Origin: Propionimicrobium lymphophilum DSM 4903 | GTDB lineage: Bacteria > Actinomycetota > Actinomycetes > Propionibacteriales > Propionibacteriaceae | Length of the DNA: 46,508 nucleotides | Assembly (NCBI RefSeq): GCF_000423485.1 | Contig: NZ_AUIB01000012.1 | Location: 1 to 46,508, forward strand | Direction: 5' to 3' | In this document: in pieces, positions 1 through 46,508 of the stretch | How positions within the stretch are numbered: the first letter of the stretch is position 1 | Layout of the letters: each line of letters starts with the position of its first letter | Translations under genes and position numbers: made by a program | The notes under the pieces: generated by a model | What the model saw: only the letters and a program-made list of their open reading frames with translations | The model's database searches: none | What the model was told of the DNA's origin: nothing

Positions 1-390
1 CCCGCCGCATCTAGGGCACGAACCAAACTGCTAAACCTTGTCCGTGAGGCAATAACACGGTTTGGGGTCGATGAGTACGAGCTGGTTAGCCAATACGCCC
101 GCCTAGATGAGCAAGGCAGACCCCTAATCGATAAGGAAGGCACGTTTTCGCTAGCCGATGAAGCTAAAACAGCAGAGTTTTTCACAACCCACCAACAGCT
201 ACTCGATACTCCCGCCGAGGTAGAAGGCCCCACATACGAAGGCCACCTCAAAGACCTAAAAGACATGCTCGATACATACGATGAAAAGCTATCTGGAACC
301 AAAGCGCAAGCCTACGATTGCCTCTATGAGGCTGTAGCCGAAGCAATCAAAAAAACCGACGAGACCATTAGCAAACCAAATCGTTCCTAA
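1..390 (+). CDS. C-terminal part of an unidentified phage protein (5' end outside window)
   Basis: An open frame runs from the first base to a TAA at 388-390 and gives 129 residues. The protein is acidic and helical-looking, with a recognisable coding pattern and no internal stop. It lies about 160 bases before a holin and an endolysin on the same strand, the place where Gram-positive phages carry short tail-associated proteins, some of the DUF1617 type. I see no motif that fixes a function. The phage assignment rests on position only. The start lies upstream of the window. Confidence 0.6.
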   Translation, partial: PAASRARTKLLNLVREAITRFGVDEYELVSQYARLDEQGRPLIDKEGTFSLADEAKTAEFFTTHQQLLDTPAEVEGPTYEGHLKDLKDMLDTYDEKLSGTKAQAYDCLYEAVAEAIKKTDETISKPNRS

Positions 391-550
391 AGTTCCCCCT
401 CGATACTCATACAGGCTAAAGGCCTACCTGTTTAATTCATGCCCGCCAGCAGGTGGGCATTTTTCTTTAACACCCACCACACGTTTCGTTTAAGGGCCGG
501 TGGCTGTTTTCGTTTCCCTAAATTTTATTTTGAAAGGACTTGCTTGCGAC

Positions 551-1114
551 ATGAACATCAAAGTCATCTGGGCCACCATACAGGCCGCCATCACCGCAAC
601 GGGTGCTTGGCTAGGAGCCTTCCTGGGCGGAGCAGACTCCCTGCTATACGCCATCGTCGCGTTCACCATCATCGACTATCTAACTGGCGTGCTCGCAGCA
701 ATAAACGCCCACCGACTCAGCTCCTCGGTTGGGTTTAGAGGCATCGCCCGCAAAATCCTCATCTTCACGCTCATCGGCCTAGCCCAACTGCTGGACGTGC
801 ATGTTCTTGGCACACCCGGAGTCTTGAGAACCGCCACGATCTTCTTCTACCTATCCAATGAAGGCATCAGTGTCCTGGAAAATGCTGCACTGTTAGGTCT
901 GCCGATCTCGAACGGGCTGCGGCGTGCGCTAGATGTGATCAAACAACGCGGCGAGGCGCAGCCAAACAATGCTGATACTGCCGGCAGTGGGTCTAGCGAT
1001 CTAGCAACTGACACGATGGGCGTGGACTATCCGATACCCGAACCTTTCCCGGGCACCAACAGATCAGGCTACCGACCACGTCACGCCAGCCCCGAAAAAT
1101 CGGAGCAATCATGA
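551..1114 (+). CDS. Phage holin, Holin_4/TcdE-like family
   Basis: Membrane protein of 187 residues that would form the inner-membrane lesion letting the endolysin at 1301 reach the wall. Three hydrophobic segments are visible, at about residues 10-40, 65-90 and 95-120. The stretch containing FTIIDYLTGVLAA and the later FLSNEGIS-like motif (here YLSNEGISVLENAALLG) are typical of the phage holin/toxin-secretion family. The last 50 residues are hydrophilic and rich in Pro, Ser and Arg. ATG 551 is chosen because AAAGGA lies at 532-537, although the gap of about 13 bases is long; the in-frame ATG at 500 has no ribosome site. The stop overlaps the next start as ATGA. Confidence 0.85.
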   Translation: MNIKVIWATIQAAITATGAWLGAFLGGADSLLYAIVAFTIIDYLTGVLAAINAHRLSSSVGFRGIARKILIFTLIGLAQLLDVHVLGTPGVLRTATIFFYLSNEGISVLENAALLGLPISNGLRRALDVIKQRGEAQPNNADTAGSGSSDLATDTMGVDYPIPEPFPGTNRSGYRPRHASPEKSEQS

Positions 1115-1269
1115 AAACCCGACTGGCAACACTGGCTAAAACACTTGCACTCATCGCAGCTTTAGCGGCCTTTATCGCAGGGATCTGGCTAATGCTCTGG
1201 CTCATCCTCTCCTGGGTGCTGGCCCCGTTGATTTATCTGCTTGCACTGCTTGCTTACACGATTCCATAA
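1111..1269 (+). CDS. Small membrane protein of the lysis cassette (possible second holin or holin regulator)
   Basis: ATG 1111 overlaps the holin stop (ATGA) and a 52-residue frame ends at TAA 1267-1269. After a short basic start (MKTRLATLAK) it is almost wholly hydrophobic, with two likely membrane helices at about residues 11-30 and 32-50. Translational coupling to the holin and position directly before the endolysin suggest a second holin, antiholin or pinholin, but no family motif confirms this. It is a real gene candidate because of the coupling and the clean membrane profile, though short hydrophobic frames can arise by chance. Confidence 0.6.
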   Translation: MKTRLATLAKTLALIAALAAFIAGIWLMLWLILSWVLAPLIYLLALLAYTIP

Positions 1270-1300
1270 ACACCCAACCTAAAACTTCGGAGAACACCTT

Positions 1301-2125
1301 ATGAAGAACTGGAACAGCCTCGATGCTGACATCAACCTGCTACTCGAGTGCCACTACACCAAAGGACGGCAAGGCAGGACAATCGACAAGATCGTGCTGC
1401 ATCACAACGCCGGAAACTTGAGTGTTCGTGGCTGCTTTGAAACCTGGCAAACACGCCAAGCATCCGCCCACTATCAAGTACAGTCCGACGGGATAATCGG
1501 CCAGTTAGTGTGGGACGGTGATACGGCCTGGCACGCCGGCAACTGGGAAGCGAACCTCACCAGCATCGGTATCGAACACGCCGACGCCAGCAGCAACCCG
1601 TGGCGGATCTCGCAGGCTTGCCTAGAAAACGGGGCACACCTCGTCGCAGCACTCTGCGTCTATTACAGGCTCGGCCGACCCGAGTGGGGACGCAACGTCT
1701 ACGGCCACAACCACTTCAGCCCAACCGAATGCCCAGCCTCCATCGCCGGTTCTCAGCGAGCAGCCTACATGGCGCGTGCCCAGTACTGGTACGACCACAT
1801 GACCGGCAGCGCACCCGCCCCGGCATCCGCGAAGCCCGCACCTTCCACGCCGAACATCGACGCGCTCGCCGACGCCGTGATCCGTGGGGACTACGGCAAT
1901 GGTGAAGAGCGTAAGCGCCGCCTCGGTTCCAACTATGCGGCTGTCCAGAAGCGAGTTAACGAGAAACTCGCCGGACGTGCACCGGCCAAGCTTGGGCCGA
2001 ACATCGACACCCTTGCCGACGCCGTGATCCGTGGCGAGTACGGCAACGGTGAGGAACGCAAACGCCGTCTCGGAAACCTCTACAGCGCGGTGCAAGCGCG
2101 AGTGAACGCCAAGCTCGGCTACTAA
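1301..2125 (+). CDS. Phage endolysin: N-acetylmuramoyl-L-alanine amidase with two CW_7 repeats
   Basis: Cuts the bond between MurNAc and L-Ala in peptidoglycan at the end of the lytic cycle. Of 274 residues, about 25-165 form an Amidase_2 domain. The zinc ligands are H34 (in IVLHHNAG), H136 (YGHNHFSP) and C144 (TECPA), with the eight-residue H-to-C spacing seen in T7 lysozyme. Two near-identical C-terminal units at about 184-223 and 232-274 (core ALADAVIRGDYGNGEERKRR and its copy) match the Cpl-7/CW_7 cell-wall-binding repeat; their DNA forms an imperfect direct repeat at about 1849-1970 and 1997-2120. GGAG at 1289-1292 sits eight bases before ATG. A strong terminator follows, so this ends the late lysis unit. 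There is no signal peptide, consistent with holin-dependent release. Confidence 0.95.
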   Translation: MKNWNSLDADINLLLECHYTKGRQGRTIDKIVLHHNAGNLSVRGCFETWQTRQASAHYQVQSDGIIGQLVWDGDTAWHAGNWEANLTSIGIEHADASSNPWRISQACLENGAHLVAALCVYYRLGRPEWGRNVYGHNHFSPTECPASIAGSQRAAYMARAQYWYDHMTGSAPAPASAKPAPSTPNIDALADAVIRGDYGNGEERKRRLGSNYAAVQKRVNEKLAGRAPAKLGPNIDTLADAVIRGEYGNGEERKRRLGNLYSAVQARVNAKLGY

Positions 2126-2151
2126 ACCGACACGCCCCTGTGGCGTATTGA

Positions 2152-2210
2152 AGCCCCGTCATCACTGTGACTTCCCAACTTTCGGGGAGCCGGTGGTGAC
2201 GGGGCTTTTC
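2152..2210 (+). terminator. Rho-independent terminator after the endolysin
   Basis: Arm AGCCCCGTCATCAC (2152-2165) pairs with GTGGTGACGGGGCT (2193-2206) with one G-T wobble, and is followed by TTTTC. The 27-base loop could hold further pairing. It ends the lysis genes and separates them from the recombinase cluster. Confidence 0.85.
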
Positions 2211-2277
2211 GTCATTTTACGGGCGGATTTAACACATACGGGTTTGTCGGCAGTGGGGTGAAGGGAGTGACCCCACT

Positions 2278-2661
2278 GTGAAGAACATTGAAGAAGAACG
2301 TATCCGTAACCTGCGCACAGCAGGCTGGGGGTATAAAGCGATTGCCGAGTTTTGCGCCCTGACCCGTGACCAGGTCCGTTCATACTGCACCAGCCGAAAT
2401 CTCGAGGCCGGTTCAGTGGTGGTTCAGCGGGTGTGCCGCTGGTGTGCCAGCCCTATTCGGGGAGGTGTTCGGGCTCGGTTTTGCTCGCCCGCCTGCAGGC
2501 ATAAAGCGTGGCGGCACCGACAGAAAACCGAGCCTGTGCGTCAGCGATCCTGCGTTCACTGCGGGCACCGTTTCGTGATCGTGGATAAACCGGGCCAAAA
2601 GTACTGCTGTCACGCCTGTTATGTGCGTGCTCGATTCGGCACGCGTGGCGGACGACCATGA
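2278..2661 (+). CDS. HTH plus double zinc-finger DNA-binding protein of a recombinase module
   Basis: A 127-residue protein. Residues about 5-42 (RIRNLRTAGWGYKAIAEFCA onward) look like a helix-turn-helix of the kind seen in sigma-factor and transposase N-termini. Two zinc sites follow: C53-x2-C56...C69-x3-C73 and C92-x2-C95...C110/C111...C114. Arg-rich segments lie between them. GTG 2278 has GGGAG at 2263-2267, ten bases upstream. Small proteins of this layout travel next to large serine recombinases in Gram-positive mobile elements. The role is inferred as regulation of the element or help to the recombinases (a directionality factor is possible), not shown. The end overlaps the next start as ATGA. 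Confidence 0.7.
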   Translation: MKNIEEERIRNLRTAGWGYKAIAEFCALTRDQVRSYCTSRNLEAGSVVVQRVCRWCASPIRGGVRARFCSPACRHKAWRHRQKTEPVRQRSCVHCGHRFVIVDKPGQKYCCHACYVRARFGTRGGRP

Positions 2662-2867
2662 GCACGCTCGCCGCTCGGGTTGATCAGATGACACAGCCTG
2701 AGGTGTTCGCCCGTGAACTCGCCTTCATCACGGACGCTCACACGTTGAGCGTGCTGGCGGGTCGGGGCGTGCTGACTTCAGCTGAGTATCGGCGTGCTTA
2801 CCGGCTGTTGTGCCAGGCGTGGACGCCGATCTATCAACCACAGATTGTGGGCGAAACGACTGGATAA
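2658..2867 (+). CDS. Small SHOCT-like protein of the recombinase module
   Basis: A 69-residue protein translationally coupled (ATGA) to the zinc-finger gene. The core, from FARELAFITDAHTLSVLAGR to about residue 58, resembles the short SHOCT-like helical domain in small proteins found just upstream of serine recombinases in clostridial and actinobacterial integrative elements. The family is associated with oligomerisation or protein contacts. There is no catalytic motif and no membrane segment. Function in integration or excision is inferred from constant association and coupling. Confidence 0.6.
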   Translation: MSTLAARVDQMTQPEVFARELAFITDAHTLSVLAGRGVLTSAEYRRAYRLLCQAWTPIYQPQIVGETTG

Positions 2868-2913
2868 ACACCTGGTTTAGAGCGTGTATAGACCTAACGC
2901 GAAAGGAGAAAAC

Positions 2914-4164
2914 GTGGCACAGGTTAGTGTGGTGACACCAGTTCGGCCTCCTGCCCCGAAGCTGGTCAACGTGGCGGCATACGCGAGGGTCTCAACCAAC
3001 GGCACAGAGCAGTTAGCATCCCTATCGGCGCAAGTGTCGTATTATTCGCGCCTGATCCAGTCCACACCCGGATGGGCCTATGCGGGCGTGTTCACCGATG
3101 AGGGTATTACTGGCACGTCAACAAAATCCAGACAAGGCCTGGCCGACCTGATGGGCGCAGCCAGGGGCGGGGGTGTCGATATTGTGTTGTGTAAATCAAT
3201 CTCACGCCTGGCCCGCAACACTGTCGACCTTCTCGCTACGGTCCGTGAGCTCAAAGACCTTGGCGTTGCAGTGCGATTCGAGCGGGAACGTATCGACACC
3301 CTTAGCGCTGACGGGGAACTGCTGTTAACCTTGCTGGCCTCGTTCGCCCAAGAAGAATCGCGTTCACTATCCCAGAACGTGAAATGGGCAATCCGCAACC
3401 GATACAAGAACGGGGGCACGAACTCCTTCGTTGTCTATGGATACAAATGGGCAGACGGTGAGTTCACGATCGTCGAAGAAGAAGCCAAGATTGTGCGCTT
3501 ACTGTTTGCCAATTATCTCGATGGGATCAGCCCGGAGAAAACAGCGACGATGCTCAATGCTGAAGGTAAACGCTCTCGGGGTGGGGGACGGTTCTACGGG
3601 TCCGTGTTTCGTCGCATGCTCGAAAACGAGCGCTACAAGGGCTGCCAAATGCTACAGAAAATGTACCGCCCCACAATCCAAGCACCCACAAGTGCCCTCA
3701 ACGACGGACAGCTGCCGCGATACTGGGTCGATCAAGCCCTCCCACCAATCATCGATAAGTCTGTGTTTGACGCGGTGCAAGCAGAAATCGCCTATCGGCG
3801 CGAGATTGGTCCGGCGGCGACCCCGTCAAAGAACACGGGCGTATTCACCGGGCGGATCTGCTGCGGCGCGTGCGGGAAGAACTATCAACGCAAAACCCGC
3901 ACCTACAAGTCTGGAACCTCATACAAGTTCTGGCGCTGCTGGAGTGCCTGCACCGGGAACGGAAACCCTTGTAGGGGGCACAACCTACGCGAAACACTCC
4001 TCGAACACGCCTGCGCAGACGTGCTCGGCACCCAAAGTTTCGACCCCGTCCAGGTTGGCGAGCAGGTCGTGATGATTGAAGCCTTTCCGCACCAGCTCAC
4101 ATTCCACCTTGCGGATGGAACTATGACGCCGGTGGGCTTAACCAGTGAGGGGAGGTTGGCATGA
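2914..4164 (+). CDS. Serine recombinase 1 (large-serine-recombinase type, short C-terminus)
   Basis: Site-specific DNA recombinase of 416 residues. The N-terminal resolvase domain carries the catalytic Ser27 in AAYARVST, then SRLARNTVDLL and AQEESRSLSQNVKWA. The central recombinase domain spans roughly 170-300 and the zinc ribbon about 305-370 (CCGACGKNYQRK...WRCWSACTGNGNPC). Unlike its partner it has no long coiled-coil insertion and ends soon after the ribbon. GTG 2914 is chosen because AAGGAG (2903-2908) lies five bases upstream; the in-frame GTG at 2884 has no such site. The stop overlaps the start of recombinase 2 (ATGA), so the two are probably made in similar amounts and may act together. 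Confidence 0.9.
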   Translation: MAQVSVVTPVRPPAPKLVNVAAYARVSTNGTEQLASLSAQVSYYSRLIQSTPGWAYAGVFTDEGITGTSTKSRQGLADLMGAARGGGVDIVLCKSISRLARNTVDLLATVRELKDLGVAVRFERERIDTLSADGELLLTLLASFAQEESRSLSQNVKWAIRNRYKNGGTNSFVVYGYKWADGEFTIVEEEAKIVRLLFANYLDGISPEKTATMLNAEGKRSRGGGRFYGSVFRRMLENERYKGCQMLQKMYRPTIQAPTSALNDGQLPRYWVDQALPPIIDKSVFDAVQAEIAYRREIGPAATPSKNTGVFTGRICCGACGKNYQRKTRTYKSGTSYKFWRCWSACTGNGNPCRGHNLRETLLEHACADVLGTQSFDPVQVGEQVVMIEAFPHQLTFHLADGTMTPVGLTSEGRLA

Positions 4165-5738
4165 GTCGCACGGTCACTGCGATACCTGCGACCAAGAAGG
4201 TTCGATCTGCCGCAGCCTCATCTGGGGTACCGGCACGCAGGCGGGTGGCGGCGTATGCGCGAGTTTCCACCGAGATGGAAGAACAAACCTCCTCGTATGA
4301 GGCGCAGATCGACTACTACACCACCTACATTCGCTCCCGTTCTGATTGGCAGTTCGCGGGAATGTATTCCGATGAGGGCATCTCTGGCACTTCTATGAAG
4401 CGCCGTGAGGGATTCCAAACCATGATCGATGACGCCCTGGCAGGCAAAATCGATCTGATCCTCACCAAATCCGTGTCCCGGTTTGCACGCAACACCGTCG
4501 ACTCGCTCACTACCGTGCGCAAGCTCAAGGATGCAGGCGTTGAGGTTTATTTTGAGAAGGAGAATATTTACACCTTTGACGCCAAAGGCGAGCTATTGAT
4601 CACGATCATGAGTTCACTGGCGCAAGAAGAATCCCGCTCCATCTCTGAGAACGTCACCTGGGGACACAGGAAGCGTTTTGCCGATGGGAAAGTCATGGTT
4701 CCCTACAAATCCCTACTCGGATATAAGAAAGGCGAGGAGGGCAGTCTCGTCATTGACGAAACCCAGGCTCCGACCGTCAGGCTGATCTACCAGCTCTTCC
4801 TTGACGGGATGGCTATCAGCGAGATCAAAACCGAACTTGCTGCCCGCAAGATTCTCACCCCGCGTGGGAAAGAAGTGTGGTCAACGTCGACAGTGCGCTC
4901 CATCCTGTCGAATGAAAAATACAAGGGCGATGCCCTGCTTCAAAAGACGTTCACCACCGATTTCCTTACTAAGAAGATGAAGGTCAACGAGGGTGAAGTA
5001 CCCCAATACTATGTATCAGGTAATCACGAGCCGATTATTGCTCCGCGTATCTGGGATCAGGTGCAATACGAACTCACCACCCGCCATGCCAACATATCGT
5101 CAGCGAAAGTCGGGTTGTTCTCCACCCGGCTCAAATGCTTTCAGTGTGGGGCGTGGTATGGGCGTAAAACGTGGGCATCGAACACGAAATACAAATGCAC
5201 AGTATGGCAATGCAACCACAAATACACAGGCGAACACCCTTGCAGCAGCGCGAATGTGAAGGACGAACATATCAAGAACGCCTTCCTCCAAGCACTCAAC
5301 CAACTGATCGCCCGCCACCGGTACGAAAGCCAGCTATCGCAGATTCTTGTCGACATGTTTGATGCGAGCCGGTTGGAAGAACAAGCCGCCGCCTGCCAGG
5401 CAAAACTTGCGGAACTCACTGAGCAGATCGAGGCGCTGATTGCGGAAAACCAGCGGTGTGCGCTCGACCAGGACGCCTACCAAGCCCGCTACACCGAACT
5501 CGATACTACCTACCGTAAGACACTCGCACGCAAAACAAGCCTGGAAGCCGACATCACAGCAAAGACAGCCAAACATGCGGCCGTGACTACAGCCCTAGGC
5601 GATCTGGCGGGTGAACCGGTGAGCGAGTTCCGCCCCTCACAGTGGAGCGCACTCATCGATCACGCCATCGTAGGCGAGGATACGATCCGGTTCGTGTTCC
5701 GCACCGGTGAACAGGTGAGTATTGCCCTGAAAGGTTGA
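4161..5738 (+). CDS. Serine recombinase 2 (large serine recombinase with coiled coil)
   Basis: A 525-residue integrase-like enzyme. It has catalytic Ser36 in AAYARVST, SRFARNTVDSL and AQEESRSISENVTWG. The recombinase domain lies at about 185-310 and the zinc ribbon at about 320-375 (LKCFQCGAWYGRK...VWQCNHKYTGEHPC). A long Gln/Glu/Ala-rich coiled coil follows at about 390-480 (DASRLEEQAAACQAKLAELT), the element that in characterised large serine integrases governs synapsis and directionality. It has the full length of the family. It ends the mobile module; the iron-transport operon starts 85 bases later, so an attachment site may lie between or further right. The pair with recombinase 1 suggests a two-protein recombination system. 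Confidence 0.92.
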   Translation: MSRTVTAIPATKKVRSAAASSGVPARRRVAAYARVSTEMEEQTSSYEAQIDYYTTYIRSRSDWQFAGMYSDEGISGTSMKRREGFQTMIDDALAGKIDLILTKSVSRFARNTVDSLTTVRKLKDAGVEVYFEKENIYTFDAKGELLITIMSSLAQEESRSISENVTWGHRKRFADGKVMVPYKSLLGYKKGEEGSLVIDETQAPTVRLIYQLFLDGMAISEIKTELAARKILTPRGKEVWSTSTVRSILSNEKYKGDALLQKTFTTDFLTKKMKVNEGEVPQYYVSGNHEPIIAPRIWDQVQYELTTRHANISSAKVGLFSTRLKCFQCGAWYGRKTWASNTKYKCTVWQCNHKYTGEHPCSSANVKDEHIKNAFLQALNQLIARHRYESQLSQILVDMFDASRLEEQAAACQAKLAELTEQIEALIAENQRCALDQDAYQARYTELDTTYRKTLARKTSLEADITAKTAKHAAVTTALGDLAGEPVSEFRPSQWSALIDHAIVGEDTIRFVFRTGEQVSIALKG

Positions 5739-5783
5739 TGCTCATACCAGTTGACGTGCACGGTTAGGTAAACCTCCCAGATA

Positions 5784-5807
5784 TTAGATAAGGTTAGCCT
5801 TATCTAA
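5784..5807 (+). promoter_or_regulatory. DtxR/IdeR-type iron box upstream of the transporter operon
   Basis: Ten-base arms TTAGATAAGG (5784-5793) and CCTTATCTAA (5798-5807) are perfect inverted repeats around TTAG. The 19 bases at 5789-5807 match the DtxR/IdeR consensus TTAGGTTAGCCTAACCTAA at 16 positions. The site ends 16 bases before the first start codon and overlaps where a promoter and transcription start would lie, which fits repression by metal-loaded DtxR when iron is plentiful. A further GGTTAGGTAAACC at 5762-5774 may be a weak second half-site. The DtxR gene is not in the window. Confidence 0.8.
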
Positions 5808-5823
5808 TAAGGATGGTGTTTAC

Positions 5824-7608
5824 GTGGACGATGTAATGGATCAGGTTGTTGACGGTGAGTATGGGTCGGCGAAGGAAAAATCTGTCGCTGGCCAGAACGC
5901 GATCCGTCAGCTATCGCAGCCGGTGAAAGGCAAACTGTTCGTCGCGCAGGTCTTAGCGTTCGCCTCTGGTGTGCTGGCTATCGCACCTTATGTGGCTTTG
6001 GTGGAGCTTGGCAGAGAACTTATGCAAGACCGGGTGGACCCGGCGCGGGTGAACTGGATCGTGATGCTCCTCGTCAGCGCATACATGGCCCGGTTGACCT
6101 TATATTTTGTTGCATTGGGCGTGACGCATTTTATTGACCTGTCGTTGCGTAATCAGATGCGCCGCCAGATTGCCGCCCGCATGTCGACTGCTCCGCTGTC
6201 GTGGTTTACCCGCGAGGGTGAGGGTAAGATCCGCAAGACCATTCAGGATGATACGGCCACGGTGCACACAGTGATCGCGCACGGGCCGATCGAGAAACTG
6301 AACGCGATCGTATCCCCGCTCGCCTTGTTGACCTATGCGTTTGTGGTGGATTGGCGGCTCGCTCTGCTGTCGATTGCGACGATTCCGATTTATGTGGGCA
6401 TGTATGGCATGTCGATGCGTGGGATGAATGAGAAGACCGCGCAAATGGATACCAAGCTCGCTCAGGTTTCGGCAACGATGGCCGAGTTTGTTGCCGGTAT
6501 CTCAGTGGTGAAAGCGTTCGGCAAGGTCGGCCAAGCACATAAAGCCTATTTAGATGCGGCTAACGAGTTTTCTAAGTTCTACCGGGCGTGGTGTATGCCG
6601 CTGGTGTCGATGTCGGTCGCCTCATTTTCGTGGGTGTCGATCCCGGTGTTGTTGATCGTGAACCTTGGCGGGGGCGCGTTGATGATGAACGCCGGTTGGG
6701 TGAGCATCTACGAGGTGATAACGACGACGTTGATCGCCTTGGTGCTGCCGGGAGCGTTGATGGCAGTCGCAACCATCGCCTGGTCGTACCAGCTCGCAGG
6801 GTCTGCGGCAGTGAGGCTGGTGAACGTCATGGAGCTACCGGCGTTGAGTCAGCCCGATGCGCCACAGACACCAAAGGGTCATGATATTGAGATTCGGGGT
6901 GTGTCGTATGCCTATGATGACACCCAGGCATTAGACGAGGTGAGCCTGAGCATTCCGGCAGGCACGGTGACCGCGCTGGTTGGCCCGTCGGGTGCGGGGA
7001 AGTCGACGTTGGCGAGTTTGATTGCCCGCTTTGATGACCCGGACGCTGGCACGATCACCATCGGCGGGGTTGATCTAAAGAGCATTTCCCAGGATGTGTT
7101 GTATTCGACGGTCGCATTCGTCCTGCAAGATGCACAGCTTATTCGCGACACCATTCGAAACAACATCGCTCTTGGCGCGCCAGACGCAACCTTGGATCAG
7201 GTGCGGCAGGCGGCGCGGGCAGCGCAGATCGACGAGTTCATCATGAGCCTGCCAGATGGTTACGACACCGTGTTGGGGGAGGATACCCACGTTTCGGGCG
7301 GGCAGGCAGCCCGTATCGCGATCGCCCGGGCGCTCATGGTTGATGCCCCAGTGTTGGTGCTGGACGAGGCGACGGCGATGGCGGACCCGGAATCGGAATC
7401 GAAAATCCAACAAGCTCTCTCGACTCTTGCCAAAGGCAGAACCGTGATTGTGATCGCCCACCGACTGGCCTCGATCAGAGGGGCAGACCAAATCGTCGTC
7501 ATGGAACGCGGGCGCATTGCTGTGGTCGGTAAACACGACGAGCTGTTGGGTAATGCGCACTATCAGACACTTCTTGCCCAAGGTGCATGCGAGGAGATGA
7601 CACGATGA
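5824..7608 (+). CDS. ABC half transporter 1 (IrtA/YbtP-like, membrane domain plus ATPase)
   Basis: A 594-residue fusion of a six-helix exporter-fold membrane domain (about 30-330) and an ATPase domain. Walker A is GPSGAGKS (387-394), the signature VSGGQ (490-494), Walker B VLVLDE (510-515), and the H-loop His is 546. The signature and the D-loop (ATAMADPE instead of the usual ATSALD) depart from consensus, so this subunit probably forms an asymmetric dimer with the next gene. Such pairs include the siderophore importers IrtAB and YbtPQ as well as drug exporters. The iron box and ECF neighbours favour iron-chelate or heme uptake. It lacks the N-terminal flavin domain of mycobacterial IrtA. GTG 5824 has AAGGA (5809-5813) ten bases upstream; the stop overlaps the next ATG. 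Confidence 0.85.
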   Translation: MDDVMDQVVDGEYGSAKEKSVAGQNAIRQLSQPVKGKLFVAQVLAFASGVLAIAPYVALVELGRELMQDRVDPARVNWIVMLLVSAYMARLTLYFVALGVTHFIDLSLRNQMRRQIAARMSTAPLSWFTREGEGKIRKTIQDDTATVHTVIAHGPIEKLNAIVSPLALLTYAFVVDWRLALLSIATIPIYVGMYGMSMRGMNEKTAQMDTKLAQVSATMAEFVAGISVVKAFGKVGQAHKAYLDAANEFSKFYRAWCMPLVSMSVASFSWVSIPVLLIVNLGGGALMMNAGWVSIYEVITTTLIALVLPGALMAVATIAWSYQLAGSAAVRLVNVMELPALSQPDAPQTPKGHDIEIRGVSYAYDDTQALDEVSLSIPAGTVTALVGPSGAGKSTLASLIARFDDPDAGTITIGGVDLKSISQDVLYSTVAFVLQDAQLIRDTIRNNIALGAPDATLDQVRQAARAAQIDEFIMSLPDGYDTVLGEDTHVSGGQAARIAIARALMVDAPVLVLDEATAMADPESESKIQQALSTLAKGRTVIVIAHRLASIRGADQIVVMERGRIAVVGKHDELLGNAHYQTLLAQGACEEMTR

Positions 7609-9353
7609 ATCAACTATTGCTGCCACGCTTTAAGCGTTTGATGGAACCCGCCTCGTGGCGAGACCTCTCGGTCGGTCAAGCGTGGGGTGCGGTCTCAGGA
7701 CTGTGTCACGGCTTTGCCCTGCTGACTCTGCTTCCCGCAGCAAGTGCCCTAGCAACCGGAATGCCGGTGTGGGGGTTATCGTTTTGGGGCTGGCTCATCG
7801 CCTTGGCGGTAATCGCGCTGCTGGGCGTGGGCACGGAGTTTTATGGCATGCGCACCGGCTATATCGGCGCGCTCGGGTTCATTCACGACGTACACCAGGC
7901 AGTAGGTAACAAGGTAGCCCGCCTACCGTTGGGAGTGTTTGATTCGGGTAGTTCTGGACGGCTGTCGCGCATGGTCACCCAGGAAATGATGAACTTGGGC
8001 GAGTCGGCGGCACATTTCATTTTTTCCCTCGTCCAAAAACTCTCAGCCGTGCTGGTGATCACTGTGGGCACGTGGTTCTGGGATTGGCGGCTGGGACTGA
8101 CCTTGACGATCGCCTTCCCGATCATGCTCGCCTTCCTTCATATCTCCCGTGTGCTTCTCGATAAGGGCAAACAGGTTTCCGAACCAGCAGAATCGGAGCT
8201 GGCTGCTCGCATGGTCGAATTCGCCACCTGCCAAGGCGCGCTGCGCTCCTGCCATGTCGCCGACGACTACCCGGCCCTTGATCGGGCATTCAAACAGGCT
8301 GACCGCAAAAGCCGCAAAGCATTGTGGATCGAAACATTAGCGAACCTGATAAACGGAATGTTCGTCCAAGCCCTTGTCGTGGTAATGATTTGGCTGACCG
8401 CCCAACTCGCCCTCGGTGGGCAGATGAATGCGTTGAACGCTGTGGTCACCATCGGCATGTGCCTGCGGTTCACCACCATGCTCCAAGACATCGGTGGCTG
8501 CATGACCGGGCTGGAAGAACGCCGCCAGCAGATGAATCACGTCGACAAGGTCATGGACGCTCCCGAATTGTCCGAACCCGATGTCTCCACACCGGTGAGC
8601 GCTCCTGGTGATGTTCGTTTCGAGGACGTCGCCTTCGGCTACGATCCGGACACCTCGGTTCTCCGTGATATTTCCTTCCATGTCCCGCAAGGCGGCATGT
8701 GTGCCCTGGTTGGCCCTTCCGGCTGCGGAAAAACCACAATCGCGAGGTTGGTTGCACGTTTCTGGGATGTGCAGTCCGGCAGCGTACGCGTTGGCGGGGT
8801 TGATGTGCGCGAGCAGACCACCGAAGATTTGATGCGCCAGATATCCCTGGTCTTCCAAGACGTCTACTTATTCAATGACACGCTCGAGGCCAACATTCGC
8901 CTTGGCAACCCAGAAGCTACCGATGAAGAAATCAGGTGGGCCGCTGACCTGTCGGGCGTGACGGAAATCGTCAACCGGCTCCCAGACGGCTGGAATTCAT
9001 TGGCGGGTGCTGGCGGGCGCGCACTGTCAGGTGGGGAACGCCAACGAGTGTCCATCGCTCGCGCCTTGGTGAAGAAAGCCCCAATTGTGCTGTTTGACGA
9101 GGCCACCAGCGCGTTGGATGCGGAAAATGAAGCCAACATTGTTGCGGCGATGAACGAGCTACGCAAGCACTCCACATTGATCGTGATCGCCCACAAACTT
9201 GAAACCATTCGCCAAGCTGACCAAATCATTGTGCTCTCCCACAGTGGGCGTATCGCCCAGCGCGGGTGCCACGACGAGCTGGTCAACCAGCCAGGTCAAT
9301 ACCGCGATTTCTGGCAAGAGCGCATCAACGCCGCCGGATGGCAACTCGTCTAA
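7605..9353 (+). CDS. ABC half transporter 2 (IrtB/YbtQ-like, membrane domain plus ATPase)
   Basis: A 582-residue partner of the preceding protein with the same layout: membrane helices to about residue 310, then Walker A GPSGCGKT (370-377), a canonical LSGGE signature (474-478), and Walker B with D498-E499 followed by the standard ATSALD D-loop. The canonical sites here complement the degenerate ones in subunit 1, as in heterodimeric ABC systems with one fully active site. ATG 7605 is preferred over the upstream start at 7587 because GAGGAG (7591-7596) lies eight bases before it and ATG overlaps the previous stop. Substrate is inferred from context to be an iron chelate or heme. Confidence 0.85.
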   Translation: MNQLLLPRFKRLMEPASWRDLSVGQAWGAVSGLCHGFALLTLLPAASALATGMPVWGLSFWGWLIALAVIALLGVGTEFYGMRTGYIGALGFIHDVHQAVGNKVARLPLGVFDSGSSGRLSRMVTQEMMNLGESAAHFIFSLVQKLSAVLVITVGTWFWDWRLGLTLTIAFPIMLAFLHISRVLLDKGKQVSEPAESELAARMVEFATCQGALRSCHVADDYPALDRAFKQADRKSRKALWIETLANLINGMFVQALVVVMIWLTAQLALGGQMNALNAVVTIGMCLRFTTMLQDIGGCMTGLEERRQQMNHVDKVMDAPELSEPDVSTPVSAPGDVRFEDVAFGYDPDTSVLRDISFHVPQGGMCALVGPSGCGKTTIARLVARFWDVQSGSVRVGGVDVREQTTEDLMRQISLVFQDVYLFNDTLEANIRLGNPEATDEEIRWAADLSGVTEIVNRLPDGWNSLAGAGGRALSGGERQRVSIARALVKKAPIVLFDEATSALDAENEANIVAAMNELRKHSTLIVIAHKLETIRQADQIIVLSHSGRIAQRGCHDELVNQPGQYRDFWQERINAAGWQLV

Positions 9354-9389
9354 ATCACAGCACTGTTCACAATCATGAAAGGAATAACT

Positions 9390-9986
9390 ATGTCCACACC
9401 CACGTCCTCGCGCCTAAACACGCGCGACTTCATCAATATCGGCGTCTTCACCGCTTTGATGTTCGTCATCGTGTTTGCATTCGGAATGCTCGGGTTCATT
9501 CCGGCTGCCATGTATGCCGGTTTCTTACTCTCCATTCTCGTCAACGGCACCGTGTTCGCGCTGTTTACTGCCCGCACTCCGAAGATGGGGGCATTGACCA
9601 TCATGCTGATCCTCGTCGAAGCCCTCTTCTTCGTAACGGGTCACTGGGTGGGAGGAATCGCGATCGCCGCTGTGTTCGGCCTGCTCGCTGACTTGGTGAT
9701 CACCAAGGGGCCGAAGAACGTGAAAGTTCGCGTCCCGCTGGCATACGCACTGTTTATCCTGCCGATCTACGTGTCACCGTGGATTCCGCTATTTATGAAC
9801 CAAGACGCATATATGTCGCAGATCGCCGAACGAATGGGTGCTGAGTATGCCGCGAAGATGGCCCAGGTAGTCACTATCCCGATTCTGTTGGGCTTCTTCG
9901 TCGTGATGCTCATCGTTGGCTGGCTCGCTGGCCTGTTGGGAACCCGGGTGGCGCGCAAACACTTTGAACGGGCCGGTCTTGTCTAA
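9390..9986 (+). CDS. ECF transporter S component, MptD/Trep_Strep family
   Basis: A 198-residue integral membrane protein with five or six hydrophobic segments, starting with NTRDFINIGVFTALMFVIVF, typical of the putative substrate-binding S subunits called MptD or Trep_Strep. It would bind the substrate and dock onto the T/A module encoded next. ATG 9390 is used because AAGGA at 9379-9383 lies six bases before it; ATG 9375 would place that site inside the gene. The gene follows subunit 2 after 36 bases and its end overlaps the T gene. Substrate specificity of this S family is not established to my knowledge; the iron box argues for an iron compound. Confidence 0.82.
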   Translation: MSTPTSSRLNTRDFINIGVFTALMFVIVFAFGMLGFIPAAMYAGFLLSILVNGTVFALFTARTPKMGALTIMLILVEALFFVTGHWVGGIAIAAVFGLLADLVITKGPKNVKVRVPLAYALFILPIYVSPWIPLFMNQDAYMSQIAERMGAEYAAKMAQVVTIPILLGFFVVMLIVGWLAGLLGTRVARKHFERAGLV

Positions 9987-10665
9987 ACTTCCCGACCCGC
10001 GCACGATTATCGCAGCGCTCGTCATCGTCTCCACCACGATCTACAGTGCCTACTCGCCGTGGTTCGTGTGTACTCTAGGCGGATTCGCCGCCGTGATGCT
10101 GGGGAGCGCTACGATCAACCCCAACACGCTCGTGCGCCCCAGCTGGGTGGCCGTCTACCTGGCCACGTTTGCGGCTCTCGGCACACTCGTCTTCGTGATA
10201 CCACTGGTGTGGAAGTCAACGGCCAGCGCGTTCCTCGTGCTGTTTTTGCAGTGGATGTGGCGATTCAGTGTCAGCGCAGGAATGGGAGCCTACGCGATCG
10301 GCGTGATCCGACCTGCCACCTTGCAAAAAGCACTCGCCAGCTCACGAATCCCGACCTGTTTCACGATCCCGATCTCAGTCGCGTTACGTGTGCTGCCCGT
10401 GATCGGCCACGAGGTTAAAGCGATCTCAGATGCCATGAAACTACGCGGCATGTCCGCGCTCTCACTGCGTTCGGCCCAGTACTTCACAATCCCGCTGCTA
10501 TCGACCGTGGTACGCAGCGGGGACGAACTGGCATCGGCCGCCCTCGTGCGCGGACTGGGCGGAACCGCAAAGCCCACCTCAGTCACGATCGTGAAATTCC
10601 GTGTGATCGACGCGGTCATTCTGCTCATCGTTATCGGCTTCGCGATATGGAGAATCGTCCTATGA
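9979..10665 (+). CDS. ECF transporter T component (CbiQ/EcfT-like)
   Basis: Transmembrane coupling subunit of about 228 residues. Two Ala...Arg-Gly coupling motifs that contact the ATPases are visible as AMKLRGMS and AALVRGLGG in the second half, and four or five membrane segments precede and follow them. The start is uncertain: TTG 9979 (protein SKLPDPRTIIAA after the initiator) overlaps the S gene by eight bases and fits the family's short N-terminus, but its ribosome site is weak. The ATG at 9916 would overlap the S gene by 71 bases and encode a Cys/Trp-rich stretch unlike the family. The stop overlaps the next ATG (ATGA). Confidence 0.82.
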   Translation: MSKLPDPRTIIAALVIVSTTIYSAYSPWFVCTLGGFAAVMLGSATINPNTLVRPSWVAVYLATFAALGTLVFVIPLVWKSTASAFLVLFLQWMWRFSVSAGMGAYAIGVIRPATLQKALASSRIPTCFTIPISVALRVLPVIGHEVKAISDAMKLRGMSALSLRSAQYFTIPLLSTVVRSGDELASAALVRGLGGTAKPTSVTIVKFRVIDAVILLIVIGFAIWRIVL

Positions 10666-12053
10666 CAACAGCCCAAGCAACTGGGGTCACCTTCACCTAT
10701 CGGGGAGCAGACCACCCCTCAATCAATGACGCAACCATCACCATCACACCTGGAACCGTCACCTTGCTGTGTGGCGCGTCAGGGTCGGGGAAAACCACCG
10801 CGCTACGGCTGTTTAACGGGCTCATCCCGCACTTTCACGACGGCGACCTCACCGGAAGCGTCACAGTCGACGACATTGACGTGGCACGAGTAGATCTATC
10901 AGAGCTTGCCCACCACTGTTCGACAGTGTTTCAAAACCCGCGCACCCAGTTCTACACCACCCACGTGCGCCAAGAACTCGCCTTCGGCCCAGAAAACCTC
11001 GGCCGCGACCCGCAGGAGATCTGTGCCCGCATTGACGAGGTTGCAGCCGAGTTAGGTATCGCCGACCTGCTGGAATCCCGCGTCACACAACTATCAGGCG
11101 GACAGATGCAACGCGTGGCCTGCGCCGTCGCCATGTGCAACAACACGTCGCTGATCGTGTTCGACGAACCGACCGCGAACCTGTCAGCTGACGTTATCGA
11201 CCAACTCGCCACACTCATCGCCAGGCTCAAAGCAGACGGACACACCATCATCATTGCTGAACACCGGCTAAGTTTCCTTTCCGAGATTGCTGACCGTGTC
11301 TACTGCTTCGACAAAGGCAACATCGCCCTCACCGCAACCGGAGAGGAGTTTTATGCCATGCCAGATGAGGAGCGTAAACAGCTTGGGCTGCGATCCCTAG
11401 TGACTGTGCCTATGCCACAACTTCCGGAACCGGCAGGAGATGGGCTTGAGATTGACAACCTCACCTTCGCCTACCGCCACGGAAACCCGGTTCTCAACAT
11501 CGGCCATCTGCTCTTCCCGGCAGGGAAAATCACCGCACTGTTAGGCCCGTGCGGGTCAGGAAAATCAACACTGGCACGCATCATCTGCGGACTCGAAAAA
11601 GCCAAAGGTGCATCCATCACACTCAATGGGCAAAAATTCGCCAGCCGGGACGCATACCTTGTCATGCAAGACCCCACCCGGCAGCTATTCTCAGACACAG
11701 TCATTGACGAAGTTACGCTCGGGGCAACCAGAGTCGAAAAACAACACATCGACGCCCACGCGATCCTTAAAGAACTCGACCTCACCGACCACGAGTCCGA
11801 TCATCCGCAAGCGCTGTCTGGTGGGCAACGCCAACGCCTTGTCATCGCCACAGCACTTGCTGCGAACAAGAAGGTCTACATTTTCGACGAGCCGACATCA
11901 GGTGTGGGCTACAAGCACCTCGTCGCGATCTCACAAGTGATGCGCAAACTCGCTGATACCGGTGCCGTCGTCATCGTCATCACCCACGACGCTGAACTCG
12001 TTACCGAGGTCGCCGACCATAGCGTCCGCCTCGACCAAATCAACGCCTGCTAA
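10662..12053 (+). CDS. ECF transporter A component, double ATPase (EcfA/EcfA' fusion)
   Basis: A 463-residue protein with two ABC ATPase domains in tandem, powering the ECF module. Domain 1 has Walker A GASGSGKT (38-45), LSGGQ (144-148) and FDEP (167-170). Domain 2 has GPCGSGKS (295-302), LSGGQ (385-389) and FDEP (408-411). All key motifs are intact in both. The fusion replaces the two separate ATPases of many ECF systems. ATG 10662 is chosen because GGAG (10649-10652) lies nine bases upstream and ATG overlaps the T-gene stop. This is the last gene of the putative iron operon; no clear hairpin terminator follows. Confidence 0.88.
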   Translation: MTTAQATGVTFTYRGADHPSINDATITITPGTVTLLCGASGSGKTTALRLFNGLIPHFHDGDLTGSVTVDDIDVARVDLSELAHHCSTVFQNPRTQFYTTHVRQELAFGPENLGRDPQEICARIDEVAAELGIADLLESRVTQLSGGQMQRVACAVAMCNNTSLIVFDEPTANLSADVIDQLATLIARLKADGHTIIIAEHRLSFLSEIADRVYCFDKGNIALTATGEEFYAMPDEERKQLGLRSLVTVPMPQLPEPAGDGLEIDNLTFAYRHGNPVLNIGHLLFPAGKITALLGPCGSGKSTLARIICGLEKAKGASITLNGQKFASRDAYLVMQDPTRQLFSDTVIDEVTLGATRVEKQHIDAHAILKELDLTDHESDHPQALSGGQRQRLVIATALAANKKVYIFDEPTSGVGYKHLVAISQVMRKLADTGAVVIVITHDAELVTEVADHSVRLDQINAC

Positions 12054-12176
12054 CGCAAACGCTCGCTCAGTCGAAAGAGAGGAAAGCGTTTCTGCAGGTC
12101 GGGGCAAACGCGCTATACACTCGCTAACGCAAGCGATTTTCTTGACCCCCTTGGGGCGTACGCGCTAACGCAAACG
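12049..12176. repeat. Three copies of GCTAACGCAA(A/G)CG after the transport operon
   Basis: Near-identical 13-base units lie at 12049-12061, 12123-12135 and 12164-12176, the first overlapping the stop of the ECF ATPase. Between the second and third is a short CCCCC/GGGG palindrome. The stretch sits between the operon and the 3' end of tRNA-Gly. It could be a scar at an island edge, a protein-binding array or chance; no other copy was noticed in the window. Confidence 0.5.
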
Positions 12177-12202
12177 TCTACTTATCATTTTCGACGTCAT
12201 AG

Positions 12203-12276
12203 TGGAGCGGATGACGGGAATCGAACCCGCGTAATCTGCTTGGAAGGCAGAGGCTCTACCATTGAGCTACATCCGC
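12203..12276 (-). tRNA. tRNA-Gly (TCC), CCA encoded
   Basis: The minus strand gives a full cloverleaf: acceptor GCGGATG pairs with CATCCGC, the D arm carries AATGGTA, the anticodon loop CTTCCAA has anticodon TCC, the T loop is TTCGATTC, and an encoded CCA lies at 12203-12205. Its 3' end faces the mobile/iron region, a common position for integrated islands. A possible -10 TAATGT reads on the minus strand at 12288-12293. Confidence 0.95.
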
Positions 12277-12343
12277 GATGCGTTACAACATTACACAGGT
12301 CGGCCAGTTTTTGCTAACTGACAACACGCGACACGCGCGAACT

Positions 12344-12370
12344 TTGCAGATTTAATTTTTACAGTAGACT
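12344..12370 (+). promoter_or_regulatory. Probable promoter of tRNA-Pro
   Basis: TTGCAG (12344-12349) and TAGACT (12365-12370) are spaced 15 bases apart in an AT-rich stretch, 29 bases before the mature tRNA-Pro. Shifting the -35 one base left gives TTTGCA with a 16-base spacer. Confidence 0.5.
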
Positions 12371-12399
12371 ATTGCGGTGCGGTCAAGTGATTGGTTGTC

Positions 12400-12472
12400 C
12401 GGGGCGTAGCGTAGTGGCTAGCGCGCCTGCTTTGGGAGCAGGAGATCGCGGGTTCGAGTCCCGCCGCCCCGA
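12400..12472 (+). tRNA. tRNA-Pro (TGG)
   Basis: Acceptor CGGGGCG pairs with CGCCCCG. The anticodon stem CCTGC/GCAGG holds loop TTTGGGA with anticodon TGG. The T arm GCGGG/CCCGC has loop TTCGAGT, and the discriminator is A. CCA is not encoded (CTA follows). The gene is complete and divergent from tRNA-Gly. Confidence 0.95.
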
Positions 12473-13367
12473 CTAGCGGTTTTAGGTTTTACGTGGTTTG
12501 ACTAGGCATTTTAATCTAGCGTTTCGTGTGTCTGCGTGATGTTTGGCGTTTTTACCGGGTAAAAGAATTCCCCGCGTAAAACGAGGGTGCGCGGCAAAAT
12601 TTCTTTACCCGTTTTTACCGCAAAAAAGTGTTATTGGAGACGTCTGGTGGGGACGTGGTTTGCTCATCTAGTAATAGATTCCACGTCTATGATCAGGTGC
12701 TACTTGATGGAATCTATCTCGCCTACAGATGGTGCTTAATCACCGCTACCAATTGGGAAAAGATTATCGCTTGGCAATGGTGCCAGCGGGAAAACTCTGC
12801 CGCCTACCAAGCATTAATGAATCGGCTACCGGCCCCAGGGGGGGGGCAGATTGAGCATCGCAAAAGCGTTGGAAATCTGCTGGTCAAAAAAGCCGCTTCC
12901 AGCCGCCAACGCCCCGATCGGCCCGACAGGCTACGACACAGCCATCGACCATGACACCGCCTATCAAGACGGTTCGCTACACATTCGCAAAGTCTGGGCC
13001 AGACGATAAAACAAGCCGCGACACGCCCGGCAGGGCACCACATTTGGCCACTTACCCGCTCTTTGAGTGGGCCAATGCAAGTATTCGCCTAATTTTAAAA
13101 AGGCGGAAATGTAGGCTAATAAACCGCAAAAGGGTTTGTAGGTTTAATTGAAAAAAATGGCGGGTTATTAACCTAAAAGATGCTAGGAAAAATCACCTAG
13201 CGGCACATGCACATGCGCTTGTAAGCACCCAGGGCTGTGTCGGTGAATACGAATGTCGCGATGTTCCTAGCCGTGTCGAATTTGATAGGTCAGGTTAGCT
13301 CAAATAAACAAAATCAGCGCGGTTGCGGGGTAATGCGGTTAAGACAGTAGATATTGCTCTTTTTCGT
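12473..13367. other. Gene-poor stretch with mobile-element debris
   Basis: No intact gene is supported in these 895 bases. It holds an inverted repeat (CGGGTAAAAGAATT at 12556-12569 against AAATTTCTTTACCCG at 12597-12611), the IS1249-like fragment, a bulged hairpin TTGGCCACT/AGTGGGCCAA at 13044-13052 and 13066-13075, and a CGCCT/AGGCG hairpin near 13087-13108. The last 300 bases before the TRIC gene are AT-rich with scattered stops. It looks like decayed insertion-sequence or island-border DNA. Confidence 0.6.
12628..12890 (+). pseudogene. Broken IS1249-family transposase fragment
   Basis: The frame encodes a stretch with DQVLLDGIYLAYRWCLITA and AWQWCQRENSAAYQALMNRL, the central part of IS1249-type transposases around the first catalytic Asp (LLDGIYL). 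The zinc-binding N-terminus and the whole C-terminus are missing. At a run of nine G (12838-12846) the frame changes: one G fewer would continue as GRLSIAKALEICWS, which fits the family's DGG...KAL..CWP region. After about 12890 similarity stops. The remnant is therefore truncated at both ends and frameshifted, and surely inactive. Confidence 0.7.
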
Positions 13368-14099
13368 CTAACAGTCGTCTGGTTTGGATTGTTTACGTTT
13401 AGGAAGTTTGCCAAGAACATAGCCCTCTGGCGGGACAATTCGTTCCCTAAACTTCCAAAATCTTGACCGTCTAGTGCGGGGGGGGGTAGGGGCGTCCTGA
13501 TATTTGAAATGAGGAAGCGAGAGACGAAAATAAATAGCTAATAATCTCAGACCGACAACGGTGATGATTGTGGCCAGCGCGGTTATCTCGTCGCTAAAAT
13601 TTTGCGTTTCAAAAATGTAGTAAACGCCAACGCCCATTGGGAGAATGGAGGCATAAATCTCTTTTCTGAAAACGAGTGGAATTCTAGTGCAAAATAAGTC
13701 TCGTAGAACTCCGCCCATGATTCCGGTAATTGTTGCGCCCACTAAAGCGATTATGGCGCCGTGGCCCATTTCAAGCGCGACGCGAATACCGAAAACGGTA
13801 AAAACTCCCAATCCGACAGCATCAAGAACCAAGAAAAGCACTCGGAAATGTTTCATGATTCCAGAGATTGAAACTGTGATAATTGCTGCGGCGGAAACTA
13901 TCAATAGATATTCGGGGTGTCTAACCCAAGTTAGTGGGTAGTGGCCAAGTAGAACGTCCCTAACCGAACCTCCGCCTAGGGCGGTAATAATCGCAATCAT
14001 TATGACGCCGAAAAGATCCATTTTTTGACGACCCGCTGCAAGCGCGCCAGTCATACCCTCCGACGTGATTCCGATTATGAATAGAACGGTCAGGAACAT
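13368..14099 (-). CDS. TRIC-type cation channel / UPF0126 (YicG-like) membrane protein
   Basis: A 243-residue membrane protein with two similar halves of three helices each. The Gly-rich motifs ALGGGSVRDVLLG (about residues 40-52) and GIMGGVLRDLF (about 125-135) mark the trimeric intracellular cation channel family, members of which conduct K+. The C-terminal tail after about residue 205 is basic and Pro/Arg-rich and lies in the cytoplasm or at the surface. That tail contains a run of nine C in the coding strand (plus-strand G at 13478-13486), which encodes part of APTPPRTRR and could slip. The gene follows the HAD gene by 44 bases on the same strand and may share its transcript. Confidence 0.88.
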   Translation of the reverse strand: MFLTVLFIIGITSEGMTGALAAGRQKMDLFGVIMIAIITALGGGSVRDVLLGHYPLTWVRHPEYLLIVSAAAIITVSISGIMKHFRVLFLVLDAVGLGVFTVFGIRVALEMGHGAIIALVGATITGIMGGVLRDLFCTRIPLVFRKEIYASILPMGVGVYYIFETQNFSDEITALATIITVVGLRLLAIYFRLSLPHFKYQDAPTPPRTRRSRFWKFRERIVPPEGYVLGKLPKRKQSKPDDC

Positions 14100-14143
14100 T
14101 CCAACTCTTTCTAGGGCAGCTTTCTTGGTTCATCAGATGGTCG

Positions 14144-14797
14144 TTAAAGCTCCTTTGCCAATTCAGCTAAGCTGACCTTTCGCAAGTCCACAAAGTTCGC
14201 TCCGGACGCCTTCGCGGCGGCGACTCCTGTTGGAGAATCCTCAAAAATCAACGAGTTTAGGATGTCAACGCCAAGTTTCTTGGCACCAAGAAGATACGGC
14301 TCGGGACTTGGTTTGCCCTTTGCATGGTCTTCTGCGCTTACCGTCTGCTCGAAGGGGAAATAGCCCAGTTCTCGGACCATAACTTTTTCGAGAGCCTCCA
14401 CCATCGAAGCCGGGGAAGCGGTTACAAGTGCCTGTTTGGTGCCTGATTCGTGCACAGCCTTTAGAACTTCGCCGGCCCCAGGCATCAGTTGCGCGTCGGT
14501 CCTGAAATGGCGTTCAACGTGTTCTACAACGGAAGTGAATAGTTCTTGCCAGCCTGGATCCTTTCCGCCACCTCGTGCAACAGCGGCAGAGAGCGCCTTG
14601 CCGTGATCTTGTTTGTTGGCTCCAGTTATGCGCTTGACGTCGTCGTCTTGCCAAATCCCGCCGTTCTCTTCCACAACCTGCCTAGAGGCGCGAGTCCACT
14701 CTGGCTCGGAATCGATGACGGTGCCGTCCATGTCCCAGAGGATTGCTTCAGGTGCTTGTGTTAATCCGCAAACGCTAAACATCTTCTCAATTCTCAT
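14144..14797 (-). CDS. HAD-superfamily hydrolase, phosphoglucomutase/phosphatase-like
   Basis: A 217-residue haloacid-dehalogenase-type protein. Motif I is DMDGTVID with nucleophile D22 and acid D24; motif II is the VTAS segment (ALVTASPASM); the catalytic Lys is in the DHAKGKPSPEPYLLGAKKLG region; and motif IV is FEDSPTG. The helical cap after motif I is typical of beta-phosphoglucomutase-like phosphatases acting on small phosphorylated metabolites. The exact substrate cannot be told. The start may be 14797, or the internal ATG five codons later; neither has a well-spaced ribosome site. Confidence 0.85.
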   Translation of the reverse strand: MRIEKMFSVCGLTQAPEAILWDMDGTVIDSEPEWTRASRQVVEENGGIWQDDDVKRITGANKQDHGKALSAAVARGGGKDPGWQELFTSVVEHVERHFRTDAQLMPGAGEVLKAVHESGTKQALVTASPASMVEALEKVMVRELGYFPFEQTVSAEDHAKGKPSPEPYLLGAKKLGVDILNSLIFEDSPTGVAAAKASGANFVDLRKVSLAELAKEL

Positions 14798-14871
14798 GGC
14801 TCCATCATGTCAGATGCTGTCGAATGTGGGTCTAAAGTACCTTGAGGAAATTACCTGTTAAAGTAACCTGC

Positions 14872-14934
14872 ATGCACGTGGATACTGCTACTTGCCAGCC
14901 CCGCACTTGCGGCTGGTTTCGATGGTGCGCTTAA
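14872..14934 (+). CDS. trpL: Candidate trp leader peptide (20 residues, two Trp)
   Basis: ATG 14872 opens a 20-codon frame that ends at TAA 14932, 45 bases before trpE. The peptide ends ...CGWFRWCA, with Trp at positions 15 and 18 and three Cys. Two Trp codons among 20, right before the first gene of tryptophan synthesis, is the classic sign of a ribosome-sensing leader. There is no clear ribosome site; a TAAAGT at 14859-14864 could be a -10 for a leaderless transcript. Chance cannot be excluded for so short a frame. Confidence 0.55.
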   Translation: MHVDTATCQPRTCGWFRWCA

Positions 14935-14955
14935 TAATTTTCTTTTTGCCTCAAG
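14895..14955 (+). promoter_or_regulatory. Candidate transcription attenuator of trpE
   Basis: Two mutually exclusive pairings are visible. CCAGCC (14895-14900) pairs with GGCTGG (14911-14916), which contains the first Trp codon. CGCAC (14902-14906) pairs with GTGCG (14925-14929) just ahead of a T-rich run from 14932. A ribosome stalled at the Trp codons would block both pairings, while free passage would let one or the other form. The second stem is only five pairs, so the terminator is weak; this is a proposal. Confidence 0.4.
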
Positions 14956-14979
14956 ATTAAATTTATTTTTAGGATTATT

Positions 14980-16443
14980 ATGCAGTTTTTTCCCGACCTC
15001 GATGAGTTACGAGAAATAGATTCAGAATATAAAGCCGCGCCCATTGCAACAGAAATACTTTCCGATTTTCTTACGCCCGTTATGGCCCTGAAAATCTTGA
15101 AAAATGTGTCCGAGCACGTCTACATGCTCGAATCGGCTAGCCAAGACAAGACGTATGGCAGATACACCTTCTTGGGCTTCGATCCGACGCTCGAGATCAC
15201 GTGCCTGGACGGTCAGACAAAATTTAACGGCGAGGACGTCGAATACGGCAACCCCTCGGACGCGATTCGCGAGGTGCTGAATTGCTACCGCAGCCCAAAG
15301 ATTGAAGGCATGCCCAGTTTCGCGGGCGGACTGGTTGGTTACTTCGCCTATGACTACGTCAAATATGCAGAACCCACGCTAAATCTCGACGCCCCGAACG
15401 TGCACGGTTTCAATGACGTAGACCTGATGCTCTTCGACAGGGTAATCTGCTTCGATAATTTCCGGCAAAAAATCATTTTGATCAAAGTTGTCTCTCTGGA
15501 GAATCTGGATAGCGACTACGAAAACGCGAAGAAAGAATTGGCCGATCTGGCGGCATTGCTGCGCAACGGTAAATTCGTCGAAGAAACTTCTGGCGTGCTT
15601 AAGAGCGAGATTCGTCCAATGCTAGAAAAGGACGAGTTCATCGAGATGGTGAATAAGGCCAAGCATTACATTCATGAGGGCGATATTTTTCAGATAGTCC
15701 TTTCGAACTGTCTGGAAGCCGATTTCTGCGGCAGCATGATTGATACTTACCGGCTTCTGAGGACGATCAATCCTTCGCCTTATATGTTCTACTTCAGTGG
15801 CCATGACATTGAGGTCGCCGGTGCTTCTCCTGAGACGCTCGTAAAACTAGAAGACGGTCGCCTATATACATTCCCGTTGGCAGGGACCCGTCCAAGGGGC
15901 AAGAGCATCGAAGAGGACGAGAGGCTTGAACAGGAGCTTTTAACCGACCATAAAGAGCTAGCCGAACACAACATGCTCGTTGACCTGGGCAGAAACGACA
16001 TCGGGAAGATTGCAAAATTTGGCAGCGTAAATGTCGAACGCTACCTAGACGTGGTTCGCTTTTCCCACGTCATGCACATCGGCTCCACCGTTAGGGGAGA
16101 GATCCGAGATGACATGGACGCGCTGGATGCCGTCGAGTCCATCCTGCCCGCAGGAACATTGAGCGGTGCCCCTAAGGTTCGTGCTTGTGAATTGATCAAC
16201 GAGTTAGAGGGCAATAAGAGAGGCATCTACGGTGGAGCGATCGGTTACCTGGATTTCTCTGGGAATCTGGACACCTGCATCGGCATTCGTATCGCTTACA
16301 AGATTGGCGACAAAGTCTTCGCCAGAAGCGGGGCTGGAATCGTTCAAGACTCCAAGGCTGCCAATGAATACCAGGAAACCATTAATAAGGCAGCTGCGGT
16401 TCTTCAGGCGCTGAAATATGCTGCTGACATGGAGGAGAACTGA
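14980..16443 (+). CDS. trpE: Anthranilate synthase component I
   Basis: Converts chorismate and ammonia from TrpG to anthranilate, the first step of tryptophan synthesis. It has 487 residues, the usual length. The N-terminal domain contains VYMLESASQDKTYGRYTFLG, whose LES motif is the tryptophan feedback-binding site of TrpE and argues against the PabB role. The C-terminal chorismate-binding domain has ASPETLVKLEDGRL, FPLAGTRPRGKS, LVDLGRNDIGK, LPAGTLSGAPKVRA and GGAIGYLDFSGNLD, all intact. AGGA lies five bases before ATG 14980. It overlaps trpG as TGATG. No trpD, C, B or A gene is nearby. Confidence 0.93.
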   Translation: MQFFPDLDELREIDSEYKAAPIATEILSDFLTPVMALKILKNVSEHVYMLESASQDKTYGRYTFLGFDPTLEITCLDGQTKFNGEDVEYGNPSDAIREVLNCYRSPKIEGMPSFAGGLVGYFAYDYVKYAEPTLNLDAPNVHGFNDVDLMLFDRVICFDNFRQKIILIKVVSLENLDSDYENAKKELADLAALLRNGKFVEETSGVLKSEIRPMLEKDEFIEMVNKAKHYIHEGDIFQIVLSNCLEADFCGSMIDTYRLLRTINPSPYMFYFSGHDIEVAGASPETLVKLEDGRLYTFPLAGTRPRGKSIEEDERLEQELLTDHKELAEHNMLVDLGRNDIGKIAKFGSVNVERYLDVVRFSHVMHIGSTVRGEIRDDMDALDAVESILPAGTLSGAPKVRACELINELEGNKRGIYGGAIGYLDFSGNLDTCIGIRIAYKIGDKVFARSGAGIVQDSKAANEYQETINKAAAVLQALKYAADMEEN

Positions 16444-17021
16444 TGATTCTCATAATCAACAATTACGACTCCTTCACCTACAACCTGCTCCAGCTGGTTG
16501 GTTGCTATCGTTCCGACGTGAAAGCGGTTCGCAATGATGCTCTGACCACTGATCAGCTCGATGAGCTGTCTCCTGACGCGATAATCATTTCGCCTGGGCC
16601 GGGCTTCCCGAAGGACGCCGGCGTCTCCATGGACGTTGTTTCAAAGTTGGGCGATAAATATCCGATTCTTGGCGTCTGCCTAGGCCACCAGTCGATTTGT
16701 GAGGCATTCGGGGCGAAGGTTACGTATGCGGGCGAGGTAGTCCACGGAATCGCACGCTTAGCGAACTTCGATACCTCCAACCCTTTGTTTAAGGGTTGTG
16801 AACCGCAAGAGATGGTTGCCCGATACCACTCCCTGGCTGTCGACCCTGCCACGCTCGGCGAAGAACTCCAAGTAACCGCCAGCTGTGTAGAGGACAATGA
16901 GGTGATGGCTGTGGCTCACAAGCAACTGCCAATCTTCGGCGTCCAGTTCCATCCGGAATCAATCCTTACTCCTTGCGGCGCAAAGATCATCAAAAACTTC
17001 CTGGATTTGTGCGAGGCCTAA
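16443..17021 (+). CDS. trpG: Anthranilate synthase component II (glutamine amidotransferase)
   Basis: A 192-residue class I glutamine amidotransferase that feeds ammonia to TrpE. The triad is C79 (GVCLGHQ), H170 and E172 (QFHPES), with the oxyanion segment SPGPGFP. The start overlaps the trpE stop (TGATG), so the two subunits are coupled. In many bacteria the same subunit also serves aminodeoxychorismate synthase in folate synthesis; no second copy is in this window. Confidence 0.92.
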   Translation: MILIINNYDSFTYNLLQLVGCYRSDVKAVRNDALTTDQLDELSPDAIIISPGPGFPKDAGVSMDVVSKLGDKYPILGVCLGHQSICEAFGAKVTYAGEVVHGIARLANFDTSNPLFKGCEPQEMVARYHSLAVDPATLGEELQVTASCVEDNEVMAVAHKQLPIFGVQFHPESILTPCGAKIIKNFLDLCEA

Positions 17022-17033
17022 ACGGGAGGATGA

Positions 17034-17720
17034 ATGCAGGAGCAAAACTTTCTTTGTGACGTAGTTTCAGTCGGCTGGCTTGCCGAAAACATGCGTAGCA
17101 TCACTTTCTACGCTCCTGAATTGTTGGAAACCGGAATCAGGAACAGCGATCCGATAAGTTGCTGGTTTCCGGACCGAAACGATGGCTTCGATGAGTTCAT
17201 GCGCAGCTATACGGTGACACAAATCGACCGTCAGAAGCAGACCTTCGTGCTCCATTTCTTGCTCCACGAAAACCCTGGGCCAGCGGCGACGTGGGCGAAG
17301 AATGTCGAGGTTGGGGACGACCTCTTCGTCTCGTACTACGGTTCGGAGGGTTTTAGGCTCCCAGAAAATAAGCCCGTCGGTGTGCTCTTCATCGTCGATG
17401 CCGCAGGAGTCCCATTCGTGAACGCCGCGGCGGACCAACTCGATCAGATAGAAGCGAAAGCATTCTTACTCCAGCACTCCGAGAAGGACTTGTATTTGCC
17501 GGTGGACGAAAGACTCGCAACCAAGTGGGTTCTGCCCGCAGAATTGATGACTAATCTGTCGGCTAATCATTGGGATGGCTGGTATGCGGAAATCGTCTGC
17601 GAAGCCTCCGCGGCGCAGGATGCCCGCAGGTGGCTCCAAAACAAAGCAGGGCTAACGAAGTCAGATCTTCATCTGCATGCTTACTGGACTATGGCGGGAG
17701 CAATGGGATCGAAGCGTTAA
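17034..17720 (+). CDS. Siderophore-interacting protein (FAD-binding ferric-chelate reductase, ViuB/YqjH family)
   Basis: A 228-residue protein of the NAD(P)H:flavin oxidoreductase-related SIP family, which releases iron from ferric siderophores in the cytoplasm by reduction. The FAD-binding stretch MRSYTVTQID and the following LHFLLHENPGPAATWA with GDDLFVSYYGSEG match the family core; the C-terminal SIP domain ends LHLHAYWTMAGAMGSKR. GGGAGG lies at 17024-17029, four bases before ATG. It follows trpG by 12 bases and is probably cotranscribed with trpEG, an unexpected pairing. It could provide the reductase that the IrtA-like subunit at 5824 lacks as a fused domain (inference). Confidence 0.85.
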   Translation: MQEQNFLCDVVSVGWLAENMRSITFYAPELLETGIRNSDPISCWFPDRNDGFDEFMRSYTVTQIDRQKQTFVLHFLLHENPGPAATWAKNVEVGDDLFVSYYGSEGFRLPENKPVGVLFIVDAAGVPFVNAAADQLDQIEAKAFLLQHSEKDLYLPVDERLATKWVLPAELMTNLSANHWDGWYAEIVCEASAAQDARRWLQNKAGLTKSDLHLHAYWTMAGAMGSKR

Positions 17721-17817
17721 GCCGCTCTTGGCATAATCATTTGCCGCCAATCGAACAGGGTAGATAAGATCAAACGGTTACCATAGGTAGCGCGCAAGAT
17801 GCGTTTGCCGATTGACG

Positions 17818-17836
17818 TGCCCAGAAATACTGGGCA
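17818..17836 (+). other. Hairpin in the trigger-factor leader
   Basis: TGCCCAG-AAATA-CTGGGCA forms seven perfect pairs with a five-base loop, 30 bases before the tig start. There is no T-run, so it is not an ordinary terminator; it may stabilise or regulate the mRNA leader. The preceding 17721-17817 holds no gene. Confidence 0.5.
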
Positions 17837-17866
17837 ACAGATAAATAGACATTTTCAGGAGACCAA

Positions 17867-19258
17867 GTGCCCAGCACCTTCGAGCAAATCAACCCGACCC
17901 GGGCGAAGCTGACCGTCGAGATTCCGTTCGCTGATCTGGAACCATCCATCAAGCAGGCCTACAAAAACATTGCCAATCAGGTAAATATTCCGGGCTTCCG
18001 CAAGGGCAAGGTTCCTGCACGCCTCATCGATCAGCGGTTCGGCCGCGGCGTAGTTCTTGAGGAGGCCATAAACAAGTACCTACCGGAGTCTTACGCCGAA
18101 GCCGTGCGCGAGAACGACGTTCACCCGCTTGGCCAACCTGAGATTGACATTAAGGAACTCGACGATGGTAACAAGGTCGTCTACACCGCAGAGCTGGACG
18201 TCCGCCCTGACTTCGATCTTCCTGATTTCTCCAAGATCAAGGTAGAGGTCCCGGCGGTTAAGGTTGACGACGACCTAGTAAACGAGCGTGTAGATATGCT
18301 ACGCACTCAGTTCGCCAAACTCGAAGAGGTAGACCGCAAGCTCGCCAAGGGCGATGTCGCCGTGTTCGACCTCACCGCCACCAAGGATGGCAAGGCGCTG
18401 CCCGAAGGCGAGGCTAAGGACGTCCAGTACCGTCTGGGCGACGGTGGCATGCTCGATGGTCTCGACGAGGCTCTCGAAGGCATGAAGGCTGGCGACGAGA
18501 AGACCTTCGAGTCCACCCTGGTCGGCGGCGAACTGCGCGGCGTTGAAGCAGACATCACCGTAACCATTAACAAGGTTATGAACCAGGAGCTCCCCGAGCT
18601 GAACGATGACTTCGCTCAGATGGTCAGCCAGTTCGACACCGTGGACGAGATGCTTGACGATCTTCGCGAAGGCCTGACCCGAGTAGCTCGTCTGCAGCAG
18701 GCTAACGACGCCCGCGAGGAGGTTCTGCAGAAGCTCGTCGAGGCCGCTAAGTTTGATCTTCCCGAGAAGTTGCTGGCAGACGAGAAGGAAGCGCGCAAGG
18801 CAAATATTGAGCAGCAGCTCAGCAACGCCGGACTGACTCTCGACCAGTACCTGAAGAACAACGACGAAGAGCCCGAAACCGCAGACGAGTTCTGGGAAGA
18901 GATCGGCAAGCGAAGCGAAGAGGGCCTGCGCGCACAGATCATCCTCGATAAATTCGCCGAGGGTGAAGAAATCTCCGTAAGCCAGGAAGAACTGACTTCG
19001 CTGATCGTCCAGAAGGCCCAGCAGGCTGGCTCCACTCCTGAGCAGGAGATGAGCCACATGCTCGAGCACAACCACATGGGCGAGTGGATGAACGAGGTTC
19101 GCCGTGGCAAGGCTCTCGGCACCATCGTCACGGCTGCCCAGATCTCCGACGACGCCGGTGAAAAGTTAGACCTCGCGAAGCTGAACAACGACGGCACCAT
19201 CGCCGAGGACTCAGAAGACTCCGAGGAAAAGTCCGAGAAAAAAGAAGACAAGAAATAA
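17867..19258 (+). CDS. tig: Trigger factor, ribosome-bound chaperone and peptidyl-prolyl isomerase
   Basis: Binds near the ribosomal exit tunnel and shields nascent chains. Its 463 residues show the ribosome-docking motif in NIPGFRKGKVPARLIDQRFG (about 40-60), the FKBP-like isomerase domain (about 150-235) and the helical C-terminal chaperone arms. The last 30 residues are Glu/Ser/Lys-rich and disordered. GTG 17867 has AGGAG at 17858-17862. It precedes two PerM-like transporter genes and the clpP pair; tig next to clpP-clpX is a widespread bacterial order. Confidence 0.96.
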   Translation: MPSTFEQINPTRAKLTVEIPFADLEPSIKQAYKNIANQVNIPGFRKGKVPARLIDQRFGRGVVLEEAINKYLPESYAEAVRENDVHPLGQPEIDIKELDDGNKVVYTAELDVRPDFDLPDFSKIKVEVPAVKVDDDLVNERVDMLRTQFAKLEEVDRKLAKGDVAVFDLTATKDGKALPEGEAKDVQYRLGDGGMLDGLDEALEGMKAGDEKTFESTLVGGELRGVEADITVTINKVMNQELPELNDDFAQMVSQFDTVDEMLDDLREGLTRVARLQQANDAREEVLQKLVEAAKFDLPEKLLADEKEARKANIEQQLSNAGLTLDQYLKNNDEEPETADEFWEEIGKRSEEGLRAQIILDKFAEGEEISVSQEELTSLIVQKAQQAGSTPEQEMSHMLEHNHMGEWMNEVRRGKALGTIVTAAQISDDAGEKLDLAKLNNDGTIAEDSEDSEEKSEKKEDKK

Positions 19259-19279
19259 AACTAGATAGGTATAAGAAGC

Positions 19280-20377
19280 GTGGTTAACGAAAATTCAGAA
19301 ATCGTTAGTCAGGCTGATAACAAGCAATCCGGCGCGCAAGGCTTACCGCGACTGGCAACAGTCCTGGTAGGCCTTGCCGCCGCTTTGCTTGTATTGGTCC
19401 TGATGTCTCGATACGCATCGATCATTGGTCCGATCCTGCTTGCCCTGAACTTGATGGTGACCGCGTATCCAATCCATAGCTGGTTGACTCGTCGCGGTGT
19501 TCCCTCGTGGATGGCGGCGTGCGCCACCATGTTCACCGTCTACGCAGTCTTACTAGCAATGGTTGCGGGCCTAATTTGGTCGGTTGCCGAGATGATCAAC
19601 GTCTTGCCTAACTACGCCGATCAGTGGAATAGCCTTTACAACCAACTCCTGAATTGGGCGGGACAGCTTGGCTTCGATTCTTCCCAGTTGGCGAGCCTGC
19701 TGCGGATGGTGGATCCAAACAGTGTGATCGGCGCTGCCAGTTCCGTGTTTAGCGGAGCGAGCGGCTTCGTCGGCATGTTTGTCGTCATCGTGATGGCGGT
19801 GTTTTTCATGGCGATGGACAGCCCCGGCTTGCATGGTCGTTTTAAGAAGATCCGAAAGGTTCGCCCGAACGCTGCCTTCGCCCTTAATCAGTTCGCAACA
19901 GGAGTTCGTCGCTACTGGTTGGTAACTACCATTTTCGGTCTGATCGTCGCCGTGTTGGACGGTATCGCCCTTCAGATCATGGATGTTCCGCTAGTGATGG
20001 TTTGGGTGTTGTTTAGCTTCTTGACTAACTACATTCCTAACATTGGTTTCGTAATCGGCGTTATTCCGCCTGCTCTAGTCGCGTTGTTCGCGAATAGCTG
20101 GCAGACTTCCGTCGCTGTGATCATTGCCTACTGCGTGCTGAACTTCGTGGTTCAGTCTCTGATCCAGCCCAGGTTTACGGGCGAGTCAGTTGGGGTCACT
20201 ACGACGGTTTCGTTCCTGTCCTTGCTGCTTTGGAGCGCGGTGCTCGGTGGACTCGGTTCGCTTCTTGCGCTGCCAATGACCCTATTGGTGAAGGCGCTGC
20301 TGATCGACATTGATCCCAAGTCACGCTGGGTTGGGTACATAATTAGTAGTAAACCTGACTCCGATTCTTCTGAGTAG
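19280..20377 (+). CDS. AI-2E/PerM family transporter, copy 1
   Basis: A 365-residue membrane protein of the AI-2E family (PF01594), with seven or eight membrane helices and the soluble segment between helices 3 and 4. The family mark is near the C-terminus: NFVVQSLIQPRFTGESVGVTTTVSF, then GSLLALPMTLLVKALLIDIDP. Members export autoinducer-2 or act as Na+/H+ antiporters; the true substrate here cannot be read. GTG 19280 follows tig by 21 bases. A TAGATAGGT motif (19262-19270) lies just upstream. It shares the same fold and about the same ending with the next gene, so the two arose by duplication. Confidence 0.85.
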   Translation: MVNENSEIVSQADNKQSGAQGLPRLATVLVGLAAALLVLVLMSRYASIIGPILLALNLMVTAYPIHSWLTRRGVPSWMAACATMFTVYAVLLAMVAGLIWSVAEMINVLPNYADQWNSLYNQLLNWAGQLGFDSSQLASLLRMVDPNSVIGAASSVFSGASGFVGMFVVIVMAVFFMAMDSPGLHGRFKKIRKVRPNAAFALNQFATGVRRYWLVTTIFGLIVAVLDGIALQIMDVPLVMVWVLFSFLTNYIPNIGFVIGVIPPALVALFANSWQTSVAVIIAYCVLNFVVQSLIQPRFTGESVGVTTTVSFLSLLLWSAVLGGLGSLLALPMTLLVKALLIDIDPKSRWVGYIISSKPDSDSSE

Positions 20378-20400
20378 TCGGCCTGTTAGAAAGGTAAGAC

Positions 20401-21624
20401 ATGGCCACCGCCAAACGAGCTAGCGGAACCGGCTCGACACGTGTCGAGCTCCAGACTATGAAGGACTCTCCGTCCGCCACTGGTCTGGAACTGCTACAGG
20501 AACAGAGAAGCAAGGATACTTTCACCAGCGCAGATCCCGCAGCGGTCCCGCAGGGTCCTTACTGGGGAGCTCCGCCGAATATGCCGCGCTTGGTGCTGAT
20601 CATGCTGGCATGCCTCGGTTTAGCCGGACTAATTTGGCTGTTGAAAACCCTCGATTGGCTGTTAGCGCCGACTTTCTTGGCGTTGAACTTAGTCATCGTT
20701 GTCTACCCGGTTCAGACCCATCTTATGCGTCGCGGTTGGCCAAAGTGGCTGGCCACCTTGCTCGCTGCACTAGCCCTGGTAGGCATTTTCGGGGTTCTCG
20801 TTTTCGCGATGTTTTGGGCTATCTCCAGCATCGTCAACGAGGCCCCTCAAATTGTTAATTCTGCGATGCCTCTTTATCACGAAGCCTTCGATCAGCTGGC
20901 CAAGCTCGGGATGGACTCGGATACGTTGAATAATTTTTGGGCGGAGTTCAACCCTGCGAGTCTGTTAGGCGCACTCCCGCAAGTGTTTTCTAGCGTTTCC
21001 GGGGTAATTTCCGTAATAGCGGTTGTGTTCTCGATGATTATCATGATGGTTCTTGACGTTGGCGGCTGGGAACAGCGGATGATGGCTGCCGGCCGCAGCC
21101 ACTCTAGGGTTGTCGCAGCCATGCGCATGTTCAGCCGTGGGATCCGCAAGTATTGGTTGGTCTCCACCTGTTTCGGTATCGTGATGGCTGGCCTAAACTA
21201 CGCAGAATTGCTGATCGTCGGTGCCCCGTTGCCATACGTTTGGATGCTGCTGACATTCATCACCACATACATCCCAAGCGTTGGTTTCTTCTTTGCCATG
21301 GTGCCGCCCGTCGCGGTTACCTTCGCGATGAACGGCTGGCAGGACGGTTTGTTGCTGCTGGGAATGTACCTAATCACCACATGGGTTGTTCAAGGAGTGT
21401 TTCAGCCGATGATGACGGGGGACGCCGTAGGAATAAACGCGACTGTTTCGTTGCTGTCTCTATTGTTTTGGGCATGGGTATTTGGCCCGCTCGGTGCACT
21501 AATCGCCTTGCCTTGCACGCTGCTGGCCAAGTCGCTGTTGGTGGACGCTGACCCGAAGGCTAGATGGGTTAACTCGCTTCTTTCGAATGGGGTAAGGGCG
21601 AAAGCTGCTGCAGCTCAGTCTTAG
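20401..21624 (+). CDS. AI-2E/PerM family transporter, copy 2
   Basis: A 407-residue paralogue of the preceding gene. It has a longer, hydrophilic N-terminus of about 60 residues (MATAKRASGTGSTRVELQTM onward) before the first helix. The conserved C-terminal segment reads WVVQGVFQPMMTGDAVGINA and then GALIALPCTLLAKSLLVDADPKARW. GAAAGG lies at 20389-20394 before ATG 20401. It is on the same strand as copy 1 with a 23-base gap, probably in one operon. The two might form a heteromer. Confidence 0.85.
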   Translation: MATAKRASGTGSTRVELQTMKDSPSATGLELLQEQRSKDTFTSADPAAVPQGPYWGAPPNMPRLVLIMLACLGLAGLIWLLKTLDWLLAPTFLALNLVIVVYPVQTHLMRRGWPKWLATLLAALALVGIFGVLVFAMFWAISSIVNEAPQIVNSAMPLYHEAFDQLAKLGMDSDTLNNFWAEFNPASLLGALPQVFSSVSGVISVIAVVFSMIIMMVLDVGGWEQRMMAAGRSHSRVVAAMRMFSRGIRKYWLVSTCFGIVMAGLNYAELLIVGAPLPYVWMLLTFITTYIPSVGFFFAMVPPVAVTFAMNGWQDGLLLLGMYLITTWVVQGVFQPMMTGDAVGINATVSLLSLLFWAWVFGPLGALIALPCTLLAKSLLVDADPKARWVNSLLSNGVRAKAAAAQS

Positions 21625-21668
21625 CCCAATAGACCGAAATATTTTTTCTACAAGATAGGTTTGAGAAC

Positions 21669-22292
21669 GTGAATGAAAATTTGTCTCGTACCCTAAGCAT
21701 GGCCGCTGCGGGCGGCGGTAACATGACTGACAACGTCTACCAGTCGCTGCTCGCTAACCGCATTGTGTTTTTGGGCAGTGAAGTCAAGGACGAAAATGCC
21801 AACGCGATCACGGCTCAGATGCTTTTGCTGAATGCCGAAGATCCGGATAAGGACATCTACTTCTACATCAACTCGCCCGGTGGCTCTGTGTACGCGGGCA
21901 TGGCTATCTACGACACGATGCAGTGGATCAGCAACGATGTAGTGACTGTAGCGATGGGCATGGCTGCTTCCATGGGGCAGTTTCTGCTGTGTGCTGGCAC
22001 TAAGGGTAAGCGCTACGCGCTTCCTCATGCTCGCATCTTGATGCACCAGCCTTCCGGTGGTCTCGGCGGTACTGCTTCTGACATTAAGATTCAGGCCGAG
22101 CAGTCCCTGCACATTAAGAAGGAGATGGCTGAGCTGATTTCCTTCCATACTGGCCAGAGTGTCGAGCAGATTACTGCTGATTCCGATCGCGACCGATGGT
22201 TCACCGCGCAGCAGGCAAAGGAATACGGCTTCATCGACGACGTAATTAACAAGGCCGCTCAGATCAGCGGCACGGACGCGCCTAACCAGTAG
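21669..22292 (+). CDS. clpP1: ATP-dependent Clp protease proteolytic subunit 1
   Basis: A 207-residue serine protease subunit of the ClpP barrel. Catalytic Ser101 lies in GMAASMGQF and His126 in MHQPSGG; the Asp is in the region about residue 175. INSPGGSVYAGMAIYDTM is the oxyanion strand. Actinobacteria need ClpP1 and ClpP2 together as a mixed 14-mer, and the following gene is clpP2. GTG 21669 is taken as the start; the ribosome site is weak and AAGATAGGT (21652-21660) may be a -10 for a short leader. Confidence 0.95.
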   Translation: MNENLSRTLSMAAAGGGNMTDNVYQSLLANRIVFLGSEVKDENANAITAQMLLLNAEDPDKDIYFYINSPGGSVYAGMAIYDTMQWISNDVVTVAMGMAASMGQFLLCAGTKGKRYALPHARILMHQPSGGLGGTASDIKIQAEQSLHIKKEMAELISFHTGQSVEQITADSDRDRWFTAQQAKEYGFIDDVINKAAQISGTDAPNQ

Positions 22293-22300
22293 GAGGATCT

Positions 22301-22975
22301 ATGAATTACGAAACGATTCCAGGCACCAACCTGCCGGCGGCTGCTGCTCGTAAAGACTACTTGCCGAGGATGGACTACATCATCCCTCAATGGGAAGAGC
22401 GTACTAGCTACGGTGTGCGTCGGGTGGACCCGTACACGAAGCTTTTCGAGGAACGAATCATCTTCTTGGGCACTCCCATCACCGATGAGATTTCTAACGC
22501 GGTAATGGCTCAGTTGCTCTGCCTGCAGTCGATGGATGCCGATCGACAGATCTCCATTTACATCAACTCGCCTGGCGGTTCGTTCACTGCTCTGACTGCC
22601 ATATATGACACCATGAACTACATCAAGCCTGACGTGCAAACGGTTTGCCTGGGGCAGGCTGCCTCTGCTGCCGCCGTTTTGCTAGCTGCTGGAACTAAGG
22701 GAAAGCGTTTGGCTCTACCAAACTCTCGAATCCTGATCCACCAGCCTGCGATCAGCGGAGAGGGCACTTACGGCCAGTCCAGTGATCTCGAGATCACCGC
22801 GAATGAGATCCTTAGGATCCGCTCGTTGATGGAGAAAATGCTCTCCGAAAAGACTGGCCAGCCGGTGGAGAAGATTAGCGCAGACGTCGAGCGTGATAAG
22901 TATTTGACAGCCGCTGAGGCAATCGAATATGGCATCATCGACGATGTATTGACGTCGCTTTCTGACAAAAAATAA
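22301..22975 (+). CDS. clpP2: ATP-dependent Clp protease proteolytic subunit 2
   Basis: A 224-residue ClpP paralogue with an N-terminal extension ahead of the strand INSPGGSFTALTAIYDTM. The catalytic Ser is in GQAASAAAVLL and the His in IHQPAIS. A strong ribosome site, AGGAGG, precedes ATG 22301 with only eight bases after clpP1, so the pair is cotranscribed and made in balance. A GC-rich terminator follows. Partner ATPases are ClpX, encoded next, and ClpC, not in the window. Confidence 0.95.
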   Translation: MNYETIPGTNLPAAAARKDYLPRMDYIIPQWEERTSYGVRRVDPYTKLFEERIIFLGTPITDEISNAVMAQLLCLQSMDADRQISIYINSPGGSFTALTAIYDTMNYIKPDVQTVCLGQAASAAAVLLAAGTKGKRLALPNSRILIHQPAISGEGTYGQSSDLEITANEILRIRSLMEKMLSEKTGQPVEKISADVERDKYLTAAEAIEYGIIDDVLTSLSDKK

Positions 22976-22986
22976 GTAAGTATAAA

Positions 22987-23020
22987 AAATTAAAGGCGCC
23001 GGTTAGGCGCCTTTAATTTT
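22987..23020 (+). terminator. Rho-independent terminator after clpP2
   Basis: AATTAAAGGCGCC pairs with GGCGCCTTTAATT around GGTTA (23001-23005), and TTTT follows at 23017-23020. It divides the clpP operon from clpX, which therefore needs its own promoter in 23021-23107. The A-rich left side would let it work on both strands. Confidence 0.85.
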
Positions 23021-23107
23021 GTCCACCTCCGGGTGGCCTGCAGTTTTTTGTCAGTGGCTAGATATATGGTGTTAAACGCATAGAAAATACACCGAAGGAG
23101 TTTTATC

Positions 23108-24382
23108 GTGGCGCGCATAGGCGAAAGCAGCGAGCTTTTTAAGTGCTCGTTTTGCGGTAAGAGCCAAAAGCAAGTTAAGAAGCTGATTGCTGGCCCTGGT
23201 GTATACATTTGCGACGAATGTATCGATCTATGCAACGGCATCATCGAGGAAGAATTCGCAGAGACCCCTTCGGAGAAGGCCCTCGACGAACTCCCGAAGC
23301 CTAATGAGATATCAGCATTCCTAGACGAGTACGTGATCGGCCAAGAGAGTGCGAAGAAGGCCCTTTCTGTTGCGGTCTACAACCACTACAAACGTCTCCA
23401 GGCGCAGAAGAACAGGCACGAAGACGGTGAGAAAGTCGAACTAGCAAAGTCCAATATTCTCCTTATCGGGCCTACTGGATGTGGCAAGACCTATCTTGCT
23501 CAGACGCTAGCGAGAATGTTAAATGTGCCATTCGCGATGGCGGATGCCACCGCCTTGACTGAGGCAGGATATGTCGGCGAAGACGTAGAGAACATTCTGC
23601 TGAAGCTCATTCAGGCGGCGGATGGGGACATTGCGCTTGCTCAGACCGGCATCATTTATATTGACGAGATCGACAAGGTGGCACGCAAGGCGGAAAACCC
23701 GTCCATCACCCGCGATGTCTCTGGCGAAGGCGTCCAGCAGGCGCTATTGAAAATCATCGAGGGCACTGTGGCGTCTGTTCCTCCGCAAGGTGGTAGAAAG
23801 CACCCGCATCAGGAATTCATCGAGATCGACACCACAAATATCTTGTTCATCGTGGGCGGCGCATTCGCTGGGCTGGACGAAATCATCGGGAAGCGTCTTG
23901 GTGCTCAGCCTTTGGGCTTCTCGAACAACCCCGAAACGGTCAAGGTAATCGACGAGCTAGATCCATTCGTCGATGTAACGCCGGAAGACCTACACGTCTA
24001 TGGTCTGATTCCCGAATTCATTGGTCGTCTTCCGGTAATCACGACTGTTCCGAAACTGGACGAGGCTGCTCTCGAAAGGATCCTGCTCGAGCCCAAGAAC
24101 GCCGTCGTTAAACAGTTTAAGAAGCTGTTTGAAATCGACGGGGTTGAACTTCAATTCACGGACGACGCTATCTCTCAGATAGCAAAGAACGCCCTGGAGC
24201 GTGGGATAGGAGCTAGAGGCCTGCGTTCGATACTCGAGAATCTTCTCCTAGAGACGATGTATGAGGTGCCTAGCACCGAAAACGTTGGGCAGGTAATAGT
24301 AGACGCCGATGCAGTTGCCGGCAGGTCAAAACCAATCTTCGTCGATCGTTCTCAGTTGGATCAACAAGAACTTTCTGCCTAG
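23108..24382 (+). CDS. clpX: ATP-dependent Clp protease ATPase subunit ClpX
   Basis: AAA+ unfoldase of 424 residues that feeds tagged substrates to ClpP. The N-terminal zinc domain has C13-C16-C35-C38. Walker A is GPTGCGKT (121-128), Walker B is the IIYIDEIDK stretch, and the pore loop lies in [17 protein letters not shown]. The ClpP-docking IGF-type loop falls near [14 protein letters not shown] 23108 follows GAAGGAG at 23094-23100. The length is normal for actinobacteria. Confidence 0.97.
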
Positions 24383-24415
24383 TGAACCGATGGTGGGCTT
24401 ATCTCTTCGCTTCAA

Positions 24416-24421
24416 CTAGAC
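24416..24421 (+). promoter_or_regulatory. Possible -10 element for a leaderless thrC transcript
   Basis: TAGACT ends eight bases before GTG 24429 and no ribosome-binding site is present in between. Transcription starting about seven bases after the hexamer would begin at the start codon, the leaderless layout common in actinobacteria. No convincing -35 is seen. Confidence 0.4.
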
Positions 24422-24428
24422 TGGCTGT

Positions 24429-25853
24429 GTGAGATACCGTTCCACCCGTGCTTCGAAAGATACTCCTGCAGCGAGTTTCTGCGACATTTTGTTAGATGGC
24501 CTAGCTAGCGATGGTGGCCTTTACCTTCCCGAAAGCTATCCGCAGGTAGATGAATCGACGATTGCTCGCTGGAGGCAGATCCTTGCCGACGAGGGATACG
24601 CGGCACTTGCTTTTGAAGTGCTGAGTCTGTTCATCGACGATATTCCCGAGAATGATCTCAGGCAGATCTGCCAGAGGGCTTACTCTTATCCGAAGTTCAG
24701 CGATCCCTCGATCGTGCGCGCCGAGCGAGTCGGCGAGGGGCGAATCTGGATCGGTCACATCTCATACGGCCCAACCGCTGCTTTCAAAGACATGGCTATG
24801 CAGCTTCTCGGAGAACTTTTTGAATACGAACTGAATCGCAGGGACTCCAGGATCACGATTCTCGGGGCGACCAGTGGAGATACGGGCAGCTCGGCAGAAT
24901 ACGCTCTTCGCGGGCGTGACCGCATCAAAGTTTTCATGCTTACTCCGGCCGGCAGGATGACTCCTTTCCAGCAGGCGCAGATGTTCGGTCTAGACGACCC
25001 GAACATCGTCAACATAGCGGTGGACGGCGTCTTTGACGACTGCCAGGATCTGGTTAAGGCAGTTAACTCCGACGCGCAGTTCAAAGCGGAGCACCACATT
25101 GGCGCGGTTAACTCGATTAACTGGGCGAGACTAGCCGCTCAAATTGTTTACTATGTTGCCCTTTATCTGCAGGTTAGCGAGCCGGGAGAAAAAGTAAGTT
25201 TCGCTGTTCCTACCGGCAACTTCGGAGATATCTGCGCTGGGCACATCGCTCGACAGATGGGCATTCCTATCGCCAACCTTATTCTGGCGACAAACGAGAA
25301 CGACGTTCTAGACGAGTTTTTCCACACGGGGGAGTACCGCGTGCGATCCGCAGCAGAAACCCTTGCCACCAGCAGTCCCTCCATGGACATTTCTAAAGCG
25401 TCTAACTTCGAGCGCTTCGTCTTCGACCTGCTAGATGGAGATTCGGAGCGCGTGGCGGATCTTTTCGGCAACCAGATTCCGCTGCACGGGCGTTTCGAGC
25501 TACCTGAGTATCGAGACGCAATAACGCGTTTCGGCTTCCTTTCTGGAGCCTCGACCCACGAGCTTCGTCTGATTACGATCCACGGCTTGTGGAAGTCGTT
25601 GGGCATGATGATCGACCCGCACACAGCCGATGGCGTTCACGTAGCAACTGATCTACTGGACGAGGTGGAGGGCAAGATCGTTTCCCTTGAGACCGCTTTG
25701 CCGGTTAAGTTCCTAGACACAATCCTCGAGGCCACTGGAGAATTCCCGGAGGTTCCTGAAAGGTTCGAAGGCATCGAGGACGGGCCACGTATCGTCCTCG
25801 ATCTGCCCAATGACGTAGATCGGCTGAAGCAGGTAATCGAGGCGAAAAGCTAG
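24429..25853 (+). CDS. thrC: Threonine synthase
   Basis: PLP enzyme converting O-phosphohomoserine to threonine. Its 474 residues match the longer, yeast/E. coli-like threonine synthase class with the N-terminal DGLASDGGLYLPE motif. The PLP lysine is K120 in AAFKDMAMQLLG; the phosphate-binding segment includes ATSGDTGSSAEYALRG, and AVPTGNFGDICAGHIA lies in the C-terminal half. It lies after clpX but appears to have its own promoter and ends at a strong convergent terminator. No other threonine gene is in the window. Confidence 0.95.
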   Translation: MRYRSTRASKDTPAASFCDILLDGLASDGGLYLPESYPQVDESTIARWRQILADEGYAALAFEVLSLFIDDIPENDLRQICQRAYSYPKFSDPSIVRAERVGEGRIWIGHISYGPTAAFKDMAMQLLGELFEYELNRRDSRITILGATSGDTGSSAEYALRGRDRIKVFMLTPAGRMTPFQQAQMFGLDDPNIVNIAVDGVFDDCQDLVKAVNSDAQFKAEHHIGAVNSINWARLAAQIVYYVALYLQVSEPGEKVSFAVPTGNFGDICAGHIARQMGIPIANLILATNENDVLDEFFHTGEYRVRSAAETLATSSPSMDISKASNFERFVFDLLDGDSERVADLFGNQIPLHGRFELPEYRDAITRFGFLSGASTHELRLITIHGLWKSLGMMIDPHTADGVHVATDLLDEVEGKIVSLETALPVKFLDTILEATGEFPEVPERFEGIEDGPRIVLDLPNDVDRLKQVIEAKS

Positions 25854-25857
25854 AAGT

Positions 25858-25903
25858 AAGCATAAAATTGGTGTGCCCGATTGGGCACACCAATTTTATG
25901 CTT
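25858..25903. terminator. Bidirectional terminator between thrC and the DUF981 gene
   Basis: A perfect 21-base stem (arms 25858-25878 and 25883-25903, centred on GATT) sits between convergent genes. Inner GC-rich pairs GTGTGCCC/GGGCACAC are flanked by AAAATT/AATTTT, so each strand shows a stem followed by T-rich bases. Confidence 0.9.
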
Positions 25904-25906
25904 AAC

Positions 25907-26584
25907 CTAAGCGGCCGGTGGGAAGAAACCTACGTGGCTGTAGAACACAGTCAGCGAAAGGAAGAACCACATGATGCCGCAGCCCCAACCAATGAACGAA
26001 GCGATCCGAGCAACAATCTTGTTGTCTGGAGCGAACGGGGCGAGGATGGCGGTTACACCGCTGAAGCCGTAAAGGAACATGACCATTAGCGGCTCGAGGA
26101 TAGACCCTGCCATCAATCGGGCAATAGGCTCTTCGAGCGGCGGACGCCACATGCCGAAGTGCATGCCAGCGATAGCGAACATGATCAGTCCGAAGCCACC
26201 TAGAGCAGCTACGTAGAGAATTGGGCGGAGCGTTCCTACCAGGTCTATCGGCTCGTTTCTCTTATCTGCGCGGTGCTGAGCGTAAATGATGCCGATACCG
26301 CCGATGACGGTGAGGATGCCGTACAGAGCGGCTGGCTCACCGAAGGTGATGTTGTCGACCGCACAGCAAAATGCGCCTTCAATTTGGTCAAGTGGCCAGG
26401 TGAGCATCATGTAAATGCCGCTAATACCCAGGAAGCTGCCAAGCGCGATGAACGCTAAGCCCCAACCGGACAAGGACCTCGTGCTCTGCTTTGAAGAAAT
26501 CCTGGCAAAAACGACCGCCATGATCATGATCGATCCGGCGACGAGGGCCATGGTGGTGTTGTAAGTAATTCCTTGCATCAACAT
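25907..26584 (-). CDS. DUF981 family membrane protein
   Basis: A 225-residue integral membrane protein with six or seven hydrophobic helices. The stretch WPLDQIEGAFCCAVDNITFG, followed by GEPAALYGILTVIGGIGIIY, and the later HFGMWRPPLEEP are characteristic of the DUF981 family. Function is unknown; the paired Cys and scattered His might bind metal or a cofactor (speculation). GGAGG lies nine bases before ATG at 26584. It follows the small membrane-protein gene by six bases and the two are surely cotranscribed. Confidence 0.8.
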   Translation of the reverse strand: MLMQGITYNTTMALVAGSIMIMAVVFARISSKQSTRSLSGWGLAFIALGSFLGISGIYMMLTWPLDQIEGAFCCAVDNITFGEPAALYGILTVIGGIGIIYAQHRADKRNEPIDLVGTLRPILYVAALGGFGLIMFAIAGMHFGMWRPPLEEPIARLMAGSILEPLMVMFLYGFSGVTAILAPFAPDNKIVARIASFIGWGCGIMWFFLSLTVFYSHVGFFPPAA

Positions 26585-26590
26585 TTTCGG

Positions 26591-26866
26591 TTACCTCCCC
26601 TCAGCCAGCAGCATCTGACGAATGCTCATGAGAGCTACCATTAGGGCTCCGGTCATGGTCCAGACCATAGCGCCGAGATCCTTACCGAGTTCATTCTCGG
26701 GGGAGTTCCCGACGGTTCCGCCAACCGTGTACCAGAGAATTAGGCCGACGATTACTCCAACGATGAGCACGGCCCACACAATTTTGACGATCAGTGAGCT
26801 CCATTTGTTCACGGTGTCGTCGCTAATGTCAACGGAAAGCCCGCTGAAACTATCTGTTGTATTCAT
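26591..26866 (-). CDS. Small two-helix membrane protein cotranscribed with DUF981
   Basis: A 91-residue protein with hydrophobic helices at about 27-48 (IVKIVWAVLIVGVIVGLILW) and 67-82 (MVWTMTGALMVALMSI). The first 25 residues are hydrophilic. No known domain is recognised. Its tight linkage with the DUF981 gene suggests they form one complex. The AT-rich stretch 26867-26970 upstream presumably holds the promoter. Confidence 0.6.
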   Translation of the reverse strand: MNTTDSFSGLSVDISDDTVNKWSSLIVKIVWAVLIVGVIVGLILWYTVGGTVGNSPENELGKDLGAMVWTMTGALMVALMSIRQMLLAEGR

Positions 26867-26970
26867 GTATTCAGCTTTACCAGTGGTAGTGAGAAAATGC
26901 AGCCCTATCTTGAATTTTTCTAAATAAAGTTATGCTTAAAAGCTCTTAACTAGGTGTTTTGGGCAGACTA

Positions 26971-27010
26971 ATGCCGGGCGAAAAGAATATGGTTCGTTCT
27001 CGCCCGGCAT
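26971..27010. terminator. Hairpin at the end of valS
   Basis: Eleven perfect pairs, ATGCCGGGCGA (26971-26981) with TCGCCCGGCAT (27000-27010), enclose an 18-base loop. It lies 11 bases beyond the valS stop on the minus strand. Neither side has a clean T-run, so it may end transcription weakly or protect the 3' end. Confidence 0.65.
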
Positions 27011-27021
27011 TTATGTGCTAT

Positions 27022-29571
27022 CTATTTTTCCTGCTGCTCCAATTCGACGGAGACGCTTATCTCAGTTCCCGCTTCGATGTATTCAACATCGCCGGTAATG
27101 TGTCCCACATTGAGTAGATCGTCTTCCGCAAGCTTCAGAAGCTCCAATTCGTCCTTGGGGCCGCTGATCTTTGCAAGCGTGACTGGCGTCTTCTGGGACA
27201 CCTTAGCGTTGGACTTAGCGCCTCGGATACCAATTAGCGCAGCCGACACTGCAGAAAGCAGATCCGGGTTACCTTCAGCAGGCAACTCGTCGGTGGTCGG
27301 CCACTTTGCTAGGTGAACCGATCCCTCCTGCCACCAGCTCCAGGTCTCCTCGGTAACGAATGGCATGAAAGGCGCAAACAGCCTAATCATTACGTTAAGA
27401 GCCAACTGCAGCGCGGCGTGGGCAGACTCGGCCGCCTTCTCACCCAACGTGCCGTGAGAACGTTCCTTAACGGTCTCTAGGTAGTCATCGCAGAATTCCC
27501 AGAAGAATTTTTCGGTTGCCTCCAGTGCGTCGGTGTACTCATACTTATCGAATGAATCCGTCGCCTTCTTAATCACCTGAGCGAGAGTCGCAAGCATCGC
27601 AAGATCGATCGGGTTCTTGATCTTGCTTGTCTCGGCGGGCTCAGCGTCCATCAGCGCAAACTTAACTGCATTTAGTAACTTGACTGCCAGCCTGCGGCCA
27701 ACCTTCATCTGGCCCTCGTCGAACGGAGAGTCCATTCCTGGCCTTGCCATCGCGGCACGCCAACGAACTGCGTCGGACCCAAAGCGGTCCAGGATGTCCG
27801 TGGGAACAACCACGTTCCCCTTAGACTTCGACATCTTCTTGCGGTCGGGATCCATAACGAAGCCAGACAGCGTCGTGGTGTGCCAGGGGAGCTTGCCCTC
27901 TTCGAGGTGGCTGCGAAGCACCCTAGTAAAGAGCCAAGTGCGGATGATATCGTGCGCCTGCGGGGCAATATCCATCGGGTAAGTCAGGTTCCACAGTTCT
28001 TCGTCCTTACCCCAACCGCAGACGATCTGAGGAGTAAGAGAGCTGGTAGCCCAGGTGTCCATGACGTCTGGGTCACCGACGAACCCGTTAGGCTTGCCGC
28101 GCTGTTCCTCTGTGTAGCCCTCCGGGCACTGCGACTGTGGGTCGACTGGAAGCTGATCTTCACTTGGGGTAATGATCTCGTCCGTCAGCGGGTCACCATT
28201 TTCGTCCAGTCGATACCAGACAGGGAACGGGATGCCGAAGAAGCGCTGACGGCTGATCAGCCAGTCCCCGCTGAGCCCGTTTACCCAATCCTCGTAACGG
28301 TGGCGCATGAAGTCGGGAACCCAATTGAGCTCCTTGCCGCGCTCGAGCATCTTTTCGCGTAGCTCTTCGTTGCGGCCGCCATTGGTGAAATACCACTGCC
28401 TAGTCGAAACGATCTCGAGCGGCTTGTCGCCACGCTCGTAGAAGTTAGCCTTGCGCTGAGTCGGTTCCGGTTCACCGACTATCTCGCCGGATGCCTGTAA
28501 CATCTCGACGATCGCCTTGCGTGCGCTGAAGGTAGTTTTGCCAGCCAGCTGCTCATATGGCTCCTTATTAACCAGCCATTCCGGGGTTTCAAGGTCGAGG
28601 CGTCCGTTTCGCTGAATGATGACTCGCGTTGGGAGCTGGAGCTCGCGCCACCATGTGACGTCTGTCAGGTCACCGAAAGTACAGCACATGGCAATACCTG
28701 AACCCTTATCTGGTTCAGCATCGCGGTGGGCATAAACCGGCACCTCAACGTCGAAGAGTGGCGTCTTCACGGTGGTGCCAAAAAGATCCTGGTAGCGCTC
28801 GTCGTCAGGGTGCGCGATCAAAGCGCAGCAAGCGGGTAGCAACTCGGGACGGGTCGTGTCGATTTCGACGACTCCGCCGTCTTGCTTCTTGAAGTTGAGC
28901 TTGTGGTAGGCGCCGGGGTAATCGCGAGCCTCAAGCTCGGCCTGGGCTACCGCGGTTTGGAATGTGACGTCCCACATAGTCGGTGCTTCGGACAAATAAG
29001 CCTCGCCACGTTCCAGATTGTGCAGGAATGCGCGCTGAGCAACTTCCTGGGTTTCTGGGGAGATCGTGGAGTAGAGGTGGCTCCAGTCAACCGAAAGACC
29101 GACGCGACGCCAAAGATCTTCGAAAACTTTCTCGTCTACAGAGGTCAACTTTAGGCAGAGTTCGACGAAGTTTCGTCGAGAGATCGGCAGCTGACGCTTC
29201 TTATCCGGCTTCTCGGGCGGGGTGAAATCGGGATCGTAGGGCAGGGATGGATCGCAGCGGACGCCGTAGAAGTTCTGTACCCTGCGCTCGGTTGGCAGAC
29301 CGTTATCGTCCCAACCCAGCGGGTAGAAGACGTGCTTGCCACGCATCCTCTGGTAGCGAGCAACCGTATCGGTGTGGGTGTAGCTGAAAACGTGTCCCAC
29401 GTGCAGCGATCCAGAGACCGTTGGCGGGGGAGTATCAATGGAAAAAACTTCTTCTCGAGAGGCGGGGCGCTCGAACTTGTAAGTTTCATCTTCTGCCCAG
29501 CGCTTATTCCATTTTTCCTCAAGCCCATCCAGGGAGGGCTTTTCTGGCATATTCCAAGAATGCGACGTCAT
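27022..29571 (-). CDS. valS: Valine--tRNA ligase, type 2
   Basis: Charges tRNA-Val. It has 849 residues. The class I signatures are H57-V-G-H60 (in SGSLHVGHVFSYTH) and K579-M-S-K-S583 (KKMSKSKGNVV). The CP1 editing domain between them includes EIDTTRPELLPACCALIAHP, which hydrolyses Thr-tRNA-Val. The protein ends soon after the anticodon-binding domain and lacks the C-terminal coiled-coil arm of E. coli ValS. Together with the N-terminal style, this places it in the type-2 subfamily known from archaea and many actinobacteria. No T-box leader is seen in the 44 bases before the next gene. Confidence 0.96.
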   Translation of the reverse strand: MTSHSWNMPEKPSLDGLEEKWNKRWAEDETYKFERPASREEVFSIDTPPPTVSGSLHVGHVFSYTHTDTVARYQRMRGKHVFYPLGWDDNGLPTERRVQNFYGVRCDPSLPYDPDFTPPEKPDKKRQLPISRRNFVELCLKLTSVDEKVFEDLWRRVGLSVDWSHLYSTISPETQEVAQRAFLHNLERGEAYLSEAPTMWDVTFQTAVAQAELEARDYPGAYHKLNFKKQDGGVVEIDTTRPELLPACCALIAHPDDERYQDLFGTTVKTPLFDVEVPVYAHRDAEPDKGSGIAMCCTFGDLTDVTWWRELQLPTRVIIQRNGRLDLETPEWLVNKEPYEQLAGKTTFSARKAIVEMLQASGEIVGEPEPTQRKANFYERGDKPLEIVSTRQWYFTNGGRNEELREKMLERGKELNWVPDFMRHRYEDWVNGLSGDWLISRQRFFGIPFPVWYRLDENGDPLTDEIITPSEDQLPVDPQSQCPEGYTEEQRGKPNGFVGDPDVMDTWATSSLTPQIVCGWGKDEELWNLTYPMDIAPQAHDIIRTWLFTRVLRSHLEEGKLPWHTTTLSGFVMDPDRKKMSKSKGNVVVPTDILDRFGSDAVRWRAAMARPGMDSPFDEGQMKVGRRLAVKLLNAVKFALMDAEPAETSKIKNPIDLAMLATLAQVIKKATDSFDKYEYTDALEATEKFFWEFCDDYLETVKERSHGTLGEKAAESAHAALQLALNVMIRLFAPFMPFVTEETWSWWQEGSVHLAKWPTTDELPAEGNPDLLSAVSAALIGIRGAKSNAKVSQKTPVTLAKISGPKDELELLKLAEDDLLNVGHITGDVEYIEAGTEISVSVELEQQEK

Positions 29572-29615
29572 TCAACTAATCCTATCGGCGTTGTCACTTA
29601 CTCAATTTAAACGGT

Positions 29616-30440
29616 TTATTTATTGGCCTCGCGGTTTATGGCAGCCAGCAGGCTCTCAGTGCTAGCGAAGTCTTTAGTCGGGTCAAACTCTGCGAGTTTG
29701 CCATCAATCACGTAAGACGGAGTTGCCTTCAAAATGCTCGGGATGTTCTCCTGCATCTTCATTGCGAAGTCTTGCGTGGCCTTATTGTCGTAGCAGTTCT
29801 GGAATTCGGTTAGTTTGTCGCCAGTCATTCCAGCCGCGGTGGGGATGATTTCGCGGAGTTGCTCCGGTGTCCAGCCGTCGCCTTCGTGTTCGGGCTGCTG
29901 GTTGTAAAGCTCAAGCGCATAGCTGGGGAAGGAGTCCAGATTCGCAGCACAAGACATACCGATAACGCCCTGTAGCGAATACTCTGTTCCGAGCATGCGG
30001 TCTAGGCCGTGCAACATCTGGTACTCCAGACGGATATCGCCGTTTTTGCCCAGTTCTTGCCACTTAGAAGAAAACATCTTTTCGTGCACCGCGCATCCGG
30101 GGCACTGGGGGTCCATGAAGACCGTCACCCGTGGCTTGTCCGACTTCCATGCGTCCTTCGCAAATGCGATGGTGTGGCCATTGTCGGATACGTTTTTTGG
30201 GGTGATCTGGGAGCTAGTCACGCCCTCGCCTCGGGCCTGCTCCTTTTTGCTGTCGTTCCAGTTGTTGAACAAAATCACGCCGAGAGTGACTAGGACGGCT
30301 AGAGCTAGGACGATCACCGCGACGACAACGACTTTCTGCCGCTTGGCTTTTTCTGCCTCCGCTGCCTGTTGGGCTCGCAGCAACTCTCGTCTGCTAACGC
30401 CGGTTGCCTTCTGCTGGTGGTTCTTCATGTTCTTGCTCAT
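29616..30440 (-). CDS. Membrane-anchored DsbA-like thioredoxin-fold protein
   Basis: A 274-residue protein with a basic cytoplasmic start, one membrane helix at about 37-59 and an extracellular thioredoxin-like domain. The redox motif is C113-P-G-C116 in FMDPQCPGCAVHEKMF; further Cys occur in GMSCAAN and FQNCYDN, and the cis-Pro segment is ATPSYVIDGK. The family (Thioredoxin_4/DsbA) makes or reshuffles disulfides in secreted proteins. The next gene upstream encodes a DoxX/MauE-type membrane protein, a probable redox partner. Start at 30440 or the ATG four codons later. Confidence 0.87.
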   Translation of the reverse strand: MSKNMKNHQQKATGVSRRELLRAQQAAEAEKAKRQKVVVVAVIVLALAVLVTLGVILFNNWNDSKKEQARGEGVTSSQITPKNVSDNGHTIAFAKDAWKSDKPRVTVFMDPQCPGCAVHEKMFSSKWQELGKNGDIRLEYQMLHGLDRMLGTEYSLQGVIGMSCAANLDSFPSYALELYNQQPEHEGDGWTPEQLREIIPTAAGMTGDKLTEFQNCYDNKATQDFAMKMQENIPSILKATPSYVIDGKLAEFDPTKDFASTESLLAAINREANK

Positions 30441-30475
30441 CGGAGTCCTAAAAATCGAAAACTTCTGTTATCAGA

Positions 30476-30994
30476 TTAGTCGGCTATGGCGTCGGTATGC
30501 GAATAATCAGTTTTTGAGCCGAAAAGCCATCCGTCGAGGCTGAGCGCGGAGCTTGGTCGGACGATCAGCCAGATGCCTGCGATCAGGAAGAAAACATCAC
30601 GCAAAATGTCCTCGAGGTACTTGGTTTTTTCGCCTTCCTCGAGCAAGCCACCTGGCGTAAAACAGCCGCAATCTATCGATAGGCCTTTGGCCCATGCCCA
30701 AGATATGCCCACGATGAAAACTGCCATTGCGGCCGCGCCAAAAATTGCGCTAAATCGAGTAAAAAGGCCGACAACGAGTAGCACGCCAACGAGTATCTCT
30801 AACGGAGGCTGAACATATCCAATCACCAGCGTTGCCCAATCCGGCAGTGGCAGCTCGTAAAGGCGAACTTGCTCAACATTCGCAGCGAGCCTGCCGACCT
30901 TTGTGAGGCCAGCCCAGATCAAAGCTATTCCAAGCACCATTCTCGCAATGAGACCTAGCCAGTCTTTCCAGCTCCTATTCATGTGGGAAAGCAT
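30476..30994 (-). CDS. DoxX/MauE-type redox-associated membrane protein
   Basis: A 172-residue, four-helix membrane protein. The motif IDCGCFTPGG between helices 3 and 4 and GLTKVGRLAANVEQVRLYEL after helix 1 are typical of the MauE/DoxX group. These proteins accompany thiol-disulfide enzymes and are thought to handle electrons or disulfide chemistry in the membrane. It lies 35 bases ahead of the DsbA-like gene. No clear ribosome site marks the start; the ATG four codons inside (30982) is an alternative. Confidence 0.8.
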   Translation of the reverse strand: MLSHMNRSWKDWLGLIARMVLGIALIWAGLTKVGRLAANVEQVRLYELPLPDWATLVIGYVQPPLEILVGVLLVVGLFTRFSAIFGAAAMAVFIVGISWAWAKGLSIDCGCFTPGGLLEEGEKTKYLEDILRDVFFLIAGIWLIVRPSSALSLDGWLFGSKTDYSHTDAIAD

Positions 30995-31052
30995 ACGGTA
31001 TCGGTCTGGGATAGTCGGGTTTGAGGCCCTTAGATATTTCCACCGGATGACG

Positions 31053-31058
31053 TAATCT
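31053..31058 (+). promoter_or_regulatory. Possible -10 for a leaderless folC transcript
   Basis: TAATCT ends eight bases before GTG 31066, with TTAGAT at 31031-31036 as a possible -35 at a 16-base spacing and no ribosome site between. The layout parallels thrC. Confidence 0.45.
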
Positions 31059-31065
31059 TTTTGGT

Positions 31066-32460
31066 GTGACGAACGATCAAGACATTAAGCACGAGGAACT
31101 TTCTCAAGAGCTTATTAATAGGTGGCCCGAGTCTCACCCCCAGCCGTCCTTGGACAGGATCAAGGCGCTATGCAATCTGCTCGCTGATCCTCAAGAGGCC
31201 TGCCCGGTGATTCAGATCACTGGCACCAATGGCAAGGGCTCGACCGCGATCATGATAGACGCGCTCATCCGTGCCATGGGCCTAAGGACCGGTCGTTTTT
31301 CAAGCCCTCATTTGGTTGACGTTAGAGAGCGCATTTGTGTCGACGGGGAACCGATCAGTAAGGAACGGTTCGACGAACTTTATGAAGAGATAGAGCCATT
31401 CGTTCAGATGGTGGACGAGCAGAAGATTGGCGGGGTTAAGATGACCTTCTTTGAGGTCATCACTGCCATGGCGTATGCGGCTTTCGCGGATGCCCCAGTA
31501 GACGTTGCCATTATGGAAGTCGGCATGGGCGGAAAGTGGGATGCGACGAGCGTCGCTGACGCCAAAGTCGGAGTTGTCGGGCCAATAGCGCTAGACCACA
31601 TGCATCTGCTTGGTGACACAGTTGCTGAGATAGCTGAAGAGAAATCTGGCGTGGTAAAGCACGGAGGGGTTGGCGTTTTCGCGGGCCAACAGCCAGAGGC
31701 CGCTTCGGTTTTGACTAAGCGTTGTGTAGAAGTCGGAGCCTCGATGAAACGGGAGGGGATCGATTTCGGTCTTTTAGATAGGCAACCCGGAGTTGGTGGT
31801 CAATTAATCAGGATTGATACCTCCGGTGAACCTGTCTCCGACATCTTTCTGCCTCTGTTCGGTGCGCACATGGCCCATAACGCTGCACTGGCAGTGGCCG
31901 CAGTCGAGGCTTTCCAGGGTGGAAAACCGCTTAATCCCGAAATCATCAACGAGGGGCTCGGCAACGTGAAAGCACCGGCAAGACTAGAACTGGTGCACTC
32001 AGAACCGACGGTCATCCTAGATACCGCGCACAACCCGCATGGGGTTAAGGCGACGCTTGCGGGATTGCGTGAGGTTTTCCCCGACAACCCCGTTATCTGC
32101 GTCTGCGCGATGATGGCAGATAAGCAGACCGGCAAAGTTCTCGAGACGCTTTCTGACGAAGTCGATTATCTGATCGCCACCACGATTCCGGATAACCCGC
32201 GCGCTGATTCTGCCGCAGACTTCGCAGATCAGGCACAGGGAGCATTCGGCGCGGGGCGAGTCAGAATGTCTGAGCGCCCAGAAGAAGCTCTAGCTATCGC
32301 GATGGGTATGGCTGATACCCGGGCTGACGATGCTGTGGTCTTGGTCCTTGGGTCTGTCTATCTTGCCGGTCTTATTCGGCCGCGCCTAATAGATGAGAAC
32401 AACACCGAAAAAGCTAGTTGGCAGGTTGACGTAATTTCTTCTAAAGAAGAATTAAAGTGA
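31066..32460 (+). CDS. folC: Folylpolyglutamate synthase / dihydrofolate synthase
   Basis: Mur-ligase-like enzyme that adds glutamate to folates, and in many bacteria also joins dihydropteroate with glutamate. Of 464 residues, the ATP loop GTNGKGST (53-60) lies in the N-terminal domain. FSSPHLVDVRERI is the folate-side loop, MEVGMGGKWDATSV follows, and DTAHNPHGVKATLAGLREVF opens the C-terminal ligase domain. It is divergent from valS and its neighbours, as valS-folC often are adjacent in bacteria. GTG 31066 appears leaderless. Confidence 0.93.
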   Translation: MTNDQDIKHEELSQELINRWPESHPQPSLDRIKALCNLLADPQEACPVIQITGTNGKGSTAIMIDALIRAMGLRTGRFSSPHLVDVRERICVDGEPISKERFDELYEEIEPFVQMVDEQKIGGVKMTFFEVITAMAYAAFADAPVDVAIMEVGMGGKWDATSVADAKVGVVGPIALDHMHLLGDTVAEIAEEKSGVVKHGGVGVFAGQQPEAASVLTKRCVEVGASMKREGIDFGLLDRQPGVGGQLIRIDTSGEPVSDIFLPLFGAHMAHNAALAVAAVEAFQGGKPLNPEIINEGLGNVKAPARLELVHSEPTVILDTAHNPHGVKATLAGLREVFPDNPVICVCAMMADKQTGKVLETLSDEVDYLIATTIPDNPRADSAADFADQAQGAFGAGRVRMSERPEEALAIAMGMADTRADDAVVLVLGSVYLAGLIRPRLIDENNTEKASWQVDVISSKEELK

Positions 32461-32485
32461 CGCCTAGATAGGTTAGGAGACAGCC

Positions 32486-33613
32486 TTGAACGAGTCAGTC
32501 AACGAACAATGGGCGCCGCCTTCGCCAGCTGAGCGCTCTGGCGGCAGTAAGTGCTCCTATCCTGTGATGGAGACCAACTACCCATCTTTTTGGCGTACTC
32601 AGACTTGGCAGGTCTGGCGACCTATCGTTGCCCTGGTCGTCGGAGTCTTCGTCTTTTTCGTGCTCTCGATGATCGCTAGCGTCGCCGGGCTTTTGATCGA
32701 TCAAGCAACCGGGCGTCAAAAGATAACTGAGATCACCTCGATGGCTGACTTCGAGATGACCCCGATTATGTTCCTCGCAACCAATCTGTCCCTAGCCGCA
32801 TTAGTGCCCACGGCAATGCTGATTGGGCGAATAATTTTCGGTCAGAAGGGCGGCTTTGTCTCTTCTGTCATTGGAAAACTGCGCTGGGGATGGCTAGGTG
32901 TCTGCGTCGCGATAATGATCCCAGTCTGGGCGTTGATGATCTTGGTTTCGTGGTTGGTTAATCCCGCCCAATTCGACGGCCTCCATGCCAACAACGAGAC
33001 CGTTTTATTCATTTGCATCATTCTTCTGACGACTCCTTTGCAGTGCGCGGGCGAGGAGTACGGTTTTAGAGGCTTGATCAACCGTTCGGTGAGTAGTTTC
33101 GTTAGACCGGATAAGAAGATCTTCGGAGTCCCCACGGGCATGCTCTTGGGCACGTTGGTTTCTTCGCTCATGTTCATGGCGGCGCACGCGGCAACCGATA
33201 TTTGGCTAAACCTCTTTTACTTCATGTTCGGTGTCGTCTCGTGCATTATGGCTTGGCGAACTGGTGGACTAGAAGCGTCCATCGCAATGCACGCGGTAAA
33301 CAATCTGGTGGCTATGACCACTTTGCCCTTCGGGGACACCGAGGGTCTTTTGGATCGGTCCTCGGGTGTTGCAGATGCTTCGGCGTTGATTCAGATTGCT
33401 GCGCCAATAGTAGGTATGCTTTTGGTTTTGTTCGTCGCTAAGAAATTAGGCGTTCAAAAGACATCCGCACCCGATGCGCCCAGCGAAGAGCCGGATACAG
33501 CATCGGTTATGCCTAAGCAGATAGCGCCGAGATTTCCCGAGGAGGGAACCGACGAGGAAATGAGCAAGCCTCGTAGGGCAATAAATAATCAAACTGAGCA
33601 GAGTATTGAATGA
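32486..33613 (+). CDS. CPBP family intramembrane metalloprotease
   Basis: A 375-residue membrane protein with about eight helices. The catalytic Glu pair E190-E191 and R195 (CAGEEYGFRGLINR), a His in MFMAAHAATDIWLNLFYFMFG and another in AMHAVNN form the CPBP (Abi/CAAX-type) glutamic protease site. The C-terminal 60 residues are hydrophilic, Pro/Glu-rich and probably cytoplasmic. Substrate unknown; relatives process peptides or give immunity to bacteriocins. TTG 32486 is chosen because AGGAGA (32475-32480) lies five bases before it. The stop overlaps the next start (ATGA). Confidence 0.87.
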   Translation: MNESVNEQWAPPSPAERSGGSKCSYPVMETNYPSFWRTQTWQVWRPIVALVVGVFVFFVLSMIASVAGLLIDQATGRQKITEITSMADFEMTPIMFLATNLSLAALVPTAMLIGRIIFGQKGGFVSSVIGKLRWGWLGVCVAIMIPVWALMILVSWLVNPAQFDGLHANNETVLFICIILLTTPLQCAGEEYGFRGLINRSVSSFVRPDKKIFGVPTGMLLGTLVSSLMFMAAHAATDIWLNLFYFMFGVVSCIMAWRTGGLEASIAMHAVNNLVAMTTLPFGDTEGLLDRSSGVADASALIQIAAPIVGMLLVLFVAKKLGVQKTSAPDAPSEEPDTASVMPKQIAPRFPEEGTDEEMSKPRRAINNQTEQSIE

Positions 33614-35580
33614 CATTTAAGCCGCAACAGTCGTCGCAGTGGGACGAGCTTGAGGTACTTCTTAATAGAGTTACGGAACCTGTCCAATACGTTGGAGAGG
33701 AAATCAATAGCGTTTCAAAATCGTGGGATGAAGTGAGAGTGCACTGGGTGCTCATGTATCCGGATGCATATTCGGTTGGCCAACCGAATCAGGGTCTAGC
33801 GATCCTCTATGAATTGGTCAACGAGCTCGATTACGCAAGCGCCGAGCGAACTTTTTCTGTGTGGCCGGACCTTGCTGAACTGATGAGGGCTAAGGGCCTG
33901 AGCCAATTCACTTGGGAAAGTCATCGTCCCGTGCGCGGCTACGACATTCTCGGAATCAGCCTTTCCACAGAGATGGGTTACACGAACGTGTTGGAGGCCC
34001 TAGATCTGGCAGGGATTCCGCTGCGCAGCGTCGATAGGCAGATCGAGGATCCGTTTGTGATTGCCGGTGGGCACTGTGCGTTCAACCCGGAACCGCTCGC
34101 CGATTTTCTGGACGTTGTCGTGATGGGTGACGGCGAAGAGGCATCGATCGAGTTCACCCGGTTAGTTGATGATTGGCTTAGGCAAGATTGCCCTGGCGGC
34201 CGAGACGGGTTATTGCTGAATGCGGCAAAGACCGGGAAGTTCTATGTCCCGAAATTTTACGACGTAACTTACGAAGATTATGAAGGTTTGATCCCGTTTT
34301 CCATCGCCAAGGTTTCTCCAAATCGTGGGGGCGTTCCCTACGAGGTGGAGAAGTGGGTATTAACCGATCTGGACGAGTGGCCCTACCCCAAAGCCCCGTT
34401 GGTTCCGGTGGCTCAGACCGTACACGAAAGGTATTCCGCCGAGATCTTCCGAGGCTGCACCAGGGGGTGTCGTTTTTGTCAGGCAGGAATGATCACTAGG
34501 CCTGTTCGTGAGCGCAGCCTGCAGACCATCGGTCAGATGATCGACCACGGGCTGAAATCTACTGGCTTGGACGAGGTAGGCCTGCTCTCGCTATCGAGCG
34601 CTGATCACTCCGAGATCGAATCATTGGCTCATCAGCTCGCCGACCGTTATTCGTCTAGCCAGGTTTCTCTGTCTATCCCCAGCACCAGGGTAGATGCCTT
34701 CAACATCGATCTGGCAGAAGAGCTATCTAGGGGCGGACGCAGGTCCGGACTCACTTTTGCTCCCGAAGGTGGGTCCGAAAGGATGCGTGCGGTCATCAAC
34801 AAAAACGTTTCAGAAGAAGATCTGATCGCTACCGTTACGGCGGCATTTGCCAGCGGTTGGCAAAACGTGAAGCTGTATTTCATGGTCGGTCTGCCAACCG
34901 AGACGGATGAAGACGTCGCTCAGATCGCATTGATGGCACATGACGTGATTGCTGCCGGCCGAAAAGCTAGGGGAAAAAAGGACGTTCGTTGCACCATTAG
35001 CGTTGGGGCTTTCGTTCCTAAGTCGCATACGCCATTCCAGTGGGTTGGCCAGACCCACCCAGAGATCACCAACGAGCGCCTGGCGATGCTCAAAGACTTA
35101 GTGATCAGCGACAAGGAGTGCGGTAGGGCGATCACCATCAGATTTTCCGATGGCAATCCTGGTTTGATCGAGGGTTTGCTGGCTAGGGGAGACCGCCGGG
35201 TCGGAAAAGTTCTCGAAGAGGTTTGGCGTCAGGGTGCCAAGTTCGATGGTTGGCGGGAGCACTTCGATTTCGATCGCTGGATGCAAGTTAGTCAGCAAGT
35301 GTTAGAGGAATTCGGTATCGACATAGCTTGGTATACCACCCGTGAGCGTGAAGAGAATGAGGTTCTGCCATGGGACCATCTGGACTCTGGCCTAGACCGT
35401 GGTTGGTTATGGGACGATTACCAAGAATCACTCGGTGCTCAATCTCTGCCCGATTGCCGCTGGGCAGACTGTAATGACTGTGGTGTTTGCCCGGGGCTTG
35501 GTGTCGATTTGGACTTCGGCGAAACCGGTAAAAAGCTTCTGCCGATTGTCCCAGCTGGATGCGGTCAGGGGAAGTTATGA
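33610..35580 (+). CDS. TIGR03960-type radical SAM protein with B12-binding-like domain
   Basis: A 656-residue protein. The N-terminal half holds a cobalamin-binding-like domain (YPDAYSVGQPNQGLAILYEL and the GHCAFNPEPLADFLDVVVMG region). The radical SAM cluster ligands are C283, C287 and C290 in GCTRGCRFCQAG. A C-terminal Cys cluster, CRWADCNDCGVCPG, may bind a further metal. The reaction is not known. It is always found beside the DUF2344 protein, which follows here with an ATGA overlap; in Bacillota and Actinobacteria the pair often precedes rne/rng and rplU, as here, suggesting a role in RNA or ribosome metabolism (inference). Confidence 0.9.
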   Translation: MTFKPQQSSQWDELEVLLNRVTEPVQYVGEEINSVSKSWDEVRVHWVLMYPDAYSVGQPNQGLAILYELVNELDYASAERTFSVWPDLAELMRAKGLSQFTWESHRPVRGYDILGISLSTEMGYTNVLEALDLAGIPLRSVDRQIEDPFVIAGGHCAFNPEPLADFLDVVVMGDGEEASIEFTRLVDDWLRQDCPGGRDGLLLNAAKTGKFYVPKFYDVTYEDYEGLIPFSIAKVSPNRGGVPYEVEKWVLTDLDEWPYPKAPLVPVAQTVHERYSAEIFRGCTRGCRFCQAGMITRPVRERSLQTIGQMIDHGLKSTGLDEVGLLSLSSADHSEIESLAHQLADRYSSSQVSLSIPSTRVDAFNIDLAEELSRGGRRSGLTFAPEGGSERMRAVINKNVSEEDLIATVTAAFASGWQNVKLYFMVGLPTETDEDVAQIALMAHDVIAAGRKARGKKDVRCTISVGAFVPKSHTPFQWVGQTHPEITNERLAMLKDLVISDKECGRAITIRFSDGNPGLIEGLLARGDRRVGKVLEEVWRQGAKFDGWREHFDFDRWMQVSQQVLEEFGIDIAWYTTREREENEVLPWDHLDSGLDRGWLWDDYQESLGAQSLPDCRWADCNDCGVCPGLGVDLDFGETGKKLLPIVPAGCGQGKL

Positions 35581-36293
35581 GCCAGAAACAGCCAGAGCAA
35601 AACCCGCAACCGGTGCAAAAGATTTGGTTGCAGTACGCAAAAAGAAGCGTCGCTCGTTTCGCTAGTCATCGTGATTTCAGCCGTGTCTTTCAGCGTGCTT
35701 TGAGGCGTGCCGGGGTGCCGATGGCGTATTCATCTGGGTTTCATCCTCATCCAAGAATTTCTTTTGCTCAGGCGGTGCCGACCGGGGCGGCCAGCGAGGC
35801 TGAATATTTGCAAATTTCCCTCTCTCAGACAGTTGATCCGGAGAAACTAGTTGAGGCGCTGAACGACTCGCTGCCCAGGGACTTCAGAGTATTGAAGGCG
35901 GTGGAAGCAGGTGGCGGTAAATTGCAGGATCGGATCGAGGCGTCCAACTGGGACTGCAAAATTCCTGTCGAGACTGACCGTGCTGCGCTTGAAAACGCCG
36001 TTAGAGAGTTTCTTTCCAGGGACGAAGTTCTCGTCACTCGGAAGGCGAAGAAGGGCGAGCGGACTTTCGATACTCGAAAAGCTGTCATGAAACTGGAAGT
36101 AACTTCGTTGGGTCTCCAGATCATGCTCAGGCACGTCGTGCCTTTGGTCCGTCCAGATGACGTGATCAGAGCGCTTATCTTAATCGACAAGGATCTTTTC
36201 GAGTTGCCGGATGTGCTTTTCGACAGGCTCTGCCAAGGGCCACTGGAAAAGGACGACAAGATTGGCGACCCGCTGGCGTCAGTTGTGGCCTAA
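35577..36293 (+). CDS. TIGR03936/DUF2344 radical-SAM-associated protein
   Basis: A 238-residue partner of the preceding radical SAM protein. The core includes QYAKRSVARFASHRDFSRVF, YSSGFHPHPRISFAQAVPTG and LNDSLPRDFRVLKA, typical of DUF2344. ATG 35577 overlaps the previous stop and has GGGGAAG just upstream; the frame extends further left but without a start signal. Function unknown; coupling suggests equal amounts of the two proteins. It is followed by a 288-base leader region before rne. Confidence 0.87.
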   Translation: MSQKQPEQNPQPVQKIWLQYAKRSVARFASHRDFSRVFQRALRRAGVPMAYSSGFHPHPRISFAQAVPTGAASEAEYLQISLSQTVDPEKLVEALNDSLPRDFRVLKAVEAGGGKLQDRIEASNWDCKIPVETDRAALENAVREFLSRDEVLVTRKAKKGERTFDTRKAVMKLEVTSLGLQIMLRHVVPLVRPDDVIRALILIDKDLFELPDVLFDRLCQGPLEKDDKIGDPLASVVA

Positions 36294-36581
36294 CAGTCAA
36301 GTTATGCAATAATTGCCGATAGGCAATCGTGCCAACCTGGCGCGAACCGCAGGTATCCGCACCCCGGACTAGGCCAAACGCGTGAATTCTGCCCGACAGA
36401 CGTTTCTTGGGCATTCGTTCACTTGCGCAGGTAGGGTTTTGGGAAAGATGATCCCGTCCCGTTGATATTTCAGGATCGACGGGCCTCATGCATGAAAGAT
36501 GCGAAAGCCGCGGGCCAACAGCTTTTGTGCGTTAACAACGCCACGATCTCGCATTTAATAATGCGTTAAGGAGCCTTTAGC
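36294..36581 (+). promoter_or_regulatory. Hairpin-rich intergenic region, candidate structured leader of rne
   Basis: No gene is supported in these 288 bases, but several stems are clear: ATTGCC/GGCAAT (36312-36317 and 36322-36327), CCCGTTGAT/ATCGACGGG around 36457-36482 with one G-T pair, GCGTT/AACGC around 36530-36542, and CGCATT/AATGCG (about 36551-36566) immediately before the AAGGAG ribosome site of rne. The first may be a weak end for the upstream operon. The rest would lie in the rne mRNA leader. RNase E controls its own mRNA through its leader in enteric bacteria, so the same may hold here (inference). Confidence 0.55.
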
Positions 36582-39152
36582 ATGGCTGAAAAACTTGATA
36601 TTGCAGGACAAGATCCAGCAGCTTCGCAAGATCCAGACTTGCCCCGTCCGCCAAGCGGGCGTAGGGCCGCTAGCAGGCCTGCTGGACCTCCTAGCCAGAC
36701 ATCGAAAAATACTAATCTCTCTGCCGAATCGCTCTACGATGCGCCGAAGCCGGCAAGCGACTCGTCCGATAACGGCGACTTCAAAAAAGAGGAGTCGAAG
36801 CCGGCAAATCAGCGCGTATCACGCTCCAGGCGGAGGAATTCATCCAGTTCCGCTTCATCGGATGTGAAGGCATCCGATGAAGTTCAGGGCAATGTAGCTG
36901 AATCCAATTCTGACGAAAAGAGTCGTGCGGAAGCCTCATCCCAGGACCAGAACAAGCAGAGCCAAAATAACAGGCGTGGGTCTAGGAGATCTTCTTCGCG
37001 CAATGATTCTGATTCGAAGAATCAGTCGCGTCGTCGCCGTAGGCGCCAGACACCCGCTGCGGAAACCGAGCCTAGCGCGGAGCTGGAAGCCAAACTAGAC
37101 GAGGTTCTTGGGGCTAAGAAGGCAGCGCACAAGGATGGGGATCACAAGAGCGCAAGCGAGCTGCTCGGCGGTAAGGTCCCCACCAATGAGCTTGGAGAAA
37201 TTGACAAAGAGGCAGCCCTGGCAGACCTGACTGCAACAATCGCTGGTAAGACCAGCAATTCTGATGCCGAGCCAAGCAACGTCAAGCACAAGTCAGCCAA
37301 CAAATCTAAAACTGGCGAGTCGGTGAGCGCCAAGAAGAACCAAGAAGAACCTTCGGACGCTGATCAGCAGAAGAAAGATTCTGCCGAGAACTCCGAGGAA
37401 GAAAAAGACGATAACTCGAGCAACGGACTCCGCCGCCGCAGGCGTAGGGGCGGACGCAGGCGTCACGGCAGTTCCAATGACGACTCTGATGAGTCCAACA
37501 ACTCTGACGAGGCTAAGGAAGATGCTAAGGACGAAAAGTCTGAGGAAGACAACAACCAGCAGTCTTCAGGCTCACACCGCAGGCGACGTCGTAGGCGTAG
37601 GGGAGGAAGCTCCTCCGATGACGATACGACGATTGCTATTCGTCAGCCGCGTTCTCGATCTGTAAGCGACGAAATCACGAGTATCGAAGGCTCCACACGT
37701 CTCGAGGCGAAGCGTCAGCGTCGTCGCGAGGGCAGGTCTCAGCGTCGTCGCGTTCCGATCCTCACCGAGGCAGAATTCCTCGCTAGGCGAGAGAACGTCA
37801 GCCGCAAAATGGTTATTCGTCAAAGCGACGATTACACTCAGCTGGCTGTTCTTGAGGACAACATGCTTGTTGAGCACTACGTGGACCGTAAAAACTCCAC
37901 CAGCTTGATCGGCAATATCTATCTTGGTCGCGTGCAAAACGTTCTGCCGAGCATGGAAGCCGTATTCATCGACATCGGTCGAGGCCGTAACGCCGTTCTT
38001 TACGCCGGTGAGGTCAATTGGGACGCTTTCGAGGTCGCTTCAGATAAACGTCAGGTCGAGCAGGTGTTTAAGTCTGGCGATTCGGTGATCGTTCAGGTCA
38101 GCAAGGACCCGGTTGGGGCTAAGGGCGCCAGACTGACTGGACATGTTTCTTTGCCTGGCAGGTATGTCGTTTACTCTCCGAATGGTCACCTTTCCGGCAT
38201 CAGCCGCAAGCTTCCAGACAAGGAGCGCGCCAGGCTGAAGAAGATTCTCGATGAGACACTCAGCGATTCCGCCTCCGTTATCGTCCGCACTGCGGCCGAG
38301 GGCGCCACTGAAGAAAACCTTATTCACGATGTCGACAGGTTGAAGGCTCAGTGGGAGGTCATCGAGAAAAAGGCGAAACGTGGCGGAGCCCCGGCTCAGC
38401 TGTATGCGGAGCCCGACCTAACTTTGAGGACCATCCGAGATATCTTCACCGAAGACTTCGAGGAACTCATCATTGCCGGTCAGGGCAGCCAGAACGACGC
38501 TTGGGAGAGCGTTTCTCAATACGTCGAAATGATCGCTCCTCAGCTCGCGGATAGGCTCAAGAAGTGGGACTCGCAGAAGCAGGGAGACCTCTTCTCCGTG
38601 TACCGAATCGATGAGCAGATTTCTAAGGCCCTGGAGCGAAAGGTGTTCTTGCCCTCCGGCGGTTCGCTAGTTATCGACCGCACTGAGGCAATGACTGTTA
38701 TTGATGTCAACACCGGTAAGTTCACCGGTAGCGGCGGAAATCTCGAGGAGACAGTCACCAAGAACAACTTGGAGGCTGCCGAAGAGATCGTTCGTCAGCT
38801 GCGTTTGCGAGACCTGGGCGGAATCATCGTTGTCGACTTCATCGACATGGTGTTGCCCGCCAACAGGGATCTTTTGTTGCGCAGACTGGTCGAATGCCTA
38901 AGCCGTGATCGCACCAGGCATCAGGTATCTGAGGTGACGAGTCTCGGCCTGGTGCAAATGACCAGGAAGCGGATCGGAACCGGTCTAGCTGAGGCCTTCA
39001 CGACCGAGTGCGAGGCTTGTGGCGGTCGTGGATACCACCGCTACGACACCCCTGTCGCATCCCAGGCTCCTGCGGACGGTGGCGAGCGCCACGGACGCAA
39101 GAACGGACGCAAAAATTCAAAAAACGGCAAGGGCAAAAACAAAAATAACTGA
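36582..39152 (+). CDS. rne: Ribonuclease E/G family endoribonuclease
   Basis: Main mRNA- and rRNA-processing endonuclease, 856 residues. The first 395 or so residues form a disordered extension with Arg-rich blocks (RRRRRRGGRRR-like) and acidic Ser/Asp/Glu stretches, as in other actinobacterial RNase E. The catalytic core follows: S1 domain about 420-510 (IGNIYLGRVQNVLPSMEAVF), then Mg ligands D708 (VIDVNTGKFTG) and D752 (GGIIVVDFIDM), and the zinc-link C810/C813 in TECEACGGRGYH that joins dimers. The tail is Lys/Asn-rich. The non-catalytic part sits at the N-terminus rather than the C-terminus as in E. coli. AAGGAG precedes ATG 36582. Confidence 0.95.
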   Translation: MAEKLDIAGQDPAASQDPDLPRPPSGRRAASRPAGPPSQTSKNTNLSAESLYDAPKPASDSSDNGDFKKEESKPANQRVSRSRRRNSSSSASSDVKASDEVQGNVAESNSDEKSRAEASSQDQNKQSQNNRRGSRRSSSRNDSDSKNQSRRRRRRQTPAAETEPSAELEAKLDEVLGAKKAAHKDGDHKSASELLGGKVPTNELGEIDKEAALADLTATIAGKTSNSDAEPSNVKHKSANKSKTGESVSAKKNQEEPSDADQQKKDSAENSEEEKDDNSSNGLRRRRRRGGRRRHGSSNDDSDESNNSDEAKEDAKDEKSEEDNNQQSSGSHRRRRRRRRGGSSSDDDTTIAIRQPRSRSVSDEITSIEGSTRLEAKRQRRREGRSQRRRVPILTEAEFLARRENVSRKMVIRQSDDYTQLAVLEDNMLVEHYVDRKNSTSLIGNIYLGRVQNVLPSMEAVFIDIGRGRNAVLYAGEVNWDAFEVASDKRQVEQVFKSGDSVIVQVSKDPVGAKGARLTGHVSLPGRYVVYSPNGHLSGISRKLPDKERARLKKILDETLSDSASVIVRTAAEGATEENLIHDVDRLKAQWEVIEKKAKRGGAPAQLYAEPDLTLRTIRDIFTEDFEELIIAGQGSQNDAWESVSQYVEMIAPQLADRLKKWDSQKQGDLFSVYRIDEQISKALERKVFLPSGGSLVIDRTEAMTVIDVNTGKFTGSGGNLEETVTKNNLEAAEEIVRQLRLRDLGGIIVVDFIDMVLPANRDLLLRRLVECLSRDRTRHQVSEVTSLGLVQMTRKRIGTGLAEAFTTECEACGGRGYHRYDTPVASQAPADGGERHGRKNGRKNSKNGKGKNKNN

Positions 39153-39343
39153 ATATTGAGGGTCATCAGTCGCGGTTGCAAGCCAAAAAGTGACGCAGTT
39201 TGCGAGCTAAGGAACTACCCCGTATTATTGACCCTCGGTGCTTAATCAATCGCTTAGTTTTTAGGCTTGAAGATTGTTAAGCAGTAAAACTTTGAACTGT
39301 TCGTAAATCGACGAGAGTCGATACAAATGAGAGTGAGTCAGGC
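39153..39343 (+). promoter_or_regulatory. Leader/promoter region of rplU
   Basis: GAGGGTCA near 39160-39167 is complementary to TGACCCTC near 39229-39236, so the intervening 60 bases could loop out; the second arm coincides with a possible -35, TTGACC. A small CGAC-GAGA-GTCG hairpin lies at 39309-39320, before GTG 39344. Whether the long pairing is an rne terminator or an L21-responsive leader cannot be told from sequence alone. Confidence 0.4.
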
Positions 39344-39649
39344 GTGTACGCGATCGTGCGCAGTGGCAGCTGCCAGCAGAAGGTAGCCGTCGGTGACGTC
39401 GTCGAAATCGATCTGATCGGCGACGAAGTCGGCTCCAGCATCGAGCTGAAGCCAGTGATGCTGGTCGACGGCGATGACATCACCGCGGGTGCGGACCTAG
39501 GCAAGGCCAAGGTCACCGCCGAGGTGTTGGGTCAGACCAAGGGACCGAAAATCCGCATCCTGAAGTACAAGAACAAGACCGGTTACAAGCGGCGCATCGG
39601 GCACCGCCAGAAGTACACCCAGGTCAAGATCACAGACATCAAGGGGTGA
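39344..39649 (+). CDS. rplU: 50S ribosomal protein L21
   Basis: A 101-residue ribosomal protein that binds 23S rRNA. It has the typical start [20 protein letters not shown] and the conserved RNA-binding end [23 protein letters not shown] 39344 is the start, with a GAG-rich but loose ribosome site. It is followed after seven bases by rpmA, and the pair belongs to the standard rplU-rpmA-obgE cluster. Confidence 0.97.
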
Positions 39650-39656
39650 ATTAAAG

Positions 39657-39914
39657 ATGGCACATAAGAAAGGTGCTTCTAGCTCTAGCAACGGCCGTGA
39701 CTCAAACGCAAAGCGCTTGGGTGTAAAGCGTTTCGGTGGTCAGCAGGTTAACGCCGGTGAGATTCTGGTTCGCCAGCGCGGCACCAGCATGCACCCCGGT
39801 GAAGGTGTTGGTCTGGGTAAGGACGACACTTTGTTCGCCCTTGTCAACGGCACCGTACGCTACGGATCCACTCGCGGTCGTAAGGTCGTGAACGTTGACC
39901 CGTTAGAGGCTTAA
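39657..39914 (+). CDS. rpmA: 50S ribosomal protein L27
   Basis: An 85-residue protein starting [20 protein letters not shown], whose N-terminal tail reaches the peptidyl-transfer centre. The conserved [20 protein letters not shown] and [17 protein letters not shown] segments follow. There is no N-terminal extension of the kind cleaved by Prp protease in Firmicutes. A terminator follows. Confidence 0.97.
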
Positions 39915-39930
39915 TTAAGCAAAAACTTAG

Positions 39931-39973
39931 ATAAGAGGTCGCACCCGCAAGAGGGGCGACCTCTTATTTGTTT
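39931..39973 (+). terminator. Rho-independent terminator after rpmA
   Basis: ATAAGAGGTCGC (39931-39942) pairs perfectly with GCGACCTCTTAT (39956-39967) and TTGTTT follows. It ends rplU-rpmA and leaves obgE with its own promoter in 39974-40036. Confidence 0.85.
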
Positions 39974-40036
39974 ATCGCTCTGATGCTTTTTCTACGCAAG
40001 ATACGATTGACGTAATCGTTAATTTGAGGAAATAAC

Positions 40037-41566
40037 ATGGCTATTCCATCGTTCGTTGATCGCGCCGTACTGAAAGTAGCAGCCGGCAGCGGCGGTAACG
40101 GCTGCGCGTCCGTACGCCGTGAAAAGTTCAAGCCACTTGGCGGTCCCGACGGCGGAAACGGCGGAAACGGCGGCTCTATCATTCTGCGTGTCGATCCGGG
40201 GCTGCACACCCTCGTCGATTACCACAGGCAGTCGCAGCGTAAAGCCGAAAATGGTCAGCCGGGAATGGGTAATTTTAGGGCTGGATCTAACGGCGAAGAT
40301 ATCGTGTTGAGCGTTCCCATCGGAACCGTCGTCAGCGAAGAAGGTGGAGGGGTTCTCGCCGACCTTACCGAAGAGACGCCGGAGTACGTGGTTGCTAAAG
40401 GAGGGCGAGGAGGGCTTGGTAACGCCGCGCTAGCCAGCAAGGCTCGCAAGGCCCCGGGCTTCGCGTTGCTTGGAGAGCCCGGCGATGAGTTGACAATCGT
40501 GCTCGAAATGAAGGTCGTCGCCGATATTGGCTTGGTCGGTTTTCCGAGCGCGGGTAAATCCAGTCTGATTGCAGCAATTTCGGCGGCGAAACCTGAAATT
40601 GCAGATTATCCCTTCACCACGTTGGTGCCGAACCTAGGCGTAGTAGTGGCAGACGATGTCACTTATACCGTGGCGGACGTGCCTGGACTAATCCCGGGGG
40701 CAAGCGAGGGTAAAGGCCTCGGACACGATTTCCTTCGGCACATCGAACGCTGTCAGGCGCTCGTCCACGTCATAGACTGCGCGACTTACGAGCCAGGTCG
40801 CGATCCGTTGAGCGACTTCGACGCCATTGAGCTAGAGCTGAATAATTACGGCGGCCTGGAGGAACGTCCTCGTCTTGTTGCTCTGAACAAGATCGATGTT
40901 CCGGATGGCGCAGACATGGCAGACATCGTCATCGATAGCTTGACCGAGCGTGGTTTAAAAGTATTTCCGATCTCCACGAAGACGGGGGAGGGCATTACCG
41001 AACTTAAGTTTGCGATGGCCAATCTCGTCGAGGAAATGAAACGTGATCAGCCAAAGCCGGTTCCCATAGTGATCAAGCCAAAACCTGTCGACTCGCGCAG
41101 CGATTCGACCTTCACAATTAAACGTCAGGGAGATGGCGAAGGGGGAGAGATTTGGCGAGTGCGAGGTGAAAGGCCAGAGCGCTGGGTGCGGCAGACTGAC
41201 TTCTCTAATGACGAAGCTGTTGGCTATCTTGCAGACCGCCTGAATCGTTTGGGAATCGAGGACGAGCTTCTCAAGATGGGCGCAATGCCAGGCGATGCTG
41301 TTGCGATCGGACCCGGAAAACATCCCGTGGTCTTCGACTTCTCTCCTCAGGTTGAGTCGGGTGCTGAGCTGCTTGGCCGCCGTGGTGAAGATCCGCGACT
41401 TGATGAGGTGAGGCCATCAGTTGTTCGACGTCGTGAGCTTGACGCGGAATATAAGGAGAAGCGTGCCCAGTCCCTTTCTGGAGTTAAACGCGAGGAAGGC
41501 GTCGATTGGCGCGAGCAACACCGTCGTGAACTAGAAGCCGACATGGCTACGGACTTTGAGGACTGA
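40037..41566 (+). CDS. obgE: Obg family GTPase (ObgE/CgtA)
   Basis: Essential GTPase of 50S assembly and stress control, 509 residues. The Gly-rich Obg fold occupies 1-160 ([20 protein letters not shown]). The G domain has G1 GFPSAGKS (168-175), G3 DVPGLIPGA and G4 NKID. The actinobacterial C-terminal OCT domain follows at about 355-430 ([20 protein letters not shown]). The last 80 residues are charged. GAGGAAA precedes ATG 40037. proB begins six bases after the stop, so the two are cotranscribed. Confidence 0.96.
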
Positions 41567-41572
41567 TTACTG

Positions 41573-42739
41573 GTGTCTGAGCACTGGAGCGAACAGGTTC
41601 TGCGCGATTCCGTTAAGGACGCCAGGCGAGTTGTCGTTAAGGTCGGATCGAGCTCACTTAGCAGCGTTTCTGGCGGCCTAGATATGAGTCGGATCACTCA
41701 GTTGGTGATCGAGCTAGCGCAGATCCACCGGTCTGGGCGAGATGTAGTTCTGATCAGTTCTGGCGCAATCGCAACCGGTCTGGCTCCGCTCAAGTTGAAG
41801 AAGCGTCCTAAGGATCTGGCGCATCAACAGGCTGCGGCTGCAGTCGGCCAAGGGCTGTTGATGCAGCATTACGCAGAGCTGTTTGCGGCTCACGGTATCT
41901 TGGCCGGACAAGTTTTGCTGACGGTCGAAGACCTTACCCGCCACGACAGCTACAACAACGCTTTGCGTACGCTTGGAACTTTGCTGCAGATGGGCGTTGT
42001 TCCCGTCATTAATGAGAACGACACTGTAGCGACTCACGAGATCCGTTTCGGCGACAACGATAGAATCGCAGCTTTGATAGCCCAGTTGACTAGGGCTGAT
42101 GCTTTGATTCTGCTCACTGATGTTCCCGGCCTATACACCGCTCATCCTGACGAGCCAGGGGCTGAAAAGATAACATTCGTGGAAGACGTCGAAAACCTGG
42201 ACGCAGACACTAGCAGGCTTGGTTCTGCGGTTGGTTCCGGGGGCATGAAGAGCAAAGTTCAGGCCGCAAAGATTGCTTCCAGCGCTGGCATTCCCGTCGT
42301 AATGACCAATTGGCAGCAACTCGGTCCGGCAGCCAGAGGCGAAGAAGTGGGAACGGTTTTCGCTCCGATAGATAAACGCAGGCCGCGTAGGCTTCTGTGG
42401 CTTGCTTATGCCTCTAGCTCGCAGGGGAAACTTTACTTGGACGCGGGTGCGCAGCGAGCAGTAGTTTCTGCCAACGCTTCCTTGCTGCCAGCCGGATTGA
42501 CCCGAGTCGAAGGCAATTTCGAGGCCGGAGATCCCGTCGACCTCTGCGATCAACAGGGGACAAGCATCGCCAGAGGAATAGTCTCATATTCTTCGGACGA
42601 ACTTCCCAAGATGATTGGGAAACATACCGTCGAGCTAGCCGAATCGATGGGACACGAATACGATCGTGCGGTGGTTCATCGCGACATGCTTATAGTTCTG
42701 CATGCAGGAACTGGTTCCATCGGCGACAAGGTTAACTAA
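41573..42739 (+). CDS. proB: Glutamate 5-kinase
   Basis: First enzyme of proline synthesis, 388 residues: an amino-acid kinase domain (VVKVGSSSLSS at about 21-31, VLISSGAIATGL, PVINENDTVAT, GTGGM-type loop GSGGMKSKVQAA) plus a C-terminal PUA domain from about 280 (GKLYLDAGAQRAVVSANASL). It can be feedback-inhibited by proline. GTG 41573 lies six bases after obgE. The product goes to ProA, encoded directly after. Confidence 0.95.
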   Translation: MSEHWSEQVLRDSVKDARRVVVKVGSSSLSSVSGGLDMSRITQLVIELAQIHRSGRDVVLISSGAIATGLAPLKLKKRPKDLAHQQAAAAVGQGLLMQHYAELFAAHGILAGQVLLTVEDLTRHDSYNNALRTLGTLLQMGVVPVINENDTVATHEIRFGDNDRIAALIAQLTRADALILLTDVPGLYTAHPDEPGAEKITFVEDVENLDADTSRLGSAVGSGGMKSKVQAAKIASSAGIPVVMTNWQQLGPAARGEEVGTVFAPIDKRRPRRLLWLAYASSSQGKLYLDAGAQRAVVSANASLLPAGLTRVEGNFEAGDPVDLCDQQGTSIARGIVSYSSDELPKMIGKHTVELAESMGHEYDRAVVHRDMLIVLHAGTGSIGDKVN

Positions 42740-42749
42740 GATAGTGCCC

Positions 42750-44006
42750 ATGTCGGTTGAAGATAACAGCGTGAACTCCCTCGCAACGCGCGCGAGGCAG
42801 GCGTCCTTTGAACTGTCCTCAGCCTCCCGAGCGCTCAAGGACGAAGCGTTGAGAGCTATGGCGGACGCTCTAGAGTCGAGCATGGCGGAAGTGCTCTCGG
42901 CGAACAAAATAGATGTTGACCAGGCGCGCGAAACCGGCACTCCGGAGGCCATGATTGACAGACTCGCGCTGGATGCCTCTCGCGTTGCAGGCATGGTGGG
43001 CGGCCTCCGCAAGCTGGTGGACCTAGCGGATCCGGTTGGCGAGATTGTCAGGGGATGGAACCTAGCAAACGGTGTTCAAATCAAGCAGGTGCGCGTTCCC
43101 TTCGGCGTTGTGGGAATGATCTACGAGGCTCGCCCTAACGTCACAGCGGACGCTGCTGGAGTGTGCCTAAAGTCGGGAAACGCCAGCATTCTTAGAGGAA
43201 GTTCTAGCGCGCTGTACAGCAATCGGGCTATCGTCAAAGCGTTGCGAAGCGGACTAGAAGCTAGCGGGTTGCCTGTTGACTCTGTTTCTCTGGTCGAAGG
43301 CGGCCACGAGACGACACAGCAGATGATGGCCGCTCGTGGTCTTATCGACGTGCTGATCCCTCGCGGTGGTGCCGGGTTGATCAATGCAGTGGTTGAAAAC
43401 TCTAAGGTTCCCGTAATCGAAACCGGAACAGGCAATTGCCACTTATTTGTTGATCGCGCTGCAAATCTGGATATTGCTGAAAAGATCATTCTCAACGCTA
43501 AAGTTCAACGTCCTAGCGTATGTAATGCACTCGAAACATTGTTGGTTCATCAAGAAGTCGCTGAAGACTTCATACCTCGGATAACCGATTCGCTGATGGC
43601 CAAAGGGGTCACGCTACACGGTAATGACAAGGCAGTGAGCCTAGATTCTAGAATCATTGCAGCAAGAAGTGACGAGTTCAACGCGGAATATCTCTCGCTA
43701 GATCTCGCAGTAAAAGTCGTATCTGATATCGATGATGCCATCGAGCACATTAGGACACACACCACAGGTCACTCGGAAACGATCGTTACGAACGACATGG
43801 TTGCGTCTAACAAGTTCGTTTCAGCCATCGATGCAGCTGCCGTACTAGTCAACGCTTCAAGCCGATTCGTTGACGGCGGAGAGTTCGGGTTCGGCGCTGA
43901 AATCGGTATCTCGACGCAGAAGTTACATGCGAGGGGGCCGATGGCGTTGCAAGAGATGACTTCAACCAGGTATGTAATAACTGGAGAGGGCCAGGTGCGC
44001 AGCTAG
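42750..44006 (+). CDS. proA: Gamma-glutamyl phosphate reductase
   Basis: Second enzyme of proline synthesis, 418 residues, an NADPH-dependent aldehyde-dehydrogenase-fold enzyme. The catalytic Cys is C258 in [35 protein letters not shown] and [18 protein letters not shown] form the nucleotide-binding part, and [20 protein letters not shown] the end. ATG 42750 is preferred to the longer frames (42702, 42744), because 42702 would overlap proB by 38 bases and the family length is about 417. Confidence 0.95.
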
Positions 44007-44017
44007 CGCCATTAGAT

Positions 44018-44704
44018 ATGAGGAATGAACGCGGTAGTGCCGAGACCGGTCTCGTCAGGCAGGACACAAAACACCGATACAGGTTAGGCGTGATGGGCGG
44101 CACTTTCGACCCTATTCACCACGGACACCTAGTGGCTGCTAGTGAGGTCGCCGCGAGGTTCCACCTTGACGAGGTGGTGTTCGTGCCCACGGGCATCCCT
44201 TGGCAGAAAGCTGGTAGGAAAGTTAGCCATGCTGAAGACCGCTATCTAATGACGGTTATCGCCACTGCATCTAACCCCAGATTTTCTGTAAGTAGGGTGG
44301 ATATCGAGCGGCCTGGAAATACTTACACGGTTGATACGCTGCGCGAGATCAAAGAAAAACGTGGTGAGGCAGATCTTTACTTCATTACGGGTGCAGATGC
44401 CATGGCTTCCATACTCACTTGGCGAGGCGCCGATGAGCTTTTCGATCTAGCTAATTTCGTCGGTGTTTCGCGACCTGGGGTTGACCTTGGCAAAAAGGAC
44501 ATCAGCCATCTACCGCCAGACAAAGTGACGCTGCTCGAGGTTCCGGCTATGGCCATCAGCTCTACTGAATGCCGTAAACGCGTAGGTGAAGGGTTACCGC
44601 TTTGGTACCTTGTGCCAGACGGGGTCGTGCAGTACGTGGCTAAGCGGGGTCTCTACACCGATAAGCAATACATCGAGCCTCTACAAATCGAACCAACTGA
44701 CTAA
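44018..44704 (+). CDS. nadD: Nicotinate-nucleotide adenylyltransferase
   Basis: Makes deamido-NAD from nicotinate mononucleotide and ATP. It has 228 residues. The nucleotidyltransferase site [11 protein letters not shown] is at 27-37, and [10 protein letters not shown], the YTVDTLRE stretch and [15 protein letters not shown] are all conserved. The first 20 residues are extra and poorly conserved, so a later start (GTG at about 44090) is possible; ATG 44018 is kept as the only ATG. It sits in the usual proA-nadD-rsfS order and rsfS follows nine bases after the stop. Confidence 0.93.
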
Positions 44705-44713
44705 AGGGAACAT

Positions 44714-45076
44714 ATGAGCGCAACTAGCCAAGCTATTCAAACGGCAAGGATCGCTGCCCAGGCTGCGAACAGCAAGATCGGCCACGACATTGTGGCATTT
44801 GACGTTTCTCAACAGCTGGCGATAGCAGACGTCTTTCTGATCGTTTCCGGAAATAATGAGCCCCAAGTGGGCGCAATCGTCGACGAGATAGTGACGAAGA
44901 TCATCGAGAAGGAAGATGCTCGGCCCATTCGTAGGGAAGGCGAGAGAGAACAACGCTGGGTGCTTCTGGACTACGGCGACGTCGTTGTTCACGTTCAGCA
45001 CCAAGAGGACAGGGCGCTATATAACTTAGAGCGGCTCTGGAAAGATTGTCCACAAATTGATTTGCAATTAAATTAA
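44714..45076 (+). CDS. rsfS: Ribosomal silencing factor RsfS
   Basis: A 120-residue DUF143 protein that binds L14 and blocks joining of the 30S and 50S subunits when nutrients are short. The core shows DIVAFDVSQQLAIADVFLIV, EGEREQRWVLLDYGDVVVHV and HQEDRALYNLERLW. AAGGGAA precedes ATG 44714. Its stop lies inside the left arm of the following terminator. Confidence 0.95.
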   Translation: MSATSQAIQTARIAAQAANSKIGHDIVAFDVSQQLAIADVFLIVSGNNEPQVGAIVDEIVTKIIEKEDARPIRREGEREQRWVLLDYGDVVVHVQHQEDRALYNLERLWKDCPQIDLQLN

Positions 45077-45112
45077 AAGATATGCCGGCTATTTAGCCGG
45101 CATATCTTTTTT
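45075..45112. terminator. Bidirectional terminator between rsfS and the VIT gene
   Basis: AAAAGATATGCCGGCT pairs with AGCCGGCATATCTTTT around ATTT, and T follows on the plus strand with A-rich bases on the left for the other strand. It overlaps both convergent stop codons. Confidence 0.92.
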
Positions 45113-45842
45113 ACAAAGTCATTCCAACTAGATGTCCAACGGCGCCAGTGGTTATCATCGCTAAAGCCCCGCCCGAAATAACTCTAATTATTGGTCTAAT
45201 TCCCCTTGCTTCGGAAAGTCGTGAAGAAACATAGCCTGCAATGCCTAAAGCTAAAACGGTTATTATGAAAGTCATTGGAATTTTAATTGATGCCGGAAAT
45301 ATTAGTATGGCCAGCATTGGCAGAATTGCCCCGAGCGTAAAAGAAACCGCTGACGAAATAGCTGCATGCCAGGGATTTGCGAACTCCTCCGAGTCGATCG
45401 AGTATCGGGCGCTCACGTGGGCGCCGATTGGATCTATCGAGGTGTATTCGAGCGCCACCTTTTTCGCCGTGTCGGGCGACAATCCTTTGGACTCATAGAT
45501 TTGGATTAGGGACGACAAGCTAGCGCGTGGCGATGTCTTTAGTCCTCTGCTTACTTTGGCCACCAGAGCTTGCTCTGTGTCCTTCTGCGTGGAAACTGAA
45601 ACGTATTCGCCAGCGGCCATCGAAATGGCGCCAGCGACCACGGCGGCTAATCCCGCAGTGAATATTGCTGCGTTGTTTGCTGGGGTCGCCGCGGCAACTC
45701 CTACGACCACGCCGGCTGTCGAAACGATACCGTCATTCGCACCTAAAACACCTGCCCGTAGCCAGTTAAGCTTTGCCGCAGTCTGGACGCTCTTGTTGTG
45801 TGAACTGGACGGACGAGAATCGATCTTTTCTAATACAGTCAT
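45111..45842 (-). CDS. VIT family Fe2+/Mn2+ transporter
   Basis: A 243-residue membrane protein of the VIT1/CCC1 group, which moves ferrous iron or manganese out of the cytoplasm. Five helices are seen; helix 1 carries LRAGVLGANDGIVSTAGVVVGVAAA and helix 2 AGAISMAAGEYVSVSTQKD, both family signatures with metal-facing Asp and Glu/Met. The central cytoplasmic helices 90-150 hold further acidic residues. ATG 45842 is chosen because GAGGTGGG lies just upstream; a longer frame to 45878 has no ribosome site. It may protect against the iron load brought in by the operon at 5824 (inference). Confidence 0.9.
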   Translation of the reverse strand: MTVLEKIDSRPSSSHNKSVQTAAKLNWLRAGVLGANDGIVSTAGVVVGVAAATPANNAAIFTAGLAAVVAGAISMAAGEYVSVSTQKDTEQALVAKVSRGLKTSPRASLSSLIQIYESKGLSPDTAKKVALEYTSIDPIGAHVSARYSIDSEEFANPWHAAISSAVSFTLGAILPMLAILIFPASIKIPMTFIITVLALGIAGYVSSRLSEARGIRPIIRVISGGALAMITTGAVGHLVGMTL

Positions 45843-45874
45843 CAGACCCACCTCTAAGCAATTCCTTTTATGGC

Positions 45875-45903
45875 ACATTAAATTTTGAAATTTTGATATA
45901 CAA
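45875..45903 (-). promoter_or_regulatory. Probable promoter of the VIT gene
   Basis: On the minus strand TTGTAT (45898-45903) and TAATGT (45875-45880) are 17 bases apart in AT-rich DNA. Transcription would start near 45868, leaving a leader of about 26 bases with the ribosome site. Confidence 0.6.
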
Positions 45904-46171
45904 GAAAAAGAAGGGTAGGTGTTCCTTTATGTAAAAAGGATGAAGGCGTTTGCTTGTTAAGGCAGGCTACCTTTTTTCAGAAACGAGAGTGTTTGGAAAT
46001 GTTTTTCCGCTACGTGAATTAAAGCAGAAATGATTTTAAATTCAAAATATTTTATCTCTATTGTAGAGATAAATTGACTGCGTATGCCCGTTAGCCACTC
46101 GGCGACCATGTGAGAACGTCAAACTGATAACCCCGGAGTTAACGGTTGCTGTTTTAACGCAAAAGGATAAA
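45904..46171. other. AT-rich spacer between the VIT promoter and tRNA-Ala terminator
   Basis: No gene is supported here. It contains a TCCTTT/AAAAGGA hairpin (about 45923-45940) and an iron-box-like AAGGCAGGCTACCTT (45960-45974), plus an AT-rich tract at 46020-46075. Confidence 0.5.
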
Positions 46172-46200
46172 CAAAAAGACGGCCATTTCGCGGCCGCCTT
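46172..46200 (-). terminator. Terminator of tRNA-Ala
   Basis: Reading the minus strand, AAGGCGGCC (46192-46200) pairs with GGCCGTCTT (46176-46184), with one mismatch and a seven-base loop, followed by TTT. Confidence 0.75.
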
Positions 46201-46209
46201 CGTAAATTG

Positions 46210-46282
46210 TGGAGGTAAGGGGATTCGAACCCCTGGCCTCTTCCATGCCATGGAAGCGCGCTACCAACTGCGCCATACCCCC
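46210..46282 (-). tRNA. tRNA-Ala (GGC)
   Basis: On the minus strand acceptor GGGGGTA pairs with TACCTCC (one G-T pair). The D arm is GCGC with AGTTGGTA, the anticodon stem CTTCC/GGAAG has loop ATGGCAT with anticodon GGC, the T loop is TTCGAAT, and the discriminator is A. CCA is not encoded. Confidence 0.95.
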
Positions 46283-46338
46283 AAGATTGGGTTTGCCTCG
46301 CGAAAGTTTTTTAACTTCGTGCTTGGCACGAAAAAGAA

Positions 46339-46365
46339 CTATAGCCGATCGATCAGACAAGTCAA
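46339..46365 (-). promoter_or_regulatory. Promoter of tRNA-Ala
   Basis: On the minus strand TTGACT (46360-46365) and TATAGT (46339-46344) are 16 bases apart, both close to consensus. The mature tRNA begins 56 bases downstream. Confidence 0.7.
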
Positions 46366-46414
46366 AATTTATTCTTCATAGTCTTTGGCTAGAGAAATGA
46401 CGGGGCGAGAGATC

Positions 46415-46508
46415 TGAACTGTCCCCCGATTGTTGGATGGTTTAAATAGTATCCGGTTTAGGCTGTTAGGGCATGAGTTCGGTATTGGGCCGGGCTCATG
46501 CCTTCTAG
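46415..46508 (-). mobile_element. End of an IS3-family insertion sequence (rest outside window)
   Basis: TGAACTGTCCCCCGATTGTT at 46415-46434 has the form of an IS3-family (IS150-like) terminal inverted repeat. It lies 24 bases past the stop of a transposase whose C-terminus reads inward from the window edge. The other end and the target duplication cannot be seen. Confidence 0.75.
46458..46508 (-). CDS. IS3-family transposase OrfB, last 16 residues
   Basis: The minus-strand frame entering from the window edge reads LEGMSPAQYRTHALTA and stops at TAA (plus 46458-46460). G(L/M)SP(A/V)QYRT...A is the standard end of IS3/IS150-type DDE transposases. Only the tail is present, so intactness is unknown. 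Confidence 0.75.
   Translation of the reverse strand, partial: LEGMSPAQYRTHALTA

Follow-up and report, generated by a model that had tools for sequence, protein, structure and literature searches.

Why should a prophage carry two large serine recombinases side by side, one with a coiled coil and one without? For the LI integrase, the available part of one study attributes attP/attB discrimination and the one-way course of the reaction to two placements of the zinc domain, together with the coil (PMC3783163). If two proteins were to read the two sites, with only one of them bearing a coil, these roles would be separable and directly testable. The locus that raises the question lies in the window, the whole stretch of 46,508 nucleotides of Propionimicrobium lymphophilum DSM 4903 that was analysed, and consists of four genes:

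2278-2661, + strand: S1, 127-aa protein with an HTH and two four-cysteine motifs, phrog_2308 (function unknown)
2658-2867, + strand: S2, small protein of 69 aa, overlapping S1 by ATGA; streptococcal relatives encode SHOCT_2 proteins at this place
2884-4164, + strand: R1, 426-aa coil-less large serine recombinase, proposed reader of attB (tRNA); start probably at 2914
4161-5738, + strand: R2, coil-bearing large serine recombinase of 525 aa, proposed reader of the attP arms; ATGA overlap with R1

Anatomy of the two recombinases

All four reading frames lie as the first-pass annotation had described them, in a module joined by ATGA overlaps or short gaps. The overlaps are at 2658-2661 (S1/S2) and 4161-4164 (R1/R2), and with the listed GTG start of R1 at 2884 the gap between S2 and R1 is 16 nt. 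The GTG at 2914 is the likelier start because AAAGGAG precedes it; bearing on the same choice, the R1 N-terminus is MAKIEQVTPVRP in the relative L022 and MAQVSVVTPVRP in the window. A start at 2914 would widen the gap to 46 nt and shorten R1 to 416 aa. The window has these two serine recombinases only, with no third one in the module.

Resolvase, Recombinase (PF07508) and Zn_ribbon_recom (PF13408) domains score above the Pfam cut-offs in both proteins. Both have a catalytic resolvase domain with the active serine and arginines: R35, S37, R108 and R111 are invariant in an alignment of 32 R1s, as are R34, S36, R107 and R110 in one of 29 R2s, and we take these residues to be the catalytic set, after gamma-delta resolvase. 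The proposed inequality of the two enzymes, with R1 ending after the zinc ribbon and R2 keeping the coil, is borne out and is conserved among relatives. Residues 404-467 of R2 match coiled-coil profiles, with scores below the profile cut-offs, and by its sequence the R2 zinc domain carries a coiled coil; the same profile searches list no such match for R1, whose predicted model completes the zinc domain without a coil. By a crude coil score, a coil is present in 86 of 97 R2 tails and in 1 of 96 R1 tails. R2 is very constant in length, while R1 varies in having one to three zinc ribbons. The R1 model aligns over 368 residues to the SPbeta integrase (9dxd) and over 224 to LI (4kis).

Conservation of the pair

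Is the second enzyme an accident of this prophage? Among the viral loci found with R2 alone, 78 have enough DNA, and in 75 of these the gene immediately before R2 encodes a recombinase. R1 is thus rarely absent next to R2, whereas its common absence among relatives would have told against a joint role; and the generalization that a single enzyme is the rule among serine-integrase phages fails in this lineage. In a tree of 66 rows, two of them ungrouped, one origin suffices for the R1s and one for the R2s. The R1 of rum type groups in that tree with a distant outgroup, on a long branch. The pair is old and widespread, and replaces the usual single integrase in this prophage. Many records of streptococcal and gut phages contain it, and some of these hold drug-resistance genes by name or annotation.

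Attachment sites and target

Downstream of R2 the window holds the cargo, one attachment-site arm and the integration target:

5824-12053, + strand: cargo encoding two ABC exporters plus one importer of the ECF type, located between R2 and att
12180-12204, + strand: 25-nt arm of the phage att site on the side of R2, ACTTATCATTTTCGACGTCATAGTG
12205-12206, + strand: central dinucleotide GA of attR, corresponding to tRNA positions 74 and 73 on the opposite strand
12203-12276, - strand: tRNA-Gly(TCC), the integration target, whose last two bases (C75, A76) lie within the phage arm

The cargo is present in some relatives and absent in others. The attP is near-palindromic, with a GA core that is joined to positions 73-74 of tRNA-Gly. 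In six genomes a 17-nt arm is repeated exactly and in inverted order 56-59.5 kb apart; in attP of the window type the arms form a perfect inverted repeat of 17 nt. Six attL-side junctions include a host flank, and in each of them GA stands between flank and arm. Four loci with one or two mismatches to the arm (L059, L060, L061 and L068) were left out of the site count; in L059, an arm with a GA core is joined to another sequence. Across types, the phage site is a quasi-palindrome of about 50 bp, made of 25-nt half-sites around a 2-bp core of GA or AC. The attB in the insertions seen has unlike halves: the half formed by the tRNA end is conserved, and the half formed by the flank varies.

A scan of 74 viral loci found a complete palindromic attP downstream of R2 only in L091 (upstream controls, 0 of 57). 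Of 17 further places listed, three adjoin tRNA-Ala or tmRNA and four are AC junctions; the tRNA-Ala insertions with the same arms as L091 hold no recombinase in the stretches covered, and the tmRNA insertion carries another type. For an intact empty attB of L034, 13 places were listed, and none of the five inspected lay at a tRNA end.

Natural domain swaps

In its R1 DNA-binding domains and its target the element L021 agrees with the window, but its R2 domains and attP arms are of L091 type. Compared with the window (swap 1), its R1 is 90/92% identical in RD/ZD and both elements target tRNA-Gly, whereas the R2 ZD is only 33% identical and the arms differ. Compared with L091 (swap 2), its R2 is 97/96/93% identical in RD/ZD/tail and the outer 14 nt of the arm are the same, whereas the R1 RD/ZD identity falls to 51/38% and the core is GA in L021 and AC in L091. 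L091 therefore has a different target, although the attB of its own R1 is known by this core dinucleotide alone. The L021 junction was at first read as a hybrid attP in which each enzyme had its own arm; this reading was dropped when the far end of the element showed that L021 itself has L091-type arms on both sides and that the remaining half of the junction is chromosomal. A third comparison, L022 with L038, can be read in more than one way because L038 has two candidate arms.

The same link appears across nine elements: identity in the outer 14 nt of the arm correlates with that of the R2 ZD-CC (r 0.71, p 0.0001) and not with that of the R1 ZD (r 0.06, p 0.30). The picture is unchanged without L038, with the other arm of L038, or when each type is represented by one element. 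Across all 25 nt of the arm, however, the R1 ZD correlates too (0.55, against 0.79 for R2), and R2 and the arm are adjacent, so shared descent alone could make both co-vary. The streptococcal comEC phages offer a weak test, their R1 and R2 C-terminal parts being equally similar (65% each).

A proposed division of site reading

Together, conserved pairing, conserved catalytic residues, the attachment sites, swaps 1 and 2 and the outer-arm correlation suggest a model, to which we give a probability of roughly 0.45, in which R2 would read attP and R1 would read attB at the tRNA. The coil-bearing R2 would bind the near-palindromic phage site as a dimer and the coil-less R1 the chromosomal site at the tRNA 3' end; both would cleave at the 2-bp core, with strand exchange of the ordinary serine-recombinase kind. 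Each of the product sites, attL and attR, would then consist of one R1-type and one R2-type half, and the passage from homodimers to mixed complexes, together with the one-sided coil, would set the direction. This assignment of enzymes to sites is what we infer from comparison of natural sequences, as are the subunit make-up of the complexes and what sets their direction. Counted against the model are the adjacency of R2 and arm, the whole-arm correlation of R1, the ambiguous third swap and two further cases: L013 lies in tRNA-Thr(CGT) and not in tRNA-Gly, yet its match figures to the window are the same as those of L012 and L014, and G092 contains a frameshifted remnant in which arms of L091 type adjoin an R2 of another type in its zinc-coil part.

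Could R1 and R2 instead sit as a heterodimer on each att site, R2 making the contacts through its coil and doing most of the sequence recognition while R1 takes the second position? The gene overlap suggests similar amounts of the two proteins, the authors of the Phi1207.3 work also thought that both enzymes cooperate, and the halves of attB are unlike, as unlike subunits might prefer. Two unlike readers, however, would not need the perfect inverted-repeat arms of the window-type attP, and both L021 arms are L091-type despite window-type R1 DNA-binding domains, which leaves this arrangement unlikely. The first-pass annotation had proposed such a hetero-complex with a single coil-bearing member; the one-sided coil stands, and a joint reaction of R1 and R2 is the best reading of the sequences, but the swaps and the arm correlation make a split in site reading look likelier than one uniform complex.

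That R2 alone is the integrase, with R1 a regulator that acts, for example, only in excision or in keeping direction, is less probable still. R2 does have every part of a classical integrase at a very constant length, and the zinc ribbons of R1 vary in number; R1 nonetheless keeps the conserved residues of the catalytic domain and is rarely absent, and target identity tracks its DNA-binding domains in swap 1. Two separate reactions, in which R2 integrates the phage and R1 recombines elsewhere, such as at a cargo junction, would fit the variable presence of cargo between R2 and att and the two arm-like sequences flanking a cargo-like stretch in the organism's own contig C4, but are very improbable given that gene overlap and joint spread favour one reaction.

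If R2 reads attP and R1 reads attB, the pair may be a split serine integrase, in which the coil enzyme reads only the phage site and its coil-less partner only the host site, and whose target could be reprogrammed through the partner's DNA-binding domains with the phage site held constant; we rate this generalization somewhat below even odds. L021 appears, from its sequence, to be a natural instance of such reprogramming. A pair of this kind would offer a natural design for integrases with a changeable genomic target and an untouched donor site.

Relation to known systems

The closest counterpart is Streptococcus phage Phi1207.3, whose orf56 and orf57 likewise overlap and encode serine recombinases of 412 and 521 aa that are homologous to R1 and R2, with an R2 that is 47.9% identical to that of the window (tblastn). 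As in the window, the two genes lie beside lysis genes at one prophage end, in Phi1207.3 the right end, after holin and amidase; a SHOCT_2 protein is encoded upstream, and insertion is at a GA dinucleotide. Phi1207.3 differs in that its target is comEC and not a tRNA, no S1 gene is annotated, and its arm, TTGTATCAAATTGAGAACTCACACC, is unlike that of the window. In the available part of the Phi1207.3 paper, cooperation of both recombinases is called likely, Phi10394.4 and Phi m46.1 are cited as further phages of this kind, and a missing coil in one partner is not mentioned (PMC4260502). The tandem pair and its suggested cooperation are thus already in print; in a search that took in few subscription papers, no statement was found that one member of a pair lacks the coil or reads attB only.

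CcrA and CcrB of SCCmec and ECC are also adjacent large serine recombinases of unequal length (442 and 542 positions in the NCBIfam models) acting at one attB, and the ECC/SCC att motif TATCATAA, as given in the accessible portion of PMC6222049, resembles the TTATCA at the end of the window arm. Their target is rlmH, whereas the window element lies in tRNA-Gly. With the NCBIfam CcrA, CcrB and CcrC models, whose cut-offs are 700 to 900, R1 and R2 reach 51.6 to 146.5 bits; as a control, CcrA was detected in 6 of 14 genomes, each time without exceeding the cut-off. The serine integrase triplets of streptococcal ICEs are, in the part of the source at hand, homologous and co-encoded, cluster by triplet position and are associated with 2-8 bp repeats; they differ in having three genes, in their targets (mutT, traG and hsdM) and in belonging to conjugative elements and not phages (PMC4701971). 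The single integrases of A118/LI, SPbeta, Bxb1 and phiC31 share the fold, the zinc ribbon, the coil (with R2 only) and the 2-bp core. Unlike in the window's pair as modelled, one protein serves both sites, with site selectivity controlled by its coil: in the LI delta-CC protein each of the four site pairs tested recombined intramolecularly, according to the available text (PMC3783163).

In the organism's own contig C8, two R2 tails lie back to back. A shufflon of recombinase tails was considered and rejected: decay of neighbouring elements would suffice, since several att arms and R2 pieces surround them.

The small proteins

S1 matches phrog_2308 (E 1.2e-25, PHROG profile search). Its eight cysteines form two four-cysteine motifs, seven of them being invariant and one conserved in at least 90% of an alignment of 32 sequences, and its predicted model has three N-terminal helices; a fold search gave no match at E 0.001 or better. 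S1 is present in 61 of the 67 viral loci where it would be visible, and is not annotated in the comEC-type or rum-like streptococcal modules opened. Nor does it strictly co-vary with the recombinases, because the S1 of L021 is 95% identical to that of L091 and only 41% to that of L094, although the recombinases of L091 and L094 are alike (RD/ZD 86/74% for R1, 92/85% for R2). Indirectly, this speaks against S1 as the directionality factor; the idea that one of the small proteins has that role finds no support, and S1 and S2 would be accessory or regulatory. The SHOCT-like label given to S2 does not follow from the window protein, which has no Pfam or NCBIfam match and a best PHROG E of 0.25, and the S2 of L022 matches SHOCT_2 (PF20612) weakly (E 0.29). 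Synteny favours the label: the proteins in the S2 slot are SHOCT_2 in all four streptococcal modules tested (E 4.5e-18 to 1.4e-21).

The recombinase pair and its neighbours

All four open reading frames that the first-pass annotation grouped as a recombination module were found where it placed them:

2278-2661, S1: small protein of phrog_2308, with an HTH-like N-terminal helical part and two four-cysteine motifs
2658-2867, S2: small protein in the slot held by SHOCT_2 proteins in streptococcal modules
2884-4164 (start more likely 2914), R1: serine recombinase with catalytic, recombinase and zinc-ribbon domains
4161-5738, R2: serine recombinase with the same three domains

Each of these domains exceeds its Pfam cut-off in both recombinases. 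The SHOCT-like label given to S2 is supported by position, with SHOCT_2 in the same slot in 4/4 streptococcal modules tested, but not by sequence, as family searches with the window protein gave nothing better than E 0.25. Holin and amidase genes lie upstream of the module, and the window starts with its contig (G000:C11), within the prophage. The amidase endolysin (1301-2125) has two CW_7 repeats, and in many relatives holin and endolysin genes immediately precede the recombinase module.

The asymmetry proposed for the pair, in which only R2 keeps the coiled coil, is borne out: a coil-like 42-mer occurs in 1 of 96 R1 tails versus 86 of 97 R2 tails, as judged by a crude, self-made heptad score on redundant tail sets. 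The 11 R2s missed by the score include that of L015, a close relative of the window R2, and the three rum-like R2s. R1 is without a coil, yet its predicted model (mean pLDDT 82) indicates that it is not a random truncation. In the model the zinc ribbon leads through two helices directly into three closing strands; residues 26-414 align with the SPbeta integrase 9dxd (368/535 chain residues) and residues 163-413 with the LI integrase 4kis (224/287). Long R1s have additional coil-less zinc domains in place of the coil. Zinc-domain matches number one in 46 R1s, two in 46 and three in 4 (near-complete copies: one in 41, two in 46, three in 4, none in 5), and R2s have one.

R1 is not commonly absent in relatives; its common absence is what the first-pass annotation had named as speaking against joint action. 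A viral-contig search with R2 alone kept the best 80 of at least 600 matching places, two with too little upstream DNA to score; in 75 of the remaining 78 an upstream recombinase frame ends within 300 bp of the R2 start, overlapping R2 in 69 of the 75 under the frame calls used, some of which begin at an upstream start. L107, L109 and L122 have no adjacent upstream recombinase, L122 carrying an R1-like frame 2.6 kb upstream, and the gene upstream of R2 is broken in L099, L120 and L137. S1 is present in 61 of the 67 viral loci, from the same best 80 of at least 600, that allowed it to be seen. Searching with R1 gave 17 genome and 11 viral loci, and R2 comes after R1 in all of them apart from the distant relative L025 and from L030, where the sequence ends; R1 is partial in L024 and R2 broken in L029. 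A phage collection contains 139 records with a match to R2 and 141 with a match to R1; in each of the ten records examined, two recombinase genes lie side by side. A tree built from 32 R1s and 32 R2s plus two outgroups requires one change for each group; in it the R1 of the rum phage lies beside an outgroup on long branches and not within the main R1 clade. Given the conserved pairing and the tree grouping, R1 and R2 probably split before spreading across Actinomycetota and Bacillota.

Attachment at the 3' end of tRNA genes

In relatives that lack the cargo found downstream of R2, homology to the window stops at 5701 and restarts at 12085-12281, where a tRNA-Gly lies. Of the 17 genome loci from the R1 search, 13 have a tRNA called by ARAGORN at the junction: 12 are tRNA-Gly and one is tRNA-Thr(CGT) (L013). 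The L011 junction lies just past the examined stretch, at a tRNA-Gly end (L051); in L018 the end is partial and tRNA-Gly-like, in L021 the tRNA lies at the opposite element end, and L025 is unrelated in this region. In the alignment the element end consists of TTATCATTTTCGACGTC and six further bases; GA follows, and after it the 3' end of the tRNA. L022 has a variant arm (attP half-site). The complete site, in L027 and L049, has two perfect 17-nt arms flanking ATAGTG-GA-TACTTA. In each of six genomes (G002 to G007) an inverted copy of the arm lies 56-59.5 kb from the first, and GA precedes the arm's inner part at six attL-side junctions with host flank (L052, L055, L063, L064, L066, L067). The core corresponds to tRNA positions 73-74, and since C75 and A76 come from the arm, attR encodes CCA. 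In four of the six attL flanks (L052, L055, L063, L066; cf. window 12203-12206) the host sequence preceding GA differs from TG. The host tRNA thus appears to lack an encoded CCA, which the phage arm would provide upon integration.

The left end of the window element is probably G000:C1:568856, on a contig whose end overlaps C14. Complete attP-like sites also occur in the chromosomes of G002, G004 and G008 and on C8 of the window's own genome, and would fit what tandem insertion leaves (surroundings viewed in C8). The C8 region (G000:C8:35622-50000, L039) also contains several arms that belong to other types, as well as two C-terminal halves of R2 joined back to back at the HEPII motif. At G011:C5:30599 (L059), an arm with one mismatch and a GA core adjoins sequence not evidently tRNA, possibly a secondary insertion site.

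Natural swaps separate the two recombinases

A domain-wise comparison of the sequences shows independent exchange of DNA-binding domains in R1 and R2. The element L021 of Arcanobacterium ihumii has a window-type R1 (recombinase domain 90%, zinc domain 92%) and an R2 of the type of the viral locus L091 (recombinase domain 97%, zinc domain 96%, tail 93%). Its arms, at G013:C4:1065634 and 1115912, are both L091-type (TTGTATCAAAATGAACGTCTAAGTC and TGGTATCAAAATGAGCGTCCTAGTG), its core is GA, and its far end adjoins tRNA-Gly, the window's target. The element is reversed relative to the tRNA, matching the prediction from the flipped core dinucleotide. Compared with the window, then, the same R1 goes with the same tRNA-Gly and a different R2 (swap 1). 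L091 itself shares the outer arm of L021 and has the core AC: the same R2 with a different R1 and a different core (swap 2). AC is also the core at the R2-side junctions of L095 and G090, whose R1 is 81% identical to that of L091. Insertions with L091-type arms in G091 and G092 lie at tRNA-Ala(GGC) and, once, tmRNA, with core GT/AC. The link from L091 R1 to tRNA-Ala is indirect, because no recombinase was found within the stretches examined at the two tRNA-Ala insertions, and the tmRNA insertion has frameshifted genes of another type (R1 90% L084-like). This tmRNA remnant is a case against a strict rule tying R2 to the arm. L079 and L091 are both filed under IMG/VR 2919380674; if that is one genome, it harbours both a window-type and an L091-type element, and a single cell can then bring together both donors of the L021 hybrid.

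A third comparison sets L022 against L038, on contig C4 of the window's genome. Their R2s are 99/89/82% alike (recombinase domain/zinc domain/tail) and their R1s 48/47% (recombinase/zinc domain). The arm at C4:20282 is identical to that of L022 and adjoins tRNA-Thr(TGT), versus tRNA-Gly(TCC) for L022; a second, weaker arm (14/17 bases alike) lies at C4:14640, directly after the L038 R2. Both readings leave R2 and arm alike, and the target follows only from the C4:20282 reading. Judged by eye, the 5.6 kb between the arms seems to encode a transporter, a hydrolase and a TetR-like regulator. A copy of the element's non-coding end sequence, including an att arm, lies on either side of these cargo-like genes (G000:C4:14577-20298; L038, L040), which may have been captured between tandem element ends.

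Across nine elements, identity in the 14 outermost nt of the arm on the R2 side tracks R2 identity over zinc domain and coil (r 0.71, permutation p 0.0001) and not R1 zinc-domain identity (r 0.06, p 0.30). This outer-arm result holds with the other L038 arm (0.65 for R2 and 0.08 for R1), with L038 left out (0.67 and 0.01) and when each type is represented by a single element, six in all (0.55 with p 0.003 for R2, -0.25 for R1); over all 25 nt of the arm in the nine elements both correlate (0.79 and 0.55). R2 and the arm are neighbours, so the correlation alone cannot prove reading. R1 and attB are unlinked, and the case for R1 reading attB would come from swaps 1 and 2 and, less surely, from the third comparison.

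A possible division of labour

An R2 dimer would occupy attP and an R1 dimer attB, with strand exchange at the 2-bp core leaving attL and attR in mixed R1-R2 occupancy. Because a mixed site has a single coil, coil-coil contacts of the kind proposed to inhibit attL x attR recombination in single integrases would have to form differently here, if at all. A tandem pair is known from Phi1207.3, for which cooperation was suggested and a GA target in comEC described (PMC4260502), and serine recombinase triplets are known from ICEs (PMC4701971). CcrA/CcrB are likewise a known pair. To the extent searched, three points are new: the coil asymmetry, which is conserved and goes with repeated zinc domains in R1; a core at tRNA positions 73-74; and distinct readers for attP and attB, as suggested by the natural swaps.

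Cargo and host range

Between R2 and the attachment site the window carries 6.3 kb of cargo (5739-12084), with two ABC exporter genes and ECF-type S (Trep_Strep), T (CbiQ) and A genes; our guess is that the phage carries them for uptake of siderophores or metals. It is present in L009, L011, L015, L020, L023, L024 and L027 and absent in L010, L012-L014 and L016-L019. L012, L013 and L014 (Gleimia europaea, Mobiluncus curtisii and Mobiluncus mulieris) match the window at equal coordinates and identity (88.686% over 3553 columns), so they seem to be one element in three species of two genera, once at tRNA-Thr instead of tRNA-Gly. L015 and L022 are two copies of this otherwise actinobacterial element in an assembly named Tissierella sp. 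Marseille-P2918, which may be misnamed or mixed.
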